From: an uncultured Gammaproteobacteria bacterium
GTDB lineage: Bacteria > Pseudomonadota > Gammaproteobacteria > Eutrophobiales > Eutrophobiaceae
Assembly: GCA_943788005.1 (NCBI GenBank)
Contig: CALSOP010000001.1
Location: forward strand, 248,001 to 312,000
DNA length: 64,000 nt
Reading direction: 5' to 3'
The translations under genes were made by a program, and so were the position numbers. This document shows, in pieces, positions 1-64,000 of the stretch. A model generated the notes under the pieces. That model was given only the letters and a program-made list of their open reading frames with translations, ran no database searches and was not told the origin of the DNA. Numbering within the stretch: position 1 is the stretch's first letter; each line of letters opens with the position of its first letter.

Positions 1-1207
1 CACCTTCCATTTCTTCATCTTCACTGACTCTGACACCAATGATAGCTTTAATCACTAACCAGGTTATTAGACTCGCCGTAAATACCCAGAAAAAGATAGT
101 CAACATACCAACTAACTGTCCACTAAACGTTGCGTCAGCATCAGTGATAAGTACTGCAAAGATACCCCATATACCGACAACACCGTGCACTGAGATAGCC
201 CCAACAGGATCATCAATCTTGAGTTTATCCATCGTAATAATACTGAAGACAACTAACGCACCACCAGCCGCACCAATCAAAGTCGCTTGTAACGCGGTTG
301 GATCGGCAGGTTCTGCAGTAATTGCGACAAGTCCTGCCAATGCACCATTAAGTGCCATGGTTAAGTCAGCTTTACCGAACATTAATCTTGCAACAATTAA
401 GGCAGCGATTAAACCACCTGCTGCTGCCGCATTAGTATTAAGAAAGACATAAGCTACTTCGTTAGCAACTGCGATTCCACCCAACTTAAGTGTTGAACCA
501 CCATTAAAACCGAACCAACCCATCCAAAGAATAAAAGTACCCAATGTAGCTAAAGGAAGGTTTGCTCCCGGTATAGCACGAACTTTACCCTCCTTCGTAT
601 ATTTACCTTTACGAGGGCCGAGTATTAATACACCAGCCAATGCAGCAGCTGCACCAGCCAAATGAACGATACCTGAACCTGCATAGTCGCTATAACTTAA
701 CTCGTATAAACCAAACACAGAGTTACCACCCCAAGTCCAACCACCTTCCAAAGGATAGATAAGACCAGTCATCACAACTGCGAAGGCAAGGAATGCCCAA
801 AGTTTCATACGTTCAGCTACTGCACCTGACACAATCGACATTGCGGTAGCTACAAAAACAACCTGAAAGAAAAAGTCTGACGCACCGGAATAAACCGAAT
901 CACCATCAAAACCATTTTCAGCAGATGCGGCTAATGCTGCAGCAACATCAAGATTGCCAACTGTTTCTACACCTGATAGGAACATGCCGCCGCCATACAT
1001 GAAGTCATAACCGCAAACCATGTACATTGTTGAAGCAATAGCAAACAACGCGACGTTCTTCGTTAAAATTTCAGTTGTATTTTTTGAACGAACTAAACCA
1101 GCTTCTAACATTGCGAAACCGGCAGCCATCCACATAACCAGTGCACCACAGACCAGGAAGTAAAATGTATCCATGGCGTACTGTAATTCGAAAATATTAT
1201 TTTCCAT
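1..1207 (-). CDS. amtB: Ammonium transporter AmtB, 3' end cut by window edge
   Basis: Inner-membrane ammonium channel; about 402 codons are visible and the frame runs off the left edge close to the expected C-terminus. Translation of the minus strand from the ATG at 1207 starts MENNIFELQYAMDTFYFLVC and continues through multiple hydrophobic segments with Amt landmarks such as GFAMLEAGLVR, FGFNGGS and ISVHGVVGIWG. A GGAG sits seven bases before the ATG. It lies 25 bases after glnK on the same strand, the usual glnK-amtB operon in which GlnK gates AmtB when nitrogen is plentiful. No cleavable signal peptide is evident. Plus-strand frames here are antisense shadows. Confidence 0.95.
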   Translation of the reverse strand, partial: MENNIFELQYAMDTFYFLVCGALVMWMAAGFAMLEAGLVRSKNTTEILTKNVALFAIASTMYMVCGYDFMYGGGMFLSGVETVGNLDVAAALAASAENGFDGDSVYSGASDFFFQVVFVATAMSIVSGAVAERMKLWAFLAFAVVMTGLIYPLEGGWTWGGNSVFGLYELSYSDYAGSGIVHLAGAAAALAGVLILGPRKGKYTKEGKVRAIPGANLPLATLGTFILWMGWFGFNGGSTLKLGGIAVANEVAYVFLNTNAAAAGGLIAALIVARLMFGKADLTMALNGALAGLVAITAEPADPTALQATLIGAAGGALVVFSIITMDKLKIDDPVGAISVHGVVGIWGIFAVLITDADATFSGQLVGMLTIFFWVFTASLITWLVIKAIIGVRVSEDEEMEG

Positions 1208-1232
1208 CTCTAATCTCCAGGAATATTATTTA

Positions 1233-1604
<372 letters not shown>

Positions 1605-1743
1605 CTATTTTCATCAATAGCCTCAACATTGTTTTACATGTCATAGATAAAAACTGTTAACCCATGAAATATGTTTACAACTGCCCTTATGTGTTAATGC
1701 ACTTAACGAAACCACGCATGGAACTGTGTAATACAGGTGCAAT

Positions 1744-1759
1744 TGCAGCATCCATGCCA
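1744..1759 (-). promoter_or_regulatory. Sigma-54 (-24/-12) promoter for glnK-amtB
   Basis: Read on the minus strand this is TGGCATGGATGCTGCA. It matches 10 of 12 fixed positions of the sigma-54 consensus TGGCACG-N4-TTGCA, with exactly 10 bases between the GG and GC dinucleotides. Transcription should start near 1733, giving a leader of roughly 160 bases to the glnK ATG. Two NtrC-like boxes lie 98 and 128 bases upstream. Confidence 0.85.
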
Positions 1760-1834
1760 AAGCTTTTATTTTCATTAAATACAACAAGTTAAGCTTTTAT
1801 TAGACTTGTATTTAAGTTATTAACTTTATAAAGA

Positions 1835-1851
1835 TGCACAACTATGGTGCT
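1835..1851. promoter_or_regulatory. NtrC-like enhancer box 1 upstream of glnK
   Basis: TGCACAACTATGGTGCT matches 12 of 14 fixed positions of the enterobacterial NtrC consensus TGCACCA-N3-TGGTGCA. Its centre is about 110 bases upstream of the predicted glnK start, similar to enhancer distances at glnA. Confidence 0.75.
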
Positions 1852-1864
1852 GATAAAAAGGGAT

Positions 1865-1881
1865 TGCATGATTAATGTGCG
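1865..1881. promoter_or_regulatory. NtrC-like enhancer box 2 upstream of glnK
   Basis: TGCATGATTAATGTGCG matches 9 of 14 NtrC consensus positions. It is weak alone, but its centre is 30 bases from box 1, about three helical turns, as in paired NtrC enhancers. Confidence 0.5.
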
Positions 1882-2047
1882 TCCCTTAATCAGTAAAAAT
1901 ATACTTAACAATAGTCAATCGTCAGATAACAACATTTAGGTATTGAAAGCATGGCTAAGAACTATCAATCTTACTGCTTAGCTAGCTTCTAGAATAAATA
2001 GAAAATTATTTTCTGAGAGATGAAAAGATATTACTAATCATAGAAAT

Positions 2048-2074
2048 AAAAAAAGCGGCCCGAAGGCCGCTTTT
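2048..2074 (-). terminator. Intrinsic terminator after the TorF-type porin
   Basis: A perfect GC-rich stem (AAAAGCGGCC paired with GGCCGCTTTT) with a four-base loop. On the minus strand it is followed by a T-rich run. It begins about 30 bases after the porin stop codon. Confidence 0.9.
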
Positions 2075-2103
2075 ATTTATACAAAATTTAATTCTGTAAA
2101 CTA

Positions 2104-2952
2104 TTAGAATGATTTAGACACGCCAAAAATGAAACCACCACACTGTGAGCCGCCAATAGTACCCGTCTGGACAAGTGCACAGTCATTGTCATTAGATATC
2201 GCAGTGTAAGAAGCATCTACATCAACGCCAAAAATAGTCTTACTAAGGCCAACACCAAAGTACTGATAATTATCAGCAGTTCCTTGGGCACCGGTAGTTT
2301 GAGCTGCTAAGGTAGCGTCACTAAACTCTAGAGACAGGTGACCGAAGAACGCGTTTAAACCAATTCCATAAGGCAATGAAAAGTCTACGCTTACTGGAAT
2401 GTGGTGACTTGCATCGCCAAATCCAAACCATTCTGGTGAATAGTAATAACCAACACTAAATGAAGGCTCAAACATCACGTCTGAAAAGCCATAACCGAAC
2501 ACACCGTAAAATTCCCAGTAGTCAAAGTCATCTGAAAGACCAGCATCGCCATCCTGATTAGGATAGGTATAATTGATACCGCCTACATCCCAAGAGAGAC
2601 CAGTCTCGCCAAATTCACCGGCTAAACCGTGATAATGAGTGAACTCAAGTGAAGCAGGATCATTGGTGCCTCGACTCCACTCGGTGTTAGCAGCAAACAC
2701 ACCAGAGTAAACATCAGCGCCTATGGCATCTAGTGTAAACCAAGTGATATCGAAACCACCTTGAATTGTTGTACCTGCGTCGTTACCACCTGCGCCACTT
2801 GTTTGTGATGCACCATAAAACTGATAGTCACTAGCAAGTCTAACGTTGGCCGCTATTTCCGTTTCTGCGAACCAAGTAGCCATATCCGCATTAGCTACAG
2901 ATGATCCTAATATAAGTGCGCTTGCTACAAGCGCGGATGTGAATTTCTTCAT
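2104..2952 (-). CDS. TorF-family putative outer-membrane porin
   Basis: A 282-residue exported protein. Residues 1-22 are a signal peptide (MKKFTSALVASALILGSSVANA) with an AxA-type cleavage site. The mature chain begins with the family hallmark (NVRLASDYQFYGASQTSG; the usual form is SDYxFRGxSQT) and is rich in alternating aromatic and glycine residues, ending in KSF, a typical outer-membrane beta-barrel C-terminus. This family is often encoded beside glnK-amtB in Proteobacteria; substrates are unproven. Here it follows that pair on the same strand but has its own sigma-54-type promoter, NtrC-like boxes and terminator, which points to a role in entry of nitrogenous solutes under nitrogen limitation (inference). 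Confidence 0.85.
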   Translation of the reverse strand: MKKFTSALVASALILGSSVANADMATWFAETEIAANVRLASDYQFYGASQTSGAGGNDAGTTIQGGFDITWFTLDAIGADVYSGVFAANTEWSRGTNDPASLEFTHYHGLAGEFGETGLSWDVGGINYTYPNQDGDAGLSDDFDYWEFYGVFGYGFSDVMFEPSFSVGYYYSPEWFGFGDASHHIPVSVDFSLPYGIGLNAFFGHLSLEFSDATLAAQTTGAQGTADNYQYFGVGLSKTIFGVDVDASYTAISNDNDCALVQTGTIGGSQCGGFIFGVSKSF

Positions 2953-3022
2953 GATTTTTAAATCCTCAATTAAAAATAAAATGCTTTAAAAGCAGTAAGT
3001 CAAAATAACTGTATCTAGGATT

Positions 3023-3038
3023 TGCAGCTTTTATGCCA
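3023..3038 (-). promoter_or_regulatory. Sigma-54 (-24/-12) promoter for the porin
   Basis: On the minus strand TGGCATAAAAGCTGCA matches 9 of 12 consensus positions with the required 10-base GG-GC spacing. The predicted start near 3012 gives a leader of about 60 bases. It shares the TGGCAT...CTGCA form with the glnK and guanidine-operon promoters. Confidence 0.75.
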
Positions 3039-3145
3039 CATTGTCATAAAAATAATACAACTGATAATAAGTCCATAATTTCAATTACTTAACATAAAAA
3101 TACTGTCTTTTTAATTAAAGTTCATCGCATATGCCCATTAGTATC

Positions 3146-3162
3146 TGCACTTTAAAAATGCA
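3146..3162. promoter_or_regulatory. NtrC-like box 1 upstream of the porin
   Basis: TGCACTTTAAAAATGCA is a near-palindrome matching 9 of 14 NtrC consensus positions. It is weak alone and supported mainly by the second box 31 bases further upstream and by the adjacent sigma-54 element. Confidence 0.5.
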
Positions 3163-3176
3163 TAAAAAATACTAAA

Positions 3177-3193
3177 TGCACTTGAATAGAGCA
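3177..3193. promoter_or_regulatory. NtrC-like box 2 upstream of the porin
   Basis: TGCACTTGAATAGAGCA matches 10 of 14 NtrC consensus positions. Centre-to-centre distance to the other box is 31 bases. It also lies in the upstream region of the divergent ubiK gene. Confidence 0.5.
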
Positions 3194-3280
3194 TGATTTA
3201 TTCGTTGTCAGGTATGTTAAAATAATCGTTGTTAAGCAAAAATATTTCCTGCAATGAAACTTAAGAGTTCGACAATAGAA

Positions 3281-3538
3281 ATGATAAATAAAGAACATAT
3301 AGAAGAGTTTATTCAACAGGCCAGTAAACTCGTCCCTGACGATTTATCTCGTTTTAAAAAAGAAATTGAAAACAATTTACGTACAACATTAAGTGCGAGC
3401 CTGTCCAAAATGGATTTGGTTACCCGGGAAGAATACGATATACAAACTGCTTTGTTGCAGCGAACACGAGCTAAGCTGGATACGCTGCAGAAAAAACTCA
3501 GTGAACTTGAAAATCAACTTAATGGAAAAGAAACATAG
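3281..3538 (+). CDS. ubiK: Ubiquinone biosynthesis accessory factor UbiK (BMFP family)
   Basis: Small coiled-coil protein that works with UbiJ to help late ubiquinone biosynthesis. From the ATG at 3281 it is 85 residues starting MINKEHIEEFIQQASKLVPD, which aligns with the start of E. coli YqiC/UbiK (MIDPKKIEQI). It contains the family core LVTREEYDIQTALLQRTR followed by a C-terminal coiled coil. An upstream in-frame ATG at 3254 would add nine residues, but neither start has a clear Shine-Dalgarno; homology favours 3281. The gene stands alone between the divergent porin and the convergent atzF. Confidence 0.85.
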   Translation: MINKEHIEEFIQQASKLVPDDLSRFKKEIENNLRTTLSASLSKMDLVTREEYDIQTALLQRTRAKLDTLQKKLSELENQLNGKET

Positions 3539-3581
3539 GATTTAGATTCACAATTACTTCTCAATGCTTTATTAAAGAAAC

Positions 3582-5411
3582 TCATAAACACTGCTTGATA
3601 TAATTACGCCAACCACCAAAATCAGTAATATCTTCAGCGCCTTCGATTCCGTATGGTTCACAAATAAAACTATTTACTTCTTCGCCACCTTCAAGGTTTG
3701 CTTTACCAATTCCTAATGGAGAAGGAATATTTATCATGAATCTCCCAAAGTCTGCTAATGGCATACGCCAAACTTCGACCTCTATTGATTTCCCATTATC
3801 ACTATCTTTTACTAAACCAGGACGCAATGGTGGTCCTCCTGCAAGCGCATAAAGTCTATAACTAGCTTCCGTATGTGTTGCTTCGATTAGAACTGCATTA
3901 TTGTCAGTTAGTTGATGATTCAATGGCATACCGGATAAATGCGCTCCGCAAACTGCTATATCAATAGTAGTTTTGTCTTTGTTACTGGCATGAGAAACTT
4001 TCTTGGGGTCCCATTTAAAATCGGTTGATCCCATCTTGATAAGTTTCCCATCAAGAAACTTCTTTGCCTGTTCTAACAATTCGAAATCTGTGAATGCTTG
4101 GCTAAACAACGTCACACCAAATGGAAAATCATCTTTATCAAACCCGGCAGGGATAGCTATTGCTGCGTAATCCAATAAATTCATGAAGTTAGTGTAGTAG
4201 CCTAGATTAGAATTGAGTTGGACAGGTTCATCATTGACCTCTTCAATTCTATACTTTGTCCCTGTAGTTGGTGTTACTACAAAATCAACTTGTTCTAATA
4301 TTTTATCCGTCTCTTTCTTCAGTGCTAGAAGTTCATAAAATTTCTTAAAGGTTTCTACAGCACCAATGTCCTTTGCAGGTAAAATAATGTTTTTAGTAAT
4401 TGGAAATAAAGCATCTGCCTTGCTTTCAATGAGCTCGTCTATTGCTGCATAACGTTCGGCCAACCATGGACCTTGATAAAGTAAGTTGGCGGTATTAATG
4501 AAGGGTGTAAAATCAATTTTTGTGATTTCATAACTTACTCCGACATTACTCTCATTCTTATATGTTTCATTAGTGAATCGATTAACGAATTCATTAAATA
4601 ATTGTTCATAATCTTTATTTCCAAAGAACTTTAACGACGCGCTATCCGGCACTCCAATTTTATATTTTTTATTGTTTGTGTAAGCCGTGCTAACACGTGA
4701 ATAAATATCTGTAGGGTCATAACAATCAACAGTATCGAAAACTGTAGCAACATCATCAGGATTAAGTGCAAAAATACTAATGCAATCCAGACTTCGACAT
4801 GCAGGGACAAGGCCTGAGGTACTTATTCTTCCTTTTGTCGGTTTTAATCCAACGAGATTATTAAAGGCAGCAGGCACTCGGCCTGAGCCAGCGGTATCTG
4901 TACCTAAAGAAAAACTGACCAATCCTAGTGCAACAGAAACGGAAGAACCGGAACTTGAACCACCAGAAACGTACTCAGGATCAAACGCATTTTTAACAGC
5001 GCCATAAGGAGATCGTGTTCCAACCAGGCCTGCTGCAAATTGATCTAGGTTAGTTTTGCCAATGGGTATTGCCCCAGCATCTATTAATAATTGCACAGCA
5101 AATGCATTCTCTTTTGGAATATAACTGAACTCTGGACAAGCCGCCGTTGTAGGTATTCCAACCAGATCAATATTATCCTTTATTGCAAAGGGTATCCCAT
5201 ATAATGGCAAATCGTCTGGTCCCTTCCCTTGTAAATTAGAAAGGTAATTTTCTATTTCATCTTCATTAAGTAAACGAATCCAGATATTGTATTCTTCAAA
5301 TGATTTAATCTTTGCTGTTATATCTGCAATCAATGTCTCCGGACTTGATAAACCATTTCTATATCGTTCATGAAGTTCAGTTATGTTTAATGAATAGTCT
5401 TGTTGAGTCAT
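3582..5411 (-). CDS. atzF: Allophanate hydrolase AtzF
   Basis: Cytoplasmic hydrolase converting allophanate to ammonia and CO2, the last step of urea- or guanidine-carboxylase pathways. The 609-residue length fits the full two-domain enzyme. The N-terminal amidase-signature domain (about 1-440) holds the Ser-cisSer-Lys triad at Lys78 (PFAIKDN), Ser152 (GGSSSGSS) and Ser176 (TDTAGSGRVP); these spacings equal those in AtzF. The C-terminal domain (about 465-605) carries CGAHLSGMPLN and GGPPLRPGLV, typical of allophanate hydrolase. It is the last gene of the guanidine operon, 20 bases after the carboxyltransferase gene. No clear terminator was seen before the convergent ubiK. Confidence 0.95.
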   Translation of the reverse strand: MTQQDYSLNITELHERYRNGLSSPETLIADITAKIKSFEEYNIWIRLLNEDEIENYLSNLQGKGPDDLPLYGIPFAIKDNIDLVGIPTTAACPEFSYIPKENAFAVQLLIDAGAIPIGKTNLDQFAAGLVGTRSPYGAVKNAFDPEYVSGGSSSGSSVSVALGLVSFSLGTDTAGSGRVPAAFNNLVGLKPTKGRISTSGLVPACRSLDCISIFALNPDDVATVFDTVDCYDPTDIYSRVSTAYTNNKKYKIGVPDSASLKFFGNKDYEQLFNEFVNRFTNETYKNESNVGVSYEITKIDFTPFINTANLLYQGPWLAERYAAIDELIESKADALFPITKNIILPAKDIGAVETFKKFYELLALKKETDKILEQVDFVVTPTTGTKYRIEEVNDEPVQLNSNLGYYTNFMNLLDYAAIAIPAGFDKDDFPFGVTLFSQAFTDFELLEQAKKFLDGKLIKMGSTDFKWDPKKVSHASNKDKTTIDIAVCGAHLSGMPLNHQLTDNNAVLIEATHTEASYRLYALAGGPPLRPGLVKDSDNGKSIEVEVWRMPLADFGRFMINIPSPLGIGKANLEGGEEVNSFICEPYGIEGAEDITDFGGWRNYIKQCL

Positions 5412-5431
5412 TTTATCAGGTCACTTTCTAA

Positions 5432-7417
5432 TTAATTATTTAATTCACCGGTTTCGATCCAACGTTCTCGTTCAGCTTCGAATGCATCTTGTTGCTTTAA
5501 CTTAAAGCGCTCTATGTCGATTTTATTCTTTAGTAAAAATGTTTTGTATGCACCATAATCCAAAACATTTTCTTCAATTTTTAAGTTGTAGTCACCGTTT
5601 GGGAAATCATGTCGTATCTGTATTAATTCATCTTCAGTTACCGGAAAGAAACGAATTTGATCAAAGAAGCGTAAAAGCCACGGTTTATCACCGTGAAAAT
5701 CAATATTATTTTCACCCTTATTCCACATCTGTAAGGTACGGCCAACAAATTGATATCCACCCGGGCCTTCCATGCCATAAACACACATATAGGCACCACC
5801 AATACCCACTGCATTTTCAGGCGTCCATGTTCGAGCAGGGTTATATTTTGTTGTAACCAGACGATGTCTAGGATCAAGCGGTGTTGCAACGGGTGCACCA
5901 AGATAAACATCACCCAAACCCATCACTAAATAACTGGCATCAAAGACGATTTTTTTTACCTCAGCAACGCTCTGCAATCCATTAATCCTTCGAATGAACT
6001 CTAAATTACTCGGACACCATGGCGCATCATCCCGTACCGACTGCATATAGATATCTATTGCTTTTTGAGTTGACGGGTCATTCCAACTTAAAGGTAAATA
6101 CACTATGCGTGAAGGAATGCATACTTTATCAACATCTTCTAATTTTTTTTCAGCCGAAACGAGAACATCGATGAGTTTATTAGTATTGATTACTTTATTA
6201 TCATAATGAATTTGTAATGACCTTATCCCGGGCGTTAGGTCAATGATGCCCTTATTAATATTCGCTTTAACCCATTCCATTAATAAGTGGGCTCTTAACC
6301 TAAGTGCTAAATCAAGTGTCATTTCACCGTATTCAACCAGGATATTATCTTCACCTGATAAACGATAAACCACATCAGGTCTTTCATTGATTTTCTTAAT
6401 GTGACGACAAACTGCACTTTCCGGTGTTATCGGTATAGTTTCTGGGGGAGAAATATATTTTAAGGTTTCAATTTCTTGTAGTTGTATTTTTTCTAATGCA
6501 TTTGCTTGTTCAATACTGATCGGAATAAAACGTATTTTATCGCCAGGTTTTAATTGTCCCATTTTCCATAAATCAGCATTTATAATTGTAGCAGGACAAA
6601 CAAAACCGCCTAGACTAGGTCCATCTGGCCCTAATATAACAGGCATATCTCCTGTGAAATCGATAGTGCCTACAGCATAGGGATTATCATGCAGGTTCGA
6701 GGGATGTAAGCCTGCCTCCCCTCCATCTTTTCTTGCCCAATTAGGTTTGGGGCCAATTAAACGTACACCGGTCCGGCTAGAGTTGTAGTGAACTTCCCAA
6801 TCTGTTTTAAAAAAAGACGCTATATCTTCTTGAGTAAAAAAATCGGGAGCACCTTGCGGGCCATAAACCACATGGAGAGTCCATTTATTTTTGTATTCAG
6901 GAACCAATTGATGGTCAATGATGTTGCAAGGTCTAAACTTCTCTTCTTCATTAAGAAATAACACATCTTCTTTTTCAAGTGCCCTACCCTGATGCCCTCC
7001 AAATTTTCCCAAGGTAAACGTCGCCTTGCTGTTTAAATAGGGTTCAATTTTTAAGCCATTTTTAATACAAAGATAGGCACGCATACCAACGATGATCGAT
7101 TCTATTTTTAAGATACTGCCCGCCTTAACGCGGATAGCATTCCACTGTGACATCGAAACACCATTTAACATCATCCTTGCTGGTGCACCTGTAAGACAGA
7201 TAATAGCCTCAACATGAAACTTCAACTCTGGACCAACCAGGGTAATCTCTAATCCTGCCGCAGCTTTATCATTACCTAAAATCTGATTGCCTAATTGGAA
7301 AGCCCGGTTATCCATCGGGCCTGATGGCGGCACACCAACATTCCAAAAACCTATCCTGCCAGGATAATCCTGAACTGTAGTTTGTATACCCGGTTTTAAA
7401 ACTTCTATAGATTGCAT
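5432..7417 (-). CDS. Stand-alone carboxyltransferase part of urea/guanidine carboxylase (KipA-KipI fusion)
   Basis: A 661-residue protein whose N-terminal half is a KipA/AHS2 domain ([28 protein letters not shown]) and whose C-terminal half is KipI/AHS1-like ([29 protein letters not shown], later [19 protein letters not shown]). It corresponds to the central carboxyltransferase segment of urea/guanidine carboxylase. It starts directly at that domain, so there is no biotin carboxylase, and ends at [13 protein letters not shown], just where the biotin carrier domain with its MKM motif would follow. Neither missing part is encoded nearby. It may work with separate biotin proteins, or as a 5-oxoprolinase-like enzyme. 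It sits between the DUF1989 genes and atzF with short gaps. Confidence 0.85.
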
Positions 7418-7428
7418 GGGCTTATTAT

Positions 7429-8070
7429 TTATTGATTCCAGATCAATACTTGTATGGGTGTTGGATTGTAGGCATTACATGGGTTATTAAGTTGCGGACA
7501 ATTAGATATCAGGGCAATGACATCCATCTTTGCTGTTAATTCAACATACTTGCCCGCATCCGATATACCATCTTCAAAGGTCAATCCGCCTTCTGCTGTG
7601 ACGGGCACATTCATAAAGAAATTTATATTGTGCGTAATATCCCGCTTACTCATATTAAACTCTGGGTGTTCAGCGACAGCGAGTAGCCAGCTATCACGAC
7701 AGGCATGCATGCATTTCTTTTCTAGCGCATAACGCACTGTGTTTGATTCGGTGGCACAGGCACCGCCAAGCGTATCGTGTCGTCCACAGGTATCGGCAAC
7801 GATTTCTAGCAAGACATTGCCATGATTGGACATCAAATCTGAACCTGCCGTTAAATAGACATTCCCCTGTTCACGGATGCTATCAATAGCGGAATAGCGT
7901 TCAACCACATCATGTGCGTTATAAAATAGTGTGTCCGCTGCTTGATTACCTTCCAGATCAAGAATGCGTAGGGTTTGACCTTGCTTAACAACATGCATCC
8001 AGTAATCACCAGCGTCAATTGTCTTTGCATAATTTGCATTATCTGCATTACGAGGACTTTCTTTAATCAT
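7429..8070 (-). CDS. DUF1989 protein, UAAP2-type subunit of carboxyguanidine deiminase
   Basis: A 213-residue member of the DUF1989 family long annotated as urea-amidolyase-associated protein 2 (UAAP2). Together with the UAAP1 partner this family has been shown to form carboxyguanidine deiminase (CgdAB), which removes ammonia from carboxyguanidine to give allophanate. Visible conserved parts are the start [70 protein letters not shown] and the C-terminal [20 protein letters not shown]. It starts two bases after the UAAP1 gene and ends 11 bases before the carboxyltransferase gene, implying coupled translation. Which partner is CgdA or CgdB was not decided here. Confidence 0.88.
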
Positions 8071-8072
8071 CG

Positions 8073-8813
8073 TTATTGTCCTCCCTGCAGATGATAGATA
8101 GCGTTGTTTTGAAAACCACGTTGGTTTTCAGGTCTGGAGTTCATACAAAAATCATCATCGGCAACAGGTGCTGCCTTACGAATTTGATAGATTAAAGGCT
8201 TTTTTGGATAGTCTGTTGCACTATTCAAGGGATGTGGACAGGTATGAAATAAAACTAACGTGTCCATTTCAAAACGTAGATCTACATAATCACCCGCTTT
8301 ACTGTTTGCTTGGTCAAAATTTAAATTACCTTCACCATCGGTAAAGACACGACTAAACCAATTCAGATTTGCTGTCATATCACATTGGCTTAAGCCGTGC
8401 TTTGCTAACTCAACCAAAAAACTATGTTCACCACTGAGTGTCCAATCATTTCTCTGTTCTTGATAAGACTTAACAGCCCATTTTTTTTTCATATTAGCAT
8501 CAGTCAAATTCCCGCTGATCGTATCATGCCAACCAACACTATCGTCAATAATGGAGCAAAGAATCCTGCCCATGTCTGAATACAAACAATGCCCTTTTGT
8601 GAGCTTAAAAGTATGTTGGCATTTCAATGTATCGGGGGCGTTATAACGTTCAAGCTTATCGGTTGGGTTATAAAACAACATACCGACATTCACACCGCCA
8701 TCTTTATCGATTAGACGCAATGTTGTGCCTTTGCGCATTAACATTGACCAATGTGACCCACCAGGGATCTCATCCTCATACATTATTTCTTTATCAGGAA
8801 ATATTTCAGCCAT
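8073..8813 (-). CDS. DUF1989 protein, UAAP1-type subunit of carboxyguanidine deiminase
   Basis: A 246-residue DUF1989 protein of the urea-amidolyase-associated protein 1 (UAAP1) type, the second component of carboxyguanidine deiminase. Conserved segments include [60 protein letters not shown] and TCPHPLN near the C-terminus. It shares the fold pattern of the following UAAP2 gene, as expected for a heteromeric pair. It is the first full-length gene behind the second guanidine-I riboswitch, and its ATG lies one base after the stop of a 32-codon small ORF, with GGGAG placed suitably for initiation. Function depends on a carboxylated guanidine supplied by an upstream carboxylase. Confidence 0.88.
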
Positions 8814-8814
8814 T

Positions 8815-8913
8815 TCATAAGCTCCCGTTTATTTTTGCAGGAATAGAAACCAGAGATTTTTCATTGATGTGCTTGTGGCTAGAGCAATAAACTCTTTTTA
8901 AATTACTTGTCAT
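8815..8913 (-). CDS. 32-residue small ORF between riboswitch and DUF1989 genes
   Basis: The ATG at 8913 is preceded by a strong Shine-Dalgarno (GGAGAG, about six bases away). The frame runs 32 codons, starting MTSNLKRVYCSSHKHINEKS, and stops one base before the ATG of the UAAP1 gene. The protein is basic and polar with one Cys and two His, with no membrane segment or known domain. It could be a genuine small protein, a leader ORF that couples riboswitch-controlled ribosome entry to the downstream gene, or chance. The quality of its ribosome site and the tight junction make chance less likely. Confidence 0.5.
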   Translation of the reverse strand: MTSNLKRVYCSSHKHINEKSLVSIPAKINGSL

Positions 8914-8964
8914 GCGCTTCTCTCCAGTGTTACTTCACGTTGAAATGTATTGCCAATTGCTGGC

Positions 8965-9070
8965 GTATCGCATCTCCCGGGCTTTTGTCCCGCCGTGTAA
9001 CCTTTGAGAAGGTCGATAACTCTCGGACCAGTCACTCGTTAAAGCCGGAACCCTAGTTATCCATTTATAA
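8965..9070 (-). promoter_or_regulatory. Guanidine-I (ykkC) riboswitch upstream of DUF1989-atzF genes
   Basis: On the minus strand this stretch carries in order CTAGGGTTCCGGC, GACTGGTCCGAGAG, TTACACGGCGGGAC and AAAAGCCCGGGAGA, the conserved blocks of the guanidine-I class (ykkC subtype 1) that binds free guanidinium. It starts about 30 bases after the glnT-like stop codon, so it appears intra-operonic. Between the aptamer and the small ORF only a short GCCA/TGGC hairpin is seen and no T-run, suggesting translational control or read-through regulation. It is a near copy of the element at 14.2 kb. Confidence 0.93.
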
Positions 9071-9088
9071 ACTAAAATATATCAGTAA

Positions 9089-10486
9089 TTAAAACATGTG
9101 GCTATATCGTTCCACCTCCCAAGCACTTACACCCTGATGATACTCTTCCCATTCTTGTGTTTTATAACGAATGAATTCCTGTTTTAATTCTTTACCTAAT
9201 ACAGTCTCAACTAATTCATCTTCAGCAAAGGCTGTCACAGCTTCAGCCAGTGTCTGTGGCAAAAATTCTATACCTCGTTCCATTCGTTCTTCATCGCTTA
9301 GTTCATATAAGTTATCTTCCTGTGAGTCACCCGGATCTATTTTTTCCCGAACACCTTCTAATCCTGCAGCTAATGCCAAAGTCGCAGCTAAATAGGGGTT
9401 TACTGCACCATCTGCATTGCGAGATTCACAACGACCACCACCCATAGGCACGCGTACTGAATTAGTTCGATTATTAGATCCGTAAGAATTAAATACCGGC
9501 GCCCAGGTAAAATAGCTCATCGCACCTTGGCGTACTAATCGCTTATAGCTATTCACGGTTGGCGCAAACGCAGCGCATAAGGCACGGCCATGTTTCAATA
9601 TACCACCAATAAAATAATAGCCTATCTGAGTTAGCCCTAATCCCCGTGGGTCATCTTTTGGGGTACACTCAAAAACATTGTCGCCTGATGCAAGATCAAA
9701 CAGTGACATATTGAAATGTGCACCATTTCCCGTTTTATCTTTGAAAGGCTTAGGCATCATTGTCGCAAGCAGCCCTTCATCCGCAGCATAGCGTTTTGCT
9801 AATTCACGAAAGAAGATAAATCGATCACACATCGTCAAAGCATCAGCATAATTAAAATCAAATTCAAATTGACCATTAGCATCTTCATGGTCAAAGGAAT
9901 AAATATCCCAACCCAAATCATTCATCGTCTCTGCCATGCGATCTAACCAGGTAAAATTATCCATAAACCCGCGCAAGTCATAACAAGGTTTGGTTAACTT
10001 ATCATCGGCACACGGAACAGATAGACTGCCGTCTTCATTTTTCTTTAATAAAAATATTTCACATTCGATACCTAAATTAAAACCAAAACCAAGCTCAGCT
10101 GCTGCTTCTAATTGTTGTTTCAAGGCGACTCGTGTATTTAACTTATACGGCACACCTTTAAACGTATTGTCCGCCGGCATCCAGGCGATCTTGGGCTCCC
10201 AAGGTAATTGAATAATATGGTCCAGATCGGGTATTGATGCAATCTCATCATCATTTGGCTTCTGACCAAGACCATCCAGAGCATAACCGGTATATAGCTC
10301 TGATCCATGTGCCATATGTAATAAGTGATCGATAGGCACAACTTTACCTTTGGGTATACCGTGAATATCCACATAGGCTCCCATGCAATAACGCACGCCT
10401 TTATTTTTTAAATCTTTTTGAATCGCTAGAATTTCATCATCAGATTTATCTTTGGGTAATAAATGCTCTTTCGTTTTTATATCCAT
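9089..10486 (-). CDS. Type III glutamine synthetase-like ligase (GlnT family)
   Basis: A 465-residue ATP-dependent ligase of the glutamine synthetase superfamily, closest by eye to rhizobial type III GlnT and related to gamma-glutamylmethylamide synthetase. Landmarks are [32 protein letters not shown], the ATP-binding [22 protein letters not shown] and [10 protein letters not shown] with [20 protein letters not shown]. The usual FDGSS ammonium-site segment of type I enzymes reads LDGLGQ here, so the amine acceptor may not be ammonia. It lies 16 bases after the creatininase-like gene and just before the second riboswitch. It could capture released ammonia or ligate an amine or guanidine to glutamate; the substrate is unknown. 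Confidence 0.85.
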
Positions 10487-10502
10487 TTGGTAGTTAACTT
10501 TA

Positions 10503-11255
10503 TTAATTAGAATACGGCTTTGAAAGCGGTGCTTGTTCAGTTAATCCACGTAGTATTAATTCAGAGAGGTCTTCGACCATCCAACAAAAGAACTCATCGC
10601 CTTTTTCTTTTGTTGCCACCGAAGGTCTTCCTGTGACGCCATTTTTACTGGTACGGTTTACTGGATGTGAAAATACAAGGCCATCAGTACGATCAGGGTC
10701 GTCAGCTATATCAAAGGCATATGTATTAACCATTTCCGGGGCTATAGACAACATTAATGACGTTTCAGCATCATTTGCATGCCAATCATCGCCATCGGTA
10801 AAATGAAATTGTCGTACGCGTTCGCTAAGCTTTGCGGAATTTAAAACAGCGACCATCAAGTCATCATGTTCAGCACGTAACATTTCTAATGCGCATCTTA
10901 GCGGCGCGGCATTCGTCACATGTGTATTTACAATAAATAATTTTTTAACTCCACTATGATATGCCCAATCACCCATTTCCTTGATTAAATCGATTAGTGT
11001 TTTCGGTTGAAGCGCAATGGTGCCGGGCCAATGTTGGCTATGTCCAATAGAACACCCATATGGCATAGTCGGCAACATCATGACATTAGTTTTTTCTGAA
11101 ACGGCCTTACATAATTTATCCGCAAGTACAGTATCCGTGCCACATCCCATGTGTGGGCCATGCTGTTCTGTTGCTCCAATCGGTAATATAGCGGCAGGAA
11201 CGACTTTCATCTTTGCAGTAACATCTGGCCATGGCATTTGTTCTAGAAAATTCAT
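10503..11255 (-). CDS. Creatininase-family metal-dependent amidohydrolase
   Basis: A 250-residue member of the creatininase family, usually binuclear-metal enzymes that open amide bonds. The first metal motif is intact and spaced as in creatininase: Glu30, His32 and Asp41 in [15 protein letters not shown]. His112 lies in NTHVTN, where most relatives have NGHGGN, and the late motif reads WHANDAETS instead of HAGExETS. The ligands therefore look mostly present but the pocket is altered. Its ATG overlaps the stop of the ABC ATPase gene by four bases (ATGA), so it is translationally coupled to the transporter. A guanidino compound is a plausible substrate from context; the activity is not known. 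Confidence 0.85.
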
Positions 11256-12154
11256 GGCTCAACTTCATCACCAACACGCGTTAAGCGAATCATATTTAGT
11301 TTATCGTCCTCATCTTCGTCTGAAGGCGGGTGAATTAACTCGTCAATACGTTTACGTGTTGCTAAAAATTCCGGGGACATAAATTGTTCTGGGTCACGGG
11401 GACGCGGAACAGGCACTTCAATCACTTCCTGCACTTCGCCAGGGTGCGCTTTTAATACTAGAATCCGGTCTGCGAGATAAATTGCTTCATCCAAATCATG
11501 CGTGATAAACAAAACTGTTATATCAATATTGTGCCAAATCTGTAAAAGATACGACTGCATCCTGCTACGTGTTTGTGCATCAAGCGCGCCGTAAGGCTCA
11601 TCCATTAAAAGTATGCGTGGTTTATTTGCGAGCGCGCGCGCAATGGCAACACGCTGTTTCATTCCACCGGAAAGTTGATCCGGATAAGATTCCGAAAATT
11701 TTTCTAAACCGACTAAATCAATCCATTGTAAAGCTTCACCTTCGGCATTTGCTTCACTCATTCCCTGACTACGAAGCCCGAACATGACATTTTTTTTAAC
11801 CGTCAACCAAGGAAACAATGTATATCCCTGGAAAACCATACCTCTATCAGGACCCGGTCCTGAAACAGGTTCTCCATCAAGCAACATTTGACCTGTACTT
11901 GCAGATTCCAAACCAGAAAGAATACGAATCAAGGTTGATTTGCCACAGCCCGAGGCGCCAATAACACAGACAAATTCTCGACGATGCACTTTAAAGTTAA
12001 TGTTTTTTAGCGCCGTTATCTCGCCTTTTGCGGTGGTGAAATATTTATATAAATCTTTAACTTCAAGAATTACTTCACGCTGTTTAATCTCATCAAACCG
12101 TTCTTTAACCTCATCGGATTGTTCTAGATAACTGGGGAGTTCTATACGTGTCAT
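11252..12154 (-). CDS. NitT/TauT-type ABC transporter ATPase
   Basis: A 300-residue ATP-binding subunit energising import. The Walker A ([10 protein letters not shown], near residue 63), Q-loop ([11 protein letters not shown]), ABC signature (LSGGMKQR), Walker B ([12 protein letters not shown]) and H-loop ([10 protein letters not shown]) are all present. About 30 N-terminal residues precede the domain, and a charged tail of about 50 residues ([14 protein letters not shown]) follows it. It lies 12 bases after the permease and overlaps the creatininase-like start by four bases. Transporters of this family are recurrent members of guanidine-I riboswitch operons, so guanidine or a derivative is the likely cargo (inference). 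Confidence 0.92.
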
Positions 12155-12166
12155 AGTGGTTCTCTG

Positions 12167-13132
12167 CTAAGCCTTGTTTGCCGATCGTTCCCAAGGGAAT
12201 ATGTACTTGCCTAGTTTGGCTAAAATGATATCGGACAGTAAACCAATAATGCCGATCATCATGATGGCTGCAAAAACATTATCGAAGTTTTTGTATCGCG
12301 CCTGTTGTGTAATAAACCAGGTAATTCCAGAACTGGTGCCGATTAACTCAGCTACAATCAAATACGTCCACGCCCAGCCAAGCAGTATCCTTAGATCACG
12401 AAACAGATCCGGCAAAATACCGGGAATCACTACTTTGAATAGTAACTGCATCCGCTTAGCACCCAAGGTAAGTGCAGCTTCTAACAATGAAATATCCAGC
12501 TTTCGTGTTGTATTGCTTACAATAAGTACTTGTTGGAAAAATGTTCCTATAAAAATAATAGCGATTTTTGGCCCATCGTAAATACCTAAAATGGCAACGG
12601 CAAGTGCACCAAATGCCGGCGCAGGAAGATAACGAAAAAACTCAATAAAGGGTTCATGTATACGTGAAACAGCAGCATAGGTTCCACATAACACACCGAT
12701 AGGCACACCAACTAATGAAGATAAGATAAAACCCCAAAAGATTATGGTGATACTGTGCCATAAACTTTCATGCAACCATTGTTCACTACGCCGTTGTGGT
12801 TCTGTTGTGAATGAAGTGACAAATGCCTTGGCAACTTCATGAGGCGCAGGTAAATAAATAGGGTTTGCTCGTTTACCAGTAGGCAAAGTTTTACCTGCTG
12901 CTTCTACTTTCGAACTTTCTTTTTTGAAAACCTCACGATCGACCAACATATCGACTTTAAAATAAGACACATCACCGGGGTCAATAACTACAACCTTCGG
13001 ATGCCAAAGAAATGGCACGTAACTAACCGCACTCCATATTAAAAGTGGCAATAAGAACGAAACAATCGTCAGCACCCTGGTGCGCTTTGTAGATAAAGCA
13101 ACACGCGGCGCAAACCAGGGAGATGAACTCAT
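12167..13132 (-). CDS. NitT/TauT-type ABC transporter permease
   Basis: A 321-residue inner-membrane permease. A first helix near residues 22-42 is followed by a periplasmic segment of about 60 residues, then the core transmembrane domain with the EAA loop (SLLEAALTLGAKRMQLLFKV) that contacts the ATPase. The C-terminal half has several hydrophobic helices (IFWGFILSSLVGVPIGVLCG, VFAAIMMIGIIGLLSDIILA). The extended first periplasmic loop is larger than in SsuC-type permeases and may aid docking of the binding protein. It lies between the binding-protein and ATPase genes with gaps of 18 and 12 bases. Confidence 0.92.
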   Translation of the reverse strand: MSSSPWFAPRVALSTKRTRVLTIVSFLLPLLIWSAVSYVPFLWHPKVVVIDPGDVSYFKVDMLVDREVFKKESSKVEAAGKTLPTGKRANPIYLPAPHEVAKAFVTSFTTEPQRRSEQWLHESLWHSITIIFWGFILSSLVGVPIGVLCGTYAAVSRIHEPFIEFFRYLPAPAFGALAVAILGIYDGPKIAIIFIGTFFQQVLIVSNTTRKLDISLLEAALTLGAKRMQLLFKVVIPGILPDLFRDLRILLGWAWTYLIVAELIGTSSGITWFITQQARYKNFDNVFAAIMMIGIIGLLSDIILAKLGKYIFPWERSANKA

Positions 13133-13150
13133 ATGACGAATACCTGGCCT

Positions 13151-14137
13151 TTATTTAGCCATTGTTAATGATGGGTCGGTATAAGCATCGATATCCTGCG
13201 CTTCCTTATAGACCTCGTACTTAAGATTGAAATCATCCGCGATCTTTGAAGAACCATATATCGATTTAAACCCTTCTCCCTTAGCATAAAAGCCCTTGGC
13301 TTCTTCCAGCGTTAAGATCTTGGTACCAGCAAGCAAAGGTTTATATTCTTCCGGAGTAACACCGACTCTTGCTGCCATGATTGATACAGCTTCATCCTGA
13401 GTAGCAGGATCCAAAATATAAGCAACTGTCTGGTACCAAACATCAACTACTTTGGACCAGGCAACTTTATTAGCAGAAAGGCTACTAGGCGAGACAGCCA
13501 ACACATCGTATATCAGGCCAGGTTCATCAGCTGATGAATAGATTTTTTTCGAACCAGGAACCGAGGTTAAGGCTTGTCCAGAATTAGGCTGCCAAGCAAC
13601 AATAGCACTGACATCACCCGACGCTAACACCTGTGGTGTTTCATTTGTAGGCACATTGACCAGTTCTACATCAGCTTCGGTCATACCATTCTTTTCTAAC
13701 GCATTTAATAATAGCAAATGACCAACAAAACCAATCTCAACTCCGACCTTTTTACCTTTTAGATCTTTAATGCTTTCGATACCCGGAGCACCAACAATCA
13801 TGTCATTGCCATTACTATAATCATTAATAATAATCGCAACGTTACTGGCCCCTGTAGCACCCGTAACTAATGCATCACCGTTTGTCATGGTTACAGCATC
13901 TAATTTTCCTGCAGCAAATGCATCCATCGAAGCAACATAGTCAAACCATTCAAACTCAACTTCTACACCAGCTTCTTTAAACATGCCTTTTTCAATTGCT
14001 ACTTCCCATGCAACCCAACCTGGCCAGTCACTGTAACCAACCTTGAGAGGCTCAGCATTAATAGAAAATGAAACAGAACTAAAAATTAAAGATGTGACTA
14101 ATAACAATTTTTTACGGATAGTGTTATGAAACTTCAT
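13151..14137 (-). CDS. ABC transporter periplasmic substrate-binding protein (NMT1/SsuA-like)
   Basis: A 328-residue exported protein with a signal peptide (about residues 1-28, ending SFSINA). The mature part begins [19 protein letters not shown], the usual start of NMT1/THI5/SsuA-like binding proteins, followed by [33 protein letters not shown] and [12 protein letters not shown]. These proteins deliver nitrate, taurine, aminopyrimidines or, in ykkC-controlled operons, guanidine-type ligands. It is the first gene behind the distal riboswitch and the sigma-54 promoter, with an AAGGGGAAGG ribosome site. Confidence 0.92.
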
Positions 14138-14177
14138 AAAACCTTCCCCTTATGTGTAGTTGAAAAAATATTTGAAA

Positions 14178-14216
14178 GAGAGGTACCAATGATCTGAATC
14201 ATGGTGACTACCTCCC
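14178..14216 (-). terminator. Putative riboswitch expression-platform hairpin
   Basis: On the minus strand GGGAGGTA (the 3' edge of the aptamer) can pair with TACCTCTC, enclosing a second stem CCATGAT/ATCATTGG. A broken T-rich run follows (TTTC, then TATTTTTTC nine bases on). Use of the aptamer's 3' strand in the hairpin fits a terminator that competes with P1, so guanidine would turn expression on. The displaced T-run makes this uncertain. Confidence 0.45.
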
Positions 14217-14328
14217 GGGCTTTTATCCCGCCGTGTAACCTTCGGATGAAGGTCGATTGCTCTCGGACCAGTCACGTTGTCTTTAACGCCGGAACCCTAG
14301 CGATCTATTTGAAAGGCTAGTAACTACC
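14207..14328 (-). promoter_or_regulatory. Guanidine-I (ykkC) riboswitch at head of the ABC transporter operon
   Basis: On the minus strand CTAGGGTTCCGGCG, GACTGGTCCGAGAG, TTACACGGCGGGAT and AAAAGCCCGGGAGG occur in the order and spacing of the guanidine-I aptamer. Upstream ACTAGCC can pair with GGTAGT after the core as P1. The predicted sigma-54 start near 14359 would place the aptamer about 30 bases into the transcript, and the binding-protein gene follows about 70 bases after it. Confidence 0.94.
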
Positions 14329-14370
14329 GAATCATGAACATCAATAGCTCTCATTCTTAATATGTTGCAG

Positions 14371-14386
14371 TGCAGTTACTATGCCA
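14371..14386 (-). promoter_or_regulatory. Sigma-54 (-24/-12) promoter of the guanidine operon
   Basis: On the minus strand TGGCATAGTAACTGCA matches 9 of 12 sigma-54 consensus positions with the exact 10-base GG-GC spacing. It has the same TGGCAT...CTGCA form as the glnK and porin promoters. It sits just upstream of the riboswitch, so initiation would include the whole aptamer. Confidence 0.75.
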
Positions 14387-14437
14387 AGCAGAAAACCCTT
14401 TGAATATAAGGGTTTCAGATTGCACATAAAAATTTCT

Positions 14438-14454
14438 TGCAACTTACTGGTGCG
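14438..14454. promoter_or_regulatory. NtrC-like box 1 of the guanidine operon
   Basis: TGCAACTTACTGGTGCG matches 11 of 14 NtrC consensus positions, including the complete TGGTGC half. Its centre is about 87 bases upstream of the predicted transcription start. Confidence 0.65.
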
Positions 14455-14467
14455 TTTTTTTATTTAA

Positions 14468-14484
14468 TGTTCTAAGTCTGTGCA
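14468..14484. promoter_or_regulatory. NtrC-like box 2 of the guanidine operon
   Basis: TGTTCTAAGTCTGTGCA matches 9 of 14 NtrC consensus positions, with a full GTGCA half. Its centre is 30 bases from box 1, the same spacing seen at glnK and nearly the same as at the porin. Confidence 0.45.
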
Positions 14485-14564
14485 ACAAGAAACAAAAAAT
14501 GTGATAAATTAGTTTGAAGATTTTTAACCAGTTTTATGTAATTAATTTCAAGGATGAAATATTG

Positions 14565-16085
14565 ATGAGTGTTGCAATCATTTATTCGCGTGCACAGGAT
14601 GGTATCAATGCACCTCTAGTAACAGTTGAAGTTCACCTCTCGCGTGGCCTCCCCGGTTTTACTATTGTCGGCCTACCAGAAACAACTGTTAAAGAAAGTA
14701 AAGAACGCGTTCGCAGTGCTATCCTCAATAATCAATTTGATTTTCCACTTAGCAGAATCACAGTCAATCTAGCCCCTGCCGATTTACCAAAGGAAGGGGG
14801 ACGTTTTGATCTCCCTATAGCGTTAGGTATTTTGATCGCCTCCGGACAAATATCCGAAAAAGGAATGCAACAGCATGAAGCTATAGGTGAACTCTCATTA
14901 ACCGGGGAATTAAGATCAATAAAAGGCGCCTTGCCTGTCTCATTAGCAGTAAGAAAATCTCAACGAAGTTTGATCTTACCTATCGACAATGCTGATGAAG
15001 CTGCGTTAGTTAAAGGGACATCATGTAAACCAGCCGAACACATATTAGATGTATGCGCGCATATCTCTGGAACGAAAATACTAGAAGAACACCAGTCGAA
15101 AAAATTTGATTACGTAACGAAATATGACAAAGATCTGAGTGAAGTCTATGGACATGAGCATGCAAAACGAGCATTAGAAATCGCCGCTGCAGGTGGACAC
15201 AATCTACTTATGATAGGCTCGCCAGGCTCAGGCAAAACTATGCTGGCAGAACGATTGCCCAGTATCATGCCGGAGATGACTGATAAGCAAGCGCTTGAAA
15301 CTGCGGCAATCGCATCAATTAGCCATAAAGGTTTCGACCCATCGACATGGCAACAACGCATTTTTCGTTCACCTCATCACTCTGCATCATCAGTTGCCTT
15401 AGTCGGTGGCGGTAGTCATCCAAAACCTGGAGAGATATCACTGGCGCATAACGGCGTGCTGTTTCTCGATGAACTGCCTGAGTTTAACCGGCATGTACTA
15501 GAAGTATTACGAGAACCATTAGAGTCAGGACGCATCGTCATCTCGCGTGCCGCCAATCAAGTTGAATATCCAGCTAACTTTCAACTGATTGCAGCCATGA
15601 ATCCATGCCCATGCGGTTATCTGGGTGATTCCAGCAGCCGCTGTCGCTGTACTGAAGAACAAATCAAACGATATCAAAGTAAAATATCCGGACCACTTAT
15701 GGATAGGCTTGATATGGTCATCGAAGTCCACAGTATTCCTGATGCAATCATTAATCAGACGAGAGAAGTCGATTCTGATACCAGCACAACGATTAGAGAG
15801 CGCGTATGCAATACATTTAAACGTCAATTGAAAAGAAATGGCTGCTCAAATTCAGCGTTAAACACGAATGACATTGAGCAGTATTGTGCCTTAACTGAAA
15901 GTGATAAGTCATTACTACAAACTGCGACAAGAAAACTGGCACTTTCAGGTCGCGCGATACACCGAATTATAAAAGTCGCTAGAACAATCGCTGACCTATC
16001 GAGCAGTGATCACATACAAACTCAGCATTTAACTGAGGCGATGAGTTATAGAAAGAAAACAAATAAGTCTAATTCATTGATATAA
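14565..16085 (+). CDS. comM: YifB/ComM-family Mg-chelatase-like AAA+ ATPase
   Basis: Hexameric helicase that promotes branch migration during natural transformation. From the ATG at 14565 (AAGGA ten bases upstream) it has 506 residues, the family length. It begins MSVAIIYSRAQDGINAPLVT, matching ComM, and an upstream in-frame ATG at 14514 adds 17 residues that do not. It has an N-terminal ComM domain (GLPGFTIVGLPETTVKES, NLAPADLPKEGGRFDLPIA), Walker A (IGSPGSGKTMLAERLPS), Walker B (GVLFLDELPEF), CxC-type cysteines in NPCPCGYLG and CRCT, and a C-terminal lid. It is intact here, whereas mobile elements often insert in this gene. It is divergent from the guanidine operon. Confidence 0.95.
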   Translation: MSVAIIYSRAQDGINAPLVTVEVHLSRGLPGFTIVGLPETTVKESKERVRSAILNNQFDFPLSRITVNLAPADLPKEGGRFDLPIALGILIASGQISEKGMQQHEAIGELSLTGELRSIKGALPVSLAVRKSQRSLILPIDNADEAALVKGTSCKPAEHILDVCAHISGTKILEEHQSKKFDYVTKYDKDLSEVYGHEHAKRALEIAAAGGHNLLMIGSPGSGKTMLAERLPSIMPEMTDKQALETAAIASISHKGFDPSTWQQRIFRSPHHSASSVALVGGGSHPKPGEISLAHNGVLFLDELPEFNRHVLEVLREPLESGRIVISRAANQVEYPANFQLIAAMNPCPCGYLGDSSSRCRCTEEQIKRYQSKISGPLMDRLDMVIEVHSIPDAIINQTREVDSDTSTTIRERVCNTFKRQLKRNGCSNSALNTNDIEQYCALTESDKSLLQTATRKLALSGRAIHRIIKVARTIADLSSSDHIQTQHLTEAMSYRKKTNKSNSLI

Positions 16086-16132
16086 ATAGTGTTTTAGCCC
16101 TACTTGAACCAATTCCATGAATAAGGTGAAAT

Positions 16133-16519
16133 ATGCCTATGGATGAAAAACAGTACGACATCAGCATCAGCGCTGAAACCCAATATGTAAATGACCAATC
16201 ACTACCTGAACAGGAACGTTATGTGTTTGCTTACACCATCACTATCACCAATAACGGCAGTATGGCAGCAACACTGTTACGACGACATTGGTTAATTACT
16301 GATGCCAATTGCAAGGTACAGGAAGTTCAAGGAGAAGGAGTCATTGGCGAACAACCCTATCTACAACCAGGTGAATCATTTCAATACACAAGTGCCGCAG
16401 TGTTAGAAACCCCTGTTGGTTGCATGCAAGGTAAATATGAGATGGTCGCTGATGATGGCAAGGATTTCGATGCACCAATACCGATTTTCAATCTCGCTAC
16501 GCCAAACACACTGCATTAA
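16133..16519 (+). CDS. apaG: ApaG protein
   Basis: A 128-residue beta-sandwich protein of the ApaG family, often annotated as a Co2+/Mg2+ efflux factor although its exact role is unclear. Typical segments are FAYTITITNNGSMAATLLRR, HWLITDAN, VQGEGVIGEQPYLQPGESF and QGKYEMVADDG. It begins 47 bases after comM and is followed two bases later by apaH, the conserved apaG-apaH order of gammaproteobacteria. It is probably co-transcribed with apaH and the SOUL-family gene. Confidence 0.96.
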   Translation: MPMDEKQYDISISAETQYVNDQSLPEQERYVFAYTITITNNGSMAATLLRRHWLITDANCKVQEVQGEGVIGEQPYLQPGESFQYTSAAVLETPVGCMQGKYEMVADDGKDFDAPIPIFNLATPNTLH

Positions 16520-16521
16520 AT

Positions 16522-17358
16522 ATGAGCACCTACGCGATAGGTGATCTGCAAGGTTGTTATGCAGAACTACAAGATTTACTTGATAAGATTAACTTTGATG
16601 AATCAAATGACTGTCTATGGTTTGTAGGCGACCTTATCAACCGGGGACCGAAATCACTCGCTTGTATACAATTCGTTAAATCACTAGGCGTTTCTGCCAA
16701 AATAGTGCTTGGTAATCACGACCTGCATCTACTTGCAATCGCCAACAAGGTTCGCAAACCACACCGAAAAGATACATTTGACGACATCCTCAACGCTAAA
16801 AATGTTGATGAACTACTAAGCTGGATAAGAAATCTTCCGCTACTTGTGTATGACACAGGTTTAAACTTCACAATGATACACGCCGGTCTACCTCCACAAT
16901 GGTCATTAGCACAGGCAATAGAACTTGCTCAAGAAACTGAAGCCCTATTGCGTAGCGATCAGTTCGATGTCTTTATAAAATATATGTATGGCGATGAACC
17001 AGATATATGGACTGAATCATTAGAAGGATATGATCGTCATCGTTTCATCATTAATTGTCTAACGCGCATGCGCTATTGCTATAAAGATGGACAATTAGAA
17101 CTCTCTGCCAAGAATGCGCCGGGCAAAGAAAACAAAGCATTAAACCCCTGGTATGCGCTAAAGGACAGACAAACAAAGGAACATAAAATCGTATTTGGAC
17201 ATTGGTCTACCGTTCGCTTAGGTAATGAAAAAAACTTTAATCGATATAACGTGTACCCTCTAGACACCGGATGCTTATGGGGTGGAGAAATGACAGCGAT
17301 GCGATTAGAAGATGAAAAACTGTTCAGTGTACCCTCACGCCAATCGAAGATAGTGTAA
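16522..17358 (+). CDS. apaH: Symmetrical bis(5'-nucleosyl)-tetraphosphatase ApaH
   Basis: Calcineurin-like phosphoesterase of 278 residues that hydrolyses Ap4A to two ADP and can decap Np4-RNAs, a stress-signalling role. The metal motifs are in order: GDLQGC near the start, FVGDLINRGPKS, LGNHDLH, MIHAGLPP and FGHWS. Length and start match the family. It begins two bases after apaG and its stop overlaps the next start (TAATG), so the three genes look like one translationally linked unit. Confidence 0.97.
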   Translation: MSTYAIGDLQGCYAELQDLLDKINFDESNDCLWFVGDLINRGPKSLACIQFVKSLGVSAKIVLGNHDLHLLAIANKVRKPHRKDTFDDILNAKNVDELLSWIRNLPLLVYDTGLNFTMIHAGLPPQWSLAQAIELAQETEALLRSDQFDVFIKYMYGDEPDIWTESLEGYDRHRFIINCLTRMRYCYKDGQLELSAKNAPGKENKALNPWYALKDRQTKEHKIVFGHWSTVRLGNEKNFNRYNVYPLDTGCLWGGEMTAMRLEDEKLFSVPSRQSKIV

Positions 17359-18008
17359 TGACATATAATATAAAAATAATAGCTGCAATAACGCTAATAC
17401 TATCTGGAACAATTGATGCTATAGCAATAGAAGAAGCCAAGTACAAAGTGATAAAGAAAGAAGACAAGTTTGAGCTTCGGGATTATGCGCCACATATACT
17501 CGCCGAAACTATTGTCGAAGGAAACCTAGAAGATGCGGGTAACCGGGCATTTAAAAGACTGTTTCGTTATATCTCTGGTGACAACAGAACGAGCGACAAA
17601 GTTGCAATGACGGCACCTGTTGCTCAACAAGCTACTAGTGAAAAAATAAACATGACAGCACCAGTAGGACAGCAGCGAATTAATGAGAACTGGGCTGTGA
17701 GTTTCATGATGCCAGACTCATACACAATGCAAACTATTCCAGAGCCAGATGACCCAACAGTCACATTACGACAAGTCCCTGCTAGACGAATCGCAGCAGT
17801 ACGTTATTCAGGATTATGGAGTGAGAAAAATTATTTACAAAACAAAGCGGAATTAGAATCATGGATTCAACGCATGGATCTCACCATTAAAGGTGAAGCA
17901 ATATGGGCTCGATATAACGCTCCCTTTTCTTTGTGGTTCTTGAGACGTAATGAAATTCTAATACCGATAGATGTAGATATGGGGAAAATAAACAAGGAAC
18001 AACCGTAG
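17358..18008 (+). CDS. SOUL-family heme-binding protein, probably exported
   Basis: A 216-residue protein of the SOUL/HBP family, whose members bind heme or tetrapyrroles. Residues 1-23 are hydrophobic and end in an Ala-rich site, consistent with a signal peptide. The conserved start of the domain is EEAKYKVIKKEDKFELRDYA, followed by FKRLFRYISGDN, IAMTAPV-like repeats (VAMTAPVAQQ, INMTAPVGQQ) and WFLRRNEILIPI near the C-terminus. Its ATG overlaps the apaH stop by one base. Its role with apaGH is unknown. Confidence 0.88.
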   Translation: MTYNIKIIAAITLILSGTIDAIAIEEAKYKVIKKEDKFELRDYAPHILAETIVEGNLEDAGNRAFKRLFRYISGDNRTSDKVAMTAPVAQQATSEKINMTAPVGQQRINENWAVSFMMPDSYTMQTIPEPDDPTVTLRQVPARRIAAVRYSGLWSEKNYLQNKAELESWIQRMDLTIKGEAIWARYNAPFSLWFLRRNEILIPIDVDMGKINKEQP

Positions 18009-18095
18009 GTTATTGTCCTAAGATAAAGATAATTACATATAAAAGGGAGCAGATTTATTCTATTTTTATTTACTTAGAGTCTTCATCTGATCGTT

Positions 18096-18956
18096 TTACT
18101 GAGTCCTAGTGGCAGGAAGTACTTCTTCTTTAAACTTCAGACATCCATTTTCAACAATTGCTCTAACTATATGAATATCCATTGCTTCGGTGCCAAAGTT
18201 TTTATAATACAGAAACATATTTGTGTCATTTGGTGTATTGGTGCTTGATAGCGATCCATTCTTATATTGAGTGAATGAATGTTTGTGATACAGATCAGTT
18301 GATCTCATTATCGACAACTGATGAGTATGGCCACAGAAAGCATGTTCTATATTATTCTCTCTTACGAAATCGACAACTATCCTGGAATTGAAAAGAGGAT
18401 CTGAATCTGTGTCTAGGATTGAGTGATGATTTAGAAGAATTATTCTATCGTAACTTTCTTTGCTAATTGCATGAGAAAGTGTTCTCAGCATTTCAGTATC
18501 GACAAATCCTTTGTCTGTATAGAGTGTGTTAGTGTCGAGACAGACTACCAGAAGGGACTCACCATCAATCGTGATGTTTTTAAGAAAATTGATGTCAGTA
18601 AAATATTCCTTTATCCCATTCGTATTCCCATCAAGAAAAATATTATGCTTTCTACAATTGTCACGATTTAACGGGCGAATGACTTCAATGTCGTCGATAT
18701 ACTCTCGAAAATAGTCAGCGCTTCGCATATTTCGTTTATCATGATTTCCGGGGATCGAAACGATATGCTGGCACTCAATTGACTTCAAAAAATTCCCAGC
18801 CGATTCAAATTCATTTTCGAGAGCATCCGTCGTATTGTCGCCTGTGTTAAATACAATATCGGCCGCATAGCTGTTTAATTTCTCTAACAACAATTCACTT
18901 TTTCCAAGCCAGTGACGAGGGCCAAAATGCATATCTGAGATATGTAGTATATTCAT
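18096..18956 (-). CDS. Metallophosphoesterase (CpdA-like)
   Basis: A 286-residue soluble protein with the complete metal-ligand series of calcineurin-like phosphodiesterases: SDMHFG near residue 7, FNTGDNT, IPGNHDK, LLNHHS and CGHTHQ. The closest known architecture is CpdA/class III cyclic nucleotide phosphodiesterase, but the substrate cannot be read from sequence. It stands alone, convergent with the apaGH-SOUL unit and followed upstream by a 500-base gene-poor gap. Serine/threonine phosphatase is an alternative. Confidence 0.85.
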   Translation of the reverse strand: MNILHISDMHFGPRHWLGKSELLLEKLNSYAADIVFNTGDNTTDALENEFESAGNFLKSIECQHIVSIPGNHDKRNMRSADYFREYIDDIEVIRPLNRDNCRKHNIFLDGNTNGIKEYFTDINFLKNITIDGESLLVVCLDTNTLYTDKGFVDTEMLRTLSHAISKESYDRIILLNHHSILDTDSDPLFNSRIVVDFVRENNIEHAFCGHTHQLSIMRSTDLYHKHSFTQYKNGSLSSTNTPNDTNMFLYYKNFGTEAMDIHIVRAIVENGCLKFKEEVLPATRTQ

Positions 18957-19462
18957 TTCGTTTCGAGCATGCTTCTTTCCTTAAGCAGGTTAGTTATGAC
19001 CGATGAGTCACATTTAGGTTTACAATCTTTGGATCTGATATCAAAGTGCACATAGTCACGGCCAATGAATAAAGAGTATGCCATATATAATGAGAAAATA
19101 GCGTGACCTGCAAGGCGTCGATTATTCTACCATTTCTCGGCTTCGGTAAAAATGGATTGAATTAAAAGAATTGGCTACTTTCGGTTTTGTTTGTTTAGTT
19201 ACTGTTGTCTTGTCTATAATATATACTTATTTCTTTTTACGTATTGTTGAATTAATCTAATTTGATAGAGCCGAGTCGATAACGTTGATTAATACATCCA
19301 AGCAGATGCGCGTGCAGGAAGAATAGTACTACTAGAAACTAATGAATTTATTTTATGCACTCTTAAATTGAGCCTCTTCAAATATTTATATTATAGAAAA
19401 ATGTATTAATATTTTTAATGTCTTCTTCTGACCGAATGCAATCATCATAATTCATTACAATT
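18957..19462. other. Gene-poor intergenic region
   Basis: About 500 AT-rich bases between the phosphoesterase and the alkyltransferase-like gene, containing promoters in both directions by position. The only coding-like stretch is a plus-strand frame around 19150-19260 giving a hydrophobic segment (ATFGFVCLVTVVLSIIYTYF), but it has no usable start codon or ribosome site. No RNA structure, repeat or known element was recognised. Confidence 0.5.
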
Positions 19463-19774
19463 ATGACTATTAGCCATAAACTGGTCTATTCCATGGTTTC
19501 ACGTATACCTAAAGGCAGTATTGCTACCTATGGACAAATTGCAATGTTGATTAGTTTTCCTCGTAATGCACGACAGGTGGGTTTTGCATTAGCCGCATTA
19601 GAAAATGACTCGTCTACACCTTGGCATCGTGTGATCAATGCAAAGGGCAAGATTAGTCCCAGAGGTCTCGATGGTTGCGACGACTATCAGCGACTGCTAT
19701 TAGAAGAAGAAGGCGTTATCTTTGATGACAAATATCGTATTTCATTAAAGCAATTTCAATGGCGACCAGACTAG
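19463..19774 (+). CDS. Alkyltransferase-like protein (ATL), MGMT family
   Basis: A 103-residue DNA-binding protein of the O6-alkylguanine transferase family in which the acceptor Cys is replaced: PWHRV with Trp54 where repair enzymes have PCHRV. Such ATL proteins cannot accept the alkyl group; they bind and flip O6-alkylguanine and hand the lesion to nucleotide excision repair. The helix-turn-helix with RNARQVGFALAAL and the start SRIPKGSIATYGQIA are typical. It heads a run of five closely spaced plus-strand genes. Its expected partner uvrA, 22 kb away, is frameshifted in this sequence. Confidence 0.93.
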   Translation: MTISHKLVYSMVSRIPKGSIATYGQIAMLISFPRNARQVGFALAALENDSSTPWHRVINAKGKISPRGLDGCDDYQRLLLEEEGVIFDDKYRISLKQFQWRPD

Positions 19775-19787
19775 GTGGAACTCAGTG

Positions 19788-20228
19788 ATGACAAATGAAT
19801 TAGAAGATATTGTTCGAACTGAGATTGAAGACTTGCATAAATTCTTTGTTGGCTGGTATACGGGTACGCTTGATGCTATTAGTTTTGACGAAGGCTTTCT
19901 TGCTCGGTTTGATTCTAGCTTTTTGTTGATCCCTCCCGCAGGAATAATTCTTTCATTGGGAGAATTAAGCTCAGGCATCAGAAAAACATACGATACCAAC
20001 CCTGGTTTTCGTATTGCTATTCGTAACGTTAAAATACAACGTATTTTGAATGATGAAATTATTGCAACTTATGAAGAATGGCAGCGTAATGCCCTCGCTT
20101 CTACACCGCCCGATAATGGTCGGCTTGCTACTGTGATATTTAAAAAAACGGAACCCTTGCAGTGGTTGCATGTACATGAAACGTGGATGCCTGAGTCTAT
20201 ACAAAAAGCCGGCCCTTTTAATTTCTAA
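19788..20228 (+). CDS. NTF2/SnoaL-like (DUF4440-type) protein
   Basis: A protein of about 146 residues with the pattern of an NTF2-like alpha-beta barrel: a helical start with WYTG, SFLLIPPAG, then strands ending HVHETWMPE. No catalytic residues could be assigned. The ATG at 19788 is preferred over the GTG at 19785 because GGTGGA lies eight bases before it. It starts 13 bases after the ATL gene and is probably co-transcribed with it. Function unknown. Confidence 0.7.
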   Translation: MTNELEDIVRTEIEDLHKFFVGWYTGTLDAISFDEGFLARFDSSFLLIPPAGIILSLGELSSGIRKTYDTNPGFRIAIRNVKIQRILNDEIIATYEEWQRNALASTPPDNGRLATVIFKKTEPLQWLHVHETWMPESIQKAGPFNF

Positions 20229-20255
20229 CGCTTAAACATATATTCAATTACTAGA

Positions 20256-20699
20256 GTGAAAAATATAAATGCCATGCATAAATTGTTGAGAAAAAACCGT
20301 TCATTTAATAACCAGGCAGGTTTTGGTGAGGCTTATATATTCCCCGTTTTGATTAGTCTGGCTATTTGCATTTATCTTCTACTACCAGGCCTTAAGGCGC
20401 TCTACGATGATGGATTAACGCTACCTGCTATGATTCTTGGTATTACTGGATTGCTATGCAGCCTCTGGTTGGCTACGCAACTTTTTGGCGATTATCTAAA
20501 TTTATCTATCATCATTGTCTTTGCTGCTATCTGGATAACAAGCGATGCATGGATTATTAGCCAATTCAGCACAGGCACTGAGTCAATTTTCAGTAGCCCT
20601 GATTTTCTTCAAACGGCGATACCTGGTGGGTATTTTCTTACCCACGCGATAACTTTGACGATAGTCAAACTAATAACTAAAGATTCAAACAATCATTAG
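20256..20699 (+). CDS. Small four-helix membrane protein, unknown
   Basis: A 147-residue protein with four hydrophobic segments (AYIFPVLISLAICIYLLLPG, LPAMILGITGLLCSLWLATQ, LNLSIIIVFAAIWITSDAW, YFLTHAITLTIVKLI). This resembles the size and layout of small tripartite-tricarboxylate (TctB-like) membrane subunits, but no TctA or TctC lies nearby, so that name is not used. The start is uncertain: GTG at 20256 or an in-frame ATG at 20274. It is the third gene in the ATL run, 27 bases after the NTF2-like gene. Confidence 0.6.
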   Translation: MKNINAMHKLLRKNRSFNNQAGFGEAYIFPVLISLAICIYLLLPGLKALYDDGLTLPAMILGITGLLCSLWLATQLFGDYLNLSIIIVFAAIWITSDAWIISQFSTGTESIFSSPDFLQTAIPGGYFLTHAITLTIVKLITKDSNNH

Positions 20700-20711
20700 T
20701 GTTCTGACACG

Positions 20712-21080
20712 ATGCCCAAGAGTGATCCAAAATTTCCTTTTCAATTCAAAATAATGCAGGGCATTGGTGAATTAGGCGAAAAACTACTGGGCGAATCGCG
20801 TGAACTACCGGGCTTTATCGTTGAACTGAATAGTGATGGAGAGATTATTAATGCAGTGAGCCAAAATGATAATCTTGATTTTATTCAACTTGACGAAAAA
20901 TTTAAGTCTTATCTTATGATTGATGTTATCGATAATGGTGAATATATTTATATTAAATGGCAGAACCTATCAAAAGAACATATTGAGAACCTTTTGAATA
21001 CAAAATTTATAGAGAAGGACTTTATCGATTCCATGGGCAACACTAAAGATTATGCGCGCACGGGTAGCGTTATGTTCTAG
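20712..21080 (+). CDS. Hypothetical protein, 122 residues
   Basis: Not recognised. A soluble, acidic protein with no signal peptide or membrane segment. Notable stretches are FKIMQGIGELGEKLLGESRE, a beta-rich centre (ELNSDGEIINAV, YLMIDVIDNGEYIYIKWQNL) and a C-terminal helix. It lies 12 bases after the membrane-protein gene and 11 before the next, so it probably belongs to the same operon headed by the ATL gene. Confidence 0.6.
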   Translation: MPKSDPKFPFQFKIMQGIGELGEKLLGESRELPGFIVELNSDGEIINAVSQNDNLDFIQLDEKFKSYLMIDVIDNGEYIYIKWQNLSKEHIENLLNTKFIEKDFIDSMGNTKDYARTGSVMF

Positions 21081-21091
21081 TTTTTTTTATT

Positions 21092-21625
21092 GTGAATAGA
21101 GAAAAAATACTCCATCTATTTTCGTTGCTAATTTTCAGCTTATTCATCATCGATTTGGCCATCGATTTTATTTACCCAAATCTTTTTATACATTACTTTG
21201 GAGCACGCGTTTCCAAGTCATGGGATTTTTTAATTTACACATGCTACACAGTATGGGCCGTATTTATATTAATCGTAATAATCAGCTTCATTTACGCGTC
21301 TATCAAAGAAAAAGCATATAATAAAAAACATAAAGCGACACTTAATGATGAGCTTGAGTACATTTTAACTGATCATCAAAAGCAACTTCTATTAGAGAAA
21401 GAAATTATCGAAGTCAGCCTAATGTTTAATAGTCGTGAAACAGGTATTTTCTCGATTAAAGAAGATAGCCCTATCATTGATTTTCATGTGAAAGCAAATG
21501 ATCCAGTGCCTACCGAAAATGAACTAAAGGATTATTTCAAAAAATTCCTTCATAAAAATATCACAATTACGCCAGGTCAATCTGAGAACCACAGTCGGTG
21601 GTATAGGACAATTCATTTAAATTAA
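21092..21625 (+). CDS. Membrane-anchored protein, 177 residues, unknown
   Basis: Not recognised. Two hydrophobic segments near the N-terminus (about residues 8-28 and 47-68) form an anchor, followed by a charged soluble domain of about 105 residues (DELEYILTDHQKQLLLEKEI through HSRWYRTIHLN). It uses a GTG start at 21092; the upstream T-rich stretch gives no clear Shine-Dalgarno, so the start is tentative. It is the last gene of the run that begins with the ATL gene and faces a convergent unknown gene. Confidence 0.6.
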   Translation: MNREKILHLFSLLIFSLFIIDLAIDFIYPNLFIHYFGARVSKSWDFLIYTCYTVWAVFILIVIISFIYASIKEKAYNKKHKATLNDELEYILTDHQKQLLLEKEIIEVSLMFNSRETGIFSIKEDSPIIDFHVKANDPVPTENELKDYFKKFLHKNITITPGQSENHSRWYRTIHLN

Positions 21626-21654
21626 GACAAGCCCTGTTTTAGATTAGCTGGAGA

Positions 21655-22095
21655 TTAGATGTCGAAGTTCCTTAAGGCCTGTGCTACATCTGTATTAAAT
21701 TCTATATGGTAATGGTCTATCGCCTTAACGTCATAACCAATCAATTTTCTTATTTCAGGCACATTGTTTTTTAGCCTTTCATAGAGTTCCAGAAAGAAGT
21801 CATTATCTTTAAACCCCAGGTCTTGCCGCCATATTAGATAATCATCCGCTTCTTCAAACCATTCGCATGCTTCAACAACGAGATGCAGCCAAAGAATGGG
21901 GTTGTCAATGTCGGCATCTCTGTATTCGTCAAATACAATAAGCTTAACAGCGCTCTGAATACCTTCTAGATTATTAACCGTGATTTCCCTAAGTGATTCT
22001 TCAGTCAGATGTTTAATTTCTTTTTCTACACTCAAGATTAGGTGCTTATTTTTATAGCACTTTGCCAGTGCGCTTATTCTGTTTTTATTGTCCAC
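21655..22095 (-). CDS. Hypothetical protein, 146 residues
   Basis: Not recognised. Soluble, acidic and largely helical by composition, rich in Glu and Asp with several Trp (LWLHLVVEACEWFEEADDYL, IWRQDLGF). No signal peptide or membrane segment. It lies 27 bases after the ADP-ribosylglycohydrolase-family gene on the same strand and may be co-transcribed with it. It is convergent with the small-gene run to its left. Confidence 0.6.
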   Translation of the reverse strand: MDNKNRISALAKCYKNKHLILSVEKEIKHLTEESLREITVNNLEGIQSAVKLIVFDEYRDADIDNPILWLHLVVEACEWFEEADDYLIWRQDLGFKDNDFFLELYERLKNNVPEIRKLIGYDVKAIDHYHIEFNTDVAQALRNFDI

Positions 22096-22122
22096 ACAAA
22101 TTATTCCTGTTCACTACCTTGA

Positions 22123-23508
22123 TTAATAAGGCGGTAATAATCGTCTAAAACCGTGCGCCAATACCCATATCATAAAAAAGGCATTCCTTAGTAAGAGTCG
22201 TATCGGGTCCATCCATTGTGTTCGCCCTGTTTTCCCGGTCCATTTTACAACAGCGAGTTCTTCCCCGAGCAAGCGAAGATAGTTCTTATCCCTTGGCCAA
22301 TCTTTTAAATTATCTATCCAATCAGATGGAATCCCTGCCTTACCAACATTAGCACCGACAATACCACCTATGATGGCTGCAACTGTGTCAGTGTCACCAC
22401 CGCATGCAATCGCTTCACAGATTGCTTGTTCGTAATGGTCGTTATGCCGTAGAACAATCTGTACGACTACAGGAAGTGTATGATAGATATAACCACTCAC
22501 ACCTTTTGCTTGTTGATTTTCCTGGCAATATTCCAATGCTGATTGACCTACTTTTGCACTTTCAATCGCACGACTTAGCAAACCGTGAAGTTCTTCATCG
22601 TCGCCAATAATAGCGGCAAGTTCCGTCAAACAGTTATCGTTAGTTAAAGGAACACCTTGCACATTTCTCGCGGTGAATTCAGCTACGATCTTCGCGCCCT
22701 TAGTTGCCTTAGGATCGGTATGGGTTATTATTGTGTTTAGGGTTACAAGTGATGAACGTAAGTTTTCATCATCATAAGTATAGGCGCCTAGTATTGCCGT
22801 ACGCATCGCTGGTCCATTACCGGCACTGAAAACACCACTTTTAGTTACCGGGATAAACAACCATAGTTTTAGACAAGCTCGCAGTGTCGCCATGCCTATA
22901 CCTGCTGGCATTCCAAGAAACCACCAACGTAGTGACCAGGCAAGCGCTGTAGAAAACAGTTTTTTTTCACCTTTACTTGCTATTAATGCATGCGCAACGA
23001 CACAAGTATGCTCTGTATCATCTGACAACATACCGCGACCAAATAAAAACCGATGTCTTAGTGGGTTTATTTTAAATTTTTTAATCCGCCGCGAAGAAAG
23101 CCCTTCGAATGGCAAGCCAATCGCATCAGCTACAGCAGTACCAAATAAACACCCTTGCAGTGCTAGATGAAATTTTAACTCGCCGGGGACGGGATACGCC
23201 TTTTGGTAAACAGGCTCACAATACTGTTCAAGCTCAGCCTTAGTCAGGTAACTGTTAAAACTATGACGAAAATTTTTATCAAAACGATGTGTGTCTGATA
23301 TCAAATATGGCGCCCAACCTTCACTATCAATCGGATAGATTTCATAACGATAGGGCTCATCCAGATCTTTATGTTCAACGAGATTGAGCAGCATTCCTTT
23401 AGGAAAGATGACATCCTGTGATAGTGAATACGGTGCTGCAAACCAAATCGTACAACTCTTCTCAAACGACTTGTTAACGATTATTTGGCTACGCCTGGTT
23501 TGTTGCAT
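22123..23508 (-). CDS. ADP-ribosylglycohydrolase-family protein with extra N-terminal domain
   Basis: About 461 residues. The C-terminal three quarters is an ADP-ribosylglycohydrolase (DraG/ARH) domain with its metal-binding motifs: GTAVADAIGLPFEG, LSDDTEHTCVVAHAL, ITHTDPKATKGA and CGGDTDTVAAIIGGIVGANVG. These enzymes remove ADP-ribose from proteins or nucleic acid. The first 110 or so residues form an extra region (FAAPYSLSQDVIFPKGMLLN, WAPYLISDTHRFDKNFR) not part of the hydrolase fold. A hydrophobic helix close to the C-terminus (NAFFMIWVLAHGF) may be a membrane association. The ATG at 23508 is used; an upstream TTG would add two residues. Confidence 0.88.
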   Translation of the reverse strand: MQQTRRSQIIVNKSFEKSCTIWFAAPYSLSQDVIFPKGMLLNLVEHKDLDEPYRYEIYPIDSEGWAPYLISDTHRFDKNFRHSFNSYLTKAELEQYCEPVYQKAYPVPGELKFHLALQGCLFGTAVADAIGLPFEGLSSRRIKKFKINPLRHRFLFGRGMLSDDTEHTCVVAHALIASKGEKKLFSTALAWSLRWWFLGMPAGIGMATLRACLKLWLFIPVTKSGVFSAGNGPAMRTAILGAYTYDDENLRSSLVTLNTIITHTDPKATKGAKIVAEFTARNVQGVPLTNDNCLTELAAIIGDDEELHGLLSRAIESAKVGQSALEYCQENQQAKGVSGYIYHTLPVVVQIVLRHNDHYEQAICEAIACGGDTDTVAAIIGGIVGANVGKAGIPSDWIDNLKDWPRDKNYLRLLGEELAVVKWTGKTGRTQWMDPIRLLLRNAFFMIWVLAHGFRRLLPPY

Positions 23509-23558
23509 AATCAATTTTATTTGTTGGCATTAACAGCATCACTCTTTATGATTCAGTT

Positions 23559-23990
23559 ATGGTGAATGAAAATAAGATCATAATCTCAGAGCTTATAGAA
23601 AGTAAGGTAATAGTTGAAGAAAATCAGCTGATTATTAATCATGATACTGGAGAATTCGAAAAAATAATCGCGTTAAAGGATATAGAACAGCTCAGTCTGG
23701 ATGGAGATATTAAAATTATTCGCTGGCTTTTCTTGCTCTTAATTCCTATCTGCATTGCACTTTATGCCTTAAGTGCTAGCGAAACATTACCAACCTTTTT
23801 CGTGTGGCTATTACTCGTGATTAGTGGTGTCGTTGGTCTTGTTACCTTCGTTGCACCACCGGAGCAAGAGTTTCTATTAATTAACATGAAACAAGGTGAA
23901 AACATTCGAACGCCTATGAAAGACAAAAGGGAAACTAAACTTGAATTCATCAGAAAAACTAACGTACATATTTACAGCCTAGAAAAATAA
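23559..23990 (+). CDS. Small membrane protein with two helices, unknown
   Basis: A 143-residue protein with a beta-rich N-terminal 55 residues, two adjacent membrane helices (WLFLLLIPICIALYALSA and FFVWLLLVISGVVGLVTFVA) and a short polar C-terminus. This hairpin layout resembles DUF6232/YcxB-like membrane proteins, but the family is not certain. It is divergent from the ADP-ribosylglycohydrolase gene and ends three bases before the convergent folA stop. Confidence 0.6.
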   Translation: MVNENKIIISELIESKVIVEENQLIINHDTGEFEKIIALKDIEQLSLDGDIKIIRWLFLLLIPICIALYALSASETLPTFFVWLLLVISGVVGLVTFVAPPEQEFLLINMKQGENIRTPMKDKRETKLEFIRKTNVHIYSLEK

Positions 23991-23993
23991 TCA

Positions 23994-24479
23994 TTACTTT
24001 TTTTCTAATAATACAAAACTGTAATCAAACTCATTCTTTTCGTCAGCTGTAAATGCCTCCCTAGAAACTTCACTCCAATCACTGCGGTTAAACTCAGGGA
24101 AAAAAGTATCACCCTCTATCTCTGTATGTACTTCAGTCAGATACAATCGTGTTGCTTGCTCTAAAGTGTATTTGTATATTTCTGAACCACCGGTAATCAT
24201 CACTTCTTCGACACCTTCGCAATATTCAAATATTTCATCGATGCTATTCAATACCGTACAACCTTCTGCCTGATAGGTTTTATCACGGGTAATAATGATA
24301 TTTTCTCTACCGGGCAATGGCCTGCCTATGGATTCATGGGTTTTACGACCCATGACGATAGGTTTTCCCATAGTGATTTTCTTGAAGTTTTTCAGATCCG
24401 CTGAAATATGCCATGGTAATGAATCATTGTTCCCGATAACACGGTTACGATCCATAGCGACAATAATTGAGAGTTGCAT
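23994..24479 (-). CDS. folA: Dihydrofolate reductase
   Basis: NADPH-dependent reduction of dihydrofolate to tetrahydrofolate; 161 residues, the normal chromosomal size. The start MQLSIIVAMDRNRVIGNNDS, then LPWHISADLKNFKKITMGKP, VMGRKTHESIGRPLPGR and MITGGSEIYKY are canonical, including the catalytic acidic residue in SADLKNF. It is the last gene of the lgt-thyA-mlaC-folA group, restoring the tetrahydrofolate oxidised by ThyA. Confidence 0.96.
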   Translation of the reverse strand: MQLSIIVAMDRNRVIGNNDSLPWHISADLKNFKKITMGKPIVMGRKTHESIGRPLPGRENIIITRDKTYQAEGCTVLNSIDEIFEYCEGVEEVMITGGSEIYKYTLEQATRLYLTEVHTEIEGDTFFPEFNRSDWSEVSREAFTADEKNEFDYSFVLLEKK

Positions 24480-24500
24480 GATTAGCGAGACGAAGTCTGA

Positions 24501-25106
24501 TTAATTCCTGGAACTGATACGCACAACATCACGTTTCATCTGTTCTAATAGTCCATCAACGCCATTATTTTTGGCGATCGCTCTATATTCATTTCGATAG
24601 CTTTGTACCAGGCTTAATCGTTCAACAGTGAAGTCATACGCAAACCAGATATTTACAAATCGTTTCATACGGTATGAGATGGGTATCTCTATATCAGTCT
24701 TATCTTTCACTATAATTGTATCAACAGTAGCATAGTCTTCATTATCTGAGCTTACAGAGACATACTCGACACGTTCACCAGCAAAACGTCTTATACGTTC
24801 CCAGTAGGTATTAAGTAATATTTTTTCAAATAATAAGATGAATTCCTTACGCTGTTTTTCATCAGCAATGTTCCAGTTGGTTGCGAGTATACGTCTAGAC
24901 ATTTCTTTAAAATTAATTCGATCTTTGACCAATTCAAAAACCATTTCTTTCTGAATTTCTTGTTCAAGATTTTTATCTTTTAAAACAGAGAGGACTTTAT
25001 CAACCGTTTGCTTAACTATTTTATCCGGAGATTCTTCACTAGCTTGCAGTGCAAATGGTAACAAGGACATAAAATATGTAATAAATACTATTTTTATTAA
25101 GCCCAT
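24501..25106 (-). CDS. MlaC-family (Ttg2D) periplasmic phospholipid-binding protein
   Basis: A 201-residue exported protein with a signal peptide (about residues 1-22, ending ALQA). The mature chain has the MlaC/Tol_Tol_Ttg2 pattern: KIVKQTVDKVLSVLKDK, FKEMSRRILATNWNIADEKQ, FILLFEKILLNTYWERIRRF and IPISYRMKRFVNIWFAYDFT. MlaC ferries phospholipids between the outer and inner membranes with MlaA and MlaFEDB. No other mla gene is nearby; it is embedded between thyA and folA, in what looks like one operon with lgt. An orphan paralogue is the simplest reading. Confidence 0.85.
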   Translation of the reverse strand: MGLIKIVFITYFMSLLPFALQASEESPDKIVKQTVDKVLSVLKDKNLEQEIQKEMVFELVKDRINFKEMSRRILATNWNIADEKQRKEFILLFEKILLNTYWERIRRFAGERVEYVSVSSDNEDYATVDTIIVKDKTDIEIPISYRMKRFVNIWFAYDFTVERLSLVQSYRNEYRAIAKNNGVDGLLEQMKRDVVRISSRN

Positions 25107-25116
25107 ATTATCTCCT

Positions 25117-25908
25117 CTAAATAGCTATTGGTGCTGAAATGGATGGATGTGATTGATAATTAATTAACTCAAAGTCACTATAGTCAAATGAAAAAATATC
25201 AGTAACAGTAGAATTTATTTTCATTTCTGGAAGAACAAAAGGTTTACGCGATAATTGTTCTTCAACTTGATCAAAATGGTTTAAATAAATATGTGCATCA
25301 CCAAAGGTATGCACAAACTCACCAACCTTAAGTCCCGTTACCTGCGCAACCATCATTAGTAGCAAAGAGTATGATGCGATATTGAACGGCACACCCAGAA
25401 AGATATCCGCACTACGCTGATAGAGTTGGCAAGAGAGCTTTCCATCTGCAACATAAAACTGAAAGAAAGCATGACAAGGCATTAACGCCATTTGATCTAG
25501 TTCACCCACATTCCACGCACTGACAATTAAGCGTCGTGAGTCTGGATTCTGCTTTATTTGTTCAATGACTTGTGTGATTTGATCGATTGTTTTATCTGTC
25601 GTGTTCCATGATCGCCATTGCGCACCATATACTGGACCCAAATCGCCGTTCTCATCGGCCCATTCATCCCAGATTGATACCCCATTATCCTTAAGGTATT
25701 GAATATTAGTATTGCCCTGCAAGAACCAAAGCAATTCATAAATAATCGATTTGAGATGACATTTCTTAGTTGTCACTAATGGAAAACCTTTATCTAAATC
25801 AAATCGCATTTGATACCCAAAGACACTAATAGTCCCTGTACCAGTACGATCCTCTTTTTTTGTGCCATTCGTTTTTACATGGCGTAATAAATCTAGATAT
25901 TGTTGCAC
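25117..25908 (-). CDS. thyA: Thymidylate synthase ThyA
   Basis: Methylates dUMP to dTMP using methylenetetrahydrofolate; 263 residues, close to E. coli (264). Conserved parts include the start [35 protein letters not shown], the catalytic cysteine in [32 protein letters not shown] and the dUMP-binding GDAHIYLNH. It lies two bases after lgt, the classic lgt-thyA pair of gammaproteobacteria, and 10 bases before the mlaC-like gene. Confidence 0.97.
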
Positions 25909-25910
25909 TT

Positions 25911-26705
25911 CTAGTTAATTTCCTTTGCTCGAAAAGCGATGCCGAATAAGATGAGACCGAATAATATCATAGGAGTAGAAAGCAGCATGCCCATAGTCAC
26001 AAAATCAAATGCAAGATAGCCAATATGCGCATCGGGTACTCGGACAAACTCAACCATAAACCTAAAAACACCATATCCAAACAGGAACAATCCTGAAATT
26101 GCCATGACCGGTCTGGGTTTAGATGAAAACCACCAGAGGATAATGAACAATATCAAGCCTTCAAGCAATGCTTCGTAAAGCTGCGAGGGATGCCGTGCTA
26201 TCCCGCCTGCCGCAGGGTCTGGAAAAATCATCGCCCATGGCAAATTACTTGGTCCACCCCAAAGTTCTCCGTTAATAAAGTTACCGATCCGGCCTGAGCC
26301 TAATCCGATTGGAACAACGGGGGCAATAAAATCAGTAACATTAAAGAAGCGCTTATTGAATTTATGGCAAAAGAACCAAACAGCGGCAAACACACCTAGC
26401 AGACCACCATGAAAAGACATCCCGCCCTGCTGGAGATAAATAACCTCTAGCGGGTGCTGAAGATAATAAGGCAGATTATAAAAAATCACCGACCCTAACC
26501 GACCACCAACAATAATTCCCAGCATGGCATAGAAGATAAGATCAGAGACTTGTTCTGAGCTAAAACCCCACTGATCTTGACTGCCGCGAAACCGTAGTAA
26601 CCACCAGGCCGCTAAAATACCAAGTACATAGCTGATTCCGTACCAATGTATCTTTAGAAATCCAAGGTTTAGGGCAACAGGATCAATGTCTGGGTAGGCA
26701 ATCAT
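25911..26705 (-). CDS. lgt: Prolipoprotein diacylglyceryl transferase Lgt
   Basis: Inner-membrane enzyme that transfers diacylglyceryl from phosphatidylglycerol to the lipobox cysteine of prolipoproteins. The 264-residue chain has about seven hydrophobic segments and the signature [15 protein letters not shown] containing the essential Arg and Asn, plus the phosphatidylglycerol-contact segment [15 protein letters not shown]. It is the first gene of the lgt-thyA-mlaC-folA operon. A hairpin is present in its leader region (26787-26825). Confidence 0.96.
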
Positions 26706-26786
26706 AGTAAGTGAATATTAACATACGGATAATTTATAGAATTAGAAATCACAGCTATTTATCTGATAAAAAGAGTAAAAAAACAA

Positions 26787-26825
26787 TTAAAGAGATGACC
26801 TGTCGCGGCCGCTATTACTCTTTAA
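26787..26825 (-). other. Hairpin with T-run in the lgt leader
   Basis: TTAAAGAG and CTCTTTAA form perfect 8-base arms around 23 bases that include the palindrome GCGGCCGC. Read on the minus strand, the structure is followed by TTGTTTTTTT, so it resembles an attenuator or a terminator upstream of lgt. The AT-rich arms make it weaker than a standard terminator. Confidence 0.4.
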
Positions 26826-26861
26826 CCATACAACAATATTTAAGCAATCACGGATAGTAAT

Positions 26862-27737
26862 ATGACAGGAAGGCAGACGATTTCAAGCGTGAGACTGGAA
26901 ATTCAAAAAATCGACCATTTACCTGCTATGCCATCTATAGCGCAAGAGATTCTTATTGCCTCAAATGATGTCAGCAGCGGCTTAGATGATATCGCTAAAA
27001 TAATAAAAAAAGACCCCGCCCTATCAGCAAAAATTATAGGCATGTCTAATTCTGCATTTTTTGGTTTCGGGCGAAAAGTCACAACGCTTGAAGAAGCTAT
27101 CATCAATGTTCTAGGTTTAGATTTAGTAAAAGGTTTTGCGCTAAGTTTGGCAATGAGCAGTGTATTTAACCCGGATAAGTGTCAACAGTTCGATTTAAAA
27201 AAATATTGGTCTAGTGCATTTATAACAGCAGAGCTTGCCTCTGGCTTTGTAAATCTCATTGATTCAGACCAGACTCTCGATCCTAATCAACTCTACCTCC
27301 ATGGATTGTTACACAACATAGGCATTCTGGTTTTAGTCGACAGATTTCCAAATATCATGTCTGAGTTATTTACCACTGCAGCGGAAAACAAAGAAAAACG
27401 TCTAATCGAATACGAAACAGAAACTATTGATTTCAACCATCATGAAGCAGGTGCCTGGTTAGGACATAAGTGGAAACTCCCTTTTGAGTTAATCGATATT
27501 ATCGAACATCACCACAATCTGAAATATCAGGAAAGAAACACTGATATGGTCATGTTGATAGGTCTATGTTCACGAATTTCTCGCCAATGGATCTTGCAGA
27601 CAAACTACGACCCTATGCAAGAACTTGAGACTTTCAAATCACTTAATATCGATAAAAATGCTTTAGAAAAATATATTTCTAAATCATATAAAAAACTTGA
27701 AAACATTAATCAACTTGTTGATGAGATTGCGAGATAA
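26862..27737 (+). CDS. HDOD-domain signalling protein
   Basis: A 291-residue protein almost entirely made of an HDOD domain, a non-catalytic relative of HD phosphohydrolases used in signalling and regulation of motility or chemotaxis. Key parts are IDHLPAMPSIAQEILIASND, IIKKDPALSAKIIGMSNSAF, ALSLAMSSVFNP, LYLHGLLHNIGILVL and EAGAWLGHKWKLPFELIDII. LHNIG stands where an active HD domain would have HDIG, consistent with loss of catalysis. It ends five bases before the GAF-GGDEF start, so the two are probably one operon. Confidence 0.9.
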   Translation: MTGRQTISSVRLEIQKIDHLPAMPSIAQEILIASNDVSSGLDDIAKIIKKDPALSAKIIGMSNSAFFGFGRKVTTLEEAIINVLGLDLVKGFALSLAMSSVFNPDKCQQFDLKKYWSSAFITAELASGFVNLIDSDQTLDPNQLYLHGLLHNIGILVLVDRFPNIMSELFTTAAENKEKRLIEYETETIDFNHHEAGAWLGHKWKLPFELIDIIEHHHNLKYQERNTDMVMLIGLCSRISRQWILQTNYDPMQELETFKSLNIDKNALEKYISKSYKKLENINQLVDEIAR

Positions 27738-27741
27738 GACT

Positions 27742-28932
27742 ATGGAACCAATAAAAGACATCATGGGTAAAATTGAAATACCGGCTGTTGTTAATGCCCA
27801 GTTTATGCAGTTACTAAACTCTCTATCTGGTCTGAGAATTATCTCGAATTTAGGTAATCAACAGCTTGATCGTGAAGATTTAATCGATTCCATGATGCAC
27901 GCAATCTTCGAACACCTTGAAACAGAAGAAGTCTCACTCTATTTACTTGAAGAAGATTCACTTAATTGCGTTGCAAACCTGGATTGGAATGGGTTTGCTA
28001 AAAACAAATCATCAATTAATAATAAAACTCACACCTGCTTAATAAGTGATGGCGTTTTGGGAAAAACAGCAGCAAAGAAAGAAATCATTCATATACCCAA
28101 TTGCAAGACATCAGATGAAAACTTGCTTCACTATGAAACTAATGAAAAAGACATCGGTTCTTTGATCTGTGCGCCTTTATTAGTAAATGATTCGTTATTG
28201 GGAGTCATTGAATTAATTCACCCTGTCCCAAATCATTTTGATTCATGGCAAGAACACTCAGTGATTATCTATGCAGACTTAATGAGTATGCTCTTAAATA
28301 ACGACAAGCTTATGCACAATATGAAAAATATTGTCGATGTTCGTACCAAGGAACTGCGTTATGCTCTTGAAGAATCAGAAAAATTAAAAGCTCGCTATGA
28401 AGAAATGTCGGTCATTGACCCCTTAACCAAGCTATTTAACCGCCGCTACTTTTATACAGAAGTCACCGCAAGTATGGCCAGAGCAAAACGCTACGCCCAA
28501 CCATTCAGCTTGATGCTGATGGATCTGGACCATTTTAAGATGGTAAATGATACTCATGGTCATGAATGTGGAGACAATGTATTAAAAACCATTGCCGAAA
28601 TACTCACTGAGTTCACCCGCGAAGGTGATACTCTTGCAAGAATTGGCGGCGAAGAATTTGTGCTGGCACTACCTGAAACTAACCCCGCAGGTGCGCAAAA
28701 ACTTGCTAGACGGATCATATCGACAATTAAAGAAGCTGACTGGGATTGTCGAGGAGCCAAGATGAGTATAACTATGAGCATCGGCCTTTCTTCATTACGT
28801 CATCATGAAAATGATTTGCTTGATGATGACTTTCAGGTGAGTGATATTCTTAGAGAGGCTGATCGAGCCTTATACTTTGTCAAAGGTCACGGACGAAACA
28901 ACATAAAATCTTATTCTGATATTCCGGAATAA
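27742..28932 (+). CDS. GAF-GGDEF diguanylate cyclase
   Basis: About 396 residues from the ATG at 27742; an in-frame ATG at 27697 lies inside the preceding gene. A GAF sensor domain (about residues 25-185) is followed by a short coiled coil (KELRYALEESEKLKARYEEM) and a GGDEF domain. The active-site motif reads GGEEF, a functional variant, and an inhibitory RxxD site (REGD) precedes it by five residues, so the enzyme should make cyclic di-GMP with product feedback. Conserved FKMVNDTHGHECGD is present. It is coupled to the HDOD gene. Confidence 0.92.
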   Translation: MEPIKDIMGKIEIPAVVNAQFMQLLNSLSGLRIISNLGNQQLDREDLIDSMMHAIFEHLETEEVSLYLLEEDSLNCVANLDWNGFAKNKSSINNKTHTCLISDGVLGKTAAKKEIIHIPNCKTSDENLLHYETNEKDIGSLICAPLLVNDSLLGVIELIHPVPNHFDSWQEHSVIIYADLMSMLLNNDKLMHNMKNIVDVRTKELRYALEESEKLKARYEEMSVIDPLTKLFNRRYFYTEVTASMARAKRYAQPFSLMLMDLDHFKMVNDTHGHECGDNVLKTIAEILTEFTREGDTLARIGGEEFVLALPETNPAGAQKLARRIISTIKEADWDCRGAKMSITMSIGLSSLRHHENDLLDDDFQVSDILREADRALYFVKGHGRNNIKSYSDIPE

Positions 28933-29237
28933 CCGTTCACAACTTCATTTATATTTTCCGTACCTTTACACCTCTAAATCGCAATTAAATTTGTGGTTCC
29001 ACTTGATTTAGTCTACTAAAACAAGAATGATATATGCACAAGAAGCTGGAGATGCTGCTTGGCGGCATCCGTTGTCCGTATTTCATCATTATAATTTTAA
29101 TAATTACAATTAGATATATAAGCATCCTTCGTCTTAAAGTTAACAAAATCCGATAAAGCAGGAGTTCCTTTCATGGGAATTCTGCTTTTATTTCTTACAG
29201 CTATTAAATTTAAACAATCAAATTGAGGGAAACATTA
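28933..29237 (+). other. Structured leader region upstream of pckG
   Basis: About 300 bases without a gene. It contains a tight 8-base hairpin near 29051-29070 (GATGCTGC/GCGGCATC) and a terminator-like hairpin at 29155-29188, both in the pckG direction. No known riboswitch consensus was recognised. Confidence 0.45.
29155..29194 (+). terminator. Terminator-like hairpin about 45 bases before pckG
   Basis: AAAGCAGGAGTTCC pairs with GGAATTCTGCTTT (one bulge, one G-U pair) and is followed by TTTTATTTCTT. It lies only about 45 bases before the pckG ATG, so it could be a transcription attenuator of pckG or the end of a short independent RNA. It is about 220 bases after the GGDEF stop. Confidence 0.6.
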
Positions 29238-31043
29238 ATGGCAACGCAAAATAAAAAACTGCTGACCTGGGTTGATGATATGGCCGCTTTGTGTGAACCA
29301 GATAACATCGTATGGTGTGATGGTTCAGATGCAGAGTGGGAAACCATGTGGGATATCATGGTCAAAAGCGGCACCGCCAGAAAGCTGAATGAGGACAAAC
29401 GTCCAAACAGCTACCATGTTAATTCGATTCCTGCTGATGTAGCGCGTGTTGAGGATCGCACCTATATCTGTTCAGAGAAAGAAGAAGATGCTGGCCCTAC
29501 AAACAATTGGGCTGATCCAACTGAAATGCGCAAAACATTGAACACTATGTTCAGCGGGTGTATGAAAGGCCGTACCATGTATGTTATTCCTTTCAGCATG
29601 GGCCCTATCGGTTCTGATATCGCACAGATCGGTGTTGAAATATCAGATTCTCCTTACGTTGTTACGAATATGCATATCATGGCCAGAGTAGGCAATGCTG
29701 TACTCGATGTCTTAGGTGCTGATGGCGACTTTGTGCCTTGCCTTCACTCTGTCGGCGTTCCATTAGCTGCGGGTGATAAAGATGCACCATGGCCTTGTAA
29801 TCCAGATAATCGTTACATTGTTCATTATCCAGAAACCCGTGAGATCTGGTCTTTTGGTTCGGGTTATGGTGGTAATGCATTACTCGGCAAGAAATGTTTC
29901 GCACTGCGAATTGCCTCAACAATGGCGCGTGATGAAGGCTGGATGGCTGAGCACATGCTCATCCTGAAACTCACTAATCCTGAGGGTGTTGTGAAATACG
30001 TCGCCGGTGCTTTTCCAAGCGCTTGTGGCAAAACTAACCTCGCCATGCTGACACCAACTATTCCCGGCTGGGAAGTTGAAACTGTCGGCGACGATATTGC
30101 TTGGATGAAATTTGGTGCAGATGGTCAATTGTATGCAATCAATCCCGAAGCAGGTTTCTTTGGTGTAGCGCCAGGCACAGGTATGGCCACGAATGCAAAT
30201 GCCATGTTGTCTATGGAAGCAAATGCTATTTTTACTAACGTTGCTGAAACCGATGACGGTGATGTTTGGTGGGAATCTATGACAAAAGAAGCGCCTGCTC
30301 ATCTTATCGACTGGAAAGGTAACGACTGGACACCAGCGTCAGAGAAACCTTCTTCGCACCCAAATGCCCGATTCACCGCACGTGCAGGTCAATGCCCTGT
30401 TATTGCAGATGAATGGGAAGATCCAAAAGGCGTTCCAATCAGCGCTATTTTATTCGGTGGTCGTCGCGCCTCTGTCGTGCCTTTGGCAACAGAAGCTCTG
30501 GATTGGAATCATGGCACTTTCCTCGGCACCATTATCGCCTCTGAGATGACTGCGGCTGCTTTCGGTGCCATCGGCAAATTGCGTCGAGATCCGATGGCAA
30601 TGCTGCCATTCTGCGGTTACAACATGGCGGATTATTGGGGTCACTGGTTAGATATGGGTAAAACCGAAGGTGCTAAAATGCCAAAGGTTTACTACGTCAA
30701 TTGGTTCCGTAAAAACGAAGCTGGCAAATTTATGTGGCCCGGCTTCGGTGAAAATAGCCGTGTTCTGAAATGGGTATTTGAACGTTGTACTGGTACTGCT
30801 GACGCTATCGAAACTGCGATAGGCAATATGCCAACATTGGATGGAATCGATTTCAACGGTTTGGATATGTCTGATGAAGATATCGCAAACCTGATGCGTG
30901 TGGATACTGAAGGTTGGTTGTCTGAATTACAGGGTATAGAAGAATATTACGATACCTTTGGTGACCATTTACCTGCAGAATTACGAGCGCAGGTTCAAGC
31001 ACTTCGAGAACGCCTTGAATCTACTCAACAAGCCGTAGCGTAA
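29238..31043 (+). CDS. pckG: Phosphoenolpyruvate carboxykinase (GTP)
   Basis: Converts oxaloacetate and GTP to phosphoenolpyruvate, a gluconeogenic step. The protein is about 601 residues from the ATG at 29238, with GAGGGA eight bases upstream; the TTG at 29223 would be an extension. Diagnostic segments of the GTP-type enzyme are [40 protein letters not shown], the P-loop [14 protein letters not shown] with its reactive Cys, and [11 protein letters not shown]. It has its own structured leader and terminator. Together with glcB and the damaged pyk in the same window it suggests growth on acids or C2-C4 compounds. Confidence 0.97.
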
Positions 31044-31063
31044 GTATTATAAGTTAGTCTAAT

Positions 31064-31089
31064 AAAGCCCGCCTTGTGCGGGTTTTATT
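31064..31089 (+). terminator. Intrinsic terminator after pckG
   Basis: AAAGCCCGC and GCGGGTTTT form a stem around a CTTGT loop, followed by a T-rich run, 20 bases after the pckG stop codon. Confidence 0.85.
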
Positions 31090-31143
31090 AATTAAAAATA
31101 TAATAAAATTGAGTAGGAAATCGAATCAGAATGGGAATTACAA

Positions 31144-32079
31144 TTACGTAATTCCCATTATCAATAATATCGAACTAAGACTACTGGAATTGATTTGATA
31201 TGGTGTGCCTGCACGAACAAGCGGCTTACCATTATAAGCAACACCAATACATGCGGCTTGCAACATGGGCAAGTCATTCGCTCCATCCCCAACTGTACAA
31301 GTCTGTTCTAATGTAATTGCTAGTTGTTTAGCTTCTTGTTTGAGCACGTTTAATTTCGTGTTCGCGTCAACAATGGGTTCCACTACCTTACCTGTTAATC
31401 TGCCATTGGTAATTTCCGCCTTGTTACAAACATAACGATCAAAGCCCAGCTTTACTGCAACTACTTTTACTATAGGCTCAAAACCACCACTGACAAGCAC
31501 CGTACGCAACCCGTGCTTCTGTGCCAAGTTAATCAGTTCCTCCGCACCGAGGTTAGTTTGAACCTCCTGTGCAATCTCTTCGAAGATCTTCTCTGAAACG
31601 CCTTCCAGTAAACTAACGCGTTCATCCAGTGCCTTACGAAAGTCCAACTCCCCTCGCATCGCTCTGACAGTAATTTCACGAACCTGTTCCCCGATGCCAG
31701 TGCTCGCAGCAATATCGTCCAGCGTCTCAGTTTGTACGATCGTGCTATCCATATCACAGATTAAAAGTCTTTTCTTTCGTCCAGCAACCGGCAAAACAAA
31801 AACATCAGCGTCTACGTCTGATACCAAGACCAATAGTTTTTGGAATATTTCCCAAGCAACTTGTGTAGTTGCTGCAATATAGAACTCGGTTGCTTGTTTA
31901 TCAGACAGCATATTGGTTGAATCAATATCAATATTATTTTGATAAAGAAATTGTTGCGTTAATTTCACAACAGCATCATTAATCGACATTGATACTAGGA
32001 CAACAACAAAAGCTGATTGCGTATCCTCTGCTCTGTTTAATAACCAATAGGGATCAGGAAAAGGTTTTACCTCATTCAT
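31144..32079 (-). CDS. serB: Phosphoserine phosphatase SerB
   Basis: Last step of serine biosynthesis: O-phosphoserine to serine. 311 residues with a variable N-terminal region of about 100 residues (ACT-like in relatives) and a HAD core: nucleophile motif LICDMDSTIVQTE, LVSGGFEPIVKVVAVKLGF and VGDGANDLPMLQAACIGVAY. Its ATG overlaps the serA stop by four bases (ATGA), placing it last in the serC-serA-serB operon. Confidence 0.96.
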   Translation of the reverse strand: MNEVKPFPDPYWLLNRAEDTQSAFVVVLVSMSINDAVVKLTQQFLYQNNIDIDSTNMLSDKQATEFYIAATTQVAWEIFQKLLVLVSDVDADVFVLPVAGRKKRLLICDMDSTIVQTETLDDIAASTGIGEQVREITVRAMRGELDFRKALDERVSLLEGVSEKIFEEIAQEVQTNLGAEELINLAQKHGLRTVLVSGGFEPIVKVVAVKLGFDRYVCNKAEITNGRLTGKVVEPIVDANTKLNVLKQEAKQLAITLEQTCTVGDGANDLPMLQAACIGVAYNGKPLVRAGTPYQINSSSLSSILLIMGIT

Positions 32080-33671
32080 AATACTAATGGGTTAAAGTTT
32101 AGATATTGCACATCGCGGATATACTCAATCGCCCTTAAGCCATCAAGATCGGTTGCGTTAATAGGTGCATCTATCTCAAGTAAAGAAACCGCATCGCCTC
32201 GGCTTTCTCTGCGTCCAAGATGCATATTAGCAATATTAATATTTTTATCTGCGGCAAAGTTGCCTATCGCACCAATTATCCCCGGCTCATCCTGATTGGT
32301 GATATACAACATATGTTCACCAAATTCTGACTCCAGTTTAATCCCTTTAATCTCAATTAATCTGGGCCGATTTTGTATTAAGGTACCGCAGACACTGCGT
32401 GTCTTATCATCAGCAGTAATACTGATGGTAACGCGATTGTGATATACCTCTTCGAGGTCCTCTTTTGCTTCAGTAACGTGTATACCTCGATCACGCGCTA
32501 CCTCACGTGCATTAACTACATTAATATCATTAAAGTGTGGCGCTAACACCGATTGCACAACCTGAGTAGTCAATGGTTCTACATTTAACTTGGCTGCATC
32601 ACCACCAAAAGTCACCGTTATGCCTTGAATTGCGGTATGACTTAGTTGTCCAGCAAATGCCCCTAGATAATTAGTTAACTGAAAATAGGGTGCTAATTGT
32701 CGCACTTCTTCTGCTGACAAGTTTGGAGCATTCAGCGCATTCTTTATTGAACCTTCTAAAAGGTAATCCGAGATTTGTTCAGCAATTTGTACGGCAACCT
32801 TTTCCTGAGCTTCAGTTGTTGATGCTCCCAGATGCGGTGTACAGATCACATTCTCTAAACCAAACAACGGGTTTTCCTTTGCGGGTTCTTCCAAATAGAC
32901 ATCTAAGGCGGCACCTTTTAAATGACCGTTCTCAAGAGCAACTCGTAATGCTAGCTCATCTACCAAACCACCGCGGGCACAGTTAATTAACAAAGCGCCT
33001 TTCTTCATTTTATTAATCGCCGAGGCACTGATGATGTTTTCTGTCTCTGGCGTCTTTGGCACATGCAATGAAATAACATCCGATGTTGTCAACAATTCTT
33101 CCAGTTCAACTTTTTTAATGCCTAATGAATTAGCACGCTCTTCCGTTAAATAAGGATCATAGGCTTGCACCTTGAGACCAAAACCGATTGCCTTCTGCGC
33201 AACGATAGATCCGATATTGCCAGAGCCTATAATGCCGAGCATTTTGCCAGTTAATTCAATTCCCATATATTTAGACTTGGCCCAGGCACCGGCATGAGTC
33301 GTTTGGTTGGCCTGCGGGATATGCCGCGCCAGAGAAAACATCATCGCTAAAGCATGTTCCGCAGTGGTAATCGCGTTACCCATGGGTGTATTCATAACCA
33401 CGATTCCTTTTCCTGTGCATGCTGGCACATTAATATTGTCGACACCGATCCCGGCACGACCAACCACTTTTAATTGCGTTGCTGCCTCTAAAACCTTTTC
33501 TGTCACATTGGTTGAAGAACGTATCGCTAGTCCATGAAAATCGGGGATCATATCGAGCAGTTCTTCTTCAGTCATTTTCCCTGTTTGAACGACATCTATT
33601 CCACGTTGTTCAAATACATCTACGGCTTGACTAGACATAGGGTCGGAAATTAATACACGTACTTTACTCAT
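32076..33671 (-). CDS. serA: D-3-phosphoglycerate dehydrogenase SerA, long form
   Basis: First step of serine biosynthesis, oxidising 3-phosphoglycerate with NAD. 531 residues, the long form. The order is substrate domain, NAD-binding domain (LGIIGSGNIGSIVAQKA, INCARGGLVDELAL, CTPHLGASTTEAQEKVA with the catalytic His), an intervening ASB domain (about 320-450) and a C-terminal ACT domain (MLYITNQDEPGIIGAIGNFA) likely used for serine feedback. It overlaps serB and serC by four bases on either side, so the three enzymes are translationally coupled. Confidence 0.97.
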   Translation of the reverse strand: MSKVRVLISDPMSSQAVDVFEQRGIDVVQTGKMTEEELLDMIPDFHGLAIRSSTNVTEKVLEAATQLKVVGRAGIGVDNINVPACTGKGIVVMNTPMGNAITTAEHALAMMFSLARHIPQANQTTHAGAWAKSKYMGIELTGKMLGIIGSGNIGSIVAQKAIGFGLKVQAYDPYLTEERANSLGIKKVELEELLTTSDVISLHVPKTPETENIISASAINKMKKGALLINCARGGLVDELALRVALENGHLKGAALDVYLEEPAKENPLFGLENVICTPHLGASTTEAQEKVAVQIAEQISDYLLEGSIKNALNAPNLSAEEVRQLAPYFQLTNYLGAFAGQLSHTAIQGITVTFGGDAAKLNVEPLTTQVVQSVLAPHFNDINVVNAREVARDRGIHVTEAKEDLEEVYHNRVTISITADDKTRSVCGTLIQNRPRLIEIKGIKLESEFGEHMLYITNQDEPGIIGAIGNFAADKNINIANMHLGRRESRGDAVSLLEIDAPINATDLDGLRAIEYIRDVQYLNFNPLVL

Positions 33672-34867
33672 GATACTTCTCCTGAATTTAACTTTTCATT
33701 CACCCAACGCGCATAAGCCCAATCAAGCCATGGCATTAATTTTTCCAGATCAGACGCTTCAACTGTTGCACCGCCCCATAAACGAAAACCGGTCGGTGCA
33801 CTACGATAAGCGGCTATATCATAAGCAACGCCTTCTTCTTCCAACCATTGACACATTAAGCCAGTCGCTGTTTGTTGTTGCTCATCACTTAAGTTTGAAA
33901 ACTCTTTGGATACAACTTTTAAACACATTGATGTTGTCGATAAGGTTTCTATTTTGTTTGGCAACCAATCTATCCACTCAGTTTGACTCACCCAGGTATC
34001 CACTGCCTTGAAATTATCATTACAACGTTGGATCAAGGAGGGTAAACCACCAATCGATTCAGCCCAACTTAATGCCGAGTGCAAATCTTCCAGCGCCAAC
34101 ATACTTGGTGTATTTAATGTTGCGCCTTTAAACACGCCTTGAGTGACTTTACCGCTCTTGGTAATTCGGAAAATCTTCGGTAATGGACGTGGTGGTTGAT
34201 AAGTCTCAAGACGCTTAATAGCCTTTGGACTTAAAGCTAACATTCCGAATCCCCCTTCACTACCCAAGACCTTTTGCCACGACCAGGTAACAACATCGAG
34301 TTTGTCAAAATCCATTTTCATGGCAAATGCTGCAGAAGTGGCATCACAAAAAACGATGCCTTTTTGATCTGGAGTTATCCAATCCAGATTGGGAACACGT
34401 ACGCCACTAGTAGTGCCGTTATAGACAAAGACAATATCGCGATCAATTTTTGCCTGAGATAAATCTGGCAAATCACCATAATCAGCCTGGTAAATATTCA
34501 GATCATCAATCTTCAATTGATTCTCGATATCTCCCGCCCAATCGCTGGAAAAACTTTCCCAAACAAAGACATCGACACCGCATGGCCCTAGCATCGACCA
34601 TAAGGCTAATTCAAAGGCACCGGTATCAGAAGCAGGCACGATCGCGAGTTGCCAGTCATCAGGTAGACCTAATAAATTAGCCGAACGCGTGATAGCTTCG
34701 TGTAAACGGGATTTTGGTATGGGTGCTCGATGACTACGACCCAGATTACTTACAGAAAGGTTGGATAGATTCCAACCAGGATGTTTTTTACACGGTCCGG
34801 ATGAAAAACGAGGATCGTCCGGCCGCACGTCAGGCTTTTCACAAAGCCGTTTAGCAGATGTATTCAT
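33668..34867 (-). CDS. serC: Phosphoserine aminotransferase SerC, Methanosarcina/alphaproteobacterial type
   Basis: PLP enzyme converting 3-phosphohydroxypyruvate to phosphoserine; 399 residues. It is not the E. coli SerC subtype: RPDDPRFSSGPCKKHPGWNL, NLGRSHRAPIPKSRLHEAI and the PLP-lysine segment WSWQKVLGSEGGFGMLALSP are typical of the Methanosarcina/alphaproteobacterial type. It is the first gene of the operon, and its stop overlaps the serA start by four bases (ATGA). A GACGG/CCGTC hairpin lies in its leader at 34882-34898; no function could be assigned to it. Confidence 0.93.
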   Translation of the reverse strand: MNTSAKRLCEKPDVRPDDPRFSSGPCKKHPGWNLSNLSVSNLGRSHRAPIPKSRLHEAITRSANLLGLPDDWQLAIVPASDTGAFELALWSMLGPCGVDVFVWESFSSDWAGDIENQLKIDDLNIYQADYGDLPDLSQAKIDRDIVFVYNGTTSGVRVPNLDWITPDQKGIVFCDATSAAFAMKMDFDKLDVVTWSWQKVLGSEGGFGMLALSPKAIKRLETYQPPRPLPKIFRITKSGKVTQGVFKGATLNTPSMLALEDLHSALSWAESIGGLPSLIQRCNDNFKAVDTWVSQTEWIDWLPNKIETLSTTSMCLKVVSKEFSNLSDEQQQTATGLMCQWLEEEGVAYDIAAYRSAPTGFRLWGGATVEASDLEKLMPWLDWAYARWVNEKLNSGEVS

Positions 34868-35061
34868 TGTCTAATCTCTAATTAGTCGACGGTTTGCTCC
34901 GTCAGGCACGGAAAATACTATCTCAATTTGGCAGGAATGCAAAAATTATTTTTTAGATTAGTAAATGGATTGATATTGCTTTGAGCATTAATTTCACTTA
35001 ATCTGCTGCGTCGCGTCATCTATTCAATTTTTAACCAAGTCTAAAAGGTATCAGTGAAACC

Positions 35062-37245
35062 ATGGGCATTGAAACTGAAAACTACGTTACCGCAGGAAAA
35101 CTGCACATCAAAAAAAGTCTCTACGATCTTGTAAAAAAAGAGATCGCGCCAAAAACAGAAGTCACCAACAAAAATTTCTGGGCATCGCTAGAGAAAATTC
35201 TTGCCGACTTCATGCAACGAAATGCAGCGTTATTAAAAAAACGCGACGCATTACAAAAAAAAATAGATGCCTGGCATATTGAACATCGTGGGAAAAAACA
35301 TAAGCCTCTGGCCTATAAAAAATTTCTGAAAGAAATTGGTTATCTGGTCGATGATGTCGAAGATTTTAGTATCAACACTGAAAATGTTGATGATGAAATT
35401 GCACTTGTCCCGGGTCCTCAACTCGTCGTTCCATTAGATAATGCCCGTTATGTTTTAAATGCCGTTAATGCGCGTTGGGGTAGTTTATATGACGCCTCTT
35501 ACACGACGGACACAATTCCACAAGGAAATGGTTGTAGAAGAATCAAGAAATATAATCCCATACGTGGTGATAAGGTTATTGAACGCGGACGGAACTTACT
35601 CGATAGACATTTTGCATTGGAAAGAGATACACACAAGCACGTAACTCAATACCTAATAAGGGACAACCAACTTGTTGTACATTTCGGCGACGGAACTGAG
35701 ACGACATTGCTCAAACCCCAACAATACATTGGTTATACCGGCAAACCTGATAATCCAGATTCTATACTCCTGTCTCATCATAACTTGCATGTTGAAATCA
35801 AGTTCGGTGATGGTTTATTTATTGGGCGCCGTGACCATGCCAAGATTTATGATATACATATTGAATCGGCCATCACAGCGATTATGGATTGTGAAGATTC
35901 GGTTGCCTCTGTCGATACTGAAGATAAATTAAAGGTATATCGTAATTGGTTAGGTTTAATGAAGGGCACCTTGGTACGTTCGATAGAAAAAGACGGCAAA
36001 ACAATTGAACGTGCCATGGAACCAGACAAAGAATTTATCGGCAATGCTGGCAAGCCTGTTATAAAAAAGGGACGTAGCCTGATGCTGGTACGTAATGTTG
36101 GCAGTCAGCTTTATACCGATATGGTTTTGTATGATGGAAAACTGGTTCCTGAAACAATGGTCGACTTAATGGTGACATCGCTTTGTGCCATACATGATAT
36201 AAACGGCACTTCAAAACGACCCAACAGCTTAAAAGGTTCTGTCTATATTGTTAAGCCAAAGATGCATGGCCCTGAAGAAGTCGCGTTCGCTAATGAATTA
36301 TTTACGCGCGCAGAAGAAGCACTCAAGTTATCAAAGAACACCTTGAAAATGGGTATCATGGATGAAGAGCGACGCACATCGGTCAATCTCAAAGCCTGTA
36401 TAAAGGCAGCGAGTGAACGTCTGGTTTTCATCAATACCGGCTTTTTGGATCGTACCGGTGATGATATCCATACCAATATGGAAGCAGGTCCGGTTATTCC
36501 CAAGGCAGAGATTAAACATGCAAAATGGTTGCAGGCTTATGAAGCCTCAAACGTTCAAATTGGCCTGGAATGTGGTTTGAAAGATAAAGCTCAAATTGGA
36601 AAAGGCATGTGGGCAATGCCAGAAGAAATGCAGAATATGATGAAGGCTAAGATTCAACACCTTAAGGCTGGTGCCAATACATCATGGGTGCCTTCGCCTG
36701 TTGCAGCAACATTGCATTCTATTCATTACCATCGCCTCAACGTTAAGAGCAGACAAGATGCTTTAATGACAGCGGCTAAGGTGCCAGTAGATGATATTCT
36801 TGATATCCCGGTGATAGATCCAAAACGCAAACTATCTTCTCTAGAGATACGCCATGAGCTGGAAAATAATGCACAAGGCATACTCGGCTATGTATCACGC
36901 TGGGTAGGTCAAGGTGTTGGCTGTTCCAAGGTGCCTGATATCAATGATGTTGCATTAATGGAAGACTGTGCAACCTTAAGAATATCCAGCCAACATATTG
37001 CGAACTGGTTACACCATGGCATCATTACCAAAGAAGAAGTCCGTGATGCAATGAAGCGCATGGCTGTGATAGTTGATCGACAAAACCGTGATGACAAATA
37101 TTACCAGCCAATGTCAAAAGACTTTTCTAGCAGTGTCCCCTTTCAGGCTGCACTCGATCTGGTCTTAAAGGGTCGTAAACAAGCTAACGGTTATACTGAA
37201 TTTATTCTATATAAACGACGACAAGAACAAAAATCTCTGGCATAA
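35062..37245 (+). CDS. glcB: Malate synthase G
   Basis: Condenses glyoxylate with acetyl-CoA to malate in the glyoxylate bypass or glycolate use. 727 residues, the length of the monomeric G form. Recognisable parts are LVPGPQLVVPLDNARYVLNA, NARWGSLYDA, the catalytic region ITAIMDCEDSVASVDTEDK, YIVKPKMHGPEEVAFANELF, MGIMDEERRTSVNLKACIK and NTGFLDRTGDDIHTNMEAGP. No isocitrate lyase or glycolate oxidase gene is beside it. AAGGTATC lies before the ATG. It ends in a strong terminator. Confidence 0.97.
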   Translation: MGIETENYVTAGKLHIKKSLYDLVKKEIAPKTEVTNKNFWASLEKILADFMQRNAALLKKRDALQKKIDAWHIEHRGKKHKPLAYKKFLKEIGYLVDDVEDFSINTENVDDEIALVPGPQLVVPLDNARYVLNAVNARWGSLYDASYTTDTIPQGNGCRRIKKYNPIRGDKVIERGRNLLDRHFALERDTHKHVTQYLIRDNQLVVHFGDGTETTLLKPQQYIGYTGKPDNPDSILLSHHNLHVEIKFGDGLFIGRRDHAKIYDIHIESAITAIMDCEDSVASVDTEDKLKVYRNWLGLMKGTLVRSIEKDGKTIERAMEPDKEFIGNAGKPVIKKGRSLMLVRNVGSQLYTDMVLYDGKLVPETMVDLMVTSLCAIHDINGTSKRPNSLKGSVYIVKPKMHGPEEVAFANELFTRAEEALKLSKNTLKMGIMDEERRTSVNLKACIKAASERLVFINTGFLDRTGDDIHTNMEAGPVIPKAEIKHAKWLQAYEASNVQIGLECGLKDKAQIGKGMWAMPEEMQNMMKAKIQHLKAGANTSWVPSPVAATLHSIHYHRLNVKSRQDALMTAAKVPVDDILDIPVIDPKRKLSSLEIRHELENNAQGILGYVSRWVGQGVGCSKVPDINDVALMEDCATLRISSQHIANWLHHGIITKEEVRDAMKRMAVIVDRQNRDDKYYQPMSKDFSSSVPFQAALDLVLKGRKQANGYTEFILYKRRQEQKSLA

Positions 37246-37259
37246 AAATTTACCTGAAT

Positions 37260-37291
37260 CAGTACTCCCTTGAACAGGGAGTATTGTTTTT
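37260..37291 (+). terminator. Intrinsic terminator after glcB
   Basis: CAGTACTCCCT and AGGGAGTATTG pair around a five-base loop and are followed by TTTTT on the plus strand, 14 bases after the glcB stop. The convergent PfkB gene ends inside this structure. Confidence 0.88.
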
Positions 37292-38225
37292 AAAATTTAT
37301 ACGAAAATTCATTTACAAACTGTGTTTTAAACTCATCCAGAGTAAACGAATGATTCTGTGTTCCATGTTTTGCAATCTTGATTGAACCCATCAATGATGC
37401 AATTTTGCCTGTAGTAACCCAGTCCATATCATTAACAAGACCATAGAGTAAACCAGCGCGATAGGCATCACCGCAACCCGTAGGATCATTAATTGCTTCT
37501 GGTTTTACACAAGGTATTTCTATTTGTTTATCTTTAGTATAGATGATTGAACCATCACCACCACGCGTCACGATCAAGGCATCGACCTGCTCGGTGATTT
37601 GAGACGCTGTCAGGCCCGATTTGTCCTGCATCATTTGCCATTCATAATCGTTGACCGTTACCCAGGTCGCTTTTTCGATGAATTGAGAAAGTTCTTCACC
37701 GCTAAACATCGGCATGCCCTGGCCTGGGTCAAAGATGAATGGGATACCTGCTTCGGCAAACTGCTCGGCATGTTGCAACATACCATCACGACCATCAGGA
37801 GAGATGATGCCTAATTTGCACCCTTTGGCATCAGTAACCTTATTTTGATGTGATTCATTCATCGCTCCCGGATGAAATGCTGTAATCTGATTATCATCCA
37901 GATCTGTTGTGATAAATGCCTGTCCGGTAAAAGCATCGTCAATAATAGTAATATAGCTGCGATCCATACCTTTTTTATCCATCCAATAGGCATAAGAATC
38001 AAAATCTTTACCTACGGTAGCCATAGGCAATGCAAGAGAATCATCTAATAGATTCAGGTTGTAGGATATATTTCCAGCACAACCACCGAATTCACGACGC
38101 ATATCTGGAACAAGAAATGAAACATTAATCATATGTACTTTTTCAGGAAGGATATGATTTTTAAATTGATCCGGAAAAACCATAATATGGTCATATGCCA
38201 TAGACCCGCAAATCAAAACGCTCAT
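37290..38225 (-). CDS. PfkB-family carbohydrate/nucleoside kinase
   Basis: A 311-residue ribokinase-fold kinase. It has the N-terminal MSVLICGSMAYDHIMVFPDQ, the glycine-rich substrate motif REFGGCAGNISYNLNLL and the C-terminal DPTGCGDAYRAGLLYGL with the catalytic Asp. The sequence style, especially GGCAGNISYNL, resembles bacterial adenosine kinase-like members, so adenosine or another nucleoside is possible, but the substrate cannot be read. It stands alone, convergent with glcB. Confidence 0.88.
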   Translation of the reverse strand: MSVLICGSMAYDHIMVFPDQFKNHILPEKVHMINVSFLVPDMRREFGGCAGNISYNLNLLDDSLALPMATVGKDFDSYAYWMDKKGMDRSYITIIDDAFTGQAFITTDLDDNQITAFHPGAMNESHQNKVTDAKGCKLGIISPDGRDGMLQHAEQFAEAGIPFIFDPGQGMPMFSGEELSQFIEKATWVTVNDYEWQMMQDKSGLTASQITEQVDALIVTRGGDGSIIYTKDKQIEIPCVKPEAINDPTGCGDAYRAGLLYGLVNDMDWVTTGKIASLMGSIKIAKHGTQNHSFTLDEFKTQFVNEFSYKF

Positions 38226-38393
38226 AATTTAGACCCTTAAAATTAGTTATTGAATATCATTAATTAGACAGTATTAATGATGAATAAGATTAGTTATGCC
38301 GTGTAATATATCATCCATAAAGATATCTGTTAATTTTATTTTTAATTAGTATGTATGTATCGTTAAGCTCAAAACTAATAGTGTTATTACATC

Positions 38394-39034
38394 ATGACTT
38401 TAACTGAATCAATATTTCATCAGCATACTCTTTTTGCTTTATTTATTGTTTAAGTATTGTTATTGTTCTTCCGTTATTTGTATTTATTCACGACAAACTT
38501 GATAACACTTTCCTGCAGTTCTGCTGGGACAAAATAGGCATGCCATTAATAAGTGCATGTTTAATTATTGGCTTCATCCTCCTTCTTTATCCAACTAATT
38601 TTGGCCTTGATTCGGCACCAACAATTGATCAACTTCTAGCTATAGGTGATAAACGATCGAGTTTTTTGATTAATATGATTTTCTTACTAACATTTTTCTT
38701 CCCATTAATACCTTTATTAGGAAAATTGGATGAACTCACTATTCCATTACAAGGAATTTTATGTTCAATGATAATATTCACTTGGTTATGTCAGGGATTA
38801 AATATTGAGCGCTATAGCCTATGGCCCGACTTTAAAGTGTCTGCTTTAATCATACTCATGTCTGTAGTTACACATTGGCTGGCTAAACATGTCTCAGAGT
38901 TTACTGGTGAATATCTTGATAAATTATTTCATCGAGAAGGTTTTAAAACACTTAGCTTTAAAGCCGTCGTTCTAATTATGCAAAGCCCGGTTATCTTTAT
39001 ATTCGGAATATACTTAGGTAAACAATTATCCTGA
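38394..39034 (+). pseudogene. Small membrane protein with an N-terminal frameshift
   Basis: An intact frame from ATG 38540 encodes 164 residues with about five hydrophobic segments (ISACLIIGFILLLYP, INMIFLLTFFFPLIPLLG, VSALIILMSVVTHWLA). However, coding-quality sequence continues upstream in that frame (SIVIVLPLFVFIHDKLDN, FLQFCWDKIG) without a start codon, while an ATG at 38394 opens MTLTESIFHQHTLFALFIV and stops at 38451. Joining them needs one extra T in the GTTTAA run at 38448-38453, giving about 213 residues with one more helix. Either the gene lost a base or the consensus did. The family is not recognised; it runs toward uvrA. Confidence 0.65.
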
Positions 39035-39041
39035 AGCATCC

Positions 39042-41904
39042 TTAAGATGCTTTTCCCAGTTTCACATTAGACTTTGAATTTCTAAGAACTTCTTTAAGGA
39101 AATGTCCTGTATGAGAGTCGGGATGTTCAGCCAATTGTTCTGGTGTGCCTACTGCAATTATTTCTCCGCCGCCATCACCACCTTCTGGACCCAGATCGAC
39201 TACCCAGTCGGCTGTTTTGATTACATCAAGATTATGCTCAATAACGATGATGGTATTACCATGCTCTCTTAATCGATGAAGTATATCGAGAAGTTGTTGA
39301 ATATCATGAAAATGCAAACCCGTTGTCGGCTCATCAAGTATGTAAAGTGTTTTTCCGGTATCCCTTTTTGACAACTCTTTAGAAAGTTTCACTCGTTGCG
39401 CCTCGCCTCCTGATAAGGTGGTCGCATTTTGTCCAAGCTTGATATACGACAAACCGACATCCACTAATGTTTGCAATTTACGCGCAAGTACCGGCACAGC
39501 ATCAAAAAATTCACGCGCTTCTTCAACACTCATATCTAATGTCTCATGAATATTTTTACCTTTATAGCGCACATCTAGCGTTTCACGATTGTAGCGTTTT
39601 CCCTTACAGGTATCACAGGGGACATAGATGTCGGGCAGAAAATGCATCTCGACCTTTATCAAGCCATCACCCTGACATGCCTCACAACGTCCACCTTTAA
39701 CATTAAAACTAAAACGTCCGGGTTTGTAGGCTCGCGATCGAGCCTCTGCTGTCGCGGCAAATAGCTCGCGAATGGGTGTAAATAAACCTGTGTAAGTAGC
39801 CGGGTTTGAACGAGGTGTGCGGCCAATCGGACTTTGATCAATATCAACCACTTTGTCAAAGTGTTCCAGTCCATGGATTGATGCATAGGGTGCTGGCATT
39901 GTATTCGCCCGATTTAAATCACGCGCTACTATTTGATAGAGCGTATCGTTTATCAAGGTCGATTTACCTGAGCCTGACACGCCTGTAATACACGTCATTA
40001 AACTAACCGGAATAACAAGATCGACATGTTTTAAATTATTGCCGGTCGCATCTTTTAATTCCATTACTTGCAATGGGTTAAAAGGAACGCGATCTTGCGG
40101 CACCGGAATTTGTTTCTTGCCTGACAAATATTGTCCTGTTAAAGAATTCTTATCCGCGGCAATCATGGCTGGTGTGCCTTGAGAAACTATTTCACCACCA
40201 TGGACACCGGCACCTGGTCCAATATCAATGACATGTTCAGCAGCATTTATTGCCTCTTCATCATGTTCAACAACAATCACGGTATTACCGAGATCTCTAA
40301 GGTGATATAAGGTTTTTAGTAAGCGTTGATTATCTCTTTGATGTAAGCCAATCGAGGGTTCATCAAGAATATACATGACGCCTACCAGGCCCGCGCCAAT
40401 CTGACTTGCCAAACGAATACGTTGAGCCTCTCCACCAGACAAGGTCTCGGCACTGCGTTCTAGCGTCAGATAATCAAGCCCTACATTAACAAGGAAGTTA
40501 AGTCGATCATTGACCTCTTTTAAAATCTTAACGGCAATCTTGCCGCGGGCACCCTCTAACTCAAGTGTTTTAAATAATGCCTGTGCCTTGATAACGGTCA
40601 TTGCAGTAATATCAGATAAGGCAATGTCATTGATTAATACATTGCGCGCAGACTTATTTAAGCGTGTACCCCCACATGCAGGGCAAGGTTTATGCGTTTG
40701 GTATTTGGCCAATTCTTCACGAACCATGACTGAATCTGTTTCCAGATAACGTCGTTGTAAATTTGGAATAACGCCTTCGAAGGAATGTGTACGTTTAACA
40801 ACTTTATTTTTATCACGCAGATACTCAAACTCTATCTCTTCATCGCCACTGCCATAAAGTAATGTATTTTTTATGTCATCTGATAATTCTTCATAGGGTG
40901 TATCAAGCTCAAACCTGTAATGCGCTGCAATTGAGCTGATCATCTGAAAATAATAGGCATTGCGCCTGTCCCAACCTTTTATTGCGCCTCCAGGCAAACT
41001 TAGTTCAGGATGTTGAACAACACGCCCCGGGTCAAAATATTGAACATGTCCTAATCCATCACACTTACCGCATGCACCAGCTGGATTATTAAAAGAAAAT
41101 AAGCGTGGTTCTAATTCACTCAGACTATAACCACATTTGTTACAGGCAAATCGGGAAGAGAATAACTGTTCTTCAGTTTTTTTATCTGCTTCCATCGGCA
41201 CAATAAGTGCGACCCCCGTCTGATAAACGCAATGCCGTTTCAAATGATTCTGCTAAGCGTAATTGCAAATCCTCTCTGACCTTAAAACGATCAACGACAA
41301 CCTCAATGGTGTGTTTTTTACGTAACTCGAGTTCAGGTACCGCATCCAACTCAACGATATGACCATCAATGCGGGCACGGATAAAACCTTCAGTGCGTAA
41401 GCGTTCTAAAACCTGAAGATGCTCCCCTTTGCGTTCCTGTATGACAGGAGCCAATAGCATGAGACGTTCTTCCTGAGGCCTGGCCAATACCAAATCAACC
41501 ATCTGCGTAATGGTTTGCGCCTCAAGTAAAGTTCTATGTTCTGGACAATGCGGTTGACCGACTCGCGCAAACAATAACCGAAGATAATCATAAATCTCTG
41601 TAATGGTGCCTACTGTAGATCGAGGATTATGCGACGTTGTCTTCTGCTCGATGGAAATGGCTGGTGATAAACCTTCAATATGGTCGACATCGGGTTTTTC
41701 CATCATCGACAAAAACTGTCTGGCATAGGCAGACAGGGATTCGACATATCGCCTTTGGCCTTCGGCATAGATGGTGTCAAAAGCCAGAGATGATTTACCA
41801 GACCCGGAAAGACCCGTTACGACAATTAATTTATCGCGCGGAATATCAATATCGATATTTTTTAAATTATGGGTTCGAGCACCACGTATACTAATCGTAT
41901 CCAT
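39042..41904 (-). pseudogene. uvrA: uvrA, excinuclease ABC subunit A, split by one frameshift
   Basis: Damage-recognition ATPase of nucleotide excision repair. The N-terminal piece (41182-41904; [20 protein letters not shown], Walker [15 protein letters not shown]) changes frame at the G5 run 41213-41217 and ends after [10 protein letters not shown]. The remaining roughly 720 residues continue in another frame down to 39042, with zinc-finger cysteines (CNKCGYS, CGKC), two signature motifs ([32 protein letters not shown]), a second Walker A ([13 protein letters not shown]) and [12 protein letters not shown]. Removing one G restores [16 protein letters not shown], giving about 940 residues with all motifs. 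Everything else is intact, so recent mutation or a homopolymer error are both possible. Divergent from the MFS gene and ssb. Confidence 0.93.
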
Positions 41905-41982
41905 TCAAAGATTTCACTATTCTAGGGGCAACCTGCTAATATAAATGGTTTTGTAAACTCGATCCAAGATAACTTCAAAATA

Positions 41983-43200
41983 ATGAATTCAATGTCCATG
42001 TCAGCTACCGAATTAAAGGCAGCACTATCACTCTCTGCGGTTTTTTTTCTACGCATGCTGCCCTTATTTATGCTTTTACCAGTATTAAGCTTGGCAGGAG
42101 AGTCATACCAGTACTCAACGCCTCAGTTACTGGGTATTGCCTTAGGTATTTATGGCCTGACACAGGCCAGTCTACAAATTCCGTTTGGCATGTTATCGGA
42201 CCGATTTGGCAGAAAGCCGATTATATGCCTGGGTTTGATAATATTTATTATTGGCAGCCTAATTGCGGCAATGTCGGATTCAGTTTATGGATTGATATTG
42301 GGTAGAGCTTTACAAGGGTCTGGTGCTATTGCAGCGGCAATAATGGCTCTGGCAGCTGATCTCAGCACCGAACAGCATCGCACCAAGGTCATGGCCCTTA
42401 TCGGGATCAGTATTGGTATCTCATTCTCTGTTGCCTTTGTAATAGGTCCATTACTGTATAATTACATAGGCATAAACGGACTGTTTTATTTTGGCATCTG
42501 TCTGGCAATCCTGGCGATTTTAACCCTGTTAATCATAGTTCCAAACCCACCAGAAAAAACCAAAAGAAATAAAGGTTCGATTAATCTTCAGAGCTTGAAA
42601 TCAGTTCTCTCCAACCCTTATCTGCTTAAACTGGACATCAGCATCTTTAGCTCTCATTTGATTCTAATGGCGAACTTTGTCGTGATTCCACTTTCATTAC
42701 GTGATTCTGTACAAATCGAACCTACATCGCATTGGCAGGTATACTTGAGTGTTTTATTTGCGTCTTTGTTTATCATGGTGCCCTTTATGGCGTTTGGTGA
42801 GCGATTAAAAAAATCAAAGGTATTTTATACCATCAGTATAATGCTCATCATCCTCTCTCAGGCCGGGCTCGCTTTTTTCCACATAAACCTGATATCGCTG
42901 TTCTTATTTATGTTTTTATTCTTTGGCGCATTTAACTACCTGGAAGCACTCCTGCCTTCCGAGGTCTCCAAAGCAACTACGGCTGAAAGCAAAGGTACTG
43001 CTCTTGGGGTCTATTCCAGCTCCCAATTCATTGGGATTTTTATTGGTGGCCTGCTTGGTGGTTTTTTTCATCAACAATTTGGCATTGCAAGTGTGCATTC
43101 CTTTTGTCTATTCATGGCGTTATTATGGTTCTGCATAATCATGTATCTGCCTCATAATGAGAACACGTATAAAAATAGACTTGAAGAAAATATGGTCTAA
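41983..43200 (+). CDS. MFS transporter (YajR-like)
   Basis: A 405-residue major facilitator with 12 predicted helices. The A-motif between helices 2 and 3 reads GMLSDRFGRKPIICLG, and RALQGSGAIAAAIMALAADL follows as in drug-efflux-like MFS proteins of the YajR type. The C-terminal soluble domain of YajR is absent. It lies between divergent uvrA and downstream ssb, a neighbourhood conserved in many gammaproteobacteria. Substrate unknown. Confidence 0.88.
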   Translation: MNSMSMSATELKAALSLSAVFFLRMLPLFMLLPVLSLAGESYQYSTPQLLGIALGIYGLTQASLQIPFGMLSDRFGRKPIICLGLIIFIIGSLIAAMSDSVYGLILGRALQGSGAIAAAIMALAADLSTEQHRTKVMALIGISIGISFSVAFVIGPLLYNYIGINGLFYFGICLAILAILTLLIIVPNPPEKTKRNKGSINLQSLKSVLSNPYLLKLDISIFSSHLILMANFVVIPLSLRDSVQIEPTSHWQVYLSVLFASLFIMVPFMAFGERLKKSKVFYTISIMLIILSQAGLAFFHINLISLFLFMFLFFGAFNYLEALLPSEVSKATTAESKGTALGVYSSSQFIGIFIGGLLGGFFHQQFGIASVHSFCLFMALLWFCIIMYLPHNENTYKNRLEENMV

Positions 43201-43348
43201 AGCGAAAATGATTCATTTTAATGTTTTTCTGGAATCTGAATCTATTCATTTAAAATGATTCTTTGAAGTTTTATAAGCCTTTCACAGACTTAGATAATAC
43301 AGTTAACAAATAGTCCAATAAATTTAATTTTTTTAGGAGAGCATCAAC

Positions 43349-43834
43349 ATGGCACGCGGTGTAAACAAAGTCATTCTAGTTGGCAATCTGGGAAACGATC
43401 CGGATATACGATACACCGCAGGTGGTGCTGCAGTGGCAAACATTAGTATTGCAACTGCTGAGTCATGGAAAGATAAAAATAGTGGCGAACAACAAGAGAG
43501 AACAGAATGGCACCGTGTTGTTTTTTTCGGTCGTCTTGCTGAAATTGTTGGCGAATACCTCCGCAAAGGCTCACAGGTTTATGTTGAAGGCCGCCTACAA
43601 ACTCGTAAATGGCAGGACAAGGAAGGACATGACCGCTACACAACTGAGATAGTCGCAAATGAAATGCAAATGCTCGGAAGTAAGAGTGGCGGCTCTGCAA
43701 ATTACGAATCTGCACCGCAATCTCAACCTAGTCAGAACCAAAACTATGCGCCCGCTGAATCACAATCTGCTCCTGCATCATCGCCAACAGCTGCACCTGC
43801 AGCAGATGATTTTGATGACGATATCCCGTTCTGA
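43349..43834 (+). CDS. ssb: Single-stranded DNA-binding protein
   Basis: A 161-residue SSB: an OB-fold domain (about 1-110; [60 protein letters not shown]) followed by a Gln/Ser/Ala-rich flexible linker and the acidic tip DDFDDDIPF that recruits repair and replication proteins. AGGAGA lies just upstream of the ATG. It has the standard size, close to the E. coli protein, and follows the MFS gene. Confidence 0.97.
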
Positions 43835-43851
43835 CCTTTTTAACTAAACGA

Positions 43852-46800
43852 TTATTTTTTTCTTTTTGTGTACCTAAGTGCACGAGGTTTGGCAATACCA
43901 TAACCTTGTGCATAATCAACGCCTATTTTTTTGAGCTCTTGCAAAATAGCATCGTTTTCCACAAATTCAGCAATAGTTTTTTTACCCATGATCTGCCCAA
44001 TCTCGTTGATTGATTTGACCATTGCCCGATCGATTCGATCCGTTTTTATGTCCCTGACAAAGGCACCATCGATTTTCAGAAAGTCCACCGGCAAATTTTT
44101 CAAATAACCAAAAGAAGAAACGCCGCTACCAAAATCGTCTAGTGCAAAACGACAACCTTTCTCTCTAATTTTTTTAATGAATCGTATTGCATGGGATAGG
44201 TTTGCTATCGCAGACGTTTCAGTGATTTCAAAACATATTTTATTTGGGTCAACTAGATTCTCGTCTAATTTATCGATCAAATACTTCATGAAATCATCAT
44301 TGCCCAAGGTCTGCCCTGATAGATTTATGGTACACAATTCCAGTTTCTTTTGCTTTGCTGGATGTGTAGCCAACCATGTAAATGCAGAACTGACTACCCA
44401 ATGATCTATTTTTGCAGATAGCCCAAATCGTTCTGCGGCTGGTAAAAACGCACCTGGTGGAATAACTTCTCCATCCTTCCCGTGCATGCGTATCAATAGT
44501 TCATAGTGTTCACCATGCCCTATCTTTTGATCGACTGGCACTATTTTTTGATAATACAATGCAAAAAGATCGTCTTCTAATGCTTGATTAATTTTAGAGA
44601 CCCATTTCATTTCACCCCGATGTTGACTAACCTGCTTATCATCAACAGAATAAATATGTACTCGGTTTCTTCCGGCATCCTTGGCGGCATAACAAGCTGC
44701 ATCAGCTGCACTTAGTACATCATTCACGTTACCAATTTCAACCGATATAGGAACCAAACCAATACTGACACCAATAGAAAACTTTTTGTCTTGCCAAACA
44801 AAACGAAACTCTTCTACCTTGGCTCTTAATGCATCTGTAACCCGTCGCGCATGTCCTATATCACAATGTTCCATCAACACACCAAATTCGTCACCGCCCA
44901 ATCTGGCTAAGGTATCTCGTTTTCTGACCTCGCTTAATAATATTTCACTTAGCTGTCTCAGTAATTCATCACCTACCAGATGACCACAGGTATCATTAAT
45001 AACCTTAAATTGGTCAAGGTCGAGATAGCAAATGGCATGTTGTCCTGACATAGATTGGTTAGCTTCAATAACGCGTTGTAGCCTTCTTTCAAACTCTGAG
45101 CGATTGACGAGTCCGGTTAGCGCATCATGCGTTGCCTGATAAGAAAGTTCTTCAGAGAGTCGAACTGCTTCCGATATGTCCTCACAAACTATAAATAAAG
45201 AAGGTTCCCCTTGTGTGTCATTTACAACTCGAACTGATTCTCTGACCATAATAATATGGCCATGCTTATGAACCTTGCGTAGATCCCAGCGATGGACAAT
45301 ATCGGGCATCTCGAAACACTGTTTTATTTTTTCCTGTGCAAAAGTTCTATCATTTTCATGAATAACTATATTGACGTCTTTGCCTTTCAACTCACTAACT
45401 TCATAACCAAGTTGGTTCGCACCATATTCATTTACAGTCAAAATAGTGCCGTCCGAACTAGTATTAAAAAACATAGCAGGTGTATCGTCATAAAGTGTGC
45501 GAAACCGAATCTCGCTTGCCGCCAAGGCGGCAGTTATTCTTTTTTCTTCAGTTATATCGACATGAGTTCCAACCAATCGAACTAATTCACCCTCACTATT
45601 TTTAAGGCCGAAAGCTCGGGACAATACATCAACGTAATGCCCATCCTTATGTAACATACGGAATTCGACACTAAATTTTTCAGCCCTACCAGATGTATAA
45701 TCATCGACCATTGTGAATGTTTTTTCCATGTCGTCTGGATGCAGTAACGCTTTAAATGCTTCAATTCCATTATGTACATCATCAACCTTATAACCCAGCA
45801 TGCTTCTCCATCGTGGAGAGTAATAGATATCATTCGTATCCATTTTCCAATCCCATAAACCATCACTGGCACCCTCCATAGCTAAAGTAAAACGTTCTTC
45901 ACTTTCTCTTAGTGCTACCGTAATTTTTTCACGTTCAAAAATACCACCCAGGATCTGGGCAACATGTTCCATTAAGCTAACGTTAACAGCAGATTCTTGA
46001 ACTGTCTGAAAATAGTTTCCTAATGTGCCAATGACTGAACCATCTGTCGCACGGATCGGGACTGAATAGCTTGATTTAAGGTTATAAGTCAGTGCCAATT
46101 CAAAATAATTTTTCCAAAGCGGATCAGTTTCGATATCAGCTACAATAATAGTTTGATTTAAATATGCCGCTGTACCACAACTACCAACACTAGGCCCAAT
46201 TTCGAACCCGTCAATTGCTTCAAGGTAAGCTGCTGGTAAACTCGGAGCAGCAACTGACCATAGATGCTTACCGTCATCATCAAGTAGCCGTATTGAACAT
46301 TTCACATCAACAAGTAGCCCTTCAATTATATTAGTCACCCTGTGACATAATTCATTGAAAGGTAGATTTTGATAAATTATCTGAAAAATCTCATTTTCCA
46401 ACTTAAGGTGCGCTTCTGCTTTTTTACTTTCATCCTTGACGCGAAGAGTTTGAATACCGTAACTAAGATTATTGGCAAGATGTTTTAATAAATAGACTTC
46501 TTCGACATCAAATGCATTTTCTTCTGAGGAATAGATCAAAATACAACCAAAAGATTCTTCATCTATATTCAACGGCAATGCAATCATAGAAACATAGCCT
46601 TTTTCAAAGGCATCTTTTCGCCATGGAGTAAGAACAGAATCTTTAGATATATCACGACAAATATAGGGTTCGTTTGTTCGTATGCAAATGCCAACAGGTC
46701 CTCTTCCTCTTGGTTTGTCATCCCATGAAAAAAAGTTTTTCAGATAGCCTGATTCGTATCCGGAACTAGCAGCAGGTATAACTTGTTTTTTTTCACCTTG

Positions 46801-48507
46801 TTCTGCGTAGCCTACCCATGCCATTCTATAATCACCCACATTGACAAGAATATCGCAGATGGATTGCAGTAATTTTATTTCATCAGCAATATGTACCAGC
46901 GATTGATCACATTGGTTTATAACCATCAAGGCACGATTAGTTCTGCTTAATAATGCTTCTGTAAGTTTAAGTTCGCTAATGTCCCTTGTAATGGATAATG
47001 TACATTGCTCGCCATCATGCTCGACTATAGAAGTAGATATCGTACCCGGGAAAGCTTCGCCATTTTTTCTTTTAAATTCGAATTCATGATTACTTAGGTA
47101 TCCTTTGGCTTTTAACAAACTTACATATTCTTCTCGATCTTCATTTGAAGACCATAGCCCCAACTCAAGACTCGTTTTACCTAATGCCTCTTCTTCAGTA
47201 AAACCGGTTGCACGAGTGAACCCGTTATTTACCTCTATCATTTTCCCATCGTTGAGTCGCGTCATAACGATAATATCCGGGCTGGTTTCTATCGCTGCTG
47301 ACAAACGTTTCTGATTATTTTCAAAAGCGGCTTCAGCTTCTTTTTTATCTGTTATATTAAACATCACACCACGTAAACTACCCGACGAGCCTGACTTCTT
47401 CTGCACAACATGAACTAAATCATTTATCCAAACAATTGACCCATCCGCGGCAATCATACGATATTCAAATTGATGGTCCTTACCATGTGCTGTCTGGAGA
47501 GAACAGTAACTATAAGCAGCCTCGCGATCGTCAGGATGGATATGATCTAACCAAAAGTTTTCTTGATACCAATCATCCAACGGGTATCCCAACATTTTCT
47601 TTGCTGGTTCACTAACGAAGGTAAACAACAAATCTGGCAAACTCACTTCCCAAACAATCGCATCAATATCATTGATAAGACTACTGTACTGTTGCTCTCT
47701 ATCTTTTAGTGCACGTTCTATTTTTTTTTGTTCAGTAATATCACGTGTCACTGCAAGATGTTCAAAAACAAGACCGGCACTATTTGCTACTGGACGAGCA
47801 TGCGTTTCCATCCACTTGCGGCTTCCTTTTAAACTCTCAATCTCAAATTCAAGTGTCACTGTCTCACCTGCGAAAACACGCTTGTTTAGTGATTTAAATT
47901 TTTCCCGGTGCTCTTTTGCAATTAAATCATAGATACATAAGCCCTTAACCTGCTGCAAAGAATCGGCGTCTATCATTCTCAAGCCAGCAGCATTCATGTA
48001 AATCAATTCACCGTCTTTCCCAATTTGTTTGAAACACTCGGGCTGGAGTTCAACCATGTTTTGGAATTTTTGATAATTGAATTCAACTTCCTTGAATCGT
48101 TTTCGTTCCTCTAATGTTTGATCAGTAATATCCTGAATAAAGCAATAATGACTGACAGGTGACTTACCATTCTCCAATCCCTTGACCATGACGATATGAT
48201 TATAAAAGACTGTTGCGTTTTTGCGGATGCCGCGGAGGCTAATCTCAGATCGACCCACCTGCGCCATTTCTGTGCAGGCACTTTCTAATAAACCGATATC
48301 ATCCTGGTGAATGGTAGCTTTCCAACGCATTCCCATCATGTCTTCAGGCAGATAACCATAGATCTCTGCATAATCAGCATTGACACTAAGATAATTTCCT
48401 TGCCTGTCTATACGGGCGATACATTCAAGTGCATGCTCGAATATATCACTGACATTCGATGTCGATTCAAATCGTTGTTTTTGGGTTGTGTGTATTTTTT
48501 TGACCAT
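43852..48507 (-). CDS. Multi-sensor PAS/GAF protein with GGDEF and EAL domains
   Basis: A 1551-residue cytoplasmic cyclic-di-GMP signalling protein without obvious membrane segments. The approximate order is four PAS domains (1-520), two GAF domains (about 530-860), two more PAS domains (865-1110), GGDEF (1120-1290) and EAL (1300-1545). The cyclase motif LARLGGDEFGVL is intact with an inhibitory RKRD site five residues before. The EAL motif reads ELLIR in place of EALxR, but NLSGQTL, FEITET, FALDDFGSGVSSF and FLKIDGAFVR keep the metal and catalytic acids, so phosphodiesterase activity is plausible. It is convergent with ssb. A CRP-type site lies 150 bases before its start. Confidence 0.93.
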   Translation of the reverse strand: MVKKIHTTQKQRFESTSNVSDIFEHALECIARIDRQGNYLSVNADYAEIYGYLPEDMMGMRWKATIHQDDIGLLESACTEMAQVGRSEISLRGIRKNATVFYNHIVMVKGLENGKSPVSHYCFIQDITDQTLEERKRFKEVEFNYQKFQNMVELQPECFKQIGKDGELIYMNAAGLRMIDADSLQQVKGLCIYDLIAKEHREKFKSLNKRVFAGETVTLEFEIESLKGSRKWMETHARPVANSAGLVFEHLAVTRDITEQKKIERALKDREQQYSSLINDIDAIVWEVSLPDLLFTFVSEPAKKMLGYPLDDWYQENFWLDHIHPDDREAAYSYCSLQTAHGKDHQFEYRMIAADGSIVWINDLVHVVQKKSGSSGSLRGVMFNITDKKEAEAAFENNQKRLSAAIETSPDIIVMTRLNDGKMIEVNNGFTRATGFTEEEALGKTSLELGLWSSNEDREEYVSLLKAKGYLSNHEFEFKRKNGEAFPGTISTSIVEHDGEQCTLSITRDISELKLTEALLSRTNRALMVINQCDQSLVHIADEIKLLQSICDILVNVGDYRMAWVGYAEQGEKKQVIPAASSGYESGYLKNFFSWDDKPRGRGPVGICIRTNEPYICRDISKDSVLTPWRKDAFEKGYVSMIALPLNIDEESFGCILIYSSEENAFDVEEVYLLKHLANNLSYGIQTLRVKDESKKAEAHLKLENEIFQIIYQNLPFNELCHRVTNIIEGLLVDVKCSIRLLDDDGKHLWSVAAPSLPAAYLEAIDGFEIGPSVGSCGTAAYLNQTIIVADIETDPLWKNYFELALTYNLKSSYSVPIRATDGSVIGTLGNYFQTVQESAVNVSLMEHVAQILGGIFEREKITVALRESEERFTLAMEGASDGLWDWKMDTNDIYYSPRWRSMLGYKVDDVHNGIEAFKALLHPDDMEKTFTMVDDYTSGRAEKFSVEFRMLHKDGHYVDVLSRAFGLKNSEGELVRLVGTHVDITEEKRITAALAASEIRFRTLYDDTPAMFFNTSSDGTILTVNEYGANQLGYEVSELKGKDVNIVIHENDRTFAQEKIKQCFEMPDIVHRWDLRKVHKHGHIIMVRESVRVVNDTQGEPSLFIVCEDISEAVRLSEELSYQATHDALTGLVNRSEFERRLQRVIEANQSMSGQHAICYLDLDQFKVINDTCGHLVGDELLRQLSEILLSEVRKRDTLARLGGDEFGVLMEHCDIGHARRVTDALRAKVEEFRFVWQDKKFSIGVSIGLVPISVEIGNVNDVLSAADAACYAAKDAGRNRVHIYSVDDKQVSQHRGEMKWVSKINQALEDDLFALYYQKIVPVDQKIGHGEHYELLIRMHGKDGEVIPPGAFLPAAERFGLSAKIDHWVVSSAFTWLATHPAKQKKLELCTINLSGQTLGNDDFMKYLIDKLDENLVDPNKICFEITETSAIANLSHAIRFIKKIREKGCRFALDDFGSGVSSFGYLKNLPVDFLKIDGAFVRDIKTDRIDRAMVKSINEIGQIMGKKTIAEFVENDAILQELKKIGVDYAQGYGIAKPRALRYTKRKK

Positions 48508-48660
48508 CTTGAATAATAAATTAACTCTCTAAACCAATATGTTTTATCCTTAAATCTTGCTAGATACACAATCCTGTGAAACTCGCTATCAGTGAGCGTC
48601 AAGAATTTATTATTTTTCAACTATCAGTGTAGTTATATTGCTACACTTAAAATTACTTTA

Positions 48661-48682
48661 AAATGTGATGTAGTTCACATTT
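48661..48682. promoter_or_regulatory. CRP/Vfr-type binding site
   Basis: TGTGA-N6-TCACA with AAA/TTT flanks, a near-perfect symmetric CRP box (20 of 22 positions of the E. coli consensus by eye). It lies about midway between the divergent PAS-GGDEF-EAL gene (start 48507) and pyk (start 48827), so it could serve either or both. Confidence 0.75.
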
Positions 48683-48826
48683 TGAATATATGTACAATAT
48701 CTGTGCCATTGGCCGATATATTTTTATAGATGCTACAAATTAATTAATAAAGCTAATACATATTTAATAACTAGCATCCATACTACTGATATATATGATT
48801 AAATAACACTTTAGGACGCATAGGCT

Positions 48827-50274
48827 ATGTCGATAATTACCCAGATTAATCTGCTTAAGAAACGGCGTACCAAAATTATCGCTACACTCGGTCCCGCAAG
48901 TAGTGAGCCAGACCAAATTCGTAAACTCATCAAGGCCGGCGTTAATATATTTCGACAGAATATGTCACACGGTGATCATAGCTATCACAAAGAGACCTAT
49001 GCCCGAATACGCAAAATAGCAGAAGAGTTGAATCAACATTGGCTGACCTTTGTGGCCCTAAAATTCGAACCGGTAAATTCAAGAAAGGTAGTATTGAATT
49101 AAAGAATAACAGCACAGTTATCGTCACGACCCGAGATGTAGAAGGTAAACCGGGTCTAATTCCATCTCAATATGCTGCCTTGGCAGATGATGTGGAACCG
49201 GGTGACCGAATATTACTGGCCGATGGTAATTTTGAAATGGAGGTCGATAGTATTGATGGAACAGAAATTACCTGTACCGTAATTTATGGTGGCACATTGG
49301 GGAATCATAAAGGTATTAATCTGCCCGGTGTAAAAGTATCCGCACCATCATTAACCGATAAAGATAAAGCGGATGCCAAACTAGCACTGGAGCTTGGGTG
49401 TCGATTTTCTGGCGCTGTCTTTCGTACGCTCTGCTGAATGATATTCACGACTTAAAAAAATTAATACAGTCACATGCTAGTGACGCACATATCATCGCAA
49501 AGATAGAAAAACCAGAAGCTTTGGATGAGGCAAGTGCAATCCTCGATGCCGCTGATGGCATTATGGTTGCACGTGGTGATTTAGGTGTTGAACTCAATCC
49601 CGAGCAAGTGCCCGTTGCACAACATCAATTAATAGATCTAGCACGTAAAAAATTCAAACCAGTCATAGTCGCAACACAAATGCTGGAATCCATGATTGAA
49701 AATGCGCGCCCGACACGCGCAGAAGTAACCGATGTTGCTTATGCAGTAACACTGGGCACAGATGCCATTATGTTATCTGGTGAGACTGCAGTAGGTGCTT
49801 TTCCAATTGAAGCAGTAAAAATGATGGACCGTGTTGCACGACAAACAGAATCCTACCTTTGGACTCACGATGCTTATAGTGCGAAGCTTGCCTGATACTC
49901 ATTCAAAAGTAGCAATGCCTGTTTGGGAGGCCGTCGCAAATTCAATGGCGCAAATGGCTCAAGATCTAAAAGTACACGCAGTCGTTGTTATTTCACAAAG
50001 CGGCATGTCTGCAGCAACAATGAGTTCAGTAAGACCAGCCGCACCCGTTGTTACAATAACCAGTCGTCCGGATATTTGCCGAAAAATTGCAATGCTATGG
50101 GGAGTAATACCAGTCCTTTCAGAGAATGCCGGGAAGTCCAACCCTAATGTATTAGCAAGGAAAGTGGTTCTTGACGAAGGTCTGGCTTTGGTTGGGGAAA
50201 AAATACTACTTGTACGTGGTTTTCACAGTGACACTGCATTGAACACACCTTCAGTCACTGTGATAACCGTCTAG
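48827..50274 (+). pseudogene. pyk: Pyruvate kinase, broken by several frameshifts
   Basis: Four consecutive frames each encode a part of pyruvate kinase. MSIITQINLLKKRRTKIIAT to EELNQH (48827-49039) is followed by LADLCGPKIRTGKF in another frame, with the residues normally between them missing. Near 49396 an extra G shifts to DFLALSFVRSAE, and near 49439 one more indel leads to DIHDLKKLI, IIAKIEKPEALDEA and DGIMVARGDLGVEL. Near 49880 a further indel precedes LPDTHSKVAMPVWEAVANSM and the C-terminal domain to 50274. All core motifs are recognisable, so decay is recent or the local consensus is poor. As written the gene cannot make active enzyme. It is convergent with the damaged DUF934 gene. 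Confidence 0.93.
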
Positions 50275-50293
50275 TTAACTATTTCAGTTTAAG

Positions 50294-50792
50294 CTATCTC
50301 AATTTATAGATAGGTACTGCATCATCTGCTGCTGCTTGGTAACGCACAGAGAAATCATTAAAGCTTTTCAGTGCTTCTTCAGCATCTTTGCCTTCACTTA
50401 CTTGAAAACAATCGATACCACAACGGAACATAAAAAACATTTGATCACGTAATACGTCACCAATCGCGCGTAACTCACCCTTCTAAATCATAACGGTCAC
50501 GTAACATTCGTGCATGAGTATAGGACACGACCATCTTTAAACGCCGGAAAATCGAGCTCCAATAATAGAAAAATGACCCAAGTCGCCAGACAATTCTTCT
50601 GTCTCTAGTATCGCCATCAATCCAGACAGCATGTGCTGTATTTTGTTTTACATAACTTCATCACGATTCGCCTGCCAATACGAGAAACGGTAAAATGACA
50701 TATCACCTTCAGGAATTGGTGCTGAATCATCTAATTCACGTGCGACTGACCCAATCATCATCACTAATCTTTTTGTCTTTAATTATTTGCAT
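50294..50792 (-). pseudogene. DUF934 sulfite-reduction accessory protein, broken by frameshifts
   Basis: On the minus strand the ATG at 50792 overlaps the sulfite reductase stop and opens MQIIKDKKISDDDWVSRT, then stops. Further DUF934 segments appear in shifting frames: PEGDMSFYRFSYWQANRDEV, a form of SYTHARMLRDRYDL, then GELRAIGDVLRDQMFFMFRC and SFNDFSVRYQAAADDAVPIY before the stop at 50294. At least three or four indels are needed. DUF934 genes normally follow cysI-type sulfite reductases in gammaproteobacteria and assist sulfate assimilation, so this is a damaged native gene rather than an import. Confidence 0.85.
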
Positions 50793-52464
50793 TAGCTTTT
50801 TCCTTAACTGCTGTCTTCGGATAAACGCTATCCTTGAATGGTGTAATACCGACTCGGCGATAGGTATCCAGAAAACGTTCCTCATCTTGGCGCTGTTCAA
50901 CATAGACATCTAGCAACTTACTAATCACATCGGCAACTTCTTCCTTAGCGATAGAGGGTCCGAGACGATCACCCAAACAAGCATCTGTTTCAGCAGAACC
51001 ACCAAGTGTTAGTTGATAAAACTCCTCGTCTTTCTTTCTGACGCCGAGAATACCTATGTGCCCTACGTGATGATGCCCGCAGGCATTCATACATCCAGAC
51101 ATTTTAATCTTTAAGTCACCAATATCGTGCAAATAATCAATGTCATCGAATCTTTCGTTGATTTGTTTAGCGATTGGGATTGACCCAGCATTTGCTAATG
51201 CACAAAAATCCAGACCAGGACAACAGATCATATCTGTCAACAGGCCTATATTTGCTGTAGCTAGATCTTTTTCAGAAAGCTTCTCCCAAAGAGAAAATAA
51301 ATCAGCTTGTTTAACATTTGGTAACACCAGATTTTGATCATGTGTTACAACAATTTCACCATAACTGTATTGATCAGCAAGCTCTGCGATATGATCCATT
51401 TGTTCATCAGTTGCATCGCCTGGCGCAATACCGGGTGCTTTTAAAGAGACAACTACCGCTTTGTAACCGGCAACCCGATGTGTAAATAGATTTCGTTTTG
51501 CCCAATTTGAAAAAAGTTTATTTGATTTTTTTGCTTCATCAAAGCTACTGTCATCTGCTGCATTCTTATCATAATCAGGCGAGGTAAAAAATCCTTTCAC
51601 ACGATCAATTTCTTTTTGATCCAATTTTAAGACACTATCCTTTATATGCGACCATTCTTCTTCAACTTGTCGGGTGAACTCCTCTTTACCGAGGTCATTG
51701 ACCAATATTTTGATACGGGCTCGATACATATTATCTCTACGACCAAATCGATTGTAGACACGCAATATCGCTTCAAGGTAAGAAAGCAAATGTTGCTTCT
51801 CCAAGAATGGTCTGATACTTGGGCCAATAAACGGGGTGCGACCTAATCCACCACCAACAATCACATTAAAACCGACTTCACCTGCATCATTTTTAACCAG
51901 ATAAAGACCAATATCATGAACTTTAACAGCAGCACGATCATTCGTTGCTCCTGACACTGCAATCTTGAATTTTCTAGGTAAGAATGAAAACTCGGGATGG
52001 AATGTGGACCATTGTCGAATTATTTCACAATAAGGTCTTGGATCTTCTAACTCATCTTCCGCTATACCAGCAAACTGATCTGATGTTGTATTTCGAATGT
52101 CATTGCCACTAGTTTGAATCGCATGCATTTCAACACTGGCAAGATCAGCCAATATGTCTGGTACTGTTTCTAGTGCTGGCCAATTAAATTGAACATTCTG
52201 ACGCGTACTAAAATGAGCATAATTTTTGTCATACTTTCTGGAAATATGCGCCAGCATTCTTAATTGGTCACTTGATAACAAACCATAAGGAATCGCAACC
52301 CTGAGCATTGGAGCGTATCGTTGAACATAAAGTCCATTCATCAAACGTAATGGACGATATTCATCCTCAGTCAGTTTACCCGCTAAAAAACGCTCAGTTT
52401 GGTCACGGAATTGGGCTACTCGTTCATCAACGATGGTCTGATCGTAGTTATCGTACTTATACAT
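50779..52464 (-). CDS. cysI: Nitrite/sulfite reductase hemoprotein (CysI-type)
   Basis: A 561-residue siroheme and [4Fe-4S] reductase; with a DUF934 gene immediately behind it, assimilatory sulfite reduction to sulfide is more likely than nitrite reduction. It has two half-repeats, each with a ferredoxin-like domain (LMNGLYVQRYAPMLRVAIPY) and the core; the cluster cysteines are in CCPGLDFCALA and KMSGCMNACGHHHVG. Siroheme-contact NVIVGGGLGRTPFIG is present. The frame is intact although the overlapping downstream gene and nearby pyk are full of indels. Confidence 0.92.
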   Translation of the reverse strand: MYKYDNYDQTIVDERVAQFRDQTERFLAGKLTEDEYRPLRLMNGLYVQRYAPMLRVAIPYGLLSSDQLRMLAHISRKYDKNYAHFSTRQNVQFNWPALETVPDILADLASVEMHAIQTSGNDIRNTTSDQFAGIAEDELEDPRPYCEIIRQWSTFHPEFSFLPRKFKIAVSGATNDRAAVKVHDIGLYLVKNDAGEVGFNVIVGGGLGRTPFIGPSIRPFLEKQHLLSYLEAILRVYNRFGRRDNMYRARIKILVNDLGKEEFTRQVEEEWSHIKDSVLKLDQKEIDRVKGFFTSPDYDKNAADDSSFDEAKKSNKLFSNWAKRNLFTHRVAGYKAVVVSLKAPGIAPGDATDEQMDHIAELADQYSYGEIVVTHDQNLVLPNVKQADLFSLWEKLSEKDLATANIGLLTDMICCPGLDFCALANAGSIPIAKQINERFDDIDYLHDIGDLKIKMSGCMNACGHHHVGHIGILGVRKKDEEFYQLTLGGSAETDACLGDRLGPSIAKEEVADVISKLLDVYVEQRQDEERFLDTYRRVGITPFKDSVYPKTAVKEKANANN

Positions 52465-52716
52465 AATAATTGGTGTATGTCCTACAGTTTTAACGGATGC
52501 GAAAGATAGCAGTAAGTTTTAAGACGGAAAAGGAATGGATTTTACTATATTTATTCGTAATTGTTATATAAAGCAGCCACTATTTTCGTCGGATAGATAA
52601 TAACTGAATTCAGGCTAAATCAAAGACTTTGTAGCTATTTAATATTTTACGAATATTAATACTTAGTGAAGGCTAGTTGCTCTAAGTTGATAAGAGTACC
52701 GGGCAATTTGGCTTTA

Positions 52717-52929
52717 TTACTCAGAAAACTGATATTTCGCAAGTAAACTTCTGCCCTTCCGGGTTAGATATCCTTCTGGATCGATAAAACCCTTGGTTTT
52801 CGCCATTTTGAATAGGCTGTCAGGTTGCTGTTTTGATAAATAAACCAGGCCATCACCGTAGCGACACTCCAAGACTTTGGCGATATCTGATTCTAAACTC
52901 TGATCTGGTTCTGATGATAAGTGACTCAA
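52717..52929 (-). CDS. Hypothetical small protein, TTG start
   Basis: A 70-residue polar protein, not recognised: SHLSSEPDQSLESDIAKVLE, CRYGDGLVYLSKQQPDSLFK, then GFIDPEGYLTRKGRSLLAKY. The C-terminal part looks like a small winged or helix-turn-helix-like fold but no family is assigned. The start is TTG at 52929, chosen because AGGAG lies six bases before it, a strong placement that also argues that the ORF is translated. It stands alone, upstream of cysI on the same strand. Confidence 0.6.
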   Translation of the reverse strand: MSHLSSEPDQSLESDIAKVLECRYGDGLVYLSKQQPDSLFKMAKTKGFIDPEGYLTRKGRSLLAKYQFSE

Positions 52930-53089
52930 CTAATACTCCTAAATGACAAATTAATTAAAACTATATAATTCATATATATTATAGAGTTATATAGATTACT
53001 TAAATTTAAATGTCAAACAAATCTTCTATCTTGTGATGAGATAGACATATATTAGGTATCGGCCGAAAGATAACTGCTTTTTATGCGTT

Positions 53090-54190
53090 TTAAGGAAGGT
53101 GTTGTTTCGCAAGATAGTCGTGTGTACGCATTTCCTCCAATCGGCTGATAGTTCGTTTAAATGGTTCCTGTAACCGCGAACCAATGTATAGAGCATCCGG
53201 ATCTGCCGCCGCAGTAATAATCAACTTTACGTTTCGATCATAAAATTCATCGACCAGTGTGATAAATCGTTTCGCTATATCATTGGCGTAATCATCCATA
53301 ACCGGAATATTTGCCAATAAGACCGTCTGATATTGTCTGGCAATTTCAATATAGTCTGCCGCACCTCTTGGCCCGTCGCAGATAGCAATAAAATCAAACC
53401 AAACTACACCGTCTCCGCAACGCACCGTTTGAATGAGCCTTCCTTCTATTTCTAAGTCAACTTCATCAACTCCGGCATCCGGGCAGACATGAGTGAAATT
53501 ATTTTCTAACATCGTATTTGCATATTCATCAAGAGGTGAATGGTATATTTCAGCTTGGTCGAGGTATTGCAGTCTGTAATCAATACCTGAATCAACATTG
53601 ACGATGCGATTATATTTTTTCAACAGATCAATCGCGGGTAAAAAACGATCTCGCTGCAAACCATCATGATAAAGCTGATCGGGATGTTGATTTGATGTGG
53701 CAACCAAGAAAACACCACGCTCAAATAAAGCCTCTAATAAGCCACCTAGTAACATCGCATCAGCAATATCAGCAACATGGAACTCATCAAAACAGAGCAC
53801 TTGTGTTTTTTCAGCTAATCGATCAGCCACAATCAACAATGGGTTTTCGATATTACCCAACAGTTTTAATTCGTTATGAATGTTTTGCATGAAACGATGA
53901 AAATGAATTCTCATTTTTTTTTCCATCGGCAAGCATTCATAGAAGCAATCTACCAAATAAGTTTTGCCTCGACCTACACCTCCCCAAAAATAGAGCCCCT
54001 TGATCTGCTTTGGTGCAGACAATATAAAATATGAGCGTATTTTACTTAATATGCCATCATCTTTCTGTGACAACTCATATAGATCATCAAATAAGTTCTG
54101 TAAGTGCACGACAGCAGTTCTCTGCGCTGAATCAGAATTAAAAGCTTTTAATCGAAGATCATTTTTATATTTATCTAATGGAGTCTGCAT
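53090..54190 (-). CDS. zapE: Cell division ATPase ZapE (AFG1-like)
   Basis: A 366-residue AAA+ ATPase that acts on FtsZ rings during constriction. Walker A GGVGRGKTYLVDCFYECLP is at about residues 65-83, followed by MRIHFHRFMQNIHNEL, Walker B VLCFDEFHVADIADAMLLGG and the sensor FLVATSNQHPDQLYHDGLQR. The length agrees with E. coli ZapE (375). It is a single gene, divergent from the membrane zinc peptidase, with about 90 bases between the two starts. Confidence 0.95.
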   Translation of the reverse strand: MQTPLDKYKNDLRLKAFNSDSAQRTAVVHLQNLFDDLYELSQKDDGILSKIRSYFILSAPKQIKGLYFWGGVGRGKTYLVDCFYECLPMEKKMRIHFHRFMQNIHNELKLLGNIENPLLIVADRLAEKTQVLCFDEFHVADIADAMLLGGLLEALFERGVFLVATSNQHPDQLYHDGLQRDRFLPAIDLLKKYNRIVNVDSGIDYRLQYLDQAEIYHSPLDEYANTMLENNFTHVCPDAGVDEVDLEIEGRLIQTVRCGDGVVWFDFIAICDGPRGAADYIEIARQYQTVLLANIPVMDDYANDIAKRFITLVDEFYDRNVKLIITAAADPDALYIGSRLQEPFKRTISRLEEMRTHDYLAKQHLP

Positions 54191-54280
54191 GTGTTATTAC
54201 TTATCATGTATTTTGAACTCTGGAATTATCACTCTGCCACGTAAGCAAAGATTAGCCATAAATAATATCATGACCCGACC

Positions 54281-54967
54281 ATGCTGCCAGTAATAGTATT
54301 ACTAGTATTAGTTCTTATTATCTTTCTACCCCAGTTTTGGGTGCAGAGAGTAATAAAACAATACAGTCAAACAATAGATGAACTCCCGGGAACAGGTGGA
54401 GAACTTGCCCAGCATCTTATTAATCGCTTTGAACTGGAAGATGTGTCTGTTGAAAAAACAGATAATGGTAATGACCATTATGATCCAGAGTCAAAAACAA
54501 TTCGACTTTCTGAAAGTAATCACGATGGAAAATCATTAGCCGCTGTAACAATCGCAAGCCATGAATTCGGCCATGCACTACAACATCACACCAATTACAA
54601 ACCGTTACTATTGAGAACGCAGCTAGCAAAAAGAGCGGCCACTGCTGAAAAAATTGCCTCAATCATTCTGGTTAGCCTACCATTCACCTTGATATTGGTA
54701 AAAATACCAGCAATCACCTTCATGATGTTGCTGGCTGGTCTGACTATAATGTGCCTGCCCATAATTCTGCATCTCTTTACCTTACCCGTAGAATTCGACG
54801 CCAGTTTCAATCGTGCATTGCCTGTATTAAGCGAAGGAAATTATGTCCCTGATTCTGCAATGCCCATTGCGAGAAAAATACTCACTGCTGCTGCACTTAC
54901 TTATGTGTCAGCATCTCTTGCAAGCTTGCTTAATTTTTATCGTTGGTGGGCGATACTTAGACGCTAA
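54281..54967 (+). CDS. Membrane zinc metallopeptidase (Zn_peptidase_2/YugP family)
   Basis: A 228-residue integral-membrane protein. The zinc site is ASHEFGHALQHHTNY (HExxH-like HEFGH with a downstream acidic residue expected). It has an N-terminal helix (LPVIVLLVLVLIIFLPQFWV), a cytoplasmic or periplasmic part with TGGELAQHLINRFELEDVSV, and two further helices (IASIILVSLPFTLILVKIPA, TFMMLLAGLTIMCLPIILHL) before VEFDASFNRALPVL. This is the pattern of the YugP-type neutral zinc peptidases, whose substrates are largely unknown. Confidence 0.88.
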   Translation: MLPVIVLLVLVLIIFLPQFWVQRVIKQYSQTIDELPGTGGELAQHLINRFELEDVSVEKTDNGNDHYDPESKTIRLSESNHDGKSLAAVTIASHEFGHALQHHTNYKPLLLRTQLAKRAATAEKIASIILVSLPFTLILVKIPAITFMMLLAGLTIMCLPIILHLFTLPVEFDASFNRALPVLSEGNYVPDSAMPIARKILTAAALTYVSASLASLLNFYRWWAILRR

Positions 54968-54985
54968 TAAGAATTCTACTTCTAT

Positions 54986-56293
54986 TTAATTATTGGCATC
55001 ACTATCGTCAGGCAATGCTTTATTAATAAGTTCTTCTGATAGGCGTCGTTTGGTTTTCAAGTCTCCTAACTTTCTTATCGCCTCAACCTTTGCAATGAGA
55101 TTGCCTCGTCCATCGGTTAAGCGATTATATGCCGTGTCATATGCAGACTGTGCCTTACCTAACTTATCTCCAATATCTTCTAATGCAGTTACGAAACCAG
55201 TAAATTTGTCATACATATCACCTGCTTGCTTGGCTATTTCCTGTGCATTCTGATTCTGGTACTCATAACGCCACATATTTTGAATAACCTGAAGATTCAT
55301 GCTTAAGGTAGAAGGACTTACAAGAAAAATGCCGCTGTTAAAAGCATCCTGAAATAATTGCTCATCATTTTCAAAAGCTAACATCAATGCTGGCTCGATT
55401 GCGACAAACATCAATACCATATCTAAAGAGTTTACACCTACCAGATCATCGTAACTTTTACCGCGTAAATCACTAATATGTTTTCTTATTGAAGCAAGAT
55501 GCTCTTTAAGTGCATGTTGTTTACCCTGCTCATCACCAGCAGAGTAATATCGTTCGTATGCATTTAATGAGATCTTCGAATCAATAATAACGTCTCTTTT
55601 ATTCGGTAAATGCACAACAATATCTGGATAGAATAACTTACCAGATTCATCGCGGTAACTACCCTGTACTTCATACTCACGGCCATTTTTTAGACCCGAG
55701 TCTTCCAGCACTCGCTCCAATATGACTTCTCCCCAATCTCCACGTTTCTTACTCTCACCCTTCAACGCCTTGGTAAGGTTTATTGCATCTGTACTCATTT
55801 TTTCATTCAATGATTTTAGATTGGTGATTTCATGAAAGAGAGACAATCTATCTTTAGTCTCTTTATCGTAAACATCTTCGATCTTTTTACGAAAGTCGCC
55901 CAACTGTTCTCGCAAAGGGTTTAAGACTTCGCCGATGTTTAATTTATTTTGATCGGTAAATCTCTTACTCTTTTCTTCAAGGATTTTATTCGACAGGTTT
56001 TCAAAAGCATCCGTCATCTTGTTTTCAGCTTGTTCCAGCAAGGCCATTTTCTCTTCTGTTGCTTTTCTTTCTTCATCAAGCTTTGTGTACAGCTCTGCGA
56101 TGGTTACTTTATTATTCTCAACATCTTTTTGCAGATATTTGTTTGTATTCTCACGCTCCCGGATTGTGTTACTGAGTTCCTCTATGCGCGAATCTTTATT
56201 CTGTGTGCGCTCCTCCTCTACGGCTAATTTGCGTTGCAGCTCATTATTGCTATCAGCTACCTTGAGTATTTTGCTTCTGTAAATTAACCACAC
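54986..56293 (-). CDS. rmuC: DNA recombination protein RmuC; start region apparently frameshifted
   Basis: 435 residues from GTG 56293. A long coiled coil (about 15-120) precedes the nuclease-like RmuC domain: SKKRGDWGEVILERVLEDSG, YPDIVVHLPNKRDVIIDSKI and MVLMFVAIEPALMLAFE. RmuC limits inversions at short repeats. The family's N-terminal membrane anchor lies upstream in the same frame (LQALILGFVSGLAFVWLIYR, 56284-56340) but has no ATG, GTG or TTG before its stop; the ATG at 56346 is one base out of frame. A single-base loss after that ATG is the simplest explanation. GTG 56293 would leave only half the anchor. Confidence 0.85.
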   Translation of the reverse strand: MWLIYRSKILKVADSNNELQRKLAVEEERTQNKDSRIEELSNTIRERENTNKYLQKDVENNKVTIAELYTKLDEERKATEEKMALLEQAENKMTDAFENLSNKILEEKSKRFTDQNKLNIGEVLNPLREQLGDFRKKIEDVYDKETKDRLSLFHEITNLKSLNEKMSTDAINLTKALKGESKKRGDWGEVILERVLEDSGLKNGREYEVQGSYRDESGKLFYPDIVVHLPNKRDVIIDSKISLNAYERYYSAGDEQGKQHALKEHLASIRKHISDLRGKSYDDLVGVNSLDMVLMFVAIEPALMLAFENDEQLFQDAFNSGIFLVSPSTLSMNLQVIQNMWRYEYQNQNAQEIAKQAGDMYDKFTGFVTALEDIGDKLGKAQSAYDTAYNRLTDGRGNLIAKVEAIRKLGDLKTKRRLSEELINKALPDDSDANN

Positions 56294-56587
56294 AAAGGCT
56301 AATCCTGAGACAAACCCCAGAATTAACGCCTGTAGCGAATAGTCATTTGTTTAATAATTCAATCATGCCTTGAATTGATCCTTCAGGATTATCATATTGA
56401 GGTCGCTATTAATCTTAAAGATTGGTCACCTTACCTGATGAAACCTTAATATTAAATGGTTGCATCAGTTTGTGAATTATATAAACCAATTGCACTAATA
56501 TATCGTTGCTTCAATGTATTTATTGTTTATAATCAATACTTAGTTGATTAAACTAAAAGTGTATTCATCCTTTTTATCCGGAACTTG

Positions 56588-57397
56588 ATGAAACTAAAAG
56601 GCATTATCTTCGATGTGGACGGTACCATGGCAGATACCGAGGAAGTCCATCGCCAAGCTTTCAATAAAGCATTTCAAGAATTTGACCTCAACTGGCACTG
56701 GTCAAAGACCGATTATTACAAGTTACTTTTTGTTTCAGGCGGAAAAGAACGCTTCAAAATTTGTCTGAACGAAGATAAAGAACTTAAAAGCAAAGTAAAA
56801 GATCCAGGCTTATTTATTAAAGAACTGCATTTGTGTAAATCGAATCATTACCGCGAAATGCTGGCAACTGACCACATCCAACTTCGACCAGGTATCAAAA
56901 GATTAATCAATGAAGCACAGGACAAAGGCTTGCCACTAGGCATAGCAACCAGTTCATGTTTGGCCAATTTGAATACGCTCATCAACACAACCTTAAATGT
57001 CGATCCCAAAGAAATATTTAATACTATTGTTAGTAGTGACACCGTTACAGACAAAAAACCTTCACCCGTTGTTTATCAATGCGCACTAGCAGGACTGGGA
57101 TTAACGCCTGAAACTTGCGTCGCAATTGAAGATACCCGAAATGGAAATATGGCGGCGCTTAGTGCGGGATTACAAACCATAATCACGACTCATGCCTATA
57201 CGACTGACAATGATTTTACTGGCGCCTCAATAGTAGCAAACCACCTCGGTGAACCTGACAATGCGTTCAAGGTTTCACAGGGCTATACTTATGATAAGTC
57301 ATATGTTGATGTGGAACTCTTGAACAATATTATTTGCCATAACCTTGACGACACATCTGACTTTGACTTGCCCGAGATTGCATCAAATATTAATTGA
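56588..57397 (+). CDS. HAD-superfamily hydrolase, CbbY-like phosphatase
   Basis: About 269 residues, a cap-type C1 HAD hydrolase. The nucleophile motif is GIIFDVDGTMADTEEVHRQA, then GIATSSCLANLNTLI, TDKKPSPVVYQCALAGLGL with the Lys of motif III and CVAIEDTRNGNMAALSAGL with the metal acids. It resembles CbbY (xylulose-1,5-bisphosphate phosphatase of Calvin-cycle autotrophs) and beta-phosphoglucomutase; no rubisco gene is present to support the former. ATG 56588 is used; TTG 56585 would add one residue. Confidence 0.85.
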   Translation: MKLKGIIFDVDGTMADTEEVHRQAFNKAFQEFDLNWHWSKTDYYKLLFVSGGKERFKICLNEDKELKSKVKDPGLFIKELHLCKSNHYREMLATDHIQLRPGIKRLINEAQDKGLPLGIATSSCLANLNTLINTTLNVDPKEIFNTIVSSDTVTDKKPSPVVYQCALAGLGLTPETCVAIEDTRNGNMAALSAGLQTIITTHAYTTDNDFTGASIVANHLGEPDNAFKVSQGYTYDKSYVDVELLNNIICHNLDDTSDFDLPEIASNIN

Positions 57398-57469
57398 GAC
57401 ATCTCCAAATCAGCCGAGTAATATAAAGCTGACATTTAAATCGCAAGTAAATATTATTTATATATAACA

Positions 57470-58384
57470 ATGACCCTATCAGAATTTCGCTATATTGTGG
57501 CCGTCGCAAAAGAACTACATTTTGGGCGGGCAGCAAAAAGGTGTTTTGTTAGCCAACCAACCCTAAGTGTCGCCGTAAAAAAAATTGAGGATGAATTAGG
57601 GCTGACATTATTTGAACGACATCAAAATGAAATTTCAATCACTCCCATCGGTCAAATTATTGTTAACCAGGCAGAGGTAGTCTTAAATGAAACCAAGATC
57701 CTAAAAGAGCTCGCTAAAAATAATAAAGATGAGTTAATTGGCGAATTAAAGCTTGGGGTCATTTACACCGTTGGTCCTTATCTATTACCAAAGTTAATAC
57801 CTATTATTAACAAACAAGTCTCTGAACTAGTTTTAATTATAGAAGAAGACTATACCGAGAACTTATTCAATAAGTTAAAGGCCGGTGAAATTGATGTTGC
57901 TATCCTTGCCAATCCGTTTGACCATCCCGGAATATGCACTGAGATACTGTATCAAGAACCCTTTGTAGTAGCTTTACCTAGCAATCATCCTTTGGCTAAA
58001 AAGAAAAAGCTCAAAGCAGAGGATTTACTAGACGATACAATGCTGTTGCTGAAATCAGGTAACTGTTTTAGAGATCAAGTAATCAAGGTTTGTCCTTCTT
58101 GCATTAGCCCTATTGGGGATAACGCACACATCCAGAAAACACTGCAAAGCAGTTCACTTGAAACGATTCGTCAAATGGTTGCAGCAGGAGCGGGTATCAC
58201 AATACTTCCCTTTTCTTCGATCAATGCTCAGTCCGGTTTAAATGGCATGCTGGAATACCGACCTTTCACTAAGCCTGCACCTTATCGCGAAATTATTATC
58301 GCCTATCGAAAATCCTTCCCCAGAACAAAAGCAGTTGATCTAATTAAAGAATCAATCGCTAATTGTAAATTAATTACCGGGTAG
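57470..58384 (+). CDS. oxyR: Peroxide-sensing regulator OxyR
   Basis: A 304-residue LysR regulator with an N-terminal winged helix (EFRYIVAVAKELHFGRAAKR, CFVSQPTLSVAVKKIEDELG). It has cysteines at 199 (KSGNCFRDQ) and 208 (IKVCPSC), the same numbers as the redox pair of E. coli OxyR, plus an additional Cys211. The regulatory-domain segment LETIRQMVAAGAGITILPFS is typical. Oxidation would form the C199-C208 disulfide and activate antioxidant genes. It is convergent with the Do-family protease, one base apart. Confidence 0.95.
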   Translation: MTLSEFRYIVAVAKELHFGRAAKRCFVSQPTLSVAVKKIEDELGLTLFERHQNEISITPIGQIIVNQAEVVLNETKILKELAKNNKDELIGELKLGVIYTVGPYLLPKLIPIINKQVSELVLIIEEDYTENLFNKLKAGEIDVAILANPFDHPGICTEILYQEPFVVALPSNHPLAKKKKLKAEDLLDDTMLLLKSGNCFRDQVIKVCPSCISPIGDNAHIQKTLQSSSLETIRQMVAAGAGITILPFSSINAQSGLNGMLEYRPFTKPAPYREIIIAYRKSFPRTKAVDLIKESIANCKLITG

Positions 58385-58385
58385 T

Positions 58386-59765
58386 TTATTTCCTAAGTAC
58401 AATAAACGCTGCTGCATTACCTCTAAGAATCAAAAATAAAAGCGAGTCTTCTTTTTTGTCCACTGCTTTTAAAAATTCTTCTAGGTTTTTAACTGGCGCT
58501 TTATTAACTGACGTAACAACATCGCCTGCTCTCAAACCACTACGCCAGGCGATACTGCCACGTTCTACGTTCGCAACAATAACGCCTTCTGTTTTTCCAA
58601 AGTAAGGGCTATCTTGCTCTATATCGCCAATAGAAACACCCTGTAATAATTTATTAACGGATTTTGGTTCTGTACTTACTTGTGCTCTTACATCAACTGT
58701 CACAACAAACTCAGATTCTTTGCCATCGCGTAACACTTTAAACTTGATTGTTTCACCAACGGGCAACAATCCAATACGGTTTGCAACATCATTTGCATTA
58801 ACTATATTTTTACCATCAATAGAAACAACAATATCGCCTGTCTGCAAACCGGCTTTACTCGCAGGAGAATTCTCTAACACTTCATTAATGATCGCCCCGC
58901 TTTGCTGATCAAGTCCAAAGGCTTCAGCTAGTGAAGGACTTATATCTTGCATACTAACCCCTAGAAAACCGCGTTTAACTTCACCTGTTTCAACCAGTTG
59001 TTCTGTAATCTGCATAGCAAGATTAATGGGTATAGCGAAACCAATTCCAATATTTCCACCACTCTGTGAAAAGATAGCCGTATTAATGCCGACTAATTCG
59101 CCACGAAGATTGACTAATGCACCACCTGAGTTACCCGGATTAATTGATGCATCCGTTTGAATAAAATCCTCATAGCCTTCGATACCTAAACCACTTCGGC
59201 CTAGCGCACTGACAATACCTGAAGTAACCGTCTGGCCAAGACCAAATGGATTACCTATCGCAACCACAAAATCTCCCACTCGTAATGCATCTGAGTCAGC
59301 AGGTTTAATATCAACCAAATTTTCTGCAGGCATTTTTATTACGGCCACATCAGTTTCCGGATCAGTGCCGACTACTTCTGCTTCAAGCTGACGTCCATCG
59401 CGCAAGGTCACCGTTATTTGAACTGCATTTGCAATGACATGATTATTGGTTAATACCAAACCTCTCTTGGCGTCCACAATAACGCCCGAACCCAGACTAC
59501 TGGTTTTACGTTCAGCGGGTTGTTCTGGCACATTAAAATATCTACGAAAACGTGGATCTGCAAATAAGGGATTCAATTGTTGTTTGACACGTCCTTCAGT
59601 TGCGATATTGACTACTGCAGGGGTGGCACCTTCCAACATGGGTGCAAGACTGGGTATTTCTTTTCCATCTACTCCCTGTGGCAGGGCTGCGCTTGCTGAA
59701 GTTGCTAATAAAGAAAATGTAATTAGGAATAATTGTGTAAGTAGTCTGGAAAAATAATTCGTCAT
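58386..59765 (-). CDS. Do-family periplasmic serine protease (DegP/DegQ/MucD-like)
   Basis: A 459-residue exported protease and chaperone. It has a signal peptide ending around SASA near residue 27, then a trypsin-like domain with His in LVLTNNHVIANA, Asp in DPETDVAVIKM and Ser in QTDASINPGNSGGALVNLRG, followed by two PDZ domains (RGFLGVSMQDISPSLAEAFG and NKLLQGVSIGDIEQDS). The short linker and length fit DegQ/MucD better than DegP, but the distinction is not decisive. It probably handles envelope protein damage. Confidence 0.94.
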   Translation of the reverse strand: MTNYFSRLLTQLFLITFSLLATSASAALPQGVDGKEIPSLAPMLEGATPAVVNIATEGRVKQQLNPLFADPRFRRYFNVPEQPAERKTSSLGSGVIVDAKRGLVLTNNHVIANAVQITVTLRDGRQLEAEVVGTDPETDVAVIKMPAENLVDIKPADSDALRVGDFVVAIGNPFGLGQTVTSGIVSALGRSGLGIEGYEDFIQTDASINPGNSGGALVNLRGELVGINTAIFSQSGGNIGIGFAIPINLAMQITEQLVETGEVKRGFLGVSMQDISPSLAEAFGLDQQSGAIINEVLENSPASKAGLQTGDIVVSIDGKNIVNANDVANRIGLLPVGETIKFKVLRDGKESEFVVTVDVRAQVSTEPKSVNKLLQGVSIGDIEQDSPYFGKTEGVIVANVERGSIAWRSGLRAGDVVTSVNKAPVKNLEEFLKAVDKKEDSLLFLILRGNAAAFIVLRK

Positions 59766-59852
59766 TATGTGAGTCCCTTTTTTATTCTATATATTAGGAA
59801 GTTCTTTTTTTTAAAAAGTTCATTACATTTTTTAAATTGATATGCACAGAAA

Positions 59853-59879
59853 TTTAAGGCGGGCCATGCCCGCCTTAAA
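59853..59879 (-). terminator. Intrinsic terminator after hsp20
   Basis: TTTAAGGCGGGC and GCCCGCCTTAAA pair perfectly around a three-base CAT loop. It lies just after the hsp20 stop on the minus strand, before the degQ-like gene's leader; the symmetry allows function in both directions. Confidence 0.85.
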
Positions 59880-59893
59880 TATATTTTAAACAC

Positions 59894-60346
59894 TTAACTC
59901 TTTACTTCGATTTTACGAGGCTGCACCTTTTCATGCTTTGGTAAGATAACCTCTAACACACCATCTTTGCCTTTTGCTTCAATACGCTCGGCGTCAGCGG
60001 TATCGGGTAAACTAAAGCGTCGATAAAAAGCACCACTAACACGTTCGACACGTTTATATCCTTCTTTCTCTTCACGTGCCTCTGATTCACGTTCGCCTTT
60101 AATCGTAAGCACGCCATTGTCCATTGTTATCTCAATATCTTTTGGATCAACGCCTGGTAAGTCTGCTGTAATTAAGAAACGATCGGCTTCTTCTTTTATA
60201 TCCACGGCAGGACTCCAACGACTGGTTACTACATTTGAATAATCGTTGTCATTACCTGCTGTAGTTTTATCAGCATAAGCGCGTTGGTTCAGTTCTTGCT
60301 GAAACCTATCTAAAAGACTCCATGGTTCATAATTTACTAATGACAT
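59894..60346 (-). CDS. Small heat shock protein, Hsp20 family
   Basis: A 150-residue alpha-crystallin-domain chaperone that holds unfolded proteins for refolding. It carries WSPAVDIKEEADRFLITADL, PGVDPKDIEITMDNGVLTIK, VSGAFYRRFSLPDTAD and the C-terminal GVLEVILPKHEKVQPRKIEV with an IxI-like tail. The start is MSLVNYEPWSLLDRFQQELN, as in many bacterial class A Hsp20 proteins. A GGAGG-type ribosome site precedes the ATG. No heat-shock promoter was identified. Confidence 0.95.
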   Translation of the reverse strand: MSLVNYEPWSLLDRFQQELNQRAYADKTTAGNDNDYSNVVTSRWSPAVDIKEEADRFLITADLPGVDPKDIEITMDNGVLTIKGERESEAREEKEGYKRVERVSGAFYRRFSLPDTADAERIEAKGKDGVLEVILPKHEKVQPRKIEVKS

Positions 60347-60431
60347 TTTTCTACCTCCAGAATATGTTTAGTTTGACTTAGTAAAAAGATGGGGCCAGCC
60401 AAATAGTTTTCAAGAGGTGATAATAAAAATA

Positions 60432-61079
60432 TTAAAATCTGTATGCAGTCTTAGTCATAACTTTAGAGGTTAGATTCATTAATCGCTTTACTGCTTTAGG
60501 TAAAACTTTTGCGCCTGCAGTCTCAGCAGTTGTTGCATGATGTAATTCATCTTCTCGCATTTGCTCTAAAATTGATCGACTACGCTCGTCTTTCTCGGGC
60601 AATTGTTTTAGATGATCGTCAAGATGTCTTACCACTTGGTATTCAGTTTCGGCCAAGAATCCAAGATTCCATTTGTCACCAAAACACCCGGCAATAACAC
60701 CGATGCCAAATGAGCCTAAATACCAAACTGGACCAAGGTAGCTAGTATGGCCTCCCAATTCATCTAGTCTTGACTCACACCATTCAAGATGATCTATCTC
60801 CTCATCCGCAGACTGCTGCATCGCTTTTTTGAGTTCTTCTTCACGTGCCGTTAAGGATTGCGCTTTATATAATGCCTGTGCGGCAATTTCCCCGGCATGA
60901 TTCACACGCATCAAACCCGAAACATGCTCTCTTTCATTCTCATCAAAATCAGTCTCTGGATAAGATGCGGCCGGATAAGGCCTTTTCTCCCGACTCGGAC
61001 TTGCATCCATAATATCTCCAAGAACTGAATCCAAAACCATGATCCCACGGTCAAACATACTATATTCTATTGATTTCAT
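60432..61079 (-). CDS. coq7: Coq7-type demethoxyubiquinone hydroxylase
   Basis: Di-iron monooxygenase for a late hydroxylation of ubiquinone; 215 residues, the bacterial Coq7 size. Iron ligands are in LMRVNHAGEIAAQALYKA (Glu64), ADEEIDHLEWCESRL (Glu94, His97), AETEYQVVRHLDDHL and MREDELHHATTAE. It replaces the flavin enzyme UbiF in many gammaproteobacteria. With ubiK at the other end of the window it indicates an aerobic ubiquinone-using respiratory chain. Confidence 0.94.
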   Translation of the reverse strand: MKSIEYSMFDRGIMVLDSVLGDIMDASPSREKRPYPAASYPETDFDENEREHVSGLMRVNHAGEIAAQALYKAQSLTAREEELKKAMQQSADEEIDHLEWCESRLDELGGHTSYLGPVWYLGSFGIGVIAGCFGDKWNLGFLAETEYQVVRHLDDHLKQLPEKDERSRSILEQMREDELHHATTAETAGAKVLPKAVKRLMNLTSKVMTKTAYRF

Positions 61080-61269
61080 TGGTATTTCCGTTAGTCTACG
61101 TTTGTCAGTCTGTGATTACATGTCTTGCAAAAAATAGCTTGTCTGTAAAGACCAGACTATTCAAGCATATTAGATGATAATATCGCTCGTATAATATTGA
61201 CAGGCCAGAGGTCAATCCGTACTATTCCCCCTCTTTTTTCCCCGGGTTACCCGATTTTTAGGAATTAGC

Positions 61270-61698
61270 ATGAAAACTTTCTCTGCAACACCTGCTGATA
61301 TTAAGCGCGACTGGTTCATCGTCGACGCCACAGGCAAGACTTTAGGCCGTTTGGCGACTGAAATCGCACGACGCCTTCGCGGTAAGCATAAAGCTGAATA
61401 CACCCCGCATATGGACACTGGTGACTATATTGTGGTCATCAATGCAAAAGATATCCACGTATCAGGAAACAAACGAACAGATAAAATGTATTACCACCAC
61501 ACAGGCTTTCCAGGTGGTATAAAATCAATCAGTTTTGAAAAGTTGATTGCCAAAAAACCTGAGCAAGTCATCGAAAAAGCTGTAAAAGGCATGCTGCCAA
61601 AGGGACCATTGGGTAGGGACATGTTCCGTAAACTCAAAGTTTACCCTGGCGCTCAACATCAGCATTCAGCTCAACAACCGCAAGTATTGGAGATTTAA
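61270..61698 (+). CDS. rplM: 50S ribosomal protein L13
   Basis: 142 residues, the standard length, with [60 protein letters not shown] and [30 protein letters not shown] precedes the ATG. It is the first gene of the conserved rplM-rpsI operon, ending three bases before rpsI. Confidence 0.98.
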
Positions 61699-61701
61699 GG
61701 G

Positions 61702-62091
61702 ATGTCAGACGTTTATTACAGCACCGGAAGACGCAAAAGTTCAGCCGCACGCGTATTCTTAAAACGTGGAACGGGTGAGATTACAATTAATAACCGCACC
61801 CTTGAGCAATACTTCGGGCGTGAAACTGGCCGCATGATTGTCCGTCAACCCTTGGAAACTGTTGAAATGACCGATCAGTTTGATTTCAACATCACTGTAA
61901 CGGGTGGCGGGATATCTGGACAAGCAGGGGCAATTCGACACGGCATCACTCGTGCCTTAATGGAATATGATGAAACACTACGTAAACCACTGCGCCAAGC
62001 TGGTTTTGTTACTCGTGATGCTCGTGAGGTAGAACGTAAAAAGGTCGGCTTACACAAAGCTCGTAAGCGTCCTCAATACTCAAAACGTTAA
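61702..62091 (+). CDS. rpsI: 30S ribosomal protein S9
   Basis: 129 residues with the typical start [54 protein letters not shown] and the basic C-terminal tail [14 protein letters not shown] that reaches the ribosomal P site. GGAG lies about ten bases before the ATG, within the end of rplM. It is followed by a strong terminator. Confidence 0.98.
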
Positions 62092-62110
62092 TATCACATT
62101 TGATGTTTTT

Positions 62111-62139
62111 AAAAAGAGGGTTTTTACCCTCTTTTTTTT
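62111..62139 (+). terminator. Intrinsic terminator of rplM-rpsI
   Basis: AAAAAGAGGGT and ACCCTCTTTTT pair around a short T loop and merge into an eight-base T-run, 20 bases after the rpsI stop. Confidence 0.92.
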
Positions 62140-62140
62140 C

Positions 62141-62183
62141 GCCTACAGGGACCTCTCGGTACCCCCTTGAGTGGTGTGTAGGC
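62141..62183. other. Inverted repeat between rpsI terminator and tRNA-Gln
   Basis: GCCTACA (62141-62147) and TGTAGGC (62177-62183) can form an outer stem that encloses GGGACC/GGTACCC around a TCTC loop. No terminator run or known RNA family is evident. Confidence 0.3.
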
Positions 62184-62248
62184 AACAAATTCTCGGATGG
62201 TTTGAATAGAACCACGAAGCCATGAGAAAATATTGTCTACTAATAATT

Positions 62249-62322
62249 TGGGGGTTCGTCTAATGGTAGGACTACGGACTCTGACTCCGTCAGTAGAGGT
62301 TCGAATCCTCTACCCCCAGCCA
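62249..62322 (+). tRNA. tRNA-Gln (anticodon CTG)
   Basis: A full cloverleaf: acceptor TGGGGGT/ACCCCCA, anticodon stem ACGGA/TCCGT with loop CTCTGAC giving anticodon CTG at 62281-62283, T-arm GAGG-TTCGAAT-CCTC and an encoded CCA at 62320-62322. It reads CAG codons for glutamine. It stands singly after rpsI. Confidence 0.96.
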
Positions 62323-62438
62323 ATTTAATCAATTACTTAGTAAATTATATTTTTTACTTCCTCGAAAATAGCAAATTAAGTGGTAGTTGTTGTGACAGTT
62401 AGCCTCAAGGTACTAGGCTGTGATTTTGACACACACGA

Positions 62439-62786
62439 CTAAGGCAACAAAGACTTTAGCCACGACACTTCCTCCCCTTGAAAATAATAATTCTGTTTTT
62501 TATCGGCACTCTCATTGTAAACAACAATACTGTCTGGCTTATAAATAACTTTATCTCCGAAATCACTGAAATACCTTGTAAGGTATTCTTCGCCAGAGAT
62601 TTTATATGTGATTTTAATTATTGGGTCTGGCAAATACTCAGCTTCTTCATATGTCGCTTTTGCAGGAATAGATGCGCCTTTAACTTTCATTATCCCTTTA
62701 TAATGAATTATCTCAAAGTAGGGATGGCTTGATGCCCACACCCCAAGAATAAAAACAATAAACACACAATAAGCTAGCCTTTTCAT
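62439..62786 (-). CDS. Hypothetical small exported or anchored protein
   Basis: About 115 residues from ATG 62786, preferred because AGGGAA lies five bases upstream; an earlier ATG would add five residues. The N-terminus MKRLAYCVFIVFILGVWASS is a signal peptide or anchor. The rest is a beta-rich domain (GIMKVKGASIPAKATYEEAE, YLPDPIIKITYKISGEEYLT, YKPDSIVVYNESADKKQNYY). Family unknown. It lies in the small-gene region right of the tRNA. Confidence 0.6.
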   Translation of the reverse strand: MKRLAYCVFIVFILGVWASSHPYFEIIHYKGIMKVKGASIPAKATYEEAEYLPDPIIKITYKISGEEYLTRYFSDFGDKVIYKPDSIVVYNESADKKQNYYFQGEEVSWLKSLLP

Positions 62787-62981
62787 TTTAATTCCCTGCA
62801 TGGGAAAATTATCTATGGAATTAGGCGGTTTTACCAGTCACGCTAGCAACTAGTTTAGTTTCGTCCAAAAACACCCAATTCAGAGGACACCAAAGCACTA
62901 AGGAAGGCGTAATCTATTTAAAGCGCTTAAATAGAAAGGCTGCCCATGAAAAACTAACCATCTAGACATCAATGCAACTTA

Positions 62982-63149
62982 CTAATTATTTTTAGTATCA
63001 ATATCGTACTTAATTTCAAGTAGTGCCAGGCGAATGTCTTCTGTATCCTTACCAATGCGGCATAGAATAAAAATCCCAAACAACATCAGCCCCCTTTCAA
63101 CAGTAAATATGGCGACTAATCCTTCAATGTATTGTGTGATGTATTCCAT
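62982..63149 (-). CDS. 55-residue small protein with one membrane helix
   Basis: ATG 63149, preceded by GGGAGAA six bases away, opens a 55-codon frame beginning MEYITQYIEGLVAIFTVERG. A hydrophobic segment (AIFTVERGLMLFGIFILCRI) is followed by a charged tail (GKDTEDIRLALLEIKYDIDT). The ribosome site and the clean amphipathic tail make it a likely real gene. Not recognised. Confidence 0.55.
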   Translation of the reverse strand: MEYITQYIEGLVAIFTVERGLMLFGIFILCRIGKDTEDIRLALLEIKYDIDTKNN

Positions 63150-63332
63150 TTAATTCTCCCTTTTTATTAAATTGAGATAACAAAACATGGTATTGGCAAG
63201 CTAACTTTTCTACCCAAGATAATCCCCTATTCCATTTCAGTTAAATCAACGCTGCAATTGCCCAAGACGCAAAGGCACGTTGTCATAACGCTCGATAATA
63301 CGATGATGAAATAATATTTTTCTGCTTTGCCA

Positions 63333-63854
63333 TTACGACTTATTCCTCTGTAATTTCCGCCACTCCCAAGGCGGCATTCTATCTGCTTCTGGCAAACCCC
63401 ACAGACCAACCTTACTCTTCCTTGCTTGCTCCTCTATCTCAAATAACTTTTTGTCCTTAACGTATTTCTTATAAACCCATGCAGCACCAACTCGAATTAA
63501 CTCTGCGTTAACGTGCTTACCATCAATGTATATGTCAGCAACGTAACGACCATAGCGGTCAACTGTTTCTATCTTAGCTTTAATGTGTTTGCCAAAGACC
63601 ATATCAGACAACGCTTGTTTTGCTTTGTTGCCATAAGGTTGACGTTTCTCAGGCGTGTCAATTTGTGCGAGTCGTATCTTGTATTGTGTTTTGATTAACA
63701 GAAGCGTTAACGTATCACCATCCGTTATCTTTATAACTTTTCCATGATAGGCAGCACCTTTGTTTAGCTTAGGCTTTTCCTCAGCATTGATGTGATTTGC
63801 AGCAGAGAAATTCGCGAGGAAAACTACTATCAATAATATAATTTTCTTTTGCAC
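63333..63854 (-). CDS. Thermonuclease family (SNase-like) secreted nuclease
   Basis: A 173-residue protein with a signal peptide (about residues 1-24, IILLIVVFLANFSAANHINA). The staphylococcal-nuclease-like OB domain has GKVIKITDGDTLTLLL (metal Asp), KIRLAQIDTPEKRQPYGNKA (catalytic Arg and Glu) and VDRYGRYVADIYIDGKHVNA (second Arg), ending RKSKVGLWGLPEADRMPPWE. It should hydrolyse DNA or RNA in the periplasm or outside the cell. It lies among small unknown genes near the right edge. Confidence 0.93.
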   Translation of the reverse strand: MQKKIILLIVVFLANFSAANHINAEEKPKLNKGAAYHGKVIKITDGDTLTLLLIKTQYKIRLAQIDTPEKRQPYGNKAKQALSDMVFGKHIKAKIETVDRYGRYVADIYIDGKHVNAELIRVGAAWVYKKYVKDKKLFEIEEQARKSKVGLWGLPEADRMPPWEWRKLQRNKS

Positions 63855-64000
63855 TCTTAATATTATTATTTATAGGCGAAGGATATTTATGCGCCAGACA
63901 ACGCTATCTTACCTTGGTGACACAACTTGACGAGGAGGTGACCGTGCAACAAACATACCCCCAATCGTTGAGATTTTTCTCTCTAGCTACTGAATAGGCA

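Follow-up and report, generated by a model that had tools for sequence, protein, structure and literature searches.

The window is a 64,000-nucleotide stretch of DNA from an uncultured gammaproteobacterium, in which one minus-strand cluster combines guanidine-I riboswitches with genes for guanidine uptake and degradation (Table 1). An initial annotation had listed two guanidine-I aptamers, an ABC importer, a creatininase-family hydrolase (Crn), a GlnT-type ligase, two DUF1989 proteins, a carboxyltransferase (CT), and AtzF, and our analysis bore out this content. The gene coordinates also agreed with the spacing reported there, in that crn and the ATPase gene share 4 bases and glnT starts 16 bases after crn. 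Both RF00442 matches exceeded the gathering score of 63, and these two aptamers were the only guanidine-I matches in the whole assembly, which is 85.5% complete. A hairpin follows aptamer 1 and overlaps its 3' end (fold of -19.2 kcal/mol, z of -1.88); it is a possible terminator, and it was absent from the output of a consensus terminator scan. Folding yielded no convincing hairpin for the expression platform of aptamer 2. The importer, crn, and glnT genes behind aptamer 1 are referred to here as the block.

Table 1. Guanidine-I aptamers and genes of the cluster, with positions in the window. The names CgdA and CgdB were assigned by operon order.
Feature	Position	Strand	Match and remarks
Guanidine-I riboswitch aptamer 1	14210..14311	-	RF00442, 91.9 bits; precedes importer-Crn-GlnT block
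SBP, ABC importer substrate-binding protein (SsuA/TIGR03427-like)	13151..14137	-	profile match
ABC importer permease	12167..13132	-	PF00528
ABC importer ATPase	11252..12154	-	PF00005
Crn, creatininase-family metal amidohydrolase, own subfamily	10503..11255	-	PF02633, 235.8 bits
GlnT, type III glutamine-synthetase-like (GMAS-like) gamma-glutamyl ligase, own subfamily	9089..10486	-	TIGR03105, 649.2 bits
Guanidine-I riboswitch aptamer 2	8972..9067	-	RF00442, 86.5 bits; precedes cgdAB
CgdA, carboxyguanidine deiminase subunit (DUF1989, UAAP1)	8073..8813	-	TIGR03425, 322.5 bits
CgdB, carboxyguanidine deiminase subunit (DUF1989, UAAP2)	7429..8070	-	TIGR03424, 338.6 bits
Stand-alone CT half of guanidine carboxylase	5432..7417	-	TIGR02712, positions 447-1111
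AtzF, allophanate hydrolase	3582..5411	-	TIGR02713, 766.3 bits (cut-off 511.05)

The operon is of a known kind, a guanidine utilization operon, in a new form. CgdA, CgdB, and AtzF were all present with matches above the cut-offs of their models. The carboxyltransferase is a protein of 661 amino acids that covers only part of the 1201 positions of TIGR02712; it is not a single polypeptide with biotin carboxylase (BC) and biotin carrier (BCCP), and inspection of its sequence revealed neither of these domains and no AMKM-type motif. According to PMC11410670, a guanidine carboxylase is marked by two carboxyltransferase aspartates, at positions 1330 and 1584 in K. lactis numbering. Both are kept in the window CT as D253 and D503 (read off the printed alignment to 5i8i), as are 237 of the 243 invariant CT columns. 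An assembly error was rejected as the source of the CT half, since the architecture is identical in 4 other genomes (G003, G005, G009, and G016). Separate BC parts of a guanidine carboxylase elsewhere in the genome were also rejected, because a search with PF02785 (biotin carboxylase) returned a single gene from each of 7 genomes; in the window genome this gene is AccC-like and adjoins an AccB-like gene. Across the window clade, the guanidine carboxylase consists of the CT half alone and carries both guanidine-signature aspartates. From what is known of these families, guanidine would be imported and then carboxylated by the CT half with carboxybiotin from the AccB/AccC of the cell, and the carboxylated guanidine would be deiminated to allophanate and then split to ammonia. 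The window thus shares CgdA, CgdB, AtzF, a guanidine-signature carboxyltransferase, guanidine-I control, and an ABC importer with the described guanidine carboxylase operon (gca-cgdAB-atzF, ABC importer, guanidine-I/II riboswitches). However, its importer is of another subfamily, its carboxylase is reduced to the CT half, a second guanidine-I aptamer lies inside the operon, and a Crn-GlnT pair is added.

Crn shares the PF02633 family with creatininase (creatinine amidohydrolase), an enzyme that opens the acylguanidine bond of creatinine. Residues E30, H32, D41, H112, H159, and E164 were kept in 80 of 80 Crn sequences, and we take these to be the metal-site residues that are common to the family and to creatininase. 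In contrast, Crn scored below the creatininase equivalog cut-off (TIGR04448, 125.5 bits versus 235), and the alignment indicated that the creatininase tryptophans, presumably the creatinine contacts, are not kept.

GlnT scored above the cut-off of TIGR03105, type III glutamate--ammonia ligase (469.6 bits), and carries the signature GSExxTGxALDG. The glutamine synthetase (GS) catalytic residues E141, E143, E201, E208, H257, R340, R345, E354, and R356 were present in all 75 block-type GlnTs, and H200 in 74. The closest solved sequence was the glutamate-methylamine ligase (GMAS) 9qur. Like 9qur, GlnT is aligned without an Asp and a Glu of GS 8oow that we take to be the ammonium site and the latch. 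The amine-pocket loop is not that of GMAS, however; GlnT has E63, T66, and D71 where two GMAS-type sequences have Ala, Ala, and Trp, and the acidic E63 and D71 were found in 75 of 75 block-type GlnTs. If these two residues lie in the amine pocket, as the alignment implies, they would suit a planar cation. GlnT as the sole glutamine synthetase was rejected, since a PF00120 search at a relaxed threshold found other glutamine synthetases in 5 of the 5 block genomes of the window clade (a stricter threshold showed only one in G016).

The initial annotation proposed that Crn and GlnT form a second branch acting on guanidine or a derivative, and named a survey of recurrent linkage as one of its checks. 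That survey found the linkage. Among the 80 nearest named loci that contain a Crn relative, GlnT adjoins Crn in 79. Upstream DNA was visible for 62 blocks, of which 12 have a guanidine-I riboswitch immediately in front (including 3 from close relatives of the window). The pairing extended to Hyphomicrobium-type loci, even though their GlnT is just 50% alike and their gene order is reversed; three of these loci (L113, L117, and L140) carry an importer of another type. In a class sample of 369 genomes, the guanidine carboxylase CT was found in 32 overall and in 9 of the 9 genomes with Crn, with both genes on one contig within 15 kb in 8 of these 9. Among 21 block genomes without a carboxylase near the block, it was found elsewhere in the genome in 18 and was not found genome-wide in 3 (G407, G408, and G420). 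Correlations of sequence identity between genes were weak (Crn-GlnT 0.46, Crn-CT 0.35, GlnT-CT 0.52, and Crn-SBP -0.16) and carry no weight in our reading. With GlnT beside Crn in nearly every locus and CT in every Crn genome of the sample, the pair is thus a conserved companion of the carboxylase pathway, and we are highly confident that the block belongs to guanidine utilization. The recurrent pair and the riboswitch before the block make action of Crn-GlnT on guanidine or a derivative likely. A second branch independent of that pathway is less probable, because the pair occurs with the carboxylase and because the window clade (G000, G003, G005, G009, and G016) gave no urease match for a branch that yields urea.

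The window SBP was the only TIGR03427-like SBP in its genome at E up to 1e-20, with a score of 161.7 bits (cut-off 333.9). Of 25 block genomes, 20 gave no TIGR03427 importer above the cut-off, which makes guanidine itself the probable cargo of the block importer. In 5 of the 25, a TIGR03427 importer lies beside a carboxylase and apart from the block, so a different substrate may be taken up through the block.

Relatives of the window, which has no such regulator, frequently carry a NikR-like repressor gene at the locus. By tblastn, NikR-like genes were found in 53 of the 80 loci; they were present in 44 of the 50 loci whose block has no guanidine-I riboswitch directly upstream, and riboswitch and repressor were nearly mutually exclusive (Fisher test, kinship ignored). 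A conserved operator, GTATTAC-N14-GTAATAC, precedes the block in 46 loci and, like the NikR operator, has two inverted half-sites. The regulator shares the RHH and NikR C-terminal domains with the NikR nickel repressor, whose nickel ligands we take to be His, His, His, and Cys. Unlike NikR, it sits with guanidine genes, the nickel Cys column holds T, M, I, A, L, or V in all 34 proteins aligned of the 53 found, and His-x-His is kept in 21 of the 34. A nickel sensor was rejected on the loss of this Cys, yet 3 of 3 proteins tested exceeded an NCBIfam NikR equivalog cut-off. The near exclusion of riboswitch and repressor points to a protein guanidine sensor, and the NikR-derived repressor is a candidate for one that replaces the riboswitch at the same block. 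It would sense guanidine or its glutamyl product.

Gamma-glutamylation routes (GMAS with MgsABC, GlnA4 for ethanolamine, and PuuA) likewise use a GS-like gamma-glutamyl ligase as the amine entry step, but the partner of GlnT is a creatininase-family hydrolase, and an MgsC-like gene was present in 10 of 25 block genomes and in 0 of 5 in the window clade. The methylguanidine extension MgdH/MgdL also adds an enzyme pair to a guanidine riboswitch operon (PMC12508155), and likely homologues occur near some Crn-GlnT blocks (6 of the 80 loci hold MgdH-like genes and 10 hold MgdL-like genes). However, Crn and GlnT are of different enzyme families, and no MgdH/MgdL was seen beside the window block. Literature searches for gamma-glutamylguanidine, for guanidine riboswitch with glutamine synthetase and creatininase, and for guanidine carboxylase with glutamine synthetase gave no match; earlier papers may already hold part of the linkage. 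Among the literature matches listed, nothing concerned the Crn-GlnT pair or a protein guanidine sensor, nor did the portions available of PMC12951989, PMC11446756, and PMC12625717 concern the pair.

The best explanation of the operon is guanidine-inducible nitrogen scavenging. For the pair itself, we tentatively favor a chemistry in which GlnT gamma-glutamylates guanidine or methylguanidine and Crn hydrolyzes the resulting acylguanidine. The GMAS-like GlnT would join glutamate to either compound with ATP to give gamma-glutamyl-guanidine, and Crn, whose family namesake acts on creatinine, would hydrolyze the acylguanidine bond. Gamma-glutamylation would hold imported guanidine back as a less basic derivative, from which it would later be released to the carboxylase route. 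Against this proposal, one operon making and cleaving the same bond risks a futile cycle. A possible, if doubtful, alternative is that the block imports another guanidine compound (an acylguanidine, guanylurea, or a methylated guanidine), from which Crn frees guanidine for the carboxylase route while GlnT captures the released ammonia or amine. The company of the carboxylase, the separate importer and carboxylase cluster in 5 of 25 genomes, and the MgdH/MgdL-like genes near blocks fit such a role, as does methylguanidine demethylation, for which such operons offer a precedent (PMC12508155); the 20 block genomes in which the block importer probably carries guanidine, and the loss of the ammonium-site residues from GlnT, do not.

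That loss, with both the Asp and the latch Glu replaced as in GMAS, also makes it unlikely that GlnT serves as an ordinary glutamine synthetase assimilating the ammonia from the pathway, with Crn in an unrelated, minor role. The pathway does release ammonia, and TIGR03105 names GlnT accordingly, but the clade genomes have other GS genes and the near-obligate pairing with Crn would be left unexplained. Quite improbable is a urea-yielding branch in which Crn hydrolyzes guanidine, either unaided or once GlnT has gamma-glutamylated it (with glutamine and urea as products). Acylation followed by hydrolysis would mirror carboxylation followed by deimination, 16 of the 25 other block genomes gave a strong urease match, and G407 and G408 carry the block and urease with no carboxylase match; the clade without a urease match and the carboxylase in all 9 Crn genomes of the class sample argue against it. 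Many block carriers bear methylotroph names, and the block in L095 and L112 is immediately preceded by GMAS-like and mgs-like genes. These observations, together with the closest solved sequence, would fit a GlnT that is a true methylamine ligase, with the block handling methylamine from methylguanidine. We consider this very unlikely, and it was rejected as a general reading because MgsC was unmatched in 15 of 25 block genomes, including all 5 of the clade; moreover, the GMAS-like gene in L095 and L112 is a separate gene without the block signature.

Guanidine riboswitches are widespread, and our analysis ties two annotated enzymes without a known role to guanidine use by counted linkage, which gives substrates that can be assayed. 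A broader picture, which at present we regard as rather unlikely as a whole, is that a gamma-glutamylguanidine cycle, with GlnT as synthetase and Crn as hydrolase, may be an unrecognized part of bacterial guanidine metabolism, with the riboswitch and the NikR-derived repressor as interchangeable guanidine sensors and the window clade CT fed by AccBC. The split carboxylase predicts a nitrogen-scavenging carboxylase that borrows AccBC from fatty acid synthesis, and a regulator annotated as NikR, for which a precise operator is available, is a candidate protein sensor that takes the place of a riboswitch at the same operon.

We scanned an alignment of Crn, the creatininase-family hydrolase, against named genomes and analyzed the best 80 of 549 relatives as loci. 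These are the nearest relatives, so the percentages apply to this subfamily rather than to creatininases at large, and many of the records are metagenome assemblies. The initial annotation had proposed that Crn and GlnT, a type III glutamine-synthetase-like ligase, may form a second branch acting on guanidine or a derivative, and the survey showed a recurrent pairing: a same-strand GlnT homologue (at least 45% identity) adjoined Crn in 79 of these best 80 loci, within 200 bases in 75 and within 361 in the other 4, with L121 the sole exception. Importer genes of the type found in the window's block (ABC importer, Crn and GlnT; at least 50% identity) were also frequent among the 80 (SBP in 64, permease in 61, ATPase in 62), and the carboxyltransferase (CT) of guanidine carboxylase or a carboxyguanidine deiminase subunit, CgdA or CgdB, was present in 52 by tblastn and 53 by ORFs. 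Record titles for the 80 included alpha-, beta- and gammaproteobacteria, and many name what we take to be methylotrophs or sulfur oxidizers. The nearest named records were Thiotrichaceae bacterium UBA973, with a Crn 93% identical to that of the window, and two Gammaproteobacteria MAGs. One block, 73-86% identical to the window's, came from a record titled as a Klebsiella pneumoniae MAG (L081), and this organism label looks wrong.

The pair was also tied to the carboxylase route. In an evenly drawn class sample of 369 genomes, Crn (E<=1e-40) was found in 9 and carboxylase CT (E<=1e-100) in 32, including all 9 Crn genomes (hypergeometric probability 9e-11, a statistic that ignores relatedness). 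The two genes lay within 15 kb on one contig in 8 of the 9; in G275, CT was on a different contig. Guanidine-I riboswitches occurred in 29 of the 369 genomes, including 4 of the 9 with Crn. Among 21 block genomes lacking a carboxylase near the block, hand-chosen and partly for methylotrophy, 18 carried one elsewhere (guanidine- and urea-type counted alike), and a genome-wide search found none in G407, G408 and G420.

Domain and aptamer searches recovered the window's gene cluster as it had been described initially. Its two guanidine-I aptamers, both above the gathering score, were the only ones in the whole assembly. Aptamer 1 precedes the SBP, permease, ATPase, Crn and GlnT genes; aptamer 2 is located after glnT and ahead of cgdA, cgdB, CT and atzF (allophanate hydrolase). 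A hairpin 3' of aptamer 1 overlaps the 3' end of that aptamer (z-score -1.88, with 9 of 200 shuffles folding equally well) and was absent from the output of a consensus terminator scan; it is consistent with a candidate terminator that guanidine would release. A fold search gave no clear hairpin downstream of aptamer 2.

Features of the genes studied, with coordinates where available
Feature	Locus	Coordinates
Guanidine cluster, minus strand	Window	3582-14311
Stand-alone CT	Window	5432-7417
Desaturase-like gene, guanidine-II riboswitch immediately ahead	L040	7581-9395
Desaturase-like gene, guanidine-II riboswitch immediately ahead	L081, L125, L116, L119	
Desaturase-like gene, guanidine-II riboswitch not before it	L114, L124, L136, L152	
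GMAS-like and N-methylglutamate synthase-like genes	L112	2287-6694
GMAS-like and N-methylglutamate synthase-like genes	L095	2418-6760
NikR-like gene	L126	12249-12698
NikR-like gene	L100	12200-12655
NikR-like gene	51 other loci	

Models and published families are the source of the enzyme roles and domain names given here. Crn is a PF02633 member but scored below the creatininase equivalog cut-off (125.5 vs 235 bits). Residues E30, H32, D41, H112, H159 and E164 were invariant in the 80 aligned sequences (best 80 of 549), and in an alignment to creatininase the tryptophans that we assume to contact creatinine were not kept. GlnT scored above the TIGR03105 cut-off; among solved relatives, the closest to it in sequence was the glutamate-methylamine ligase (GMAS) 9qur. 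At the positions of what we take to be the ammonium-site Asp and latch Glu of the archaeal GS 8oow, GlnT aligned T66 and W328, and 9qur has Ala and Trp. All 75 block-type GlnTs had S62, E63, T66, A69, D71 and G72; five Hyphomicrobium-type GlnTs adjoining Crn retained S, E, T and D or E, and two GMAS-type sequences adjoining N-methylglutamate synthase-like genes had Gly, Ala, Ala and Trp instead of S, E, T and D. From these positions, GlnT is probably a ligase for amines, with two acids gained in its acceptor loop, and a guanidinium-type cation would fit as acceptor.

The pair accompanies the carboxylase route, follows a guanidine riboswitch in part of the genomes and combines a ligase with an amide hydrolase. 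Our best guess, a tentative one, is that it could serve as a trap-and-release step for guanidine. GlnT would make gamma-glutamylguanidine, on which Crn would act; creatinine is a cyclic acylguanidine, so such a substrate is chemically coherent for a creatininase relative. Itself doubtful, and nearly as likely as trap-and-release, is that the block releases guanidine from a derivative. Of 25 block genomes (hand-chosen as before), 5 had an SBP above the TIGR03427 cut-off, which we take as the canonical guanidine importer, adjoining the carboxylase and apart from the block. The other 20, including the window genome, had no SBP above that cut-off, so there the block importer probably takes guanidine. 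Release from a derivative also draws on genes near blocks in the best 80 of 549 loci, mgdH-like (c9) in 6 and mgdL-like (c4) in 10, names that rest on family and position rather than on comparison with Vreelandella sequences. They were 54-60% (c9) and 25-40% (c4) identical to genes downstream of the guanidine carboxylase gene, gca, in L064 and L058, roughly the spot where the available text of PMC12508155 places the methylguanidine genes mgdH and mgdL. For the window clade, the evidence speaks against a urea-yielding branch because urease alpha had no match in any of its 5 genomes; 16 of 25 other block genomes, from the same hand-chosen set, had a strong match, and two more had weak partial matches above the cut-off.

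Other genes also neighbored the blocks. In 14 of the best 80 loci, a membrane desaturase-like protein (PF00487) lay by Crn-GlnT blocks; it was often accompanied by a PF01261 TIM-barrel protein, a hydrolase of the MBL fold or an EamA transporter, and this gene set is possibly a further guanidine-releasing route. In a Thiobacillus (L112) and a Hydrogenophilales MAG (L095), the block was immediately preceded by GMAS-like and N-methylglutamate synthase-like genes. Hyphomicrobium-type blocks (L113, L117, L139, L140) had the order GlnT-Crn and regulators of one cluster beside them, of which the one tested, that of L117, was assigned to the TetR type by Pfam; L113, L117 and L140 had a different ABC importer type.

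The window CT matched TIGR02712 at 447-1111 only, and this 661-666 aa form was shared by G003, G005, G009 and G016. The clade's loci with the CT half alone are the window and L037-L040. A biotin-carrier type motif was present in 38 of 38 full-length CT sequences and 0 of 4 short ones. The short proteins kept 237 of 243 columns invariant in full-length proteins, and D253 and D503 of the window CT agree with the guanidine carboxylase residues in the available part of PMC11410670. A biotin carboxylase C-domain was encoded by one gene per genome in all 7 genomes searched; that of the window genome is AccC-like, next to an AccB-like gene. We infer that AccB and AccC supply carboxybiotin to the stand-alone CT; carboxylase activity may have been lost in this clade.

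Control of the block differed among loci. For 62 blocks with visible upstream DNA, we scored guanidine-I riboswitches in the 1.2 kb ahead of the block and NikR-like genes anywhere in the locus: 11 had the riboswitch only, 44 the NikR-like gene only, 1 (L085) both and 6 neither (Fisher 2.6e-7 for mutual exclusion, ignoring relatedness; close relatives of the window make up 3 of the 12 riboswitch loci). NikR-like genes occurred in 53 of the best 80 loci, 47 of them within 400 bases of glnT. All 3 proteins tested exceeded an NCBIfam NikR cut-off. Of the ligands that we presume bind nickel in NikR, the Cys position held T, M, I, A, L or V in each of the 34 sequences read out of the 53, and 21 of these 34 had the complete His pair. 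An inverted repeat, TATTA-N16-TAATA, mostly GTATTAC-N14-GTAATAC, lay upstream of the block SBP in 35 of 46 loci with a NikR-like gene; across 30 shuffles, at most 3 loci had such a repeat in common. Allowing at most 2 mismatches, the repeat had 58 sites in 1.54 Mb vs 4 in a single mononucleotide shuffle. Of the 58, 46 were directly ahead of SBP, 3 of Crn and 2 of CgdA, 1 was at a NikR-like gene and 6 were unassigned. At that threshold the window had no site, and it had no NikR-like gene. The 34 class-sample and clade loci likewise had no NikR-like gene, with sites in L067 alone; L085 was the one riboswitch locus among the 12 to have a site, and it was away from the block. Four of the six blocks scored with neither control (L116, L119, L124, L136) had the operator ahead of SBP, and in L116 and L119 the operon was also preceded by a guanidine-II aptamer. 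The simplest reading of these patterns is that a NikR-derived repressor would replace the riboswitch at the block. As a stand-in for the riboswitch, the repressor therefore probably has guanidine or a close product as its ligand, making it a candidate protein guanidine sensor.
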